NCBI GenBank assembly: GCA_026392115.1
Contig: JAPLCQ010000102.1
Location: forward strand, 1 to 48,469
Reading direction: 5' to 3'
DNA from: Armatimonadota bacterium
GTDB taxonomy: Bacteria > Armatimonadota > Chthonomonadetes > Chthonomonadales > CAJBBX01
Length of the DNA stretch: 48,469 nucleotides
Shown here: piece after piece, positions 1 through 48,469 of the stretch
How the letters are laid out: each line of letters begins with the position of its first letter
Position numbering within the stretch: position 1 is the stretch's first letter
Translations under genes and position numbers: made by a program
Notes under the pieces: generated by a model
Databases searched by the model: none
What the model saw: the letters and a program-made list of their open reading frames with translations, nothing else
Told to the model about the DNA's origin: nothing

Positions 1-2
1 CG

Positions 3-845
3 GCCAACCTGGTGCATCTGGCCGGAGACTGGACGCTCATGCTGGGCCACTGGGGCTTCCCGAAGCTGGGAGTGGGCGGCGGCGGACTGGCCATGTCCAT
101 CTCCCAGTGCGTGGCGCTAGTGGCCTCGCTGGCCCTCCTGCGCCGGACGCCGCTGGCCTCAGCGATGCGCCTCCCCAACCTGATGCTCTCGATCGAATGG
201 GCCACGCGCGTTCTGCGGATAGGCGTCCCGGCGGCCGCCACGGCACTGCTCCGCTCCTCGTCCTCCATGGCCTTCACCGCGGTGCTGGCATCGACGCCTC
301 AGGGGACTGCCGCCGTCGCCGCGTTGGGCATCGGCCTGGCAGCGGAGTCGATCGCGTTCATGCCGGGTCTCGGCTTCGGGGTTGCCGGAGCCGCCCTCGT
401 GGGCCAGGCGCTGGGGGCGGCCCTGCCGGCGCGCGCACGGAAGTATGGCTGGGCCGCGGCGCTGCAGGCCTGCGTGGTCATGAGCAGCATGGGCGCCCTC
501 TTCTTCTTCGCCGCCACGCCGTTTGCAGCCGTCTTCACCAAGGATGTGGCGGTTCGGGCGTGCGCGGTGGATTACCTTCGGATCATGGCGTTCTCGGAGC
601 CGCTCCTGGCGTACAGCATGGTGCTCACGGGGTCGCTCCAGGGCGCGGGCTACACCGTCGTGCCGACCATGGTGACCGTGCTGACCTTCTGGGTTGTGCG
701 GGTGCCGGCAGCCTATCTCCTGGCCGGACACGCCGGGTTGGGCGCTACCGGCGCGTGGCTGGCCATGTCGGGTTCGACCATGGTCTCCGGTCTGTGCATG
801 GTGGCGATGTTCAGGTACGGCAAGTGGCAATCGACCCGCGTGTAG
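3..845 (+). CDS. MATE family efflux transporter, 3' part
   Basis: This is the C-terminal part of a multidrug and toxin extrusion (MATE) transporter, an inner-membrane antiporter that exports cationic drugs or metabolites using Na+ or H+. The reading frame is open to the window edge, so the true start lies upstream. About 280 residues are visible, with repeated hydrophobic helices separated by short Gly-rich loops and the segment GVGGGGLAMSISQ, typical of MATE helices 5-6. The second six-helix bundle is then complete, including a GSLQGAGYTVVPT stretch that matches the conserved helix 10 region. A whole MATE protein has about 450 residues, so roughly 170 are missing. The next gene starts 14 bases after the stop, so the two may be cotranscribed. 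The family call is secure; the substrate cannot be told. Confidence 0.85.
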   Translation, partial: ANLVHLAGDWTLMLGHWGFPKLGVGGGGLAMSISQCVALVASLALLRRTPLASAMRLPNLMLSIEWATRVLRIGVPAAATALLRSSSSMAFTAVLASTPQGTAAVAALGIGLAAESIAFMPGLGFGVAGAALVGQALGAALPARARKYGWAAALQACVVMSSMGALFFFAATPFAAVFTKDVAVRACAVDYLRIMAFSEPLLAYSMVLTGSLQGAGYTVVPTMVTVLTFWVVRVPAAYLLAGHAGLGATGAWLAMSGSTMVSGLCMVAMFRYGKWQSTRV

Positions 846-859
846 CCGCTGTTCCCGCC

Positions 860-2641
860 GTGAGTAACCGCGGCGCCGTGCGCGTCGTCCAAAGGGCAAC
901 TTGTCGGTTCCTGACGCTGTTGTGCTTGGTTGGATGCAGCCTCGCCGTGCAGGCCCAGTCTCCCGCGCCTCGCGTGGTGGCTGCGTTGCTCGAGCAGGGG
1001 CGTGCCGCCGATGCCGTCGTGGCGATCCACGGTTGGGCGGACCAGCGCGGGATCGATGCGAACCTTGGAAACCTTTATGGCGTGGCTCGGCTCATGGTCG
1101 GTGACATGGCCGGCGCTCGGGAAGCGTTCACCAAGACGCTCATGATCGAGGCGGACAGCCCCATGGCCTGGTATGGCCTGGGACTCGAAGCCCTTAACCG
1201 GCGAGACGCCGCAGCCGCCGACTGCTTTCGCAAGGCCGCCGTCCGCGGCGACCGCGCGCGGTGCCTGCTGGCGGAGCGCTATGCCGAACTGATGACCGGC
1301 GCTCGGGGCGTTCCCGACCTGCCGCTCCCGAACGACCTGCGGCAGCAGGGCCTGGCGCTTCGAGCCGTAGCCCTCGTTCAGCAAGGCCGGCCGTCTGAAG
1401 CCCAGCCGCTCTTGGAGCGGGCTCTGGCGGGGCTGGTGGGCGAGCCCTTCGATGAGCGTGACGGGCTGTTGATGTCATTCGACATGGCCCGACCGTTGCG
1501 GCCTTTCCGACCGAAGCGCATATCGGCAGGCTACACGGTCGATTCGCTCTGGACAGCGGCGCCGCAACCGTCGAGCGGCTTCGTGGAGATGCGGCCCAAG
1601 GCGAACCCGGATGCCGGCGGCTTCGTGGCCTACAAGGTCGATGGGCAGACGCTGTGCGTCAGCAACTCGGCCCCCAGCGTCTACCAGTGGGATTGCCGTA
1701 CCGCATGGAACGGCATTCACACCCTGGAGGTTGGCCTATACGACGCCCGTGGCGCGGAGGGCTCCGTCTGGCGGGGTCGCGTGCTCGTGGCGAATCGGCA
1801 GCCATTGGCCTCGCCGCTGGCGCAGGAATGGCGGCACGCGCTGGATGGCGCCTGGCGGCATGTGACGCTGCAGGTGGGGCGAGCCGCACTGAACCTGGCA
1901 GCGTATGAGGCCGCGAGGGCAGCCGGTGACGTGGCTTCTGCGAGGCGGTACGTTGAGACCGTGGCGGCCATCAATCCGGATGATCCGCGCGTTCGCAGTT
2001 GGCTGCAGTCACAGATGCGGACACCGTCGCAAGGGCCCATCTGGCGGGTGAAGACCGATGCTCCGGTGGTAGCGATTACGTTCGATGACGGTCCGGCGCC
2101 GGGCATTACCGAGCGGCTGCTTCAGTCGCTCCAGAGCCAGGGGGCTCGGGCCACGTTCTTTGTGATCGGCCGGCACGTCGCGGCTCGTCCGGAACTGGTC
2201 CGGCGGCTGCAAGAGGCGGGGATGCAGGTGGAGAACCACTCCTACTCGCACCCCAATGTGAGCCGGCTGGGTCGGCTTGACGTGGAGCGCGAAATGCTCC
2301 GCACCAACGCCGCCATACGGATGGCGACCGGCGGACGGCCTCGCTACTTCCGGCCACCTGGGGGCAATCTGAGCCCCGAGGTGACCGCCGTGGCCGAGGC
2401 GTGGGGCATGGTGCCCTGCATGTGGTCAGTCAACGGTGAGAAACTGGAGCGGACCGACCCATTGGGGTTGGCCCGGTACATCGTGGACCGGAGCGGGCCG
2501 GGGTCGATCATCCTCCTGCACAATGGGAGGCAGTCGACCGTGGACGCCCTGCCTGCGATCCTGAAGGGCCTCCGCACCAGGGGGTTCTCAATGGTGACGG
2601 TGGATGAGATGGTCGGCAGGTACGGCGCCGCCCGGAGATAG
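860..2641 (+). CDS. TPR-containing polysaccharide deacetylase lipoprotein (NodB domain)
   Basis: This is a 593-residue exported protein. The GTG at 860 gives a basic N-terminus, a hydrophobic core and the lipobox LVGC, so it is probably a lipoprotein; the frame is open far upstream but there it overlaps the MATE gene. Residues about 35-200 hold TPR-like helices. A middle region of about 200 residues looks beta-rich and is unassigned. The C-terminal 190 residues are a complete NodB/CE4 domain: TFDDGP near 407 with the catalytic and metal Asp pair, HSYSH near 460 with the two metal His, RPPGG near 497 and LLHNG near 552. CE4 enzymes remove acetyl groups from peptidoglycan or other N-acetylated glycans. 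The substrate is unknown, and the TPR part suggests docking to an envelope complex. No strong ribosome site decides between GTG 860 and GTG 878. Confidence 0.85.
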   Translation: MSNRGAVRVVQRATCRFLTLLCLVGCSLAVQAQSPAPRVVAALLEQGRAADAVVAIHGWADQRGIDANLGNLYGVARLMVGDMAGAREAFTKTLMIEADSPMAWYGLGLEALNRRDAAAADCFRKAAVRGDRARCLLAERYAELMTGARGVPDLPLPNDLRQQGLALRAVALVQQGRPSEAQPLLERALAGLVGEPFDERDGLLMSFDMARPLRPFRPKRISAGYTVDSLWTAAPQPSSGFVEMRPKANPDAGGFVAYKVDGQTLCVSNSAPSVYQWDCRTAWNGIHTLEVGLYDARGAEGSVWRGRVLVANRQPLASPLAQEWRHALDGAWRHVTLQVGRAALNLAAYEAARAAGDVASARRYVETVAAINPDDPRVRSWLQSQMRTPSQGPIWRVKTDAPVVAITFDDGPAPGITERLLQSLQSQGARATFFVIGRHVAARPELVRRLQEAGMQVENHSYSHPNVSRLGRLDVEREMLRTNAAIRMATGGRPRYFRPPGGNLSPEVTAVAEAWGMVPCMWSVNGEKLERTDPLGLARYIVDRSGPGSIILLHNGRQSTVDALPAILKGLRTRGFSMVTVDEMVGRYGAARR

Positions 2642-2765
2642 GGCGGTGGGCCGAATGACGGGGATGCATGCGTTTTCGCCCGCGAGGGATATCGAGCGGG
2701 CTCATAATCGGGTATATGGAGTTGTGGAGTGGCGCCTCGCGCGTCCCGCTCAAGGAGGGTATTTC

Positions 2766-3308
2766 ATGCGACGATCTCTGCTCGGTTTTGCCGGTACGCT
2801 TGCGGCGCTGGGTCTGGCCGCTTCCGTGGCCCCGGCACAGGCCGGACCAGCCGCTGAGCGCGAACTACTTGGGATTCGTATCTGGCGCGAGTGGCGCGAA
2901 GTCCTCAAGAAGCACGGCCAGCCCACCCGGATCGAAGTCGGCGCGGCCGGCGCACCGGTGATGGGTGAGATGGGCCAGAGCACGACGGGCGGGCTCATGG
3001 GCTCCGGCGGCGCGCCGGGTATGCCCGGCATGCCCGGGATGCCCGGTGGACGCATGGGCATGATGATGGGCGGCGGCGCTGCCGCAGGCGGCGGCAAGCG
3101 CATGCCCGGCGCCATGGGCGTCAGCGGCATGGGCGGCGGCTCTCCGATGCTTCCCCCCATGGGCGGCAGCATGGGCAGCGGCGGCATGGGCGCTCCTGCC
3201 GGTATGCCCGGCGGCGGCATGGCCATGGGTGGCGGAATGGGTAGCGGTGGCATGATGGGCGGCGGCCGAACACGCTGCAGTTCCTGTTCAACAAGGACGG
3301 TCGCGTGA
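2766..3308 (+). CDS. Secreted Gly/Met-rich protein, N-terminal part (frameshifted)
   Basis: The ATG at 2766 follows a strong AAGGAGG site at 2753-2759. The first 28 residues form a signal peptide ending AQA-G. A short segment with IRIWREWREVLKKHGQPTRI follows, then about 110 residues built almost only of Gly, Met, Pro, Ala and Ser with GMPGMPGMP-type repeats. After codon 3264-3266 the frame runs into unrelated residues and stops at 3308. The frame one base back continues at once with PNTLQFLFNKDG, a sensible continuation, so this and the next entry are one gene of about 261 residues with one base missing near 3263-3267. The two flanking segments (LLGIRIW..VLKKHGQP and GIILGD..VYTLYGWP) resemble each other and the SmpA/BamE-type small repeat. 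Function is unknown; Met-rich tracts can bind Cu(I), but nothing here proves that. Confidence 0.7.
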   Translation: MRRSLLGFAGTLAALGLAASVAPAQAGPAAERELLGIRIWREWREVLKKHGQPTRIEVGAAGAPVMGEMGQSTTGGLMGSGGAPGMPGMPGMPGGRMGMMMGGGAAAGGGKRMPGAMGVSGMGGGSPMLPPMGGSMGSGGMGAPAGMPGGGMAMGGGMGSGGMMGGGRTRCSSCSTRTVA

Positions 3309-3550
3309 TCCAGATTCAGTCCTTCGGCTACAAGAACGGCGGCGTCACCTCGCGCGGGATCATCCTCGGCGACGCCCCCAAGAAGGTCTACACGCTCTAC
3401 GGCTGGCCGCCCAAGATCGAGAAGTCGGGCAACACCATGACCCTCGACTACAGCCAGTCGGCCCATGTGGCGTTCCAGTTGGTTGATCGGAAGGACGGCA
3501 AGGGCATGCGCGTGGTGGGCATCACCATCGCCAAGACCGAAGCCGACTAG
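3269..3550 (+). CDS. C-terminal part of the frameshifted Gly/Met-rich protein
   Basis: This is the continuation of the preceding gene in the frame one base back. It encodes about 93 residues starting NTLQFLFNKDGRVIQIQ, with a GIILGDAPKKVYTLYGWPP segment and a basic C-terminus. If treated as a separate gene its only usable start is the GTG at 3305, which overlaps the upstream stop by four bases but has no ribosome site of its own and would cut into a strand of the fold. I therefore regard it as the same gene. Alternatives are a real translational frameshift (no heptanucleotide slippery site is present) or a genuine split. The fold looks like a small alpha/beta domain; no enzymatic motif is visible. 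Confidence 0.6.
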   Translation, partial: NTLQFLFNKDGRVIQIQSFGYKNGGVTSRGIILGDAPKKVYTLYGWPPKIEKSGNTMTLDYSQSAHVAFQLVDRKDGKGMRVVGITIAKTEAD

Positions 3551-3599
3551 TCGGTCCCTGACGGCGCCGCATTTCGCGGCTTCTGTCTCAGTCTGCTCC

Positions 3600-3630
3600 G
3601 AAGGAGTCGGTCACTACGACCGGCTCCTTC
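3600..3630 (+). terminator. Stem-loop between the Gly/Met-rich gene and dnaG
   Basis: The sequence can form a 13-bp stem (3600-3612 with 3618-3630, one G-T wobble) around a five-base loop ACTAC. It lies 50 bases after the upstream stop and 18 bases before the dnaG start. The tail is only weakly T-rich (CTGCTATT), so it may be a weak terminator or an mRNA-processing hairpin in front of dnaG. Confidence 0.5.
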
Positions 3631-3648
3631 TGCTATTGCGAGGGTAAT

Positions 3649-5466
3649 GTGGCTGCCGACAAGGAAGAGGTACGGTCAAGAACCGACATCGTCGACCTCA
3701 TAGGCGCCCACGTGCAGCTCAAGCGGCGCGGCCGCAACTGGCTGGGCCTCTGTCCTTTCCACCAGGAGAAGACCCCCTCCTTCCACGTGGACCCTGTCAC
3801 GCAGTCCTTCAAGTGCTTCGGTTGCGGTGTCGGCGGCGATGCGTTCAGCTTCGTCCAGCGCATGGAGAACATGTCGTTCATCGAGGCGGCCGAGCGGCTG
3901 GCAGCCCGGGCAGGACTGGAGTTCGCCCGCACGGGCGGATCGTCGATGCCCACCGGCGAACGCGACGCCCTTCTCCAGATGAACATGACGGCGAAGGACT
4001 ACTACCGCTCGCAGTTGGCCCACTCGTCTGATGCCCAAGCCTACCTTGACCGCCGGGGCATCACCGCCGACTCGGTGCTTCGGTGGGGCCTTGGCTACGC
4101 TCCGGAGAGCTGGGACGCGTTGATCACGTTCCTCCGCTCGCGTCAGCTCGACCTGCGCGTGGCGGCGCAATGCGGCCTCGTGGGCACCAAGGACGGCAGC
4201 CGGTACTACGATGTCTTCCGCAACCGGCTGATCTTCCCGATCCACGATGAGCAGGAGCGCATCGTTGGCTTCGGCGGTAGGGCGGTGGCGGACGAAGAGC
4301 CGAAGTACCTCAACAGCCCGGAGTCGGCTCTCTTCGCCAAGAGCAAGCTTCTCTACGGTCTGCCCTTTGCCCGGCGCAGCGTGGCCGCGTCCGGCCGCTC
4401 CATCCTGATGGAAGGCTATATGGACGTCATAGCCGCCCACCAGTCGGGCTTCACCGGCGCCATGGCAACCCTGGGAACCTCCCTGACCGGCGACCATGCC
4501 AAGAAGCTGGTGCGGTTGGCTCCGATCGTGGTGCTCTGTTACGACGCGGACCGCGCCGGCATCAAGGCCACGCTGCGCGCGGCAGAGATTCTAGAGCAAC
4601 AGGAGCTGCAGGTGCGGGTGATTTCGCTGCCGGCCGGCGAGGATCCCGACTCGCTGCTGCGTAAGCGGGGCGCGGAGGCCTTTGAGATCGCTGTTGCCGA
4701 GGCGGTTGGGCGCGTCGAGTACCAGCTCCGGCGGGCGGTGGAGGAGACAGACACAGCCGCGCCCGAGGGGCAGACGGACCTGCTCCGGAAGCTGATCGCC
4801 ATCCTCGCCTCGGTCCCGTCGCGTACGGAACGCGACATGCACATGGAGAAGGTCTGGAGCTACCACCCGATGCGCGCCCATGGCGCGAGCATCGTGAAGG
4901 ATCAGCTCCACCGAGATGCCGAGGAGTATGCCCGTCGCTTGCGCGCCCAACAGAGGGCTGTGCAGTCCGGTGAGCCGCCACCGGCCCCGCCCCCGGCGCC
5001 ACAGGCCGCATTGGCGCTGACGGCCGAGCGACGCGCCGAACTGCTGCTGGTGCGTGCGCTGGTATCGGTGGAGCACCGAGCCGACGTCCTGGGCTGCTGT
5101 GCGGCTGGCGACTTCTTCTCTACTGTGGCTTCTCGGCTCTTCGAAGCGGTGCGTGCGGGACTTTGCGGACCGCATACCGACGAGAGCGGAATCCTTGCGG
5201 CGGTCGATGCACAGGGCGACGAGGTCTTTTCGGACGGCCTGCGGCAGCTGTTGCAGGAATCCTCGGTGGTGTTGGCCAATATACCGTTGTCATCGGACTT
5301 CGTTCGCGTCGAGGCCAAGAGGCTCCGGCGTGCCAGAGTCGCTCAGGTGCAGGACCAGCTTGCCGGCTTGCTTCGGGCGCGTGAGTCCTTTGGGCCTGAA
5401 GATGAGCGCCACCTTGCCGAGTACATGAGGGTCCTTCGGGAGCTCAAAGGGTCAAGCGCGGGCTAG
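3649..5466 (+). CDS. dnaG: DNA primase
   Basis: This encodes a 605-residue primase that makes RNA primers for Okazaki fragments and docks on the replicative helicase. Residues 35-59 form the CHC2 zinc-binding domain (CPFH, then CFGC). The TOPRIM catalytic domain follows, with [11 protein letters not shown] near 255 carrying the catalytic Glu and [11 protein letters not shown] near 298 carrying the metal-binding Asp residues. The C-terminal 200 residues are a helical helicase-interaction domain after a Pro-rich linker. GTG at 3649 is chosen because the GAGGG before it is well spaced and the nearby ATG at 3647 is out of frame. The length is normal for the family. The sigma factor follows directly, as in the widespread dnaG-rpoD macromolecular synthesis arrangement. 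Confidence 0.96.
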
Positions 5467-5517
5467 CGGCCCGTCGAGACCGGCGGCGCGCATCCGTCTC
5501 GCGCTACGGGTGGGAAC

Positions 5518-5657
5518 TTGGAACACGTCAGAGACAACGTCGAGTTCAAGCGCCTCGTGGGGCGCGGCCGGGATCAAGGCTTCCTCACCTTCGACGAAGT
5601 GAACGACAGCTTCGCCAACGAGGAACTCGACTCCGACCAGATAGACATCCCACTGCG
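5518..5657 (+). pseudogene. Sigma factor region 1.1 remnant, out of frame with rpoD
   Basis: About 45 residues, beginning at a TTG after dnaG, contain [21 protein letters not shown] and end ELDSDQID. This is the signature of region 1.1 of primary sigma factors, the acidic module that keeps free sigma off DNA. The frame then diverges within about 13 bases from the one that carries regions 1.2-4. In relatives, 10-20 residues separate the QID motif from region 1.2, so here a stretch not divisible by three seems to be missing near 5645-5657. It belongs with the next entry; whether the break is real or an assembly error cannot be decided from sequence. No good upstream ATG or GTG is in frame. Confidence 0.6.
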
Positions 5658-6515
5658 GTGGACGGCGAGGCCAACCTTGAGTTGTTGGCCCTCGATGACT
5701 CCGTCCGAATGTGGCTCCGCGAGATCGGTCGTACACCACTGCTGGACATGGAGCGCGAGATTCACCTGGCCAAGGAGATCGAGCAGGGCTGCCAGCGATC
5801 CAAGGATGAGCTGACCAAGGCGAACCTTCGCCTGGTGGTCTCCATCGCCAAACGGTATACGGGCCGCGGAATGTCCTTCTCGGACCTCATCCAGGAGGGC
5901 AACATCGGTCTGATCCGCGCGGTGGAGAAGTTCGACTTCCGCAAGGGCTACAAGTTCAGCACCTACGCGACGTGGTGGATTCGCCAAGCCATCACTCGGG
6001 CCATCGCGGACCAGGGCCGCACGATCCGCATCCCTGTCCACATGGTGGAGACGATCAACCGCCTGATGCGAGCCAGTGGTCAATTGCTGCAGGACCTGGG
6101 CCGTGAGCCCACCCTGGAGGAGTTGGCGCGTGAACTTGAGATGCCCGTGGAGCGCGTGGCGGAAGTGCATCGGATCGCCCCGGAGCCGCTCTCGCTGGAG
6201 ATGCCGGTGGGCGAGGAGGACGACAGCCACCTCGCCGACTTCATCGAGGACCACGAGGCCGTGTCGCCCTCGGATGCCGCCTCGCATCTGATACTCCGCG
6301 AACGGATCGAGCAGGCCCTGAACCTCCTCACCCCGCGGGAGCGTATGGTCCTGGTAATGAGGTTCGGCCTCAATGACGGTTGCTCCCGGACGCTGGAGGA
6401 GGTGGGCAAGCACTTCCGCGTCACGCGGGAGCGCATTCGGCAGATCGAGGCCAAGGCGCTCAAGAAGTTGCGCACGCCCAACAAGAACCGTAAGCTCAAG
6501 GACTACCTTGAGTAG
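5658..6515 (+). CDS. rpoD: Primary RNA polymerase sigma factor, regions 1.2-4
   Basis: This encodes a sigma-70 family factor that directs RNA polymerase to housekeeping promoters. From GTG 5658 it has 285 residues: region 1.2 ([17 protein letters not shown]), region 2 with [17 protein letters not shown] and [13 protein letters not shown] for core binding and -10 recognition, region 3, and region 4 ending [16 protein letters not shown] for -35 recognition. The tRNA and hisS promoters in this window match the -35/-10 pattern such a factor recognises. Region 1.1 lies just upstream in another frame. Starting at 5658 would give a region-1.1-less factor, so either the gene is broken by a small deletion or the sequence is faulty here. 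An essential primary sigma is unlikely to be a true pseudogene. Confidence 0.93.
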
Positions 6516-6554
6516 TCCGCCGCGGCTCTGTGGGCCCGGCGCGGTGGTGAGGCA

Positions 6555-7961
6555 ATGAGACAACTGAAGATCGGGACCAGTTGGGTCCGCGGCGTCATTG
6601 GTGACGCCTTCACCCCGGAGTTGGCCATCCAGTTCGCGTGTGCTTTCGGCACGTACTGCGATGGTGGCTCTGTAGTCCTGGGGCGCGATACCAGGCGCTC
6701 CTCCCCCATGCTCCACGCGGCGGTGCAGTCGGCGCTGATCTCCACCGGGTGCCGGGTCATCGATCTCGGCGTCTGCACCACGCCACTGGTGTCCCATGCC
6801 GCTCGGCGACACGGCGCGGCAGGCGGCATCTCGATCACAGGCAGCCACAACGACGCCGAATGGAACGCGCTCAAGTTCCTTGGTCCCACCGGGTCGCTCC
6901 TGAACGCAGCCAACAGCGAGGAGTTGCTGGACATCTACCACGCTTCGGCGTACAGCTTCTCCGGCTGGGACGGGCTCCAGCGGACGGTGCTGGACGACGG
7001 TGCGGCGGAAAGCTACGTCGATGATCTGGTGCACGATCTGGCCGCCGACGCCATCACTGCCAGGCGCTATCGGGTCGCGGTTGACTTCAGCAACGGGGCC
7101 GCGCATGAGGTCTGCGGCCGGTTCATGAAGCGCCTCGGCTGCGAACTGGTTCCACTGAACGAGCGGCCCGCGCGTCGGTTCTCGCACGCCCCGGCGCCGC
7201 AGGTCGAGAACATGCGGCAGCTGGAGGCCGTGCTGCCCTACGTCAAGGCCGACGTGGGCGCGGCCATCAACGTAGACGGCGATCGGGCCGGCTTTGTGAC
7301 CCATGATGGGCGCGCCCTGTCGGAGGAGGTGGCGCTCCCACTGGTAGCGGCCCATGTTCTGGCACGGCGCCCCGGCCTGGTGGTGACGAACCTCTCGACG
7401 TCGCGGATGGTCGATGCCGTAGCCGCCAGGCACGGTTCCACGGTATTGCGGGCCGAGGTGGGTGAGGGGTACGTCATGGACCGAGCCGCCCTGGAAGGCG
7501 CGGTGGTCTGTGGCGAGGGGTGCGGTGGCGTGGCCCTGACGCCCCAGAGCGCCACGTTCGATGCGCTCCAGACGCTGGGGCGGGTGCTGGAAGCCATGGC
7601 GCTCTCCGGCGCGACGCTCGCGGACCTCCACTCCAGTCTGCCCGCATTGGCCATGCGCAAGAGCGAACTGGCCTGCTCGCCGGACCGGGTGTATCGGGTG
7701 ATCGAAGCGGTGAGGGATGAGTTTGACGACGCCGAGGTGAACGAGGCCGACGGCGTGCGGCTGGCGTGGCATGATCGATGGCTCCACGTGCGGGCATCCA
7801 ACACGGAGCCCATCGTGCGGATCATCGCCGAGGCCCCCGACAAAGCCGGCCTGGAGGAGCTCTTCAGCCGGGCGGACACTGCTGCGCGCAGGGGCGCGTC
7901 GGGCTTTGGTCGCACCGAGCACGGAGCGGTCGGACAGGCCGTTCGGAGCGGCAAGCCATGA
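6555..7961 (+). CDS. Phosphohexomutase paralogue with altered active-site loops
   Basis: This is a 468-residue member of the alpha-D-phosphohexomutase superfamily (phosphoglucosamine, phosphoglucomutase or phosphomannomutase type). All four active-site loops can be located but differ from the family norm. The phosphoserine loop near 95 reads TGSHN rather than TASHN. The metal loop near 238 reads NVDGDR, replacing the first Asp of DxDxDR by Asn. The sugar loop near 320 reads GEGCGG instead of GEGNGG. The phosphate loop RASNTEP near 413 is intact. It overlaps the next mutase by the four bases ATGA, so the two are translationally coupled and may form a heteromer or share a pathway. The Asn could lower metal affinity, so the protein may be a slow mutase, one with another substrate, or a regulatory subunit. 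The ATG at 6555 follows GAGG. Confidence 0.85.
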   Translation: MRQLKIGTSWVRGVIGDAFTPELAIQFACAFGTYCDGGSVVLGRDTRRSSPMLHAAVQSALISTGCRVIDLGVCTTPLVSHAARRHGAAGGISITGSHNDAEWNALKFLGPTGSLLNAANSEELLDIYHASAYSFSGWDGLQRTVLDDGAAESYVDDLVHDLAADAITARRYRVAVDFSNGAAHEVCGRFMKRLGCELVPLNERPARRFSHAPAPQVENMRQLEAVLPYVKADVGAAINVDGDRAGFVTHDGRALSEEVALPLVAAHVLARRPGLVVTNLSTSRMVDAVAARHGSTVLRAEVGEGYVMDRAALEGAVVCGEGCGGVALTPQSATFDALQTLGRVLEAMALSGATLADLHSSLPALAMRKSELACSPDRVYRVIEAVRDEFDDAEVNEADGVRLAWHDRWLHVRASNTEPIVRIIAEAPDKAGLEELFSRADTAARRGASGFGRTEHGAVGQAVRSGKP

Positions 7962-9307
7962 GAAAGCCACTCGCCCTCAAGATCGGTATATCAGGGGTGC
8001 GCGGCGTCGTCGGCCAGGCGCTGACCCCCCAGCTCATCAGCTCCTTTGCGGCGGCGTTCGGCTCCCATATCGGCCGCGGCCGCGTGCTGGTGGGGACCGA
8101 CAGCCGGCCCTCCCGCGACATGGTGCGGCATGCGACCATTAGCGGACTGCTCAGCGTGGGCTGCCAACCCGTGGACCTTGGAATCCTGCCGGTGCCGGCG
8201 CTTCAGTTGCATATTCGCACCATCGGCGCTTTCGGCGGGGTCTGTGTGACCGCCAGCCACAACCCCATCGAGTGGAACGCGCTGAAGTTCTTTGGCGCCG
8301 ACGGCATCCTGCTCAGGCCCGCCCAGGCGGAGGAACTCACCGACCTCTACCATCAGGGGGTCTTCCCGCGGATCGCCGGTCCCGACATTCCCGAGGTCCT
8401 GTTTGACGACACCGCCATCGAGTCGCACCTACAGTCCGTCCTTGCCTCGGTTGATGCCGATCTCATTCGCAGCCGCCGACTTCATGTCGCGGTCGATTGC
8501 TGCAACGGCGCCGCGTCCAGGGCCACGCCGCAGTTCCTCGAGCGGCTTGGGTGTCGCGTGACCGCCATTCACACGGACCCGGATCAGCCTTTCCCGCACA
8601 ACCCTGAGCCGATCCCGGCCAACCTAGGCGACCTGTGCCGGACCGTACGTGACACCGGCGCCGATGTGGGCTTCGCGCAGGATGCCGACGCCGACCGCGT
8701 GGCCGTTGTCAATGAGCGAGGCGAGCCTATCGGCGAGGAGGCGGGACTGGCGCTGGCGGTGCTTCGCCGCCTGGAGGTGGAGCCCTCGCCCGTAGTCGTC
8801 AATATGTCCACCAGCCGCATGGTAGATGATGTTGCGGCCCTCCATGGCTGCATCGTGCACCGTGCCAAGGTGGGCGAGGTGAACGTAGTGGAGAAGATGC
8901 TGGCCGTAGGCGCTCCGATCGGCGGAGAGGGCAACGGCGGCATCATCAGCCTTCGGACGAACGCCTGCCGGGACAGCTTCGTGGGCATGGCCATCTTGCT
9001 GGAGGCCCTGGCCGCCCGCGGATGTTCGCTCTCGGCCTTCCGGTCGGAGGTGCCGACCTACTCCTTCCTCAAGGAGAAGATCACATTCCCGGCCCGCGAG
9101 GTAGCGACCGCCCTGCGTCGTTTCCGTGAGCGGTACTCGGGACAGGAGATGGACCTGTCCGACGGCGTGAAGGTGACCTGGCCGGACCGCTGGGTGCAGG
9201 CGCGCTCGTCCAATACGGAGCCCATCATCCGGGTCCTGGCCGAGGCCCCGACCGATCCCGAGGCCCGTCAGATGGTCGACGAGGCCTTCGCGGCGCTGAG
9301 CGGATAG
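7958..9307 (+). CDS. glmM: Phosphoglucosamine mutase-type phosphohexomutase
   Basis: This encodes a 449-residue mutase with every canonical loop: TASHNP near 99 with the phosphoserine, DADADR near 242 binding Mg2+, GEGNGG near 323 for sugar selection, and RSSNTEP near 416 for phosphate binding. GlmM converts glucosamine-6-phosphate to glucosamine-1-phosphate for peptidoglycan and lipopolysaccharide precursors in the cytoplasm; the neighbouring superfamily members that use glucose or mannose phosphates cannot be excluded from sequence alone. The start ATG overlaps the stop of the preceding paralogue (ATGA). The two proteins align along their whole length, which points to tandem duplication followed by divergence of the upstream copy. 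Identity as a mutase is firm; the substrate is less certain. Confidence 0.88.
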   Translation: MRKPLALKIGISGVRGVVGQALTPQLISSFAAAFGSHIGRGRVLVGTDSRPSRDMVRHATISGLLSVGCQPVDLGILPVPALQLHIRTIGAFGGVCVTASHNPIEWNALKFFGADGILLRPAQAEELTDLYHQGVFPRIAGPDIPEVLFDDTAIESHLQSVLASVDADLIRSRRLHVAVDCCNGAASRATPQFLERLGCRVTAIHTDPDQPFPHNPEPIPANLGDLCRTVRDTGADVGFAQDADADRVAVVNERGEPIGEEAGLALAVLRRLEVEPSPVVVNMSTSRMVDDVAALHGCIVHRAKVGEVNVVEKMLAVGAPIGGEGNGGIISLRTNACRDSFVGMAILLEALAARGCSLSAFRSEVPTYSFLKEKITFPAREVATALRRFRERYSGQEMDLSDGVKVTWPDRWVQARSSNTEPIIRVLAEAPTDPEARQMVDEAFAALSG

Positions 9308-9337
9308 GCCCGCATGCCGGTTGCCGCGGGGAGCGCG

Positions 9338-9366
9338 TTGCACGAAGCGCCTCCATGTGATAAAAT
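9338..9366 (+). promoter_or_regulatory. Sigma-70 promoter of tRNA-Ser
   Basis: TTGCAC at 9338-9343 and TAAAAT at 9361-9366 are separated by exactly 17 bases, placing transcription start a few bases before the tRNA at 9377. It lies in the short gap after glmM. Confidence 0.8.
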
Positions 9367-9376
9367 GAAGGCGTGC

Positions 9377-9471
9377 GGAGAGATGGCTGAGTGGTCGAAA
9401 GCGGCCGCCTGCTAAGCGGTTGTAGGGGTGTTAAGCCCTTACCCCGGGTTCGAATCCCGGTCTCTCCGCCA
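9377..9471 (+). tRNA. tRNA-Ser(GCT)
   Basis: The 7-bp acceptor stem is GGAGAGA paired with TCTCTCC, followed by discriminator G and an encoded CCA (9469-9471). The anticodon loop CTGCTAA gives anticodon GCT at 9411-9413, reading AGC and AGU. There is a long variable arm, as in class II serine tRNAs (TGTAGGGGTGTTAAGCCCTTA region), and a T-arm with GGTTCGAATCC. Its own promoter lies directly upstream. Confidence 0.96.
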
Positions 9472-9488
9472 TAGCACGGGCAAGCAAG

Positions 9489-9527
9489 CGCGGGGCGTCC
9501 GGTCGCTGGCCGGGCGAGCCCGCGTTT
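9489..9527 (+). terminator. Possible terminator after tRNA-Ser
   Basis: CGCGGG at 9489-9494 can pair with CCCGCG at 9519-9524, with an inner CCGG/CCGG helix, followed by TTT. The stem is imperfect and the T-run short, so the call is tentative; it sits 18 bases after the tRNA, where a terminator is expected. Confidence 0.35.
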
Positions 9528-9574
9528 GTGGCCGTAGCCTCGGTGAGTCCGGGCCCGTGCTCTCCACAGACCCA

Positions 9575-10693
9575 ATGATAACAAACGGCCAGGCCGTCGG
9601 CATCACCCATCCCGGTCGCGGTGTAGAGAACCGCCGCGTGCTGTCCCTCCTTGTCGCCGTCGTGGTCGTATCGGCTTGTTCGCCTGCCCGGTCGATTGAG
9701 GTTGCCGAATACCTCCGCCTTCGCCGCGAGACCGCCTGTAACCGCACGCTCACCCCCGACGACGTAGCCGCCGCGCCCGCCGACCACCGCGACGCTGTGC
9801 TGGAGCTGCGCGGGGCCATCTGCGGCGTGGTCTCGTCCGGCGCAAGCGTCAAGTTCCTTCTTGTGCCGGAGCAAGGCGCGTCGTTGCTGATGGAGGCCCC
9901 GGCGGGTGGCGATCCGCTTGTCTCGGCCGCGGGCAGCCAACGGGTGCGCGTGCTTGCACGGGTTGTGGAGGGCGCGGTCGGGAACGTCGCTCCGCTGCAG
10001 CCCATCGCCGTCGCCTCCGACTCCGAAGTGACGGCCCAGGAGCGCGTCTGGGAGCAGCGCGAGGCGGCGCGCCGTCAGGCGCTCGCCTCGCGATCCATGT
10101 CCGCCGCCTCCGGCCGGTCTGTTCGCTACACGGCGCCCATGCCGCCTCCGCCACCCGGGCAGCTGAGCGAGTTGGCCCGGAAGTACCTCAGCCCCGTGGG
10201 GCAGGGCATCTACCCGGCCTACGCGGGCTTCATCGCCGGATGGAACCCGCGGCTTCCTCGCCATCAGGTGGACCAGATCACCGTCAGCCTGCTCTACTTC
10301 GCCGAGCGCCACCGCGTCGATCCACGCCTCGCCGTCGCTCTGATCATCGCCGAGTCGGGGTTCAACCCGAACGCGAAGTCGCGCGCCGGAGCGCAGGGGC
10401 TGGGGCAACTGATGCCATTCAACTCTCGCGCCTTCGGCCTTGCCAATCCCTACGATCCCATGCAGAACGTTCGCGTCTCGATGAACATCCTGAAGATGAA
10501 GCTTCAGATGTACCACGAGTCTGGAGTGCCGGACGGGCAGCTGACGGCACACCAGGTCGCCCTCACGCTGGCGGCCTATAACGCAGGTTCTGGCGCCGTT
10601 CGCAAGTTCGGCGGCATCCCGCCCTACAGAGAGACCCAGCGGTATGTGGCAAGGATCATGAGCCTCTACAAACGCCTCTGCGGCGCCCCGTAG
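9575..10693 (+). CDS. Lytic transglycosylase lipoprotein (SLT domain)
   Basis: This encodes a 372-residue envelope enzyme that cleaves peptidoglycan glycan strands with formation of 1,6-anhydro-MurNAc ends. From ATG 9575 there is an N-terminal tail with two Arg, a hydrophobic run of Val and Leu, and the lipobox VSAC with Cys at 35, so it should be lipid-anchored. Residues about 60-170 form an unassigned domain, followed by a Pro-rich linker. The C-terminal 150 residues are the Slt70-type domain, with ESGFNPNAKSRAGAQGLGQLMP holding the catalytic Glu near 260 and a later AYNAGSGAV motif. The frame is open back into the tRNA gene, but starts there are implausible. It stands alone between tRNA-Ser and hisS. 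Confidence 0.9.
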   Translation: MITNGQAVGITHPGRGVENRRVLSLLVAVVVVSACSPARSIEVAEYLRLRRETACNRTLTPDDVAAAPADHRDAVLELRGAICGVVSSGASVKFLLVPEQGASLLMEAPAGGDPLVSAAGSQRVRVLARVVEGAVGNVAPLQPIAVASDSEVTAQERVWEQREAARRQALASRSMSAASGRSVRYTAPMPPPPPGQLSELARKYLSPVGQGIYPAYAGFIAGWNPRLPRHQVDQITVSLLYFAERHRVDPRLAVALIIAESGFNPNAKSRAGAQGLGQLMPFNSRAFGLANPYDPMQNVRVSMNILKMKLQMYHESGVPDGQLTAHQVALTLAAYNAGSGAVRKFGGIPPYRETQRYVARIMSLYKRLCGAP

Positions 10694-10714
10694 CCGCGCG
10701 CCGGGTCCGGTCGT

Positions 10715-10744
10715 TTGACCGGCCATGCGCAATCCCGGTACAAT
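10715..10744 (+). promoter_or_regulatory. Sigma-70 promoter of hisS
   Basis: TTGACC at 10715-10720 and TACAAT at 10739-10744 are separated by 18 bases, in the short gap after the transglycosylase gene and about 35 bases before the chosen hisS start. Both hexamers are close to consensus. Confidence 0.75.
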
Positions 10745-10778
10745 CCACCTCCAGCTTCTGAAGGTGAGGCGAACCCGC

Positions 10779-12062
10779 GTGAAGTACAACGCCCCGAAGT
10801 ACATGAACGACGTCCTGCCCGTGGCGCGCCCGGACAAGGCCTGGCTCCACTCAGCGCGATGGCGCGCCGTTGAGCGCGTCTTCCAGGATGTCTGCCGGCT
10901 CTCCGGCTATCGTGAGATTCGCACGCCGGTGATGGAGAGCACGGAGCTCTTCACACGCAGCATCGGCGAAGGCACGGACATCGTCTCCAAGGAGATGTTC
11001 AGCTTCGAGACGCGCGGCGGCGCCTGCGTCACTCTGCGCCCTGAGGGCACCGCGCCGGTCATTCGCGCCTATCTCGAGAACGGCCTTGCCTCCGAGGGGT
11101 CCCTCACCAAGCTCTACTATATTGCACGGGTCTATCGGTACGAACGCGGCCAGAAGGGCCGGTACCGTGAGCATCAGCAGACCGGTGTAGAGGTCCTCGG
11201 TTCGGCGGAGCCGCTGGTGGACGCCGAGGTCATCTCGCTCGCCGTCGAGTTCTATCGCCGGCTGGGCATCGTGGATACCGAGCTTCGAATCAACTCCGTG
11301 GGATGTCCCGGATGCCGTCCCGGCTACCGGGAACAGCTGCTTGACTTCGCGCGCCCGCTTCTGGACCAGATGAGCGCCGACAACCGCACGCGGTTCGCCA
11401 CAAACCCGCTCCGAATGCTGGACAGCAAGGAGACGCAGGATCGCCAGGCGCTGCAGGATGCGCCACGCCTCGTGGACGCCCTCTGCGGGGGATGCGCCGC
11501 GCACTTCGCGGCCCTCTGCGACCTCCTGCGTCTGCTTGAGATTCCGTTCAGCCTCGACCCGCATCTGGTGCGTGGGTTCGATTACTACACGCGGACGGCC
11601 TTCGAGGTCGTCTCACGCGGCCTTGGCGCCATGAGCGCCATCGGCGGCGGCGGCCGGTATGACGGGCTGGTCGAGGAGTGCGGCGGCCCCGCCACTCCGG
11701 GCATCGGCTTCGGCATCGGCACCGAGCGGTGCCTGATCGCGCTGGAATCGGCTGGGATTGACCTGCCCATCGACGATGAGGCGCCCGTGGCGTTCCTCGT
11801 GGCGATGGGGCCGGACGAGCGCGCCCGCGCCGCGCGACTGCTGCTGGATCTTCGCCGAGCCGGTGTCAGTTGCGATGCCGACTATGGCGCACGCTCCATG
11901 AAGGCGCAGATGCGGCAGGCGTCCCGCCTCGGGGCGCGTTGGGCGGTGATCCTGGGAGAAGACGAGTTGTCGCGCGATGGTTGCTCGCTCAAGGACCTGC
12001 AGGGCGGCGCGCCGCAGTGTGAGGCTCCGCTTGCGAGCCTGGTGGAGCTTCTGTCGCAGTAG
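10779..12062 (+). CDS. hisS: Histidyl-tRNA synthetase
   Basis: This is a class II synthetase of 427 residues that charges tRNA-His. GTG 10779 is chosen because it follows GAAGGTGAGG and gives the family N-terminus [12 protein letters not shown]; the earlier ATG at 10725 lies before the -10 box. Motif 2 is seen as [19 protein letters not shown] after [12 protein letters not shown]. The two histidine-specific blocks are [14 protein letters not shown] and [15 protein letters not shown]. The C-terminal 95 residues form the anticodon-binding alpha/beta domain. Two Cys pairs (CPGC and CGGC) are present, as in Bacillus-type HisRS. aspS follows 24 bases later, the same pairing as in many Gram-positive and deep-branching bacteria, so the two are probably one operon from the promoter at 10715. 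Confidence 0.96.
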
Positions 12063-12085
12063 CCATTGGAAGAGGGGAGACTAGC

Positions 12086-13888
12086 TTGGAGACCTGGCAG
12101 CGAACGGTGGACTGTGGCGCACTGCGGGCGGAGCACGTGGGACAGCAGGTTGTGCTCAACGGCTGGGCGCACAGCGTTCGTGACCATGGCGACCTTGTCT
12201 TCATTGACCTGCGCGACCGTACGGGCCTGATCCAGCTCCGCGCCGACGCGGCGTCCGGAGCGGAGGCGGTTGCGGCCGCCGGTGGCGTTAAGCCCGAATT
12301 CGTCATCAGCGTTGCCGGTGAGGTTCGGCGCCGCGCTGACGGCATGGAGAACCCCAAGCTAGACACCGGCGCGGTGGAAGTGAACATTATCAGCCTTCGG
12401 GTGCTCAACACCTGCCGACAGCCGCTCCCGTTCCAACTCAGCGATGAAGCGCACATGGCTCTGGTCAACGAAGAGCTCCGCGTCAAGTACCGTTACCTCG
12501 ACTTGCGCCGACCGTCGATGTACCAGACCCTCAAGCTGAGGCACGACGTGGTAGCCCTGATGCGGCGCCATCTGGGGGCGAAGGGTTTCCTTGAGATCGA
12601 GACGCCCATCTTTACCAAGTCGACGCCCGAAGGCGCGCGCGACTATCTGGTGCCTTACCGGCTTGAGCCGGGCTTCTTCTATGCCCTGCCGCAGTCGCCG
12701 CAGCAGTACAAGCAATTGCTCATGGTGGCCGGCTGTGAGCGCTACTTCCAGATCGCCCGGTGCTTCCGCGACGAGGCCCAGCGCGCCGACCGCCAGCCCG
12801 AGTTCACGCAACTCGACGTCGAGATGTCCTTCGTCACCCAGGAGGACGTCCTGCGGCTCACCGAGGACCTGACCGTCGAGCTTGTGGAGACCCTCTCCGC
12901 GAAGACGCTGGGCTCGAAGCCGTTCACGCGTCTGACCTATGACGAGGCGATGGCGCGCTACGGCTCCGACAAGCCCGACCTCCGCTTCGGGCTGGAGCTG
13001 GTCAACCTCGGCGAGTGCCTGCGCGAGACCACGTTCGGCGTCTTTCGCGCCACGCTGGATGCAGGCGGACTGGTTAAGGCCCTGCGCTACCCGGGCGGCG
13101 CGTCCCTATCCCGCAAGGAGATCGACACCCTAGGCTCCATGGCGCGCGACAGTGGCGCCAAGGGACTGGCCTACCTACAGGTCGATGCTTCGGCGGACGG
13201 CGCGGCACTGTCGGCTCGTGGCCCGGTCGCGAAGCACCTGACCGCCGACGAACTGGCCGCGGTTCTTGCCGCAGCGCAGGCCGAGCCCGGCGACCTGGTG
13301 CTTTTCGCCGCCGACCGGCCGAAGGTTGTGGCCCAGGTTCTGGGTCGCATGCGCACGGAGATTGGCGCGCGCCTGAAGCTGGCCGATCCGAACGTGCTCT
13401 ACTTCTGCTGGGTGACCGACTTTCCACTCGTGGAATGGAACGACGACGAGGCGCGGTGGGACGCCAGCCACCACCCGTTCACCATGCCGCACCCGGAGGA
13501 CCTGGGCTTCCTGTTGGATGACCCGGGCCGCGTCCGGGCCCAGTGCTACGACATCGTCTGCAACGGCGTCGAATGGGCGTCCGGCTCCATCAGAATCCAT
13601 CGGCGCGATATCCAGGCGCAGGTGTTCGGGCTTCTCGGGATCGACGAGGCCACCCAGCAGGAGCGCTTCGCGCATATGCTCGAGGCCTTCGAGTTCGGTG
13701 CGCCGCCCCACGGAGGCATCGCGCCAGGCATCGACCGGCTCATCATGCTGCTCACCGATACGGAGAACATCCGCGAGGTGATGGCATTCCCGAAGCTGGG
13801 CGGCGGCTCCGACCCGATGATGGGCGCGCCTAGCGAGGTCGATGCGGCGCAACTGGCCGAGTTGGGCCTGCGAATCGTCAAGGAGTAG
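12086..13888 (+). CDS. aspS: Aspartyl-tRNA synthetase
   Basis: This is a 600-residue bacterial-type AspRS. It starts at TTG 12086 after a strong GAGGGGAG site. Residues 1-110 are the OB-fold anticodon-binding domain. Class II motif 2 is [26 protein letters not shown], and motif 3 lies near the end ([23 protein letters not shown]). Between them is the bacterial GAD insertion domain (residues about 290-430). The protein attaches Asp to tRNA-Asp; whether it is discriminating or also charges tRNA-Asn cannot be read here, since no AsnRS or GatCAB genes lie in the window. It is the second gene of the hisS-aspS unit, ending 58 bases before tRNA-Arg. Confidence 0.96.
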
Positions 13889-13905
13889 GCGACTCACGAC
13901 GCGGT

Positions 13906-13935
13906 TTGACTTCCCGTCGCCTCTGCCGCTATAAT
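13906..13935 (+). promoter_or_regulatory. Sigma-70 promoter of tRNA-Arg
   Basis: TTGACT at 13906-13911 and a perfect TATAAT at 13930-13935 are 18 bases apart. The tRNA begins 11 bases after the -10 box. This is the strongest promoter match in the window. Confidence 0.88.
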
Positions 13936-13945
13936 GCTCTTGCAT

Positions 13946-14020
<75 letters not shown>

Positions 14021-14027
14021 CATGATC

Positions 14028-14065
14028 GAGGCCGGCCATCGGGATTGCCCCGATGTGCCGGCCTC
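14028..14065 (+). terminator. Strong stem-loop directly after tRNA-Arg
   Basis: Bases 14028-14043 pair with 14049-14065 over 16 base pairs with one bulged T, around the loop ATTGC. It begins eight bases after the tRNA CCA. There is no clean T-run, but the stem is very stable and well placed to end tRNA transcription. The right arm runs into the beginning of the tgt homology. Confidence 0.65.
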
Positions 14066-14068
14066 TCG

Positions 14069-14911
14069 CGCAAGATATCCGAGGAGGGCGTTCGCTTCCA
14101 GTCGCACATTGACGGCAGCATGCACCACTTTACTCCCGAGAGCGTTGCGGCCATCGAGCGCAATCTTGGGCCGGACATCGCCATGGTCCTGGACGAGTGC
14201 GCTCCGTTCCCCTGCCCCCACGACTACGCTCGCGAGTCGATGCAGCGGACGACGCGTTGGGCCGCTCGTGCGCTGGCCGATCAGGCGGCGCACGGCTGCT
14301 TGGCGACCGGCGGCTGGGAGCAGGCCCTCTTTGCCATCGTCCAGGGCTCGGTCTACCGCGATCTGCGGCTCGAGTCTGCCCGCGAACTGGTGGACCTCGG
14401 CTTTCCAGGGTATGCCATCGGCGGGTTGGCGGTAGGCGAAGAGGCGGGCCCGCGGCGCGAGTGCATCGAGTGGGTGACCGACCTCCTCCCCGCCGAGAAG
14501 CCGCGTTACCTGATGGGCGTGGGCACCCCGGTCGATATCCTCGACGCCGTGGAGCGCGGCGTGGACATGTTTGACTGTGTTCTGCCCACACGCAACGCCC
14601 GCAATGCCCAGGCCTACACGCCCGATGGTTCGGTCAATCTGCGCAATGCGCGCTTTCGGTCGGACTTTGGTCCCATCGACGACCATTGCCCCTGCCCGGT
14701 ATGCGCCCGCCATTCGCGGGCATATGTGCGGCACCTTTTCGCCGCCAAAGAGATGCTTGGGCCCACTCTTGTAACGCTGCACAACCTGTGGTTCTACTCG
14801 GGGTTGATGCAGGCCGTTCGAGCCTCGATCACGGAGGACCGCTTCGCCGCGTTCGCCCGGACGTACCGTGAGCGGTACGATGCGGCCTCGAGGGGGGGCG
14901 GCGATGAATAG
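14069..14911 (+). pseudogene. tgt: Queuine/guanine tRNA-ribosyltransferase, 5'-truncated
   Basis: This matches bacterial TGT, which swaps the wobble guanine of GUN-anticodon tRNAs for preQ1 on the way to queuosine. Present are the block ISEEGVRFQSHIDGS, the region DMFDCVLPTRNARNAQAYTP with the nucleophilic Asp, and the zinc ligands CPCPVC plus a later His. Length from 14069 is 280 residues against about 370 for the family. The missing 90-100 N-terminal residues normally hold the TDSGGFQ motif with the base-binding Asp. Homology begins within a few codons of the tRNA-Arg hairpin, so upstream sequence has been lost or wrongly joined. No start codon lies at the junction; the first in-frame ATG (14120) is inside the conserved core. 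The product would not be functional. No TDSGGFQ fragment is seen elsewhere in the window. Confidence 0.8.
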
Positions 14912-16145
14912 CCTTGCCGTGGCGTTGGTTGTCCTGGCGCTCACGCAGGGCGCGCCGCCGCCGCCTGCCGCCACGGTCCAGCCGGCCCAGCCTCCGAAGC
15001 TGGTGTACGCTGGTTCGTCTACGGCCTTCGTGTGCGCCGATAGCCTGTTCGCCGCGGTCGCCGTGCTGATGAACAGCGGCCAGATGAAGTCGGCAGGGCA
15101 TCGGGTGGAGTTCTTCGCGGCCAACGGCCTGGAGTACGCTGGAGGCGACACGCGCCCCTCCATTCCCGAGCTCGATCCCGGCGCGTGGCATGCGGTTCGA
15201 TGCTCGATGGCGCCGACCAAGGTTGATAGCCCACTGGTGCTGGGCGCCGTCTCCAAGCAGGACGGCGCCATACCGACCTACGTAGTGCAGCCGCTCCATC
15301 ACCTGGAGACCGACCCAGGTGCCGAGGCTCAGCGGGTTCCCGCGGCGCCCGGCGGACGTGTCCGGGGCAAGCGCGCCTACGTGGAGACGCTGAACCTGCG
15401 CGTCTCGGTGGAGACCACCGTGGCGGGCGTGCCGTTGCTGCTGTTGGCATGCCGCACGAAGTCGGGGTGGCGCCGTGCGGGCGCCGTGGCGCCTCTGGCG
15501 TCGGTCCTCAGCGCCGAGTCGGGGCAGGAGCCCTGGTGGGAAGTGATGAAGCTGGACGAGATGTCCGTCTCCGCTGCCGCCGATGCCGCAGTCCTCACCC
15601 TGTCCGGCTCCGTGGGGTTGCGTTGGAAAGCCACGGCTACCATCGCGCTCAGGGTCGGTCGCTCCGCCGCCGACATCACGCTGCGCCTCTCTCCGCTGAA
15701 GAGCGTGACGTGCCGCGCCGTCCGGCTGGCGCCCTTCTGCGCGGGCGACAGGTCGTTCGGGGCGGCAGTCGCTGAGAGCCTGATCCCTGCGTCCGATGCG
15801 CGAGGCGGTGTGGGAGCCGTTCGTTGGGGCGAGATCACGACCGGCGTGGCCGTGGATCCTGCCTCGGCGTCTATGCAGTGGTCGCCCTCGTTCGTCCCGG
15901 TAGTGCCGGGGCTCGATTACGTGCCGATAACCTTCGAGTGGGCGCCCACAAGCGCCGCGAGCGCCCTTGCGGCCGGCGTTCGCCTGGAGTTCAAGGCGCG
16001 CCTGTTCGCGATGCCGGGAACGGTCACCGTCCAGGAGGCCATGCGTCACGCACCCGCGACGGTCCCGTCGGCCGAGCCGCCCGCGGCGCAGCCGACCATC
16101 CTGTTGCCCGACCCGGATGGTTCGACTACTTCCTCTGGACGGTGA
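14904..16145 (+). CDS. Secreted protein of unknown function
   Basis: This encodes 413 residues from ATG 14904, which overlaps the end of tgt by eight bases and follows a long G-rich ribosome site (GAGGGGGGG). The first 20 residues are hydrophobic and end in a Pro/Ala-rich stretch, so export is likely. The rest is rich in Val, Ala, Ser and Thr with many alternating hydrophobic residues, suggesting beta-sandwich domains, but I see no recognised motif. The C-terminus is Pro/Ala-rich low-complexity sequence. Its last 20 bases overlap the 3' end of the large convergent gene on the other strand. Function is unknown; a role at the cell surface with the neighbouring secreted protein is only a guess. 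Confidence 0.7.
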   Translation: MNSLAVALVVLALTQGAPPPPAATVQPAQPPKLVYAGSSTAFVCADSLFAAVAVLMNSGQMKSAGHRVEFFAANGLEYAGGDTRPSIPELDPGAWHAVRCSMAPTKVDSPLVLGAVSKQDGAIPTYVVQPLHHLETDPGAEAQRVPAAPGGRVRGKRAYVETLNLRVSVETTVAGVPLLLLACRTKSGWRRAGAVAPLASVLSAESGQEPWWEVMKLDEMSVSAAADAAVLTLSGSVGLRWKATATIALRVGRSAADITLRLSPLKSVTCRAVRLAPFCAGDRSFGAAVAESLIPASDARGGVGAVRWGEITTGVAVDPASASMQWSPSFVPVVPGLDYVPITFEWAPTSAASALAAGVRLEFKARLFAMPGTVTVQEAMRHAPATVPSAEPPAAQPTILLPDPDGSTTSSGR

Positions 16146-19100
16146 TCGCGTAGAGGGTGGCGCCCTCGGTCCGCGAAAGGACAACGGCAGCCAGCTTCTT
16201 GCCCTCGGTCAGGCTGAACCTGTACCGGTAAACCGCATACCGCTTCTCACTCGACGCAGCCAGGCTTCCGGCAGGTCGGCACAGGAACGCTACCGGGGCG
16301 CCGGCGGCTGCGTTCCAGCCCTCACCGATGGGGAATGAGATGAGCTGCTCCGACTTGTCGGAGAAGACGAGCGTCATCGTGACCATCAGGCCCGGCTTGG
16401 CGCCCGAGGCCAGGACGTACACGACCGCCCCCTCTGGAGACTGCGCCGCGTTGGCGAACTCCACACGCTGACCTGTGAATGGTACGCCGTCGCCCATGCC
16501 CGGCGCGGAGCCCGGCCACCTGAACGCCAGGGCTCGCGACGAACCGAGACCCGTGCCGATGGCGGGTTGCCACAGAGTGTCCGCCGTGGCCAGTGAACCG
16601 GCGAAGGGCGGGCAGACCAACTCCGCGGACCGCTTTGATGCGGCGGGCCGCTTGCCGCCGGTCGGAGCGGGCGGGCCAAGGGGCAACTCGGCCATCCACA
16701 GCCGGCCCATGATCACCTTCACCGGATGGACCCGCATGTCGTAGGGACGCACCGACGGGAGGGTGGACTGCCACGTGTCGCCGACCTTCAAATCCCACAC
16801 CAGCCAGTACGAGCCGTCGTTGGGCGGAGCCGTCACGGCGGCCAGCAGATCCGGCAGCTGCTCACCGGGCGCCACATCCTGTGTCAAAGGCGTGGTCTCA
16901 CCTTCCCAGAGGGCTTCGACGCCGTCCTGGTAGTACCAGTGGTAGCCGACCCGGACAGCGTCGCGTCGCCAAGCCTGGGCCCCGGCGTTGCGTACGCCGA
17001 TGGGCACCATAAGCCGCTTGGAGGCGGGGAGTTGGTCGGGCGTGTAGTCGTTCATGAACACGGCGCCCACGTCGGCATCGATGATGCCCGCGGCGTCTGC
17101 GTCCGACGTGGCCGCGGTCAGCTGGTCGGAACCGACCTCCCACCAGACGACCGGGCACTGGGCGGCCATGGCATCATCGACGAAGGCGGCGCGCCCTGCC
17201 GGGGTCGCCGTCGTCAGCAGGACCTTCACCTCCGTGGCGGCGCCCGGTGGCACCTGTGCAGGAAGGGCGGCGGACGCGTCTGCCAGCCCGCCGTCGCTGC
17301 GTCCACTGGGACCATCGACGCCGATGCGGGCGCGGACGACGGTTCCGGCCGGCCAGGGCTCTGAGCCGTCGTTGCGCAGAACGGCTCGGACAGGATACGC
17401 CGCTCCGGCCTCAAGCGCGGCAGGAAGATCACTCCAGAGCAGCGTCGGGCGCATGACCTTGTCCGCTGTGACGGTGATAGGAAACGTGGCCAGCACCGAC
17501 GGTGTCGCCGTCGCAGCCGTTGGGCGCAGCGAGACCTCGAGGCGCCATTCGCCGGCCGTGGCGGGGGCACGCACCGACAATCGCTGAGGCCGGGCTTGGA
17601 ACGGCTCCATGTCGGCAGGGATGGGACTGGCCTCGGGCGTGCCTGCCAGTTGGCCGTCTGGAGCGATCCATCGTGTGGCAAGCTGATGAGCCGCCGCGGT
17701 GACTGACGCCGATCCTGAGTTGCGCAACGTGACATCGAACAGAGCGAGCGCGCCGGCGCCGACCGTGGCGGGAGCCGTGCTTGAGATCGCTTCGGCCCGA
17801 AGGCCCTGCGGCGCATGCCAGGCGCGTGACCATGCTGCGGTGGCATCCAGAAGGGCGGCTTCGAACTCCAGCGTCGGCGCCACGGCGGCCCCTGATTGGA
17901 AGTCGTTCCAAGCCTCCAACAAGATCCACTGCGCCTTGCCGCGGACCTGGTTCCGCCACGAAGTGCGGAACCCGTCGATGCCCGACTCGCCCAACGACTC
18001 GGGCCTCAGGCGCGTGGCGACGACGGCGCCTTCGGCCGTACGCCCCTCGGCAGACGGCCATTGAACGGCTGCGCCGTCGCCGGCCTCGGTCGCCGCACAG
18101 ACGAGGCTGTCGCAGCCGGTAGCGCGCCACACACCCTCGCGGAGGGACTGCGCGGCTGCCTTCGTCAGCGATCCCGGCGCCACGGCTCCCGTCACGAAGA
18201 TGGGTAACACAGCCCCTGTCGGCGAACCAGGCACGACGATGTGGGCGCGGCCCAGGCGAGGCACTCGAATCGCGAAGGCCCGGACCAGGTCCACTAGCCG
18301 TGCCTGCTCAGCGGCATCGGCCAGGTTCGCGGCATGGCCGGCGCCGAAGTCGATCAGCGGCGCTACAGGGAGCACAGCCTCGCGCCTGCCGGCCAGCCAT
18401 CGTTGGGCCGCCCCAAGCGCCAGGGCGCCGCGGAGCGCCAGGCGCCTCGCATCGGAACCGGCAATCGGTATGCGGACCGCCAGGGCATCGATGCCGGAGT
18501 CGCGCATCCGGGCCAGTTCGCGTCGATGCGCCTCGACGCTGTCCGAGCTGAGCCACGGCCCTTCACCGTCCAGCGGATGCGTGGTGGCCAGGGTGGCCCC
18601 GGACGCGGCGCGGGTTGAACGTAGCGGGAGACCCTTGCGGGGGTCGCTCTGCCAGTCCACCAGGTAGACGGCCCAAAGGAGCTTGGGGAGCTTCAGCGTT
18701 GCTGGATCAGCAAGCCGGGCCGGGCCGGGCGACGGATTGGGCGCGGGCGCAGGCGCCGCCGTCACCTTGGGGACGGAGGGTGACCGCGCCGCGACCAGTG
18801 ACGGCGCGACGTTCGTGGCGCCTCCCCCCTCGCGCTCAACCATGGCGACTTCTGAGGCGGCCGACCATTCATCTTTCGCAATGATCCCGTCGATGTTGGG
18901 CGCACGTTTGCCGACCTTGGGGCAGATGCGCTTCGCGCCCAGCGCTTGCGGCGCAGCGGGCGTGAGCAGCAGGTCGGTCCAGAGGTCGGTCTTCCAGGCG
19001 TCGGCGAGGCTCTGCACCTTGGGCGCGAGGCTCAGCAAGGGAGTGGTATCGCCAGCGGCGCTCAGTGCGGCAATATTCACCGCGATCCGCGTGTCGGCTT

Positions 19101-19563
19101 GCGGCGGACCACCCACCTCGATCCATGGCAGCGCCAGTTCAACGGTGTAGGACTCGCCGCCGCCTGCCCGGTTCAGGTCGCCCACATGCGTGACGTAGTA
19201 CCGGAAAGGCACCGGCGAGCCGTCGGACGTCTTGCGGAAATCGTCGAAGCCGCCGAGGCCCGCCGCGTTGGAGCCACGGTATATCTGGGCGCCACCCGCC
19301 ACGCTGACGGCCATCATGGCCAGCGTCTTGCCGTCCGGCGAAGAGACATAGAGGGCCAGGCAGTCGTCCTTCAGCACGTCGGCAAACGGCGCGGCACGGT
19401 CGCCCTGCAGCGTCGGCTTACGGATGGTGGCGGCCAGGTAGAGGTAATCGTCGTCGTGGGCTGTGTAGCAGAGGACGGCGGATCTGGGAGGCGTCTGCCC
19501 CGCTGCGCACTGAGCCGCGAACGCGGCCACCAGTAGCAGCACGAGGGCTCGGCACAATCGCAT
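16126..19563 (-). CDS. Very large secreted multidomain protein (CBM9/DOMON-like and Ig-like domains)
   Basis: This encodes 1145 residues from the ATG at 19563, which follows AAGGGA and gives a signal peptide ending near AAG-Q. The N-terminal 170 residues contain DDDYLYLAATIRKP and ALPWIEVGG, the look of a CBM9/DOMON-type sugar- or haem-binding sandwich. A second such domain seems to begin near 235 (NIDGIIAKDEWSAASEVA). After a Pro/Ala linker, residues about 300-560 start LLWAVYLVDWQ and contain ILLEAWNDFQSG, which recalls GH99-like/WbsX barrels. The remaining 550 residues carry at least two CARDB-like Ig domains (VTLRNSGSASVTAAA; AVLRNDGSEPW) and a beta-rich C-terminus. It probably acts on or binds extracellular glycans. 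It is convergent with the gene ending at 16145. Domain assignments are from motif appearance only. Confidence 0.75.
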   Translation of the reverse strand: MRLCRALVLLLVAAFAAQCAAGQTPPRSAVLCYTAHDDDYLYLAATIRKPTLQGDRAAPFADVLKDDCLALYVSSPDGKTLAMMAVSVAGGAQIYRGSNAAGLGGFDDFRKTSDGSPVPFRYYVTHVGDLNRAGGGESYTVELALPWIEVGGPPQADTRIAVNIAALSAAGDTTPLLSLAPKVQSLADAWKTDLWTDLLLTPAAPQALGAKRICPKVGKRAPNIDGIIAKDEWSAASEVAMVEREGGGATNVAPSLVAARSPSVPKVTAAPAPAPNPSPGPARLADPATLKLPKLLWAVYLVDWQSDPRKGLPLRSTRAASGATLATTHPLDGEGPWLSSDSVEAHRRELARMRDSGIDALAVRIPIAGSDARRLALRGALALGAAQRWLAGRREAVLPVAPLIDFGAGHAANLADAAEQARLVDLVRAFAIRVPRLGRAHIVVPGSPTGAVLPIFVTGAVAPGSLTKAAAQSLREGVWRATGCDSLVCAATEAGDGAAVQWPSAEGRTAEGAVVATRLRPESLGESGIDGFRTSWRNQVRGKAQWILLEAWNDFQSGAAVAPTLEFEAALLDATAAWSRAWHAPQGLRAEAISSTAPATVGAGALALFDVTLRNSGSASVTAAAHQLATRWIAPDGQLAGTPEASPIPADMEPFQARPQRLSVRAPATAGEWRLEVSLRPTAATATPSVLATFPITVTADKVMRPTLLWSDLPAALEAGAAYPVRAVLRNDGSEPWPAGTVVRARIGVDGPSGRSDGGLADASAALPAQVPPGAATEVKVLLTTATPAGRAAFVDDAMAAQCPVVWWEVGSDQLTAATSDADAAGIIDADVGAVFMNDYTPDQLPASKRLMVPIGVRNAGAQAWRRDAVRVGYHWYYQDGVEALWEGETTPLTQDVAPGEQLPDLLAAVTAPPNDGSYWLVWDLKVGDTWQSTLPSVRPYDMRVHPVKVIMGRLWMAELPLGPPAPTGGKRPAASKRSAELVCPPFAGSLATADTLWQPAIGTGLGSSRALAFRWPGSAPGMGDGVPFTGQRVEFANAAQSPEGAVVYVLASGAKPGLMVTMTLVFSDKSEQLISFPIGEGWNAAAGAPVAFLCRPAGSLAASSEKRYAVYRYRFSLTEGKKLAAVVLSRTEGATLYAITVQRK

Positions 19564-19758
19564 GGGGCGTCCCTTCGGGGTCATTCGGTGTGGCTGTAGT
19601 GGTACGTCATACATTACTACGCATCAGCGGGCGTCTCGGAGCCCTTCGTGGGCTATTATGGCACAGGCGGCCCTGGCGGGGCGGTGCGGTCCCGTGGGCC
19701 GGAGCGGCGCGTGGTAGACTCCAGCTTGAGCAAGCACAGGATCGGGAAGAGTGTCGCA

Positions 19759-20211
19759 ATGAACAGAGATGCGGAAGTCGTCCGCGTGATGGAGCGTGAG
19801 ATGCAGCGGATCGCCGACGAGGCGCTTCGTGGCTTCTTCTCGGGCGTGCCCCAGCCGGAGAAGTACTGGCAGCCGCGTGCCGACGTGCATGAGACCGCCA
19901 CCAGCGTCATCGTCAAGGTAGAGGCGCCCGGCGTGAGGCCCGATGCCCTGACAGTGGCCCTCTCATCGGACGACCGCGTGCTTACCGTCTCAGGTACTCG
20001 CTACGAGGACCACGAGGAACGTGAAGACCGCATCCGATGCTACCAGCTCGAGATCTACTTCGGTCCGTTCGAGCGGCAGATACCGTTGCCCGCAGGCGTC
20101 CGCGTCGATCGTGACGCGGTGACCGCCAAGTACAGGGATGGGATGCTGCTCGTGCACATACCCAAGGGGCGGCAGCGCCCGCGCACCGCCACCGAGGTTG
20201 AGGTCGAATAG
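19759..20211 (+). CDS. Small heat shock protein, Hsp20/alpha-crystallin family
   Basis: This is a 150-residue ATP-independent holdase chaperone. The ATG at 19759 follows GGGAAGAG. A short N-terminal helical region is followed by the alpha-crystallin domain (about residues 38-135), beginning KYWQPRADVHET with VKVEAPGV and VLTVSG strands and ending YRDGMLLVHIPK, the typical A-x-x-x-n-G-v-L-x-i-x-x-P pattern. The C-terminal extension is short and lacks an obvious I-x-I motif (VEVE instead). lon follows 33 bases later, which suggests a stress-response operon of holdase and protease. No CIRCE or ROSE element was recognised in the 195-base gap upstream. Confidence 0.92.
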   Translation: MNRDAEVVRVMEREMQRIADEALRGFFSGVPQPEKYWQPRADVHETATSVIVKVEAPGVRPDALTVALSSDDRVLTVSGTRYEDHEEREDRIRCYQLEIYFGPFERQIPLPAGVRVDRDAVTAKYRDGMLLVHIPKGRQRPRTATEVEVE

Positions 20212-20244
20212 GCATAACGCTGCGCCGCAGCGCATAGGGCAACC

Positions 20245-22683
20245 ATGGAAGACCAGAACCAAACCGTTACCATCAGCGAGCCGGAAGCCGTACCCCGCAT
20301 CGAGTCGGACGGGAGGATTGCCATCCCGGAAGAGCTCAACCTGCTCCCGTTGCGTGAGTTCGTGATGTTTCCCGTTCTCGTCACGCCGCTGGGCGTCGGG
20401 CGCGACAGCTCCGTCCGGCTTGTGAACGAGTCGGTCGTCGGCGGCAATCGCGTCATCGCCGTTTCGGCCCTGCTCAATCCCCTGGTCGATGAGCCGGGCT
20501 TGGACGATGTGCAGCGGATCGGCTGCGCCGTCGCCATTCGCATGATGGGTCAGCTACCGGACGGAATCCGGCTCATCGTTCAGGGCATCGCGCGGATCGA
20601 GCTGCTCGATGCCGTCCAGACCGAGCCCTACCTGCGCGTGCGGGTCCGGAGGATCGAAGAGCCCGAGGTGCCGGTCGACCAGACGCTGGAGATCGAGGCC
20701 CTTAAGCGCTCCATTTCAGCGCTCTTCCAGAAGGCCGTCTCCCTTTCGCCGGACATGGCGGACGAGCTTCAGGCTTTCGCCGGTGGTGTGCAGGACCCCC
20801 GGGTGCTCGCCGACCTGGTGACCGCCCATATGCCCCGCCTCACCGCCGATGACCGGCAGCGGGTCCTCGCCACCATCCCCGTCCGGGAGCGGATGCAGGC
20901 GGCGATGGGGTTGCTGGCCCGCGAGGTCGAGGTGCTCGAGCTGGGCAGCAAGCTCCATTCCCAGGTAGCCAGCGAACTCGGGAAGACCCAGCGCGAGTAC
21001 TACCTTCGTGAGCAGATGAAGGCCATCCAGCGCGAGCTCGGCGAAGGCGATGAGCACACCCGCGAAATCGACGAGCTCCGGGAGAAGATCGAGGCCTCGG
21101 GAATGCCCGCAGAGGCGCGCAAAGAGGCCGACCGCGAGTTGGAGAGGCTTCAGCGCATTCCTTCGGCCGCGCCGGAGTACACGGTCTCTCGCACCTATGT
21201 CGACTGGCTGGTGGCGCTGCCCTGGAGCAAGGCCACGATCGACAACCTCGATATCGCCCAGGTCAAGTCCGTCCTCGACTGCGACCACACCGGCCTCGAG
21301 AAGGTGAAGGATCGCATCCTCGAGTTCCTGGCCGTGCGGAAGTTCAAGGGAGAGGGCCCTATCAGGCAGCCCATCCTCTGCCTGGCGGGACCTCCCGGCG
21401 TCGGTAAGACCTCACTGGGCAAGAGCATCGCCCGGGCGCTGGGCCGCGAGTTTGTCCGCATCTCCCTGGGCGGCGTGCGCGACGAGGCAGAGATCAGAGG
21501 GCATCGGCGGACCTACATCGGCGCCCTGCCGGGCCAGATCATCCAGGGCATCCGTCGCGCCGGCTCCAACAACCCGCTCTTCATGCTCGACGAGATCGAC
21601 AAGGTCACCGCTGATTTTCGGGGCGACCCGTCGTCGGCCCTCCTGGAGGTGCTCGACCCCGAACAGAACGGTACGTTCCGCGACCACTACCTGGAGGCGC
21701 CCTTCGACCTCTCGCGCGTGCTGTTCATCACGACGGCCAATATGCTCGACACGATCCTACCGCCGTTGCGGGACCGGATGGAGGTGATAGAGCTGGGCGG
21801 CTACACCGAAGAGGAGAAGGTCGCCATCGCGCGGCGGCACCTCATCCCGAAGCAGATCGGTGAGCATGGCATGAAGGGCAAGCTCAAGTTCACCACGCCG
21901 GCCGTGGTTTCGGTGATCCGGGGGCACACCCGCGAGGCGGGCGTTCGCAACCTCGAGCGCGAGATTGCCTCCGTATGCCGCAAGGCGACCCGCTCATTCG
22001 CCGAGGGCCGCGAGAAGCCTCTCAGCGTGGGACTGGCGCAAGTGACCGAGTACCTCGGCGCGCCGCGGTTCGAGCGCGAGGAACTAGATGAGCGGCAGCG
22101 GCGCCCCGGCGTGGCCGTCGGCATGGTCTGGACACCCGTGGGAGGCGACATCATCTTCATCGAGGCGGCCGCCATGAAGACCAACGGTCGACCCGGCACG
22201 TTAGTTCTAACGGGGCAGTTGGGCGATGTCATGCGCGAGTCGGCCCAGGCCGCCCTGACCTATGTGCGCTCCCGGTCGAGCCAGATCGGCGTGGACCCTG
22301 CCTTTGCCGACAACCACGACATCCATATCCACGTTCCTGCCGGCGCCACGCCCAAGGACGGTCCCTCGGCGGGCATCACCATCGCGACGGCGCTGGCGTC
22401 GCTGATGACCGGCCGCCTGGTTCGCAGCCGCCTGGCCATGACGGGTGAGATCACGCTCAGCGGCAAGGTGCTGCCCATTGGCGGCGTGAAGGAGAAGGTC
22501 TTGGCGTCGCATCGGGCGGGAATCCGGACCATCCTCCTGCCCAAGAGGAACCGGAAGGACTACCTGGAGGACGTGCCCGCCGAGGTGCGCGACGCCGTGG
22601 ACTTCCACTTCATGGAGGACGCCGCCGCCGTGCTGGAGCTGGCGCTGGAGCCCCTTACGTCGGAGGCTCCGTCGGGTTCTTAG
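20245..22683 (+). CDS. lon: ATP-dependent protease Lon (LonA)
   Basis: This is an 812-residue cytoplasmic AAA+ serine protease that degrades misfolded and regulatory proteins. The N-terminal LAN domain begins LNLLPLREFVMFPVLVTPL near 35. A long coiled region precedes the ATPase, with Walker A GPPGVGKT near 382, Walker B FMLDEIDK, and the sensor and arginine-finger region. The C-terminal protease domain has the catalytic Ser 708 in PKDGPSAG and Lys 749 in GGVKEK. Length and order fit LonA rather than LonB. It is the second gene after hsp20. The last 29 bases overlap the stop region of the convergent lipoprotein gene. Confidence 0.97.
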   Translation: MEDQNQTVTISEPEAVPRIESDGRIAIPEELNLLPLREFVMFPVLVTPLGVGRDSSVRLVNESVVGGNRVIAVSALLNPLVDEPGLDDVQRIGCAVAIRMMGQLPDGIRLIVQGIARIELLDAVQTEPYLRVRVRRIEEPEVPVDQTLEIEALKRSISALFQKAVSLSPDMADELQAFAGGVQDPRVLADLVTAHMPRLTADDRQRVLATIPVRERMQAAMGLLAREVEVLELGSKLHSQVASELGKTQREYYLREQMKAIQRELGEGDEHTREIDELREKIEASGMPAEARKEADRELERLQRIPSAAPEYTVSRTYVDWLVALPWSKATIDNLDIAQVKSVLDCDHTGLEKVKDRILEFLAVRKFKGEGPIRQPILCLAGPPGVGKTSLGKSIARALGREFVRISLGGVRDEAEIRGHRRTYIGALPGQIIQGIRRAGSNNPLFMLDEIDKVTADFRGDPSSALLEVLDPEQNGTFRDHYLEAPFDLSRVLFITTANMLDTILPPLRDRMEVIELGGYTEEEKVAIARRHLIPKQIGEHGMKGKLKFTTPAVVSVIRGHTREAGVRNLEREIASVCRKATRSFAEGREKPLSVGLAQVTEYLGAPRFEREELDERQRRPGVAVGMVWTPVGGDIIFIEAAAMKTNGRPGTLVLTGQLGDVMRESAQAALTYVRSRSSQIGVDPAFADNHDIHIHVPAGATPKDGPSAGITIATALASLMTGRLVRSRLAMTGEITLSGKVLPIGGVKEKVLASHRAGIRTILLPKRNRKDYLEDVPAEVRDAVDFHFMEDAAAVLELALEPLTSEAPSGS

Positions 22684-23442
22684 GAGCAACCAACGGGGCC
22701 ATCTTGTCCAGCTGATCCCGCAGGCCATCGTTCACTTCAACGGCGCCGGTGATCGACACCGACGCTTGGTCCACGCTCACATCGGTGATGCAGACGGGGA
22801 AGGGGAGCGCGCCGAAGTCGAAACCTGACGAAAGCCGACGGGCGAACCGGCGCAGGATCGCCCGCGGAATGGGCAGCCTCACGCCAATCACCGTCATCCT
22901 GTCGGGATCGTATGCGAGCCGCGTGGGCGATACGAGGCGGGGTTCGGCTCGGACCGTGAAATCCCACCACCTGCCCAGCATCCGCCTGCGGCCGTAGAGG
23001 ATCAGCTTGCCCCGATGGAGCCTGAGCACGCGCACACGGTAGTCGGGGTCGGCGCCGACATCCTGCTTCAAGTAGCGGTTGATGGCCGCCTCGGTGACTA
23101 TGGTGTGGAACCCGGCCGCGCCCACGGAGCGGACCTTGCGTCGACCGATGTCGATCTTCAGCCGGGTCAGCGTCACCTCGAGCTCCGCCAGTTCGATGGC
23201 ATCCCTCAGCTTTACCGTCGACCCGTGGACGGCCACGCGCGACAGGTCGCCCCGAACCGTGTTCAGCGGCGCCCCGTCCACGCGCACCGTCCATGCCGCT
23301 GCCGGGCCGATGTAGCCGTCCAGTTGCTCACGGATGAGGCGTTCGGCGTGCCGGTTGATGGGGCGGGCGCACCCGGGCAGTAGGAAGGCGGAGGCCAGCG
23401 CCGCGAGGACGCGGGCCGGCCTCCGCCAGAACCAAGGCATCA

Positions 23443-23443
<1 letters not shown>
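22655..23443 (-). CDS. LmeA/DUF2993-like lipoprotein
   Basis: This encodes about 262 residues from the tandem ATG at 23443/23440. The N-terminus WFWRRPARVLAALASAFLLPGC is a lipoprotein signal with lipobox LPGC. The rest alternates beta-strands and charged turns (VRVDGAPLNTVRGDLSRVAVHG; LKIDIGRRKVRSVGAAGFHTIVTEAAINRYL), the pattern of the DUF2993/LmeA family. Known members act in envelope lipid or lipoglycan biogenesis in actinobacteria and are also found in cyanobacteria; a lipid-transfer role here is inference. It is the last gene of the pnt operon: its start shares one base with the pntB stop (TGATG). Its 3' end overlaps lon by 29 bases on the opposite strand. Confidence 0.7.
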
Positions 23444-24860
<1,417 letters not shown>

Positions 24861-24864
<4 letters not shown>

Positions 24865-25181
24865 CGGGCGCCGCCCTCGGTCTTGCGGTTATCCCGCGAC
24901 TTGAACATCTTCAGCATGCGGTCCGTGATGAGGAAGCCGCTGACCACGTTGATCATGGACGCCGTGACCGCCAGGGCGCCGAGGATCGAGAAGAGGTTGA
25001 TCGCACCGCCCTGCTTGCCGAGGATCACCAACGAACCCACAAGGCTGATGGCCGAGATGGCATTGGTGAGGGACATCAGAGGCGTGTGCAGCAGCGGGGA
25101 GACGCGGCGGATCACCTCGAAGCCCAGGAAGGTGGCGAGTACGAAGACGTAAAGGTTCGAGACGAGCGAGCTGGTTTCCAT
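24861..25181 (-). CDS. pntAb: NAD(P) transhydrogenase subunit alpha, membrane part
   Basis: This encodes 106 residues with three hydrophobic helices and the motifs VFVLATFLGFEVI and LHTPLMSLTNAISAI, diagnostic of the membrane segment of the alpha subunit. In Escherichia coli this part is fused to the NAD-binding part; here, as in Rhodospirillum and many other bacteria, it is a separate gene. It lies 15 bases after pntAa and overlaps pntB by four bases, so all three parts should be made in fixed ratio. Confidence 0.95.
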
Positions 25182-25196
25182 GGAGTGCTCCGTGTC

Positions 25197-26366
25197 CTAT
25201 GCCTGTGCGGCGGCGGCGCGGGGCTCAAGCCCCAGCCGCTCGCGGACGAGGGGGTGTACGACCTCGCCCTGATCGATGACGAGGGTGCCCTGCGCGATCT
25301 CATCGCCGCCAAAGCTCTCCGCGGTCAAGCCCTTGATGTGCGTGAGGAAGGCCACGACATTGCGGGCATAGAGCTGGCTGCTGTGGAAGGGTAGAGAGGC
25401 CGGCACGTTCAGCGGTCCGATGACGGTGGCGCCGCCGCACTCCACGCTCTGCCCGGCCACGGTGGCCTCGCAGTTGCCGCCACGTTCGGCGGCCAGGTCC
25501 ACGATCACGGAGCCGGGCCGCATGGCCAATACCATATCGCGCGAGATCAGCACCGGGGCGGTCCGACCGGGCACGGCGGCTGTGGTCACGACCACGTCCA
25601 TGTCCGCCACCACGCCGGCCATCAACTCGGCCTGGCGTCGGTAGAAGGCCTCATCCATTGCCTTGGCGTAGCCGCCCTGGCCGTCGGCGGTCTCCATGGG
25701 CAGTTCGAGGAACTTGGCGCCGAGGCTCTCCACCTGCTCCTTCACGGCGGCGCGCACATCGTACGCGGTGACGATCGCGCCGAGCCGCTTGGCCGTGGCG
25801 ATGGCCTGCAAGCCCGCTACGCCGGCTCCCACCACGAAGACCTTGCTGGGAGTGATGGTGCCCGCGGCCGTCATCATCATGGGGAAGAGCTTGGGCAGGT
25901 GGTTGGCCGCCATCAGCACGGCCTTGTAGCCTGCCAGGCTGGCCTGCGACGAGAGCACGTCCATCGTCTGCGCACGGGTGATGCGCGGCAGCAACTCCAG
26001 CGCGAATGCGCGCACGCCGGACGGCGCGGCCACCGCGGCGGCCGCGGCCTCGCTCAGGGGCTCAAGGTGCCCCACCAGCATCTGACCGCGACGCACCAAT
26101 GCGCTGTCGGCCTTCCATGACGCCGGGTCCGCACCCAGCGATCTGACCATGGCCACCGCTTCAGCCTGCTCGAACACTTCCGCCCGGGAGCCGACGATGG
26201 CGCAGCCTGCCGCGCTGTAATCGGCGTCGGTGAACCCGGCGACCGATCCAGCGCCGGTCTCGACCACGATCTCAAAGCCCGCCTTCTTCGCCGCAGCCAC
26301 CGCGACCGGGGCCATAGCGACGCGCCGCTCGCCCGGGTAAACCTCTCTTGGGATGCCTAACTTCAC
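25197..26366 (-). CDS. pntAa: NAD(P) transhydrogenase subunit alpha, NAD-binding part
   Basis: This encodes 389 residues of the soluble NAD(H)-binding domain I, related to alanine dehydrogenase. The GTG at 26366 is chosen because GGAGG lies seven bases before it and it yields the family N-terminus MKLGIPREVYPGERRVA. The dinucleotide fold is VFVVGAGVAGLQAIATAKRL with a following YDVR. The conserved block RAQTMDVLSSQASLAGYKAV is present. The C-terminus ends in an Ala-rich tail. It heads the four-gene operon pntAa-pntAb-pntB-lipoprotein. The frame is open another 366 bases upstream but that part has no homology. Confidence 0.95.
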   Translation of the reverse strand: MKLGIPREVYPGERRVAMAPVAVAAAKKAGFEIVVETGAGSVAGFTDADYSAAGCAIVGSRAEVFEQAEAVAMVRSLGADPASWKADSALVRRGQMLVGHLEPLSEAAAAAVAAPSGVRAFALELLPRITRAQTMDVLSSQASLAGYKAVLMAANHLPKLFPMMMTAAGTITPSKVFVVGAGVAGLQAIATAKRLGAIVTAYDVRAAVKEQVESLGAKFLELPMETADGQGGYAKAMDEAFYRRQAELMAGVVADMDVVVTTAAVPGRTAPVLISRDMVLAMRPGSVIVDLAAERGGNCEATVAGQSVECGGATVIGPLNVPASLPFHSSQLYARNVVAFLTHIKGLTAESFGGDEIAQGTLVIDQGEVVHPLVRERLGLEPRAAAAQA

Positions 26367-26787
26367 CGATGTGCCTCCGCCATTCGTAGGCGCCTGCGCC
26401 GGGTGCAGCGTCTGGTCTGCGTTCCTCAGCCGGGCCGGGTAGGTGCAGCATTCGCGGGTCTGACCAACGGAACCCGCCGCTTGCGGCGAGTCGGCCGGTC
26501 GGACACGCGAATTGCCTCCACGAGGGGCTACGAGTCGCAGGCGGCGTATGTGCCCACGACACGCAATGAGATGCCGCCTTTGCCGGCGAATTCGCATATG
26601 CGACCGACCGGGAGAGGGGCGTCGAACCGACGCATAGCGCCGATCCTGAAGTCTACCAGACACGGCCCCGAGGCCCGGGCTGGTCCGCGGGACCTGGGGC
26701 GGGCGGTATACTCTCGGGCACCAGATCGCCACACCATGATTTGGCGGCGGCGCTGGTGTCGGTCGGGTCGGCTAGGGGAGCGGGTAC
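26367..26787. other. Divergent intergenic region between pntAa and the NAD synthetase amidase gene
   Basis: I see no convincing gene in these 421 bases. Visible elements are a perfect CGCCGC-TT-GCGGCG hairpin at 26475-26488, a GGCGTCG-AAC-CGACGC hairpin near 26616-26632, and a TATACT hexamer at 26707-26712 that could be the -10 box for the plus-strand gene but lacks a recognisable -35. No clear promoter for the pnt operon was found. Both operons concern NAD(P), so shared regulation from this gap is possible, but no known riboswitch or repressor site was recognised. Confidence 0.4.
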
Positions 26788-27705
26788 GTGTCCTACACGG
26801 TAGCGGTGGCTCAGATCAAGCCCAAAAAGGCGGACTACCAGCACAACCTGGCCCGCGTGGCCGGTGTGTTCGAGCAGGTGGCGCACCTTTCGCCCCGCCC
26901 GGATGTGCTGGTCCTGCCCGAGACTGCCATGAGCGGCTACTTTCTGGAGGGCGGGGTCCGCGAGGCCTCGCGCACCGCCCAGGAGCTGTTCACCAACCTT
27001 CTTGCCCGCTTCCGCGCCAGCTTCCCGGTCGATGCCGTTCTGGACGTGGTGGTCGGCTTCTATGAGGCCGCCGAGGGGCGCTTCTACAACTCCGCCCTGT
27101 ATGCCACGCTGAGCGGCACTGAGTGCCCGGAGCCGTCCCGCATCGTCCACGTGCACCGCAAGTTCTTTCTGCCCACCTACGGCGTCTTCGACGAGAAGCG
27201 GTTCGTGGATCGCGGTCGGACCATCGCGGCCTACCCTACGCGTCTGGGCCCCGCCGCCATGCTCATTTGCGAGGATGCCTGGCATTCGGTCTCCAGCGCG
27301 GTGGCCGCCCTGCAAGGCGCGCTGTCCCTGTACGTGCTCAGCGCGTCGCCTGGCCGAGGGTTTGAGGGCGCCACTACCGGCAATCTTCAGCGTTGGGATC
27401 GGTTGCTGCCTGGCATAGCAGAAGAACACAATATCTTCGTGGTCTACGCCGGACTGGTGGGCTTCGAGGGAGGCAAGGGGTTCACCGGCTCGTCGCGCAT
27501 CGTCGATCCTTGGGGCGCCGAGGTGGTCCGCGGTCCGGTCTTTGATGAGTGCGTGGTGTCGGGCTCCGTGGACCTCGACCTTCTGGCCGCGGCCCGGGCC
27601 GGAACGCCGCTCCTCATGGACTTGGAGTCGAATCTTGGAGACCTGAGCCTCATGCTGGATCGGCTGGTGCGCGGCCCGCACGAACTGCTTGGAGCCAACC
27701 TGTGA
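26788..27705 (+). CDS. Nitrilase-family amidase, probable glutaminase subunit of NAD synthetase
   Basis: This encodes 305 residues of the carbon-nitrogen hydrolase superfamily with the complete Glu-Lys-Cys triad: Glu in LVLPETAMSGY near 46, Lys in VHRKFFLPTYGVFDEKR near 125, and Cys in MLICEDAWHS near 161. In most bacteria with glutamine-dependent NAD synthetase this domain is fused to the N-terminus of NadE. Here it is a separate protein whose stop overlaps the start of the synthetase gene (GTGA). I infer that it hydrolyses glutamine and hands ammonia to the synthetase; a free omega-amidase is the alternative. GTG 26788 is preceded by AGGGGAG. Confidence 0.85.
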   Translation: MSYTVAVAQIKPKKADYQHNLARVAGVFEQVAHLSPRPDVLVLPETAMSGYFLEGGVREASRTAQELFTNLLARFRASFPVDAVLDVVVGFYEAAEGRFYNSALYATLSGTECPEPSRIVHVHRKFFLPTYGVFDEKRFVDRGRTIAAYPTRLGPAAMLICEDAWHSVSSAVAALQGALSLYVLSASPGRGFEGATTGNLQRWDRLLPGIAEEHNIFVVYAGLVGFEGGKGFTGSSRIVDPWGAEVVRGPVFDECVVSGSVDLDLLAAARAGTPLLMDLESNLGDLSLMLDRLVRGPHELLGANL

Positions 27706-28577
27706 GCGTACTCGAACCGCAGTTGCTGGTCGTCGCGGCGAAGGCCTTCGATCCGGCGGACGACACCCCGCTTGCGCTGAATGCCGACCTGACAGTGGAA
27801 TGGCTGGTCGAGTTCCTGCGCGACGAGATCGTTAGGCGCCGGGGCTTCCGCCGCGCGGTTGTGGGTCTTTCCGGCGGTGTCGACTCGTCACTGACGGCCT
27901 ACCTTTGTGCGCTGGCCCTGGGCGCCGAGAACGTCTTCGGGGTCCGCATGCCGTACCGCACCAGCAGTCAGGACAGCCTGGATCACGCGGCCATGGTGGC
28001 CGAAGCTCTCGCGCTGCCTATGAGTACCGTGGAGATCACCGGAGCGGTGGACGGCTACCTGAGCTTGGAGCCCGAGGCCGACGGACGCCGACGCGGCAAC
28101 GTGATGGCCCGAACACGCATGGTGGTTCTGTTCGACCAGAGCGCCAAGCTCGCGGCCTTGCCCGTCGGCACCGGCAACAAGACCGAGCGTCTCTTCGGAT
28201 ACTTTACCTGGCACGCCGATGACTCGCCGCCGGTGAATCCTCTGGGCGACCTCTACAAGACGCAGGTTTGGCAACTCGCGGCGACCGTCGGCGTGCCGGA
28301 GGTGATCGTTCAGAAGCCCGCGTCGGCGGACCTGGTGGTGGGCCAGACCGACGAAGGCGATTTCGGGATATCGTATGCCCGGGCCGACCGCATCCTCTAC
28401 CACCTGCTGCGCGGCTATACGCCGGACAAGCTGGTGGAGATCGGGTTCCCGGCGTCCGAGGTCGGTCTGGTGGTAGGTCGCCTTAGCTCCACGCACTGGA
28501 AGCGGCACTTGCCGACCAGCGCCATGCTTTCCACGACCAGCATCAATGACTACTACCTTCGTCCCGTGGACTACTGA
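27702..28577 (+). CDS. nadE: NAD+ synthetase, synthetase subunit
   Basis: This encodes a 291-residue ATP-pyrophosphatase that amidates deamido-NAD to NAD+ in the last step of NAD biosynthesis. The P-loop SGGVDSS lies near residue 57. Further family blocks are MPYRTSSQDS, PVGTGNKTERLFGYFT, GDLYKTQVWQLA and KPASADLVVGQTDEGDFGISY. It lacks the amidase domain of fused enzymes, which is supplied by the preceding overlapping gene. The start GTG overlaps that gene's stop by four bases. The C-terminus WKRHLPTSAMLS is typical for the family. The transhydrogenase operon diverges just upstream, so NAD(P) supply genes cluster here. Confidence 0.95.
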   Translation: MSVLEPQLLVVAAKAFDPADDTPLALNADLTVEWLVEFLRDEIVRRRGFRRAVVGLSGGVDSSLTAYLCALALGAENVFGVRMPYRTSSQDSLDHAAMVAEALALPMSTVEITGAVDGYLSLEPEADGRRRGNVMARTRMVVLFDQSAKLAALPVGTGNKTERLFGYFTWHADDSPPVNPLGDLYKTQVWQLAATVGVPEVIVQKPASADLVVGQTDEGDFGISYARADRILYHLLRGYTPDKLVEIGFPASEVGLVVGRLSSTHWKRHLPTSAMLSTTSINDYYLRPVDY

Positions 28578-28604
28578 CGTGCCTGGTCGGGGGCTCTAGG
28601 TCGG

Positions 28605-29738
28605 GTGGGGTTCGCCTCTGCCGGCCCATGGGTACGGGTCGCGCTCAGCCATCCCGATCTGGTGGCCTGGTATCTGCACAACCGGCCTCGCCTCCTGGGC
28701 CTTGCCTGGGAGCAGCGGATGCCATCCGGCCGAAGCCGGGGCCCCATCGGCATCACCCTCAAGCCGACGCTGGCCTGCAACCTGCGGTGCCGGATGTGCT
28801 CGTTTGTCGCCGACGGCTCAGTTCAGTCCAACCCCCGCGACTCGTTGGCTCTCGAGGTCTGGAAGGGCCTCATTGATGATGTCGCGCCGTGGCGGCCCTA
28901 TGTTTGGCTGACTGGCGGAGAGCCCACCCTGTGGCGCGGCTTCGCTGAACTGCTTGGGCATTGCCGCAAACGGAGGTTGCTGACGGGCGTCACGACCAAC
29001 GGCACCATGCTGGCGCCGCTGGCCGAGGCGATAATGCGGTTCCCCATGGACATCCTGGTTATATCGGTGGACGGCACGGCTGATGTGCACAACCGTGTGC
29101 GCGGCCGTGACAGAGCCTTCGAGCGCATGGCAGAGGGTGTGGCGGCGATCCAGCGGCTAAGGCGCGCATCTCGCACTGCGCGGCCGACCATCGTCCTGAG
29201 TTGCGCCATCACACCCGACAACTATGACCGGCTGGGCGATCTCCTGGGCGTCGCAGATGATCTCGGGGCCGATGCGTTGAGCTTTCAGCACCTCTGGCAG
29301 ATGACGCCCGCCATGGTGGCGGAACACAACCGTCGGTGGGGGAGCGAGCATCGCTTGCCGATCCAAGCGGGCGATGCACCGGCGCCGAACGTGGACATCG
29401 ACCGGCTGCTTCACTCCATCAGCGTGGTCAGGCGGGCATCGCCCCGGATGCCCGTCCTGTTCCAACCGGGCATGACCGAGCGCGAGATCGGGCTCTACTA
29501 CGCCGAGCCGGAGCGCTTCGTGAAGCGGAGTCGAGCCGCATGCGCTTGGCTCAACACCGACGTACTGCCCAACGGTGATGTCTCGCCCTGCTTCGGCATG
29601 GTATGCGGCAACATCACGCAGCAGGGCTTCCGGGAGATATGGAACGGACCGGGCTTCACCGCGCACCGCCGCAGGCTGAGCATGGAGGGCGACTTCCCGA
29701 TCTGCGCCCGCTGCTGCGCCTACTGGCGCCGCGACTGA
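28605..29738 (+). CDS. Radical SAM protein with SPASM-like C-terminus
   Basis: This encodes 377 residues. The CNLRCRMC motif (Cys 58, 62, 65) holds the 4Fe-4S cluster that cleaves S-adenosylmethionine. WLTGGEPTLW, TTNGTML and VISVDGTADVHNRVRG are the usual following strands. The last 90 residues have several Cys (ACAWLNTDVLPNGDVSPC, CARCC), the mark of SPASM or twitch-type auxiliary cluster domains used in peptide modification, anaerobic sulfatase maturation and some lipid or cofactor pathways. No precursor peptide or sulfatase gene lies nearby. Start GTG 28605 leaves a 27-base gap after nadE; the ribosome site is weak. pyrE follows 17 bases later. The substrate is unknown. Confidence 0.85.
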   Translation: MGFASAGPWVRVALSHPDLVAWYLHNRPRLLGLAWEQRMPSGRSRGPIGITLKPTLACNLRCRMCSFVADGSVQSNPRDSLALEVWKGLIDDVAPWRPYVWLTGGEPTLWRGFAELLGHCRKRRLLTGVTTNGTMLAPLAEAIMRFPMDILVISVDGTADVHNRVRGRDRAFERMAEGVAAIQRLRRASRTARPTIVLSCAITPDNYDRLGDLLGVADDLGADALSFQHLWQMTPAMVAEHNRRWGSEHRLPIQAGDAPAPNVDIDRLLHSISVVRRASPRMPVLFQPGMTEREIGLYYAEPERFVKRSRAACAWLNTDVLPNGDVSPCFGMVCGNITQQGFREIWNGPGFTAHRRRLSMEGDFPICARCCAYWRRD

Positions 29739-29755
29739 GAGAGGAGAACCGCACG

Positions 29756-30340
29756 ATGGACAACCACGAGGCTCTGGACCTCTTCGCACAGGCCGGCGCC
29801 CTGCTGACGGGGCACTTCAAGCTCTCAAGTGGTCTGCACAGCGACCAGTACCTTGAGAAGTTCCGCCTGTTCGAGGACCCTCGGACGCTCGACCTGCTGG
29901 CCGCCGACCTGGCCCGCCGCTTTGCCGATGACCGCATCGACGTGGTGCTCGGGCCCACCACCGCGGGCATCATCCTCGCCTATGCCGTGGCACTCCATCT
30001 GGGTGTGGAAGCCCGCTACGCCGAGCGTGAGGGCGACGAGCGGCGGCTCCGGCGCGGGCAGGCGCTGGAGCCCGGTTCGCGGGTGCTGGTGGTTGATGAC
30101 ATCCTTACAACCGGCGGCTCGATCCGCGAGTGCCTCGGCGTGCTGGCGAGCCACGGGGCGGCGCTCGCCGGCGTCGGTGTACTCGCCGACCGCACCGGCG
30201 GCGAACTCACGTTCGGCGCGCCCACACGCTCTGTCCTCTGCGTCAAGGTGGCGGCCTTCGATCCCGGCGACTGCCCACAGTGCGCCGCGGGATCGCCCAT
30301 CACGGCTCCCGGCACGCGCCATCTGGCGAGCGCGTCCTGA
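29756..30340 (+). CDS. pyrE: Orotate phosphoribosyltransferase
   Basis: This encodes 194 residues. PyrE joins orotate to PRPP to give orotidine monophosphate in pyrimidine synthesis. The PRPP-binding loop is VLVVDDILTTGGSI near 107-120, and the N-terminal block GHFKLSSGLHSDQYLEK is the orotate-side signature. The ATG at 29756 follows GAGAGGAG with good spacing; the frame is open further upstream, but only within the radical SAM gene. The protein is about 20 residues shorter than the Escherichia coli enzyme, as in the Bacillus-type family. The next gene begins on the last base of its stop codon (TGATG). Confidence 0.95.
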   Translation: MDNHEALDLFAQAGALLTGHFKLSSGLHSDQYLEKFRLFEDPRTLDLLAADLARRFADDRIDVVLGPTTAGIILAYAVALHLGVEARYAEREGDERRLRRGQALEPGSRVLVVDDILTTGGSIRECLGVLASHGAALAGVGVLADRTGGELTFGAPTRSVLCVKVAAFDPGDCPQCAAGSPITAPGTRHLASAS

Positions 30341-32568
30341 TGCCGCGTATTCTGGGTCCGGCGATGCTGGCCATCGCCCTCGTCGGGCGGTCGCTCGCGC
30401 AGACGGCGCCGACGCCTGCCGTCCTGGGCTTTGAGCAGCATGACGGCCACGGATGCGTCGGCTGGGCGCCGTTCGGAGCGGGCTATGAGATGGACCGAGA
30501 CCAGCCCAAGGAGGGCGCCACCTCCATCCGTTGTGCGGCTCCGCGGCCCGATGAAGCGCATGGAGCCACATTCACCGCCGAACTGAACCAGACCGCGCCG
30601 AGACCCGTGGTGGTCACCGGCTGGAGTCGGTGCGAGGGCGTATCGGGCCATTCCGATAACGATTACGCGATCTACATCGATATCACCTATACCGACGGGA
30701 CCCCGCTCTGGGGCCAGACCGCCCCGTTCGCGGTCGGCTCCCACGGCTGGCAGCAGCGGCAGGTCACGGTCATACCGGCCAAGCCTATCGCCCAGGTTCA
30801 CGTCCACGCCCTGTTTCGCAACCACACGGGCACGGCTTGGTTCGACGGCTTCACGTTCAACCGTGCACTGACGCTCTGCTACGTTCGCCGAATGGAGCGC
30901 GGCGCCTGCGTCTGGCTCAATGACCTCCGCGAGAGCCGACAGGTGGACGCCAATGCCGACGCGTGCAACGTTACCCGGACCAACCTGGGTGCGGCCGGGC
31001 AGATGTCGATCTATCCTTTCGGGGCCGTGCGGTGCGGCAAGCGGGTCGCGGCGCTGGCCGTGCCCGCGTCGTTGGGGCCGCGTGTGGTCCGCTTCGGCTT
31101 CAACGGCGCTTCGCGACTGCTCTATGCGTCATTCGACGTGTGCTTGAGCCGCAAGGCCCTCCGCTCATTGGACCCGCAGGGACGCGCCGCGGCATCTGTC
31201 ACGGCTCTGTCGTTCGACGCCGATGCGCGGTGGGGCTTCAGGTCCGTCGTCGCCGAGTACGCCAGGCACGATCCGTCGGCCTTTGAGCGTCGCGCCAAGG
31301 CCGAGGGCCTCTGGATACCCTTCGTGCCGCCGGCCAAGGTGGAGCGCAGTTCCGACTTCGGCTTTGCCTACCACGAGGGCGACGACAGCCTGGAGTCCGA
31401 CGACAGGCTCGGCGTCCTCAGCTTCCGCTATACCGAGCCGATGACCTACTGGATGGCCATGCCCAAGGCCATGCCGCGGACGCTCGAAGCCGGTCTCGCC
31501 GAGGTTCGGCGGCAGGCGCGCGAGGCCGCGGGCGAGCAACGCCTGATGGCCCAGGCGACCCTCAACAGTGGCTGTCTGGAGGCCGACGGAAGGCCGCACG
31601 TGGACTTCATTGACGCGCCGTGGACCAACGGCGGGGTCTGGGCGCTCAACCCCAACCCGGCGCTGAGGGCGCCGTCAGGCGAGCTCAGCCGGGCGCAGAT
31701 GGCCTTCGGCGATGACGTGCTGCGTCGCATCTACGCCTCGGGCTCCTTGGACGGCGAGTACCTGGATTCGCTTGAGGGCTGGGCGGATGTGCTTGACTAC
31801 TCGGACCGCGGACTGGCCGCGCTGGCGTCTCCGCCCACCTTCGCGTCGGACAGCATGGAACCGGTGGCGCCAACCTGGTTCAACGTGGCCGAGATGACCC
31901 GTTGGCTCAGTGGACGCCTCAGGTCCATGAACAAGCTGCTCATGGCCAACGCCACCCCCTGGCGCATCCACTGCTTCTCTCCGTGGCTCGACGTCATGGG
32001 AACCGAGACCAACTGGCTGCCCGGCGGCGAGTGGCGGCCCGACTCCCACGCGGTCTTCAGCCTGCGGCGAGTGCTCAGCGGCACAAAGCCCTACTTGCTG
32101 CTGCAGAACACGGACTTCGAGAAGTTCGGTCGCACCGAGGTGGAGCGGTACATCCAGCGCTGCATGTTCTATGCCGTGTTCCCGAGCATGTTCAGCGTTG
32201 ATGCGTCGTCACGCAACTACTGGACCCAGCCTCAGTGGCACAACCGCGACCGTGACCTCTTCGTCCGCTACATGCCTGCCATCAAGAAGCTCTCCGCGGC
32301 GGGCTGGCGACCGATCACGGGAGCGACGGCGACGCCGTCGACGGTCTGGCTGGAGCGGTACGGCGCCGACTGCCTCGCCGTCACCAACACGGCGGACGCC
32401 GAGGCAACCGGCGCGATTCGTTTCGAAGGCGATGCCTGGAGCGCGGCGGCCCACGACTTGGTGTCCGGTGAGGTCGTGCCTGCCCATGTGGTATCGAAGG
32501 TCGTCCAGTTGGCCGTGAAGCTCAAGGCGGGGGAGACCCGGGCGTTCCGGGTCGGGCCCAAGCCCTAG
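30340..32568 (+). CDS. Large secreted protein, possible glycoside-active enzyme
   Basis: This encodes 742 residues from the ATG overlapping the pyrE stop. The N-terminus is a signal peptide ending SLA-Q. Residues about 25-180 look like a carbohydrate-binding beta-sandwich (GATSIRCAAP; WQQRQVTVIPAKPIAQVHVHALFRN; GTAWFDGFTFN). The central part contains SGSLDGEYLDSLEGWADVLDYS, DVMGTETNWLPGG and YLLLQNTDFEKF, with acidic residues at strand ends as in TIM-barrel glycoside hydrolases, and a beta-rich C-terminal domain follows. I cannot place it in a numbered family. Coupling to pyrE is probably only transcriptional. It adds to the secreted glycan-directed proteins in this window. Confidence 0.75.
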   Translation: MPRILGPAMLAIALVGRSLAQTAPTPAVLGFEQHDGHGCVGWAPFGAGYEMDRDQPKEGATSIRCAAPRPDEAHGATFTAELNQTAPRPVVVTGWSRCEGVSGHSDNDYAIYIDITYTDGTPLWGQTAPFAVGSHGWQQRQVTVIPAKPIAQVHVHALFRNHTGTAWFDGFTFNRALTLCYVRRMERGACVWLNDLRESRQVDANADACNVTRTNLGAAGQMSIYPFGAVRCGKRVAALAVPASLGPRVVRFGFNGASRLLYASFDVCLSRKALRSLDPQGRAAASVTALSFDADARWGFRSVVAEYARHDPSAFERRAKAEGLWIPFVPPAKVERSSDFGFAYHEGDDSLESDDRLGVLSFRYTEPMTYWMAMPKAMPRTLEAGLAEVRRQAREAAGEQRLMAQATLNSGCLEADGRPHVDFIDAPWTNGGVWALNPNPALRAPSGELSRAQMAFGDDVLRRIYASGSLDGEYLDSLEGWADVLDYSDRGLAALASPPTFASDSMEPVAPTWFNVAEMTRWLSGRLRSMNKLLMANATPWRIHCFSPWLDVMGTETNWLPGGEWRPDSHAVFSLRRVLSGTKPYLLLQNTDFEKFGRTEVERYIQRCMFYAVFPSMFSVDASSRNYWTQPQWHNRDRDLFVRYMPAIKKLSAAGWRPITGATATPSTVWLERYGADCLAVTNTADAEATGAIRFEGDAWSAAAHDLVSGEVVPAHVVSKVVQLAVKLKAGETRAFRVGPKP

Positions 32569-32590
32569 ACGCACCAAGGAGGTCGAACCG

Positions 32591-32968
32591 ATGAAGAAGG
32601 CGTTATGGACCGGCGCGAAGGTGGCGGAAGCCCCCTACACGCCGGGCGTGCAGGTGGGGGAGATGGTCTTCGTCTCGGGCCAGGTTCCGCTGGACCCGGC
32701 GACGAAGCAGCTTGTGGCGGGTGAGTTCGAGGACCGTGTGCGGCAGTGCCTTGCCAATGTGGCTGCCGTGCTGCAGCAGGCCGGGGCGGACCTGTCCAAC
32801 GTAGTGAAGACCACGGTCTTCCTCACGGACTTGGAGCAGTTCGCCCGCATGAACGCCGTCTACAAGGAGCACTTCGACGACGTGCGCCCCGCAAGGAGCT
32901 GCATCCAGGTCTGCCGACTGCCGATGGGCGCCGACGTGGAGATCGAGGCCATCGCGATCGTGCCGTAG
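32591..32968 (+). CDS. ridA: RidA family enamine/imine deaminase
   Basis: This is a 125-residue RidA/YjgF/UK114 protein, which hydrolyses reactive enamine intermediates released by PLP enzymes. AAGGAGG stands before ATG 32591. Family blocks are VFVSGQVPLDP, VVKTTVFLTDL and PARSCIQVCRLPMGADVEIEAIAI, the last containing the conserved Arg (near 101) that binds substrate carboxylate. It is a trimeric cytoplasmic enzyme of normal length. It ends five bases before the stop of the convergent ftsY gene. Confidence 0.95.
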   Translation: MKKALWTGAKVAEAPYTPGVQVGEMVFVSGQVPLDPATKQLVAGEFEDRVRQCLANVAAVLQQAGADLSNVVKTTVFLTDLEQFARMNAVYKEHFDDVRPARSCIQVCRLPMGADVEIEAIAIVP

Positions 32969-32973
32969 CGGAG

Positions 32974-33867
32974 CTACCGGAGGAGGGCTTCGATGAAGGC
33001 TCCGGCCTCGAAGTCCTCCAGGTCCTCGGACTTCTCGCCCGTACCCACCAGGCGAATCGGTACGCCGACCTCGTCTGCGATCGTGAGCACGATGCCGCCT
33101 CGCGCGGTGCCGTCGAGCTTCGTCAGCACGATCCCTGTAATGCCGACCGCGTCGCGGAACTGCTTGGCCTGGTTCAGCCCGTTCTGGCCGGTAGTCGCGT
33201 CCAGGACCAGCAGCGTCTCGTCCGGCGGCCGTCCCAGTTCGCGCTCCGCCACGCGCACCACTTTGCGGAGCTCTTCCATCAGATTGTCCTTGGTATGGAG
33301 CCGTCCCGCCGTGTCCGCGATCACGGTATCGATGCCTCGGTTGCGCGCCGCGCGGATGGAGTCGAACACCACCGCGGAGGGATCTGAACCCTCGCGGTGC
33401 TTCAGCACCGATGCGCCCACGCGGTCGGCCCAGATCTCCAACTGGTCGATGGCCGCCGCTCGGAAGGTGTCGCCCGCCGCCATCATAACCGACCGGCCGT
33501 CGGCCCGGATGCGGCGTGCGATCTTGGCGATGGTGGTGGTTTTGCCCACGCCGTTCACGCCGACCACCAGGTAGAGGGTTGGCTTGTTCTCGGCCTGGGC
33601 AAGCGGGGCGCCCTGCCGTGACGAACGCTCCATCACCTGCGTCAACGCGACGCGCAGCGTGGAACGCACGTCCTCCTGCGATGCGATGCGCGACTCCCGC
33701 ACCTCCGTGCGCAAGGCGTCGAGGGCGGCGGTGGTGGTAGCCACGTTCACGTCGGCCTGCAGCAGCAGGGCCTCCAGGTCTTCGAACAGCTCCTCGTCGA
33801 TGCGTCCTCGACCCGTGATGAGCGTGTCGACGCGTTGTAGGATGCTCTTGACAAAGCCGAACCGCAT
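32974..33867 (-). CDS. ftsY: Signal recognition particle receptor FtsY
   Basis: This encodes 297 residues of the SRP-family GTPase that receives ribosome-SRP complexes at the inner membrane. The helical N domain occupies about residues 1-85. The G domain has GVNGVGKTTTIAKIA (P-loop), ADTAGRLHTKDNLMEEL, TKLDGTARGG and a final FIEALL helix. The acidic A domain of the Escherichia coli protein is absent, as in many other phyla, so the 297-residue length is normal. It is downstream of the TauE-like gene by 34 bases on the same strand and may be read from the sugar-transporter operon, which is an unusual partner for ftsY. Confidence 0.95.
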   Translation of the reverse strand: MRFGFVKSILQRVDTLITGRGRIDEELFEDLEALLLQADVNVATTTAALDALRTEVRESRIASQEDVRSTLRVALTQVMERSSRQGAPLAQAENKPTLYLVVGVNGVGKTTTIAKIARRIRADGRSVMMAAGDTFRAAAIDQLEIWADRVGASVLKHREGSDPSAVVFDSIRAARNRGIDTVIADTAGRLHTKDNLMEELRKVVRVAERELGRPPDETLLVLDATTGQNGLNQAKQFRDAVGITGIVLTKLDGTARGGIVLTIADEVGVPIRLVGTGEKSEDLEDFEAGAFIEALLR

Positions 33868-33901
33868 GGGCGGTCACCTCCCAGAGGATGCGCTGGAGCG
33901 C

Positions 33902-34711
33902 CTACAGCGCCTTGGATGCGCTCCAGGCGCAGACGAGCACCGCCACGAAGCCATACGAGAGCAACACGACCGACCCGTCGCCGCCGAGAGTGGCCATGCC
34001 CACCAAAGCGCCCGCAGCCGCGCCGCCCGCCGCGCCGCCCATGCACATGGCCCACCCGATGGTGCGGTCGATAGCCCCACGGACGGCGTAGGCGAGCAGC
34101 GGCAGGAGGGCGCCCGCCACAGCCACCAGCAGCGACGCCAGCAGGGCGGTGCCGGGTCGAAGACCCATCAGCAGGACGCAGGCGGGCACGAGCAGGATGC
34201 CGATGGGCACAGCCGTGGCCGCGGACACGGCGCCGACCAGGGCGCCGAAGACGGCGATGCCCGCGGAGGTTCCGGCCCAGTCGAACGTCAACGCGGGTGG
34301 CCCGCCCAGCCGCGTATGCCAGCCCTGCGACATGACGTACATGGCAAGCAGGGCTGAGAGCGAATAGGCGATGCGCGGCACGATGCGCGCCGGGAAACGC
34401 TGCCGCACGGCGCCGCCGATCACCACGCCGATAATGGCCGCCGCGGTGAGCAGCGCGACGAGCTCAACGGAGACCGACGCCTGGCCGGTGAGCATGGCCC
34501 CGGAAGCCGCGGCGACGGCCGCCGCCACAGCGGCCATCAGAGCCGTACCGGCACGCCTCTCCGGCGTGAAACCCAGCATGAAGCCGATCAGCGGGTCTGC
34601 CGCGATCTGGTTCGATATCCCCGAAGCGCCGCTCATCAGGCCCAGCACGCCGGAGAGCAGGAACATGACCGCCGCCTTGGCAAGCGGCATGTTGAACCGC
34701 CGGCGTTTCAT
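33902..34711 (-). CDS. TauE/SafE-like multi-pass membrane protein
   Basis: This encodes 269 residues from the ATG at 34711, which overlaps the stop of the upstream permease gene by four bases (ATGA). Eight or so hydrophobic helices are visible, rich in Ala, Gly and Val, with SGASGISNQIAADPLIGFMLG near the N-terminus and a second half of similar pattern, as in the TauE/SafE (DUF81) sulfite/organosulfonate exporter family. Transport substrate is unknown. Its tight coupling to a sugar importer suggests a related task, such as export of an anionic product, but that is speculation. Confidence 0.75.
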   Translation of the reverse strand: MKRRRFNMPLAKAAVMFLLSGVLGLMSGASGISNQIAADPLIGFMLGFTPERRAGTALMAAVAAAVAAASGAMLTGQASVSVELVALLTAAAIIGVVIGGAVRQRFPARIVPRIAYSLSALLAMYVMSQGWHTRLGGPPALTFDWAGTSAGIAVFGALVGAVSAATAVPIGILLVPACVLLMGLRPGTALLASLLVAVAGALLPLLAYAVRGAIDRTIGWAMCMGGAAGGAAAGALVGMATLGGDGSVVLLSYGFVAVLVCAWSASKAL

Positions 34712-35778
34712 CCCTTGATGCCCGTCAACGTCACGCCCTGGATGAAGTACCGCTGGGTCATGAAAAAGAGCAGCAGGACGGGCAGCATCATCATGGTCGA
34801 TGCGGCCATCAGCAGGCCGGGCTCGCCGCCGTGCGCCGTCTGGAAGAGCTGCAGTGCGTAGGCCAACGGCATCTTGAGCGGCGAGCTGATGTAGATCAGC
34901 GGACCCATGAAGTTGTTCCACGAGCCCATGAAGGTCATGATGGTCAGGGCGGCCATGGCGGGCTTGATCAGCGGCAGCATGATGCGCCAGTAGATGCCGA
35001 AGTAGGAGCAGCCGTCGATCTTGGCCGCATCCTCCAGGTCATTCGGGATGGTGAGGAAGAACTGCCGCAGCAGGAAGACGTTGAATGCGGAGCCCAGGAA
35101 GGCCGGGGCCCAGAGGGGCTTCAGCGTATCGATCCAGCCCAGCGCGCGGAAGATCAGGAAGACGGGCATCATGGTGACCGCGCCGGGGAGCATCATCGTG
35201 GCGAGCAGCACCATGAAGAGCGGATCGCGGCCCGGCCACTTCAGCCTGGCGAAGCTGAACGCCACCAGCGAGGAGGAGAGCAGCGTGCCCACGATGGTCA
35301 GCGCACAGAGGACCAGGGTGTTCATCACATAGACGAGGCCGTTGTTCGTCTCCGGCGGCAGAAACGCCAGGGCGTCGGGGTAGTTGCGCCAGACCGGTGC
35401 GAACTGCTTGATCTTTGTGACCGCGGACCTGGGCGCCTCGAAGACCTTGCCCTTCAGTTCGGAAGGCTCGAGCACTTTCAGGCTGCGCTCACCGGTATCG
35501 CGCTCCTGTATGACGGCCGCCTTGACCCTCTTGCCGGCATAGGTGGCCTCTGCCAGCCCGGCCTCCTTGCCGTCGATGAGAACCTTCACCTGTTGGCGCG
35601 GCACCCACACCGGCGGGAACTGGCTCATGTCCTCGTCCTCCTTGAGGGACGTGACCACGAGCCACGCGAAGGGGACCAGGAAGACCAACGAGCCCGCCAC
35701 CAGAAGCAGGTGGAGGATGGCTTTGCGCCGGAACTCGCGCACCGCCCTGCGCCGCATCTGAGCCGTAAGGGGCCTCAT
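34708..35778 (-). CDS. Sugar ABC transporter permease, MalG type, with large extracytoplasmic insert
   Basis: This is a 356-residue inner-membrane permease of a CUT1 carbohydrate importer. The ATG at 35778 overlaps the stop of the upstream gene by four bases. Helix 1 (LHLLLVAGSLVFLVPFAWLVVTSL) is followed by about 90 mostly polar residues (PRQQVKVLIDGKEAGLAEATYAG onward) before helix 2. This insert is not in ordinary MalG proteins and should lie outside the cytoplasmic membrane. The EAA loop EDAAKIDGCSYFGIYWRIMLPLIKP, which docks the ATPase, is present near residue 265. The C-terminus QGVTLTGIKG is the usual MalG ending. No ATPase gene is nearby. Confidence 0.92.
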   Translation of the reverse strand: MRPLTAQMRRRAVREFRRKAILHLLLVAGSLVFLVPFAWLVVTSLKEDEDMSQFPPVWVPRQQVKVLIDGKEAGLAEATYAGKRVKAAVIQERDTGERSLKVLEPSELKGKVFEAPRSAVTKIKQFAPVWRNYPDALAFLPPETNNGLVYVMNTLVLCALTIVGTLLSSSLVAFSFARLKWPGRDPLFMVLLATMMLPGAVTMMPVFLIFRALGWIDTLKPLWAPAFLGSAFNVFLLRQFFLTIPNDLEDAAKIDGCSYFGIYWRIMLPLIKPAMAALTIMTFMGSWNNFMGPLIYISSPLKMPLAYALQLFQTAHGGEPGLLMAASTMMMLPVLLLFFMTQRYFIQGVTLTGIKG

Positions 35779-38258
35779 TTCTTCTCCGCCTCGTAGTGGA
35801 CCCACCGCGGCGCGGACTTGAGCTGCACCAGAGTCAGGGCCAGAATGATGGTGAACAGCACCCACGCCAGAGCGGATGCATAGCCCATCTTGAAGTACTT
35901 GAACGCATTGTTGAAGAGGTACATCACCGGCACCAGCAGGCTGTCTACGGGGCCTACTGAGCTACCACCCGCGCCTTGCCCGCTGAGGACGTAGACCCGG
36001 TCGAACTCCTGCAGGGCGCCGATGGTGCCCATGATGAGGTTGAAGAAGACGTACGGCGACAGCATCGGCAAGGTGACGTGGCGGAACTTCACCAGCGGAC
36101 CGGCGCCGTCAAGGTCGGCCGCCTCGTACAGATGCTGCGGGATGCCCTGCAGCCCGGCCAGCCAGAGGATCATGCCTCCGCCGGCTCCCCAAAGGCCCTG
36201 CACGATGAGCCCGGGCTTGGCCCATTCGGCGGCGCCGAACCAGCCGGGCGGCGTCCATCCGAACCACGGGGTCAGGGTCGCCTTCCACGCCGCGTTCAGC
36301 AGGCCCCGGTTCGGGTCGCCGTTCAGCACCCAGGCCCAGAGCACGGCGCTGGCAACCACCGGCACGATGGAGGGCAGGTAGAAGCAGGTGCGGTAGACGC
36401 TCATGCCGCCCACTTTGGAGTTGAGCAGCATGGCGATGGCCAGGCCGGTGGCCATGCCCAGCGGAATGCCGATGAGGGCCAGGTAGCCGACATTGTAGAG
36501 CGAGGTCTTCAGGTAGTAGCTGTCGGTGGTGAAGAGGTCGATGTAGTTCTGGAAGCCCACGTAGCGCGGCGCATGGAGCACGTCGTAGTCGCAGAAGCTG
36601 AGGAACATGGACGCCACGATGGGCCCGGCCGTCAGCGCCAGGAAGCCCAGAATCCGTGGCGCGGCGAAGAGGTAGCCCGCCCACGCTTCCGAGCGGACCA
36701 CACGCCCCATGCCGTTGACCCGGCGCATGCCGACAAAGGCCGCTCCGAGGAGAGCCAACACGAGCAGCGACCCGACCACGATGGGCGCCGTGGATCCGAG
36801 CAGCGGGAACCGGTCGCGACTGTGGGCCCGGTCCAGTTCCGACTGGACGACCCGCGTCGCCTCGTCCATGGCTGATTGCGCCGTCAGCTTGGTCTCTTTG
36901 TGGTGCGTGGCCTGGTCGAAGGCCCTCACATGCTCATCCCAGAGCCGCTGCCCGACGAACGTCACGGGACGGAACTTGGCGTAGGGCATCATGTCCATGA
37001 AGAGCTTGAGCGGCTTACGGTACCGGTCGGAGGTGGGCGCGAACGCCGCCATCACCGCCTCATTCACGCGCTTGTTGGCGGAGATCGTGGGGATATATGG
37101 GCGCGACTTCGAGAGGCAATACTGCTTCTGGGCCGCCGAGTCGATGAGCGCCGCCTCGGGGCTGCACATCCACTTGATGAACCGCCACGCTTCCTCGCGA
37201 TGCGCCGCGCCGCGGGGGATGGCGTAGCTGAAGCCGCCGGACCAGGTAAGGAACGGGTCCTGGCCCGCGAAGCGACCGGGCTTGCCGCCCTCGGTCTGTG
37301 CCAGGCGGTCGTCGGGCACGGGAGCCGGCGCCACCGCGAAGTCCAGGTCCGGGCGGTAGCGGCCGATGCTCTCCAGGACCCAGTTGCCGTCCACCTTCAT
37401 GGCGACCTTGCCGGTGAGGAACGGGTCCAGTTCCTGCGCCTGGAAGCCGGAGGCATAGGAGTCGATCCGCGTCACGCCGCCGAGGGCATCGTAGACGCTC
37501 ACCATGTAGTCCAGCGAGGCGACGCTTTCGGGGTTGTTCATGGTGCACTTGCGCCCGTCGGGGCTCATGAACTCGCCGCCGTTCTGCCAGCTGTAGAGGT
37601 AGAGGAAGGAGTTGCCGTAGTTCGGGATGAACCCGATCCGGTCGAAGGAGCCGCCAGGAGCCTCTTTCGTCAGCTTCTTGGCGAAGTCCCTCAACTCCGA
37701 CCATGTTCGCGGCGGCTTGTCCGGGTCCAGTCCGGCGTCGCGCAGGAGGGTTCGATTGTAGTAGAGAGCCCGGTCATCGGTGCCGGATGGGACGGCGTAG
37801 ACCTTGCCGTTGTAGACCGCCTCGGCCCAGCAAGCGTGGTAGTAGTCGGACTCACGAATGCCGTCGGGCTGCTTCTGGTCTCGGGCAATGAGGTCGTCCA
37901 AGCTGCCGAACGTGTCCCGGGAAGCCCAGTCGCCGATGGTGAAGCGGTCCTGGTGGATCACGTCTGGTGGGACGCGTCCCACGATGGCGGTCATCAGCTT
38001 CTGAGGGTTCATCTGGCCGGCGCCCATGGAGAGCACAGTGACCTTGATGCCCTTGTTGCGCGCCTCGAACGCCTTGACGCGCGCCTCCAGCCCCTTGCTC
38101 TCGGCGCCGTACTGCAGGCCCCAGACCACGAGGTTGACCGGCTCGGGGGCTGCGGTCCGCCGGCAACCTCCAAGCGCTGCCAGGCCGGCCAGACCGATCA
38201 GAACGGCCGCGAGGGCGGCGCGCAGCCTGATTCTGCGGGTATATCGAGCGACGAGCAC
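35775..38258 (-). CDS. Fused sugar-binding lipoprotein and MalF-type permease
   Basis: This 827-residue protein joins two importer parts usually encoded separately. GTG 38258 gives a basic start, a hydrophobic run and lipobox LGGC with Cys 32. Residues about 40-480 are a family 1 solute-binding protein: VNLVVWGLQYGAESKGLEARVKAFE at the start, YAVPSGTDDRALYYNRTLL, TWSELRDFAKKLTKEA, and GKVAMKVDGNWVLESI. A membrane helix follows near 490-515, then a complete MalF-like permease from about 524, with the EAA loop YEAADLDGAGPLVKFRHVTLPML near 712. Topology works: signal, periplasmic binding domain, helix into the membrane, permease. Other starts up to 38360 would overlap the divergent peptidase gene. 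The continuous frame over 2.4 kb argues against a sequencing artefact. The substrate is unknown. Confidence 0.92.
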   Translation of the reverse strand: MLVARYTRRIRLRAALAAVLIGLAGLAALGGCRRTAAPEPVNLVVWGLQYGAESKGLEARVKAFEARNKGIKVTVLSMGAGQMNPQKLMTAIVGRVPPDVIHQDRFTIGDWASRDTFGSLDDLIARDQKQPDGIRESDYYHACWAEAVYNGKVYAVPSGTDDRALYYNRTLLRDAGLDPDKPPRTWSELRDFAKKLTKEAPGGSFDRIGFIPNYGNSFLYLYSWQNGGEFMSPDGRKCTMNNPESVASLDYMVSVYDALGGVTRIDSYASGFQAQELDPFLTGKVAMKVDGNWVLESIGRYRPDLDFAVAPAPVPDDRLAQTEGGKPGRFAGQDPFLTWSGGFSYAIPRGAAHREEAWRFIKWMCSPEAALIDSAAQKQYCLSKSRPYIPTISANKRVNEAVMAAFAPTSDRYRKPLKLFMDMMPYAKFRPVTFVGQRLWDEHVRAFDQATHHKETKLTAQSAMDEATRVVQSELDRAHSRDRFPLLGSTAPIVVGSLLVLALLGAAFVGMRRVNGMGRVVRSEAWAGYLFAAPRILGFLALTAGPIVASMFLSFCDYDVLHAPRYVGFQNYIDLFTTDSYYLKTSLYNVGYLALIGIPLGMATGLAIAMLLNSKVGGMSVYRTCFYLPSIVPVVASAVLWAWVLNGDPNRGLLNAAWKATLTPWFGWTPPGWFGAAEWAKPGLIVQGLWGAGGGMILWLAGLQGIPQHLYEAADLDGAGPLVKFRHVTLPMLSPYVFFNLIMGTIGALQEFDRVYVLSGQGAGGSSVGPVDSLLVPVMYLFNNAFKYFKMGYASALAWVLFTIILALTLVQLKSAPRWVHYEAEKK

Positions 38259-38352
38259 GTGCAAACCCCCATTGGTGTGTGGCGGCGATCGGGAATGCAC
38301 TATTCTACCTTCGGCAGTTGCACGGGGACGCGGCAGAGAGGACGAGCGAACC

Positions 38353-39159
38353 ATGGACATCGGGAGCCGGGCGGTTGCGATGAGGAACGTAGTCTCGATG
38401 CGTGCGGAGCCGTCCGACCGGTCGGAACGGGTGAGCCAGGCGTTGCACGGCCATACGGTCCTTGTGCTGGAGGTCAGCGATTCCTACTGCCGCGTCCGCA
38501 CGGCCGACGAGTACGAGGGCTGGATGCCCCGTTCCGCGTTGCGTCTGCTTGCGCCGGGCGAGGTGTACCCCGATCCCAAACGGCGCAGGGTGGTCTGCCG
38601 ACCGCTCCTGCGGGTCTACGGCGACGGCACCCGCTCCGGCGCAGCGGCGCCCTACCTGTTATCGGCCGGAAGCCTCGTGGAGTGCGGCGAAGTGGTGCGC
38701 TTGGCCGACGGCTCCAGGGCGCGGCTGGCCGCGTCCGCATTGCAGGAGCCACACGATGCGGCGCCGACGCCGCGCGCCGTTCTGGCCACCGCGCGGCGGT
38801 TTCTGGGCATCCCATACCTGTGGGGCGGATCCAGCGCGTTTGGCCTGGACTGCTCCGGCTTCGTGCAGCTGGTCTTCGGTCTGTCCGGCGTGACGCTGCC
38901 GCGTGATGCCGACCTGCAGGCCGAATCGCCGCTGCTTTCCGAGCGGTCCGTCGATGCGCCGATGCCCGGCGACCTGCTCTTCTTCGGGCCCGCGCAACCG
39001 GGTTCCGGCAGGGCCATAACGCACGTCGCGATCGCCGTGTCGCGCACCGGATACATCCACTCATCGGGCGGGCTCGGCGTCGCGATCTCGCAGGCGGGCG
39101 ATGAGACGTGGCGCGGCCTCGTCCGCGTCGGTCGCCCGACGATCTGGCCGGCGCGCTAG
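38353..39159 (+). CDS. NlpC/P60 cell-wall peptidase with SH3-like domains
   Basis: This encodes 268 residues. Residues 1-130 hold two SH3b-like segments (VVSMRAEPSDRSERVSQALHG; EYEGWMPRSALRLL) and the C-terminal 130 residues an NlpC/P60 Cys peptidase: PYLWGGSSAFGLDCSGFVQ with Cys 167, THVAIAV with His 224 and YIHSSGG with His 236. Relatives such as YkfC cut the gamma-D-Glu to diamino-acid bond in cell-wall peptides. ATG 38353 follows GAGAGGA. No signal peptide is visible, so it may act in the cytoplasm on recycled muropeptides rather than on the wall. It diverges from the sugar importer, which fits a recycling locus. Its stop shares the four bases CTAG with the stop of the convergent barrel gene. 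Confidence 0.9.
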   Translation: MDIGSRAVAMRNVVSMRAEPSDRSERVSQALHGHTVLVLEVSDSYCRVRTADEYEGWMPRSALRLLAPGEVYPDPKRRRVVCRPLLRVYGDGTRSGAAAPYLLSAGSLVECGEVVRLADGSRARLAASALQEPHDAAPTPRAVLATARRFLGIPYLWGGSSAFGLDCSGFVQLVFGLSGVTLPRDADLQAESPLLSERSVDAPMPGDLLFFGPAQPGSGRAITHVAIAVSRTGYIHSSGGLGVAISQAGDETWRGLVRVGRPTIWPAR

Positions 39160-42137
39160 AAGTTAAGGCCCAGGTCGGCGTCGAACGAGCTGACCGAGTA
39201 GCTGTAGTTGCCGCTGGTGGACGTGTCGTGGCTGATCGACTGCTGGTGCCGCATGCCCACCTGGAGCCGGAGCTGCCGGCCCATATCAAACACCAGCCCC
39301 ATGTTGAAGCGTCGCGCCAACGCCGCCAGGTAACCGGTGCTGTTGGAGTGCTCGTACTCGGCGAAGACGTTGGTGGCGTGCCACACCGGATACTCGAGCC
39401 GGGTTCGTACCGAGGCCAGGTTGGTGCCGCCGGAGCCGAAGTAGGTGCCGTACCCGCCCGTATAGCCTCCGGTCCCCGTCGTGTCCGTGGTGGCCGTGCT
39501 TGTGGTGTTCTGGATGGAGACGCTGAGATCGGTGATGAGCTTGCCCCAGGGCTTGCCGCGGGCGTTCATGAACACGCCCATGTTGTGGCTGCCCCCCTCG
39601 GTCCCAAGGTAGGTGACCTTTTGGACCATCAGGCCGCTACTCAGCGAGAGCCGCTCGCCCGCGTTGTACGTGGCGCTCATCGTCACGTCGTTGCGCTTGC
39701 TGTTGTACATGTAGTCGCCGGCGCTGGCGCTGGTGCGGAACTGGGCTTCCAGCGAGAGCGCGCCGGCCGGCTGGTAGCTCACCGTGAGGCCCATGAGACG
39801 CGAGTTGCCGCCGAACGAGCCGCTACCCAAACCGTAGTACCCGGAGTTGAACCCGCCGCTGTAGTTGCCCGACCCGCCCAGCCCCGTGTTGAAACCGCCG
39901 CCGCCGTAGCCGCCGCCGCCGGTGTAGTTGTTGCCGATGCCTGTCGACTGGAACATCCGCGACAGACCGGGACCTGCGGTCGTACCGCCCGTGTTGTTGA
40001 AGATCGAGTAGCCGCCGCTGTCCTGCTTCTGGAGGTTGACGGTCAGTTGCACCGCCTTCATGGGCACGACGCGACCGGTCAGCTGCAGGTCCAACGCGTT
40101 GTTGTTGCCGCCCGTGCCGCTCTTCATGATGCTGTCTGATATCTGGGCGTCCACGGAGTAGCGCTCGCCGGGCTTCCAGCGAAGGCCGAGCCGCGAGGTC
40201 AGAGCGTCGGTGTTGTACATGGTAGGCGTGGCGCCCACGCTGGACGAGTAGGAGCCCGAGGACCGGTTCACGTTGTGGCCCAGCGACAGGTCGACGCCCC
40301 ACGGCCCGGTATTGGTCGTGTAGGCCAGCGTATCGGACTGCATCACGCTGTTGCCTGTGCCGCCGCTGTAGGTGGTGTCCATTGAGTTGTGGCTGACGCT
40401 CAGATTGCCCTTACCCAACTCCCACTTTCCCGTGATGCCGTTCTGACTGTAGTTGTCCATGCCGCTGGACGACGCCAGGCCGCCGGTGCTGGAGGTTGAG
40501 TAGGAGTACTGGGGCCGACGCGAGCGCTGGTAGTTGGCCGTTATGCTTACGCGCTTGGACGGCGTGTAGGCGATATCGGTCTGGATGCCGCGCTCGTTGC
40601 GGTTGAACCCCGGGCTCTCCACGGCCGTGAACGAGGGCGAGATGTTCTTGTAGACCCAGTTGAGCCGCAGCTTCTCGCCCGCCAGCCGGTTCTCGCCGCG
40701 AATCTGCACCGCAGTGCCGGTGGAGGGCGCCGAGGAGAGTGAGAGCCTGCTGGATGCCAACTCCGCGGTGATGGAGCCGGACTTCCCCATGGCCATCTGC
40801 GCGTCGAACCCCATTACCTGCCGATCGCCCTGCGTTTCGGTGGAGCTGACAGGCGTGTACGTGATGCGGATGATCTGCGTGCTCGGAATGGGCATCTGGA
40901 AGTAGACCCGGTTGGGCAATAGGGGATCGACGACGAAGTCGGTGCCGTAGACTTGCGGCAGCGTGCCCACGGTGACGGTCATCGGATACTTGGGCGTGCA
41001 GCCCGTCAGCTTGCCGCCGGCGTCGTACACCAATGTCACATCCACGGGCAGCTCAAGCGTGTAGGGCGTTGTGGCGCTGTTGTAGCCGTAGAACTGCTCG
41101 GTCCGATTGATGACGCCTTTGCTCGAGCCCGAAACCTGCGAGAGCATGCTGAAGCCCACCTTGGGCCCCGACGCGCCGCCGTAGTCCGCCCGCCACCCCA
41201 TGATGGCGCCGCCGCTCTGGCCGTAGTTGTAGACCTCGAACGTGACCGCAATGGTGTCGAGTTCGTGGACGATCAGCCCGTTCAGGAAGTTCAGCTCACC
41301 GGTGTAGGGGTCCAGCGTGTAGTCGGCGCCCTTCACCAACTCCCGGTTGTTGACGCGCACCCTCTCGCTGCCATCGACGATCTGGCCGGCGAAGACATAG
41401 TAGGGACCCGATCGGTTGGCGCCGTTGAGGGTGATCGTGCGCGTCTGGGCCTTCGACTTGCTCACCAGCGAGGTGAATCGCAGGTTGCGCGCCACGTTGG
41501 CGGTGACCTGGATGCCCTTCAGCGACTTGGAGAAGCCGATGAGCGAGTTACCGGTCAGGCCCGCCTGAATGTCGCCTGCGTTGACCTTGTAGTCTCGGGT
41601 GACGTAGTCGAGCGAGAGGCGGTTGTCATACGGGCTGCCGTACATGTAGTCGCTGTAGTGCGTTTCGAAGTTCAGGACGCCGAAGAGCTTGCCCCGGACG
41701 GCCAAGTCCGTACTGGTGTACCCGCCTCCCAGGGCGCGCCTGCCCAGGTACTGGGAGCTGTCGTAGGCGTCGCGGCTACCGTTTACCTGTTCCATATGGA
41801 AGCCGAGGTTGTGTGATCCCTGGAGCCGGACCTCGGACTTCGTCTGCTCGCCGATCCGCTGGAGCTTGTTGCGGAGCCCGCCCAGCATGCGGTCGGCCTT
41901 CTTCGGCCTCTCGGTTTCGAAGGGGGTCTTGCCGCCCTTGGTCTTCTTCGGCTTCTTGGCGCCGACCTTGGCCTGTTCGTCGCGCTGCTGTTTCAGTTCC
42001 GACGGCGACAGCGTATGGACGCGCCGCATGATGTCCCATGCGCTCTCCGCCCTTTCGGTGGCCACCTGCGCGGTAGTGCGGGATGTCGCCGCCAGGCAGG
42101 TCACGAGGACCAGAACCGACAGGACGCGGCCGATCAT
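39156..42137 (-). CDS. Giant outer-membrane beta-barrel protein
   Basis: This encodes 993 residues from ATG 42137. A signal peptide (IGRVLSVLVLVTCLAATSRTTAQ) is followed by a charged, Lys-rich region (KKPKKTKGGKTPFETERPKK). From about residue 100 there are many alternating amphipathic strands (LFGVLNFETHYSDYMY; RVSITANYQRSRRPQYSY; LSLSSGLMVQKVTYL) and Gly/Ser/Tyr/Asn-rich loops, including a GGGGYGGGGF stretch near 755. The last residues, DADLGLNF, end in Phe, the usual signal for barrel assembly by BamA. A large barrel in the outer membrane is therefore well supported; the function (porin, secretion channel or structural anchor) is not. It overlaps csaB by four bases, linking it to surface-layer anchoring. 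Confidence 0.85.
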   Translation of the reverse strand: MIGRVLSVLVLVTCLAATSRTTAQVATERAESAWDIMRRVHTLSPSELKQQRDEQAKVGAKKPKKTKGGKTPFETERPKKADRMLGGLRNKLQRIGEQTKSEVRLQGSHNLGFHMEQVNGSRDAYDSSQYLGRRALGGGYTSTDLAVRGKLFGVLNFETHYSDYMYGSPYDNRLSLDYVTRDYKVNAGDIQAGLTGNSLIGFSKSLKGIQVTANVARNLRFTSLVSKSKAQTRTITLNGANRSGPYYVFAGQIVDGSERVRVNNRELVKGADYTLDPYTGELNFLNGLIVHELDTIAVTFEVYNYGQSGGAIMGWRADYGGASGPKVGFSMLSQVSGSSKGVINRTEQFYGYNSATTPYTLELPVDVTLVYDAGGKLTGCTPKYPMTVTVGTLPQVYGTDFVVDPLLPNRVYFQMPIPSTQIIRITYTPVSSTETQGDRQVMGFDAQMAMGKSGSITAELASSRLSLSSAPSTGTAVQIRGENRLAGEKLRLNWVYKNISPSFTAVESPGFNRNERGIQTDIAYTPSKRVSITANYQRSRRPQYSYSTSSTGGLASSSGMDNYSQNGITGKWELGKGNLSVSHNSMDTTYSGGTGNSVMQSDTLAYTTNTGPWGVDLSLGHNVNRSSGSYSSSVGATPTMYNTDALTSRLGLRWKPGERYSVDAQISDSIMKSGTGGNNNALDLQLTGRVVPMKAVQLTVNLQKQDSGGYSIFNNTGGTTAGPGLSRMFQSTGIGNNYTGGGGYGGGGFNTGLGGSGNYSGGFNSGYYGLGSGSFGGNSRLMGLTVSYQPAGALSLEAQFRTSASAGDYMYNSKRNDVTMSATYNAGERLSLSSGLMVQKVTYLGTEGGSHNMGVFMNARGKPWGKLITDLSVSIQNTTSTATTDTTGTGGYTGGYGTYFGSGGTNLASVRTRLEYPVWHATNVFAEYEHSNSTGYLAALARRFNMGLVFDMGRQLRLQVGMRHQQSISHDTSTSGNYSYSVSSFDADLGLNF

Positions 42138-43189
42138 CGGGCGACGACCTCGGCGACCAGGGCGGCCGTGCGCAGAGCCTCGCGACGCAGCTCAACGCTG
42201 CGGGCAGCCTGGAGCCGGCGAATCTCAGGCGCGGCTGCCAGCGCCGACTTGCAGAGAGCCTGCACGCGAGCGCTGTCGAACTCCTCAGTGCAGTAGGCCG
42301 CGAGTCTCGCCGAACTCATGAAGGACTTCACCTTTGGGTCGTACGAAAGGGCTACCACCGGGGTAGCCGCCATCACCGCGAACACCAGTGCATGGAGGCG
42401 CATGGCCACCACGACACTGGCGCAGCGCACCAGATCGATCGCCGACGCGACATCCGGCAGTTGCGCCACGAAGCAGCCATCACCTGCCAACTCCGCAGCC
42501 TCGCGGGCGAGCGCCACATCGTCGCCGGTATGCATTGCCAGCAACGCCACGCGGTGCAGCCCCTCGCCCTGTACCGCCCGCACCAGCTTGGCCGCGTCCG
42601 CCGCTGTCCGAAGCGAAGCCCACGTCCGCAGGGCCAGCACCGCTAGTCCGCCGCCGGGTTCCGTCCTCGGGAGCTCCGTCAAGGCGAAGGCCGGGTCGGC
42701 GGTCACCTCCAGCCGCGCCGCCGCGCCGCCGATCCGTCGCACCAGTTCCGCCGACTCAGGGTCGCGAACCGTCACCAACGCCGCAGTCCGGAACGCCGCC
42801 GCGGTGATGGTGCGCGACAACGGTCGATGCAGCGGCCCCACTCCCTGCGCGTAGACCACAGCCGGGCGACCCATGCGGCGGGCCAACCAGAGATAGCCCG
42901 CATAGTAAAGTAGCGACCGAACGCTCGTGGCGTCCTGGAAGAGGCTTCCGCCACCGGAGACCGCCACATCCGTCTCGGCCATCGCCGTCCGCACCGCACG
43001 CGCGTCCATCCTTGGTACGGCATGGATGCCGTGCCACGTTTCCGTAGACGCCGCTGCGCCGGACAGGGCCACCAGTCCCTTGCTGTCGCCGAACTGGTGC
43101 GCCCATGAGTGGACGATGCCGCCAAGGACCGCCTCATCGCCCAGGTTCCCGCATCCGTAGTAGCCGCACAGCAGGCCGCGGAGGCTCAT
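42134..43189 (-). CDS. csaB: Polysaccharide pyruvyl transferase CsaB
   Basis: This encodes 351 residues of the pyruvyl transferase family. CsaB adds a ketal pyruvate to wall-linked polysaccharide so that SLH domains of surface-layer proteins can bind. The N-terminus LLCGYYGCGNLGDEAVLGGI is the family signature, followed by VSGGGSLFQDATSVRSLLYY and GQGVGPLHRPLSR-like text (AQGVGPLH). VVAMRLHALVFAVMAATPVVALSYDPKV marks the C-terminal half. ATG 43189 overlaps the preceding gene's stop by four bases, and its own stop overlaps the barrel gene start by four. The arrangement DUF5693-like, csaB, barrel points to one pathway of surface-layer attachment in a diderm cell. Confidence 0.94.
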   Translation of the reverse strand: MSLRGLLCGYYGCGNLGDEAVLGGIVHSWAHQFGDSKGLVALSGAAASTETWHGIHAVPRMDARAVRTAMAETDVAVSGGGSLFQDATSVRSLLYYAGYLWLARRMGRPAVVYAQGVGPLHRPLSRTITAAAFRTAALVTVRDPESAELVRRIGGAAARLEVTADPAFALTELPRTEPGGGLAVLALRTWASLRTAADAAKLVRAVQGEGLHRVALLAMHTGDDVALAREAAELAGDGCFVAQLPDVASAIDLVRCASVVVAMRLHALVFAVMAATPVVALSYDPKVKSFMSSARLAAYCTEEFDSARVQALCKSALAAAPEIRRLQAARSVELRREALRTAALVAEVVAR

Positions 43190-45180
43190 GTGGTTGGGCG
43201 CGTACCCGCTTGGTCGGCCGCCGTACGCCGCCCAAGCAGAGGCCACGCGGCGCAACCGATGGCGCAGCCCAGGATAAGCCCGATAGTCACCCGGGCTGCG
43301 GACAAGTGGACGGGGGTATGGATGTGACAGAACGTGTTGACTATCGAGACCAGCCCCAGCATTCCCACGATGGTGAGCACCGGCGCCCATGTGCGCCGGC
43401 CCGTTGCGGCGTACGCGGCGCCCAGGAAGATCAGCGGGTGGCCGATCAGGAACTCCTTCGTGCGCGGGCGTACGATGAGAAGCGCGTCTAGAATCGATCG
43501 GAGGCGCAACTCCCACCCGGATACTCCGATGCCGGGATCGTTGCCGGTGCGGGCCACGGCGAACGCGAGCGCCACCAGCGCGACCATCGCTCCGGCAAGC
43601 ATACCCACGTGAATTCGGCTGGCCAGGAAGTCCGCGACGCGCGTACGCATAGAGGGCAGCGCGGCGCGCAGGCTCTCGCCCGGCCCGGGTAGCCCGGTGA
43701 CGGCTGCCAGGGCCACCAGCAGCACCGGTAGCGCGTGGGCCAGTTTGATGCCGGCGAACTGCTCCGTATGGAGCATGAAGTCGCGGTTGCAGAGCAGACC
43801 CACCACGAGGAGCCCGCCCGCCGCCGACAGCGCCGCACCGCCCAGGAGGCCCTTCAGGCCCGCGGCGATGGGCGACGATGTCCTGGCTCCGGCAACGGCG
43901 CCGCATCCCGATAACAGCCGAAGCCCTGCAAGCGTGGGACAGGCGACGGCCGCGATCAGAGCCGCCGCCTTGGCCCCCGTGTGTCCCGCAACGCCGCCTG
44001 CGGCCATGGCCAACGCCACCAGGAGCAGGCCGACGACGACCGGAGCGCTCGCCTCGCCCAGGATGGCGAGCAGCACGAGTACGACCGCCGCGCCGGCGCC
44101 CAACCCGGCCAGAGCGCGCACGGCGACCGGCGCCGCGGGCTCTCCCAACAGCTTCGCCGGCCCGGTCGCCATCTCGCCCCGCTTACCCAGGCCGCCGCTG
44201 ATCGCGCTGATCATGGCGAGGTTTTCGCCGACCGGGTCAGGACCGGTGAGGAAGGGGAGGCGCACATAGCATAGCCGGATGTTCCGCTCACGGGCGGCGC
44301 GCACGAAGCGTTCCACAGCCTCAGATGGGGCGATCTGCGACAGCTCCGCTTCGGCGATGCTGTGCACCCGCAGGAACCGCCCCTTCAGTAGCTCGGCCAA
44401 TCGCTCGTCGCCCTTCTGTTTGCCGAACTCCACCTGCCCCCAGGTCAGGCCGCTAGCCGTGAGCGCGTCCGCCGCATCGGGCAAGCCGGATCGGAACCCC
44501 ATGACCTCGGTTCCGGTGAAGATGACGCTCCGCGCGCCCAGAGACCACGCAGACCGTAGAGAAGCAGTCATCGAGGCGAGACCCGCTCCGGGGTAGTTGC
44601 CCAGGCGCGCCACGATGCGCAGTCCGGCCCGCTGGACCTCGGCGCAGTCCTGCTTGGCGAGGCCCGTGCCGACGGTGAGCAGCGTCTCAGCATCCGCAAG
44701 GAAGGCGGCCACCGTGACCGGCGTGCCCAAGTCGCCTGGAGCCACGGCCTCATAGCGAACCAGAGTGACGTGCGCGTTCGGCGGAGGCGCAGAGGCGGAC
44801 GCGGCGGCCAATCCCCTGTCCTCCAGCGCTGAAGCGATCTGGTCGGCCACCTCCCGGCTCGAGCAGAGCAGCATCGATTCGGCTCCGTTCGAGGTGAGGC
44901 GGGCGAGACCGGTCTGGCACATCTCGGCGACCGTAAGCTCGCTGACGCCGACGGAGGTCACGCCGAGCGCCTTGAACCGGCGGAGGATCGCCGCCGAGGT
45001 TACGCCCTGAGTGGTGGCCAGGGCCCTGACCTGGATCAGGTCGATGCACATCTCGACGCGCCGGTTCCGCGCCTCGGTTCGGTGGCGCTGAAGTCCCAGC
45101 CAGATCGATGCGCCGACGCCGACGAACAGGATTGCCCACGCGATGCGCCTTGCGAAGAGAGACAGCACACACCCTCCCAT
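43186..45180 (-). CDS. DUF5693-like polytopic membrane protein
   Basis: This encodes about 664 residues from ATG 45180 (GTG 45189 is an alternative). One N-terminal membrane helix is followed by a soluble extracytoplasmic domain of about 320 residues that contains RRFKALGVTSVGVSELTVAEM and VRAARERNIRLCYVRLPFL, the pattern of the DUF5693 family found beside csaB in many Firmicutes. The second half has about nine or ten hydrophobic helices, ending with a short cytoplasmic tail. The partner role of DUF5693 in pyruvylation is unproven; the membrane part could move a lipid-linked glycan to be modified. It heads the operon behind the minus-strand promoter at 45214-45241. Confidence 0.8.
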   Translation of the reverse strand: MGGCVLSLFARRIAWAILFVGVGASIWLGLQRHRTEARNRRVEMCIDLIQVRALATTQGVTSAAILRRFKALGVTSVGVSELTVAEMCQTGLARLTSNGAESMLLCSSREVADQIASALEDRGLAAASASAPPPNAHVTLVRYEAVAPGDLGTPVTVAAFLADAETLLTVGTGLAKQDCAEVQRAGLRIVARLGNYPGAGLASMTASLRSAWSLGARSVIFTGTEVMGFRSGLPDAADALTASGLTWGQVEFGKQKGDERLAELLKGRFLRVHSIAEAELSQIAPSEAVERFVRAARERNIRLCYVRLPFLTGPDPVGENLAMISAISGGLGKRGEMATGPAKLLGEPAAPVAVRALAGLGAGAAVVLVLLAILGEASAPVVVGLLLVALAMAAGGVAGHTGAKAAALIAAVACPTLAGLRLLSGCGAVAGARTSSPIAAGLKGLLGGAALSAAGGLLVVGLLCNRDFMLHTEQFAGIKLAHALPVLLVALAAVTGLPGPGESLRAALPSMRTRVADFLASRIHVGMLAGAMVALVALAFAVARTGNDPGIGVSGWELRLRSILDALLIVRPRTKEFLIGHPLIFLGAAYAATGRRTWAPVLTIVGMLGLVSIVNTFCHIHTPVHLSAARVTIGLILGCAIGCAAWPLLGRRTAADQAGTRPTT

Positions 45181-45213
45181 GGAGCCCACCGGCCGCGGCC
45201 CGCGCGCTCACGG

Positions 45214-45241
45214 ATCATATGGCGTGATTCTGGCACAGCAA
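45214..45241 (-). promoter_or_regulatory. Promoter of the csaB operon
   Basis: Read on the minus strand, TTGCTG (45241-45236) and TATGAT (45219-45214) are 16 bases apart, about 35 bases upstream of the first gene. It stands back to back with the metal operon promoter region. Confidence 0.55.
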
Positions 45242-45264
45242 CATCGCCGCTGCAATCCGAAGCG

Positions 45265-45293
45265 GAGACAATCGCGTCGTCGCGCCGTATACT
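45265..45293 (+). promoter_or_regulatory. Likely promoter of the metal-uptake operon
   Basis: TATACT at 45288-45293 is preceded, 17 bases upstream, by GAGACA (4 of 6 consensus bases). A direct repeat CTGACCT occurs at 45292-45298 and 45319-45325, overlapping and following the -10 box, where a metal-responsive repressor could bind. No standard Zur or Fur palindrome was recognised. Confidence 0.45.
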
Positions 45294-45334
45294 GACCTGA
45301 CATGGGCCGCTATGCGCCCTGACCTATCCATACG

Positions 45335-45676
45335 ATGCCCCGAGCGATCACCACACATCGTCACCTCCGCGCACTGACGCTCCTTGCCCTTGCGGCATGG
45401 GTGTGGTTTGCCTACGGCGCTCCCCTGACGCATCAGCACGGATCCGGGCAGACGGCCTGGAGCACGGCTCGCCACGGCGCGCATTCGTGCGTTGTCTGCG
45501 CATGGTCATCCGTTGGCGGCGCTTCAGCCATTTCGCCGGCCCGTCCCGGCGTCCCGGTCGCGGAGACGACCTCGGCAAAGCCCCCGTTCGCCGCCGTCTG
45601 CGCCCATGCACGTCCCGTCGGCCTCCACGGCTCGCGCGCCCCTCCTCCCGGCCCCTCTCGACCCACAACAGCCTAG
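45335..45676 (+). CDS. Small secreted or membrane-anchored His/Cys protein
   Basis: This encodes 113 residues. A basic start is followed by a hydrophobic run (LRALTLLALAAWVWFAYGAP) and then THQHGSG and HSCVVCAW, which place two His and a CxxC motif just outside the membrane. The rest is Pro/Ala-rich without clear structure. The layout resembles DUF2946-type small proteins found near metal-transport genes, but the similarity is only in general form. It stands first in a run of metal-uptake genes, so metal binding or sensing is a reasonable guess. No strong ribosome site precedes the ATG. Weaker than the neighbouring calls. Confidence 0.55.
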   Translation: MPRAITTHRHLRALTLLALAAWVWFAYGAPLTHQHGSGQTAWSTARHGAHSCVVCAWSSVGGASAISPARPGVPVAETTSAKPPFAAVCAHARPVGLHGSRAPPPGPSRPTTA

Positions 45677-45745
45677 CTCCGCCGCCACCGGGGCGAATCC
45701 GCGCCAGCCGGTGCGTCGATTGTGTACACCTGAGAGGAAGCACCG

Positions 45746-47041
45746 ATGCGCAACCTGTGGGCGCTCGTCGCCCTTGCCGTTTGCATTGCCGCGCCTTGTT
45801 CGACCGCCGGCGCGCAGACCACCGCGCCCGCCGACTTGGAGCAACTAAAGGCCCTCGTGGCCAAGCAGGCTGAGACCATTCGCGACCTGCAAGAGCGCCT
45901 GACTAAGCTCGAGGGGAGCTCTGCCGCCGTCGGGGCGCAGGTCGCCGACGGGCCGCCCGTGCCGACGATGACGCTTCCCGGACCGACAAGCCGCCCGCCG
46001 GCCGCCGGCCAGAGCGGCGCCGCTTCCGCGCTCCCCGACATCGCGGTCTTCGGCAACAACCTCGGCCGAATGCTCACCGCCAAGGGCGAGCCGTCCCGCA
46101 GCCAGTTCAGGATCTCGGAGCTCGAACTCGCCCTGCAGCAACGCGTGGCTGATGGCGTCCTATTCCGCTCGACATTGGCGGCGGGCGAGGGAGCGGACTT
46201 TGCCATGGGCCTTGAGGAGGGTTATGTCACCTTCACCAGGCTTGGCGTGCCCGGCCTCGGGGGCTCACTGGGCAAACGCCGGTTGCCGTTCGGCAAGCTG
46301 AACTCGATACACCCCCACGCCGCACCCTATGCTGAGACGCCGTCGGCGCATCGCTATCTCGCCGATCCCGACGGCGTCGCCGGCAACGGCGTAGCTTTGA
46401 ACTGGCTTCTGCCGGTGCCGTCCCTCTTCGCCAACCTTGAACTGGGCGCGGTGCGCGTCGGCGCATCGGACGCCGTGGTCGCTCGGCCCGACGTGACCGG
46501 CGCGACGCTGCCACTTGGCTTTGGCGCCACCGGCACGGTCCCCATGGGGCGGCTCTGGCTTTCCAGGGCGCTGAACACGGCCACAGAACTGGAGATGGGC
46601 TCGAGCGCCCTGGCGGGCAAGGCCGACAGCGGAGACGCAGTACGCCTGGTCGGTGCGGACGTGACGCTCAAGCAGATGGTCGGTGCATTCAGCCGTTGGC
46701 AGGTTCAAGGAGAGGCGTTGTGGCATACGCGCAGGGATGCCGGCTCCGGCCTATCGCACACCCGTTCCGGCGCATACGTAGCGGCGCTCTATGCACCGGA
46801 CCAGTACCGCGAGTTCGGCCTGCGCTACGATGACAGCCGCTTGCCCTGGCCGCTGGAGGGAGGCGAACGGCTGCTCTCCCTGATCTGGTCCAATCGCCTG
46901 ACGGAGAGCTCGCTCTGGCGCCTGCAACTGGCGCACGGGGACCGAACCACGGACGCCCTGCTGCCGTCGCGGCGCGGTCTCACGGAGTTGACGTTGCAGT
47001 TTGTCTGGGGTGCGGGGTCACACTCGCATCCACTACAGTAG
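45746..47041 (+). CDS. Outer-membrane porin-like protein with N-terminal coiled coil
   Basis: This encodes 431 residues after a GAGAGGAAG ribosome site. The signal peptide ends AGA-Q. Residues about 30-60 form a coiled coil (LEQLKALVAKQAETIRDLQERLTKLE), then comes a Pro-rich linker. From about residue 95 the sequence alternates as barrel strands (FRISELELALQQRV; VLFRSTLAAG; EEGYVTFTRL), as in porins of the OprP or zinc-associated type whose N-terminal coiled coil reaches toward peptidoglycan. The C-terminus ends with LTLQFVWGAGSHSHPLQ, with two His. It lies 12 bases before a ZnuA/TroA-type binding protein, so it is probably the outer-membrane entry for the same metal. Confidence 0.8.
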   Translation: MRNLWALVALAVCIAAPCSTAGAQTTAPADLEQLKALVAKQAETIRDLQERLTKLEGSSAAVGAQVADGPPVPTMTLPGPTSRPPAAGQSGAASALPDIAVFGNNLGRMLTAKGEPSRSQFRISELELALQQRVADGVLFRSTLAAGEGADFAMGLEEGYVTFTRLGVPGLGGSLGKRRLPFGKLNSIHPHAAPYAETPSAHRYLADPDGVAGNGVALNWLLPVPSLFANLELGAVRVGASDAVVARPDVTGATLPLGFGATGTVPMGRLWLSRALNTATELEMGSSALAGKADSGDAVRLVGADVTLKQMVGAFSRWQVQGEALWHTRRDAGSGLSHTRSGAYVAALYAPDQYREFGLRYDDSRLPWPLEGGERLLSLIWSNRLTESSLWRLQLAHGDRTTDALLPSRRGLTELTLQFVWGAGSHSHPLQ

Positions 47042-47053
47042 GAGGAGGCCGCA

Positions 47054-47962
47054 ATGAGAACCCGAAGCGCACTGCTTATCGCCGTTGCGGCCGCGGCCCT
47101 CTCCCTTGGCCGTGCCGGCGCAGACGTGACCGTCATCACAACCGACACCAACCTGGCGGACATCGCCAAGCAGGTGGCGGGTGACAGGGCCTCCGTGGAG
47201 TCCCTCGCGCGTCCGTCTGACGACCCGCATCACGTTGTTGCGCGCCCGAGCATGATCGTGAAGCTAGCGCGGGCCGACGTCTTCGCACGTATCGGCATGG
47301 GACTCGACATGTGGGCCGATGCGATCATTGATCGCTCGGGTAACGCCGCGGTCCAACCGGACGGGAAGGGCTATGCCGACTGCTCACGGGGGCTAAAGGC
47401 GTTGGACGTGCCCTCGGGCAAGATCGATCCCTCCATGGGCGACCTGCATCCCGAAGGCAATCCGCACTATCTGCTGGACCCGGCCCAGGGCATTCTGGCG
47501 GCCGGCAATATCGCGGCCGCGCTCATCAGGGTGGACCCTGCCGGTCAGCCCTACTACCACGCGCGGTTCCTGCAGTTCGGTGAGCGCGTGAAGTCCGGCC
47601 TCCAGCGTTGGTCGGCCACGCTCAAGGGCATCCCAAGCCGCGATGTGGTGCCGTACCACAAGACCTGGGCCTATTTCCTTGCGCGTTTCGGTCTGCGCGA
47701 GTTCGGAGTGCTCGAGCCCAAGCCTGGCGTTGAGCCGTCTCCCGGGCATGTGAGCGCTTTGGCCCAAGCCATGAAGCAGGTCGGGGTCCGGGTCATCCTG
47801 TGTGAGCTGTTCCGGGCTAAGCGCTGGCCCGACCTCTTGGCGAGCCAGAGCGGCGCTGTAGCCGCCTTCGTGCCCACGTCCGTCGGCGCCGATCCTCAAG
47901 CAGACAGCTACATAGCCATGTGCGATACCATCGTACAGCGCCTTGCCGGCGCGGCCAGGTAG
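47054..47962 (+). CDS. Metal ABC transporter substrate-binding protein (ZnuA/TroA family)
   Basis: This encodes 302 residues of a cluster A-I (cluster 9) binding protein for Zn2+ or Mn2+. AGGAGGAGG precedes the ATG. The signal peptide ends near RAGA-D. The metal ligands can be placed: His 59 or 60 in DPHHVVARP, His 138 in NPHYLLDP, His 202 in VPYHKTWAYFLARFGL, and probably Asp 284 in QADSYIAMCD. The backbone helix and EPKPGVEPSPGHVSAL are typical. The long His-rich loop of ZnuA is missing, so high-capacity zinc buffering is not suggested; Zn or Mn cannot be separated from sequence. The ATPase follows three bases later. Confidence 0.92.
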   Translation: MRTRSALLIAVAAAALSLGRAGADVTVITTDTNLADIAKQVAGDRASVESLARPSDDPHHVVARPSMIVKLARADVFARIGMGLDMWADAIIDRSGNAAVQPDGKGYADCSRGLKALDVPSGKIDPSMGDLHPEGNPHYLLDPAQGILAAGNIAAALIRVDPAGQPYYHARFLQFGERVKSGLQRWSATLKGIPSRDVVPYHKTWAYFLARFGLREFGVLEPKPGVEPSPGHVSALAQAMKQVGVRVILCELFRAKRWPDLLASQSGAVAAFVPTSVGADPQADSYIAMCDTIVQRLAGAAR

Positions 47963-47965
47963 CCG

Positions 47966-48469
47966 ATGCTCTCTACCGACTCCGTGCTGGCCCGATTGGT
48001 CACCATTCGCTCTGCCGCTCTGGGGTACTCCGGCAAGCCGGTGCTTACCGGAGTGGACCTCGACATACGGGAGGGTGACCACATCGGCATCGTAGGGCCG
48101 AACGGCAGCGGCAAGACTACGCTGCTGCGGTCCATTCTGGGTCTCTTGAAGCCGATTGCCGGCGAGGTCAGCCGGGCCGCCGGCGTTACCATAGGATACG
48201 TGCCTCAACGCGATACGGTCGAGCCCACTTATCCGCTGACCGTGCTCGATATCGTGCTCATGGGCCTCTACCGCCGCGTAGGGGCCCTGCACCGGCTTGC
48301 TGCGGACCACCGCGCTGCAGGCATGGAGGCGCTCGGGCACGTGGGCTTGGCTGACCTGGCGGACCGGTCGTTCCGTTCCTTATCCGGCGGGCAGAAGCAG
48401 CGGGTCCTGCTCGCCCGGGCCCTTGCCGGCAGGCCGTCGCTCCTTCTGATGGATGAGCCGACCAACGGG
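47966..48469 (+). CDS. Metal ABC transporter ATP-binding protein, 5' part
   Basis: The first 168 residues of an ABC ATPase are present; the gene is cut by the window end. Walker A is GPNGSGKTT near 43-51, the Q-loop is YVPQRD, the signature is LSGGQKQR and Walker B LLLMDEPT. The text RDTVEPTYPLTVLDIVLMG matches ATPases of zinc/manganese importers (ZnuC/MntB type). The ATG at 47966 is three bases after the stop of the binding protein gene. The permease gene is expected just beyond the window. Confidence 0.93.
   Translation, partial: MLSTDSVLARLVTIRSAALGYSGKPVLTGVDLDIREGDHIGIVGPNGSGKTTLLRSILGLLKPIAGEVSRAAGVTIGYVPQRDTVEPTYPLTVLDIVLMGLYRRVGALHRLAADHRAAGMEALGHVGLADLADRSFRSLSGGQKQRVLLARALAGRPSLLLMDEPTNG

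Follow-up and report, generated by a model that had tools for sequence, protein, structure and literature searches.

The type IX secretion system (T9SS) is generally regarded as restricted to one lineage, the Bacteroidota. In a 2016 survey it was confined to Bacteroidetes (PMC4793230), the structure of its translocon SprA (Sov) has been reported (PMC10994853), and its type A domains carry an almost invariant basic residue (Lys) near the C-terminus (PMC10994853). OmpM/SlpA-like proteins, the other described system that concerns us here, have already been reported in Armatimonadetes (PMC9388160), and the SLH domain of OmpM binds pyruvylated polymers in some diderms (PMC10628300); given these reports, the csaB/SLH part of the locus analysed in this study is ordinary for diderm Terrabacteria, and what stands out is the third gene of the operon, which encodes a very large outer-membrane barrel. 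Among the papers searched, none connected SprA or CsaB to Armatimonadetes or mentioned DUF5693 by name. Judged from sequence comparison, the barrel probably serves as outer-membrane translocon in a protein-export route that resembles the T9SS and is genetically coupled to the CsaB/SLH envelope system.

Operon structure and conservation in the Armatimonadota

The window, by which we mean the whole stretch of DNA analysed (48,469 nucleotides), is one contig of the Armatimonadota assembly G000 (5.7 Mb, 98.6% complete), whose closest named relatives are Chthonomonas-type genomes. Three genes on its minus strand form the operon: a DUF5693 membrane protein gene (43186-45189, with an alternative start at 45180), csaB for a polysaccharide pyruvyl transferase (42134-43189), and the gene of a 993-aa outer-membrane barrel of a SprA-like family (39156-42137), assigned from a match to TIGR04189 and an AlphaFold2 model. 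Both junctions, DUF5693/csaB and csaB/barrel, are 4-bp ATGA overlaps. The DUF5693 protein matched PF18949 (Pfam; E 5e-132), and CsaB matched both PS_pyruv_trans PF04230 (Pfam; E 1.5e-31) and TIGR03609 (257.8 bits, above the equivalog cut-off of 213.1), which bears out the assignments made for these two genes in an earlier, sequence-only reading of the locus. Its description of a trio with four-base overlaps was confirmed at both junctions, as was that of a barrel of 993 residues ending in Phe (C-terminus ...GLNF), and its placing of an outer-membrane barrel as the third gene is supported.

A gene for an SH3-NlpC/P60 peptidoglycan endopeptidase (38353-39159, plus strand; PF00877 E 4.9e-19, PF18348 E 6e-12) converges on the operon, its stop overlapping that of the barrel gene by 4 bp. 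It recurs in the same convergent arrangement at 5 other loci of the window's family, and may or may not belong to the csaB-barrel system. Beyond it, a single frame (35775-38360, minus strand) fuses an SBP_bac_1 solute-binding protein with a BPD_transp_1 ABC permease domain, a fusion also found in two same-genus genomes. On the other side of the operon, a porin-like protein composed of a coiled coil and a barrel, which had no family match (45746-48469, plus strand), is encoded upstream of a ZnuA/ZnuC-like metal uptake pair.

The AlphaFold2 model of the DUF5693 protein (pLDDT 79, pTM 0.78) predicts one TM helix, an extracytoplasmic alpha/beta (TIM-barrel-like) domain and approximately 10 C-terminal TM helices; a fold search with the extracytoplasmic domain returned weak TIM-barrel matches alone, none of them at E<=0.001. 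A role in making or flipping the wall polymer is a guess. DUF5693 and CsaB resemble the known pair that pyruvylates the secondary cell-wall polymer: their genes were adjacent in 107 of the 125 phylum genomes in which both were placed, among the matches listed, and DUF5693, CsaB and SLH all gave matches in Thermus, Deinobacterium and Thermotoga, which served as control genomes. What differs here is the third gene of the operon, the SprA-like barrel.

This barrel was found in all 12 genomes of the window's family and in 29 of the 42 sampled Armatimonadota families. Of 201 phylum genomes, 149 matched its profile at E<=1e-3 and 139 still did so at E<=1e-15. The sequence-only reading had made its proposal depend on the barrel gene not lying apart from csaB in most relatives, and on this point the outcome was mixed: the DUF5693-csaB-barrel order was kept in 10 of the 10 family genomes with all three genes placed, but across the phylum csaB and the barrel gene were adjacent in at least 55 of the 97 genomes with both listed (15 families), the adjacency counts being lower bounds drawn from the matches listed. 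In every adjacent case (55/55, among the matches listed) csaB was located upstream of the barrel gene on the same strand. In 8 further families the two genes were present on separate contigs only, and assembly breaks may lie behind some of these separations, but DUF5693 and csaB are kept together in most of the genomes where the two were placed.

Sequence and predicted fold of the barrel in relation to SprA

By eye, the barrel carries a Sec-type signal peptide (residues 1-24, MIGRVLSVLVLVTCLAATSRTTAQ; 42066-42137, minus strand). Barrels from two genomes of the same genus are 91% identical to it, those from the rest of the family 38-50%, and this retention indicates a real coding sequence; a C-terminal Phe is present in 10 of 11 aligned family members. 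The protein had no Pfam match, a profile search of the barrel and its 10 aligned homologues revealed no SLH or known wall-binding domain, and a PDB sequence search with the family profile gave no match.

TIGR04189 (SprA, NCBIfam) was the single model to match most members of the barrel family. The window's barrel matched it over residues 249-334 (E 5.1e-8), and matches were also obtained for 9 of the 11 barrels of its family (best E 1.4e-10) and 25 of 33 barrel representatives across the phylum (best E 2e-21), with four matching stretches in one member. The scores are nevertheless far under the equivalog cut-off of 200 bits (30.6 bits for the window's barrel, 54.8 for L081). The two SLH porins of the same genome and the neighbouring porin-like protein, searched with the same model, did not match. 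The SprA-signature segment of the barrel (residues 244-303, GPYYVFAGQIVDGSERVRVNNRELVKGADYTLDPYTGELNFLNGLIVHELDTIAVTFEVY; 41229-41408, minus strand) overlaps the TIGR04189 match, and many of the few invariant or near-invariant columns of the cross-family alignment fall in the segment GPYYVFAGQIVDGSERVRVNNRELVKGADYTLDPYTGELNFLNGLIVHELDTIAVTFE, in or beside that match. Sequence comparison thus makes the barrel probably a distant homologue of SprA and a wall tether improbable. Like SprA, it is an outer-membrane barrel with a GSErVxvNG...GxDYxxDYxTGxixF...I.v.FE segment, and it accompanies candidate cargo with a C-terminal Ig-like domain and a conserved basic residue near the end; unlike SprA, the Armatimonadota barrel measures approximately 850-1,260 aa as against approximately 2,300 aa, the window's barrel being under half as long as SprA, and it is encoded with csaB and DUF5693 in a Terrabacteria phylum.

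The AlphaFold2 model of the barrel, of low confidence (pLDDT 63, pTM 0.42), traces strands between residue 102 and the C-terminal Phe (993), with approximately 35 long strands, two small inserted beta domains and a Gly-rich insert predicted to be disordered (residues 709-776; 39810-40013, minus strand; pLDDT <50), in which GGG/GNYSGG residues are conserved across the window's family. SprA reportedly has 36 strands, according to a structure from 2018; the predicted number resembles this, and the model is too weak to claim a SprA fold. Foldseek with this low-confidence model recovered SprA (8gl8) at rank 36 (E 2e-6) with a poor superposition (TM 0.22), and VIA-align did not place SprA among the matches listed, which does not count against it. 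The top structural match by Z was the MtrB barrel 6r2q_B (Z 19.1, rmsd 10.4, 444 aligned), and the fold matches of the model are mostly generic barrel matches.

Of the other T9SS components, PorV and GldM were also sought. The PorV model NF033709 had no match in the window's genome; weak, scattered matches occurred in 79 of 201 phylum genomes, and a single PorV-family protein exceeded the curated cut-off, with 174 bits, in a barrel-negative genome (G131:C98:5484-6320; L174). The GldM model TIGR03517 had no match in the 201 genomes, and no control genome matched it either. Because these parts are missing (PorV in the window's own genome, and GldM by a search that had no positive control), the system should not be filed as a T9SS; it may only work like one.

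Candidate cargo proteins and their association with the barrel

In other families of the phylum, the barrel gene is followed by a gene for a protein of approximately 1,000 aa that ends in a FlgD_ig domain. The window's genome encodes at least six proteins of approximately 930-2,640 aa that share their C-terminal 84 residues or so, among them a subtilase; C180 (1,101 aa) of this genome is an apparent orthologue of the barrel-linked protein. In all 36 high-scoring ORFs (30 phylum loci and the six of the window's genome, one protein being counted twice) the domain extends to the stop or to a few residues short of it, and Arg is the final residue. Using an HMM built from the six domains of the window's genome alone, same-strand domain proteins were found directly adjoining the barrel at 12 loci, which represent 11 families, whereas approximately one would be expected by chance at any position in the 719 kb searched, given some 7 copies per 5 Mb; in family f14, the barrel-linked protein lacks this domain.

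The domain resembles TIGR04183 (the T9SS type A sorting domain) and FlgD_ig (PF13860) in being a C-terminal Ig-like domain with a PxGxY motif, placed at the extreme end of large secreted proteins and bearing a terminal basic residue. It differs from the type A domain in that the terminal residue is Arg, in contrast to the conserved Lys near the end of the latter (PMC10994853), and in having FlgD_ig as its nearest curated match, the matches to TIGR04183 being weak and under cut-off (E 0.0044 at best). FlgD_ig-type domains were also present in control bacteria that have no SprA.

Across the 201 genomes, 137 had both the barrel and the domain, 54 had neither, 2 had the barrel only and 8 the domain only (E<=1e-15 for each), counts that are inflated by relatedness and by partly clustered absences and that rest on a domain profile whose seeds came from barrel-bearing genomes. 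By family, the corresponding numbers were 29, 11, 0 and 2, and domain copies per genome were 6.9 versus 1.45 in the barrel co-occurrence comparison. Among the ten discordant genomes, five have a completeness below 75%, and two come from a family whose barrel is diverged or undetected. On a DUF5693 tree of 50 genomes, approximately 10 changes of barrel state were placed, at least 4 of them on well-supported branches; in the approximately 4 independent contrasts that resulted, the domain changed in the same direction as the barrel in 2.9 and in the opposite direction never (sign test p 0.25), a test that is not significant because the well-supported contrasts are too few.

Several of these gene neighbourhoods have further features. 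In the window's genome, three C-terminal-domain proteins, one of them a subtilase, are encoded in tandem (L139:4561-18431, minus strand). The barrel-linked proteins of four loci (L102:13653-16463, L091:4157-7396, L081:12588-15731 and L075:3779-6640) contain an H..l.AYH...D.WEEGF..-like stretch reminiscent of a gluzincin metallopeptidase site in degenerate form. At L091, L101, L102, L103, L076 and L089, LptA/LptC-like genes and genes for CarboxypepD_reg lipoprotein-like proteins (CGG lipobox) lie downstream of the gene for the barrel-linked protein.

Alternative roles of the barrel and the proposed export route

The sequence-only reading had placed the trio in an SLH/S-layer envelope and proposed that the barrel serves as an envelope tether, replacing or partnering SLH-domain porins. 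The context was borne out, as the window's genome encodes three SLH proteins and 190 of the 201 phylum genomes contain SLH proteins. Eleven genomes had no SLH match at E<=1e-3, and nine of them were searched again at E<=10, which recovered diverged OmpM-type SLH proteins in several (G070, G079, G146 and G189; for example MNKTLKLALSAVLG...FPDVPENHWAYQALENLKDKVLFGYPDGFYRGPRMTSRYEFA) and a different weak pair in G117. Two genomes of one genus, G156 and G171, gave no SLH match even at E<=10, so that a few genuinely SLH-poor genomes may exist. Two of the three SLH proteins of the window's genome are SLH-linker-barrel porins of the OmpM/SlpA kind (L020:1842-3866 and L021:1772-3571), with a TRYE motif and matches to iron-uptake-porin models. 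These porins occur in the same genome and the trio's barrel lacks an SLH domain, so the idea that it takes the place of SLH porins is rejected.

A tethering role, in which the barrel would bind the pyruvylated polymer or the wall, hold the outer membrane and assist OmpM, is accordingly quite unlikely and probably the wrong job for this protein. The barrel shares with OmpM/SlpA its nature as an outer-membrane beta-barrel in an SLH/pyruvylated-polymer envelope, it is encoded in an operon with csaB in 15 families, periplasmic contact could be made by a region in front of the barrel, which has ETLWDxL motifs and is predicted to contain helices, and a wall endopeptidase gene converges on the operon. 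However, it contains no known wall-binding domain, the genome has genes for true OmpM-type proteins at other loci, nearly all genomes of the phylum have SLH proteins, and the barrel's phyletic pattern tracks that of the C-terminal-domain proteins instead. Furthermore, in 13 Armatimonadota families that have csaB, SLH proteins and mostly DUF5693 as well, there is no strong barrel match, which argues that the polymer system works without the barrel. The homology to SprA and the C-terminal-domain partners favour export over tethering.

The linkage to csaB would also suit an exporter of glycan or lipid (AlgE/EpsL/LptD-like), whose substrate at the outer membrane would be the polymer, an exopolysaccharide or an LPS-like lipid. 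LptA- and LptC-like genes come after the barrel-linked genes in some families, AlgE is among the structural matches, 2 of 33 barrels had weak EpsL matches, and no LptD was found in the family (PF04453 in 0 of 12 genomes, with E. coli and Caulobacter controls positive). We consider this role unlikely, since the structural matches are generic to many kinds of barrel, EpsL matches are weaker and much rarer than those to SprA, and neither an OstA/LptD_N domain in the barrel nor an LptA/LptC link beside the window's trio was found. LptD itself was ruled out as the identity of the barrel, which has no PF04453 match and no OstA domain. Least probable of the roles weighed is that of a general or specialised large porin, such as an MtrB-like or nutrient channel, whose membership in the csaB operon would be coincidental; the MtrB barrel as best structural match by Z and the lack of a known Pfam domain would fit such a porin, yet the constant position and strand relative to csaB in 15 families, the conservation of the SprA signature across families, and the tight co-occurrence and linkage with C-terminal-domain proteins all speak against it.

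For the protein-export route that we favour, the following scheme can be drawn. The product of the third gene would form a single very large beta barrel of approximately 35 predicted strands with two small inserted beta domains, acting as an outer-membrane translocon. Its cargo would be large surface proteins exported by Sec, whose last 80 or so residues form a FlgD_ig/T9SS-CTD-like domain ending in -xxxR at the stop, and the barrel would read this domain as a sorting signal. CsaB, together with DUF5693, would finish and pyruvylate the wall polymer that SLH/OmpM porins bind, and the joining of exporter and polymer enzymes in one operon may allow the two sides of the envelope to be built together.

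In broader terms, we tentatively suggest that the Armatimonadota possess an SprA-type export of their own, which has a compact SprA homologue and C-terminal-tagged cargo, lacks a motor of the Bacteroidota type, and is linked genetically to a polymer-pyruvylation module that anchors the outer membrane. If so, SprA-type export would be older or more widespread than the T9SS of Bacteroidota. An SprA homologue that occurs with C-terminal-tagged candidate cargo across most of a Terrabacteria phylum would offer a compact comparator for the translocon and bear on the origin of the T9SS, and it would provide an example, from an early-branching diderm phylum, of a link between surface-protein export and an SLH-based envelope.

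Two minor observations concern SLH proteins. Families f21, f19, f24, f8, f9, f34 and others have csaB, DUF5693 and SLH proteins and no strong match to the barrel or the C-terminal domain, and may differ in their surface or lack an outer membrane; the genomes of f21 contain at least 25 SLH matches each. In the window's genome, a small secreted SLH protein (L002:1432-2100, plus strand) is encoded directly after an mreB-like gene.
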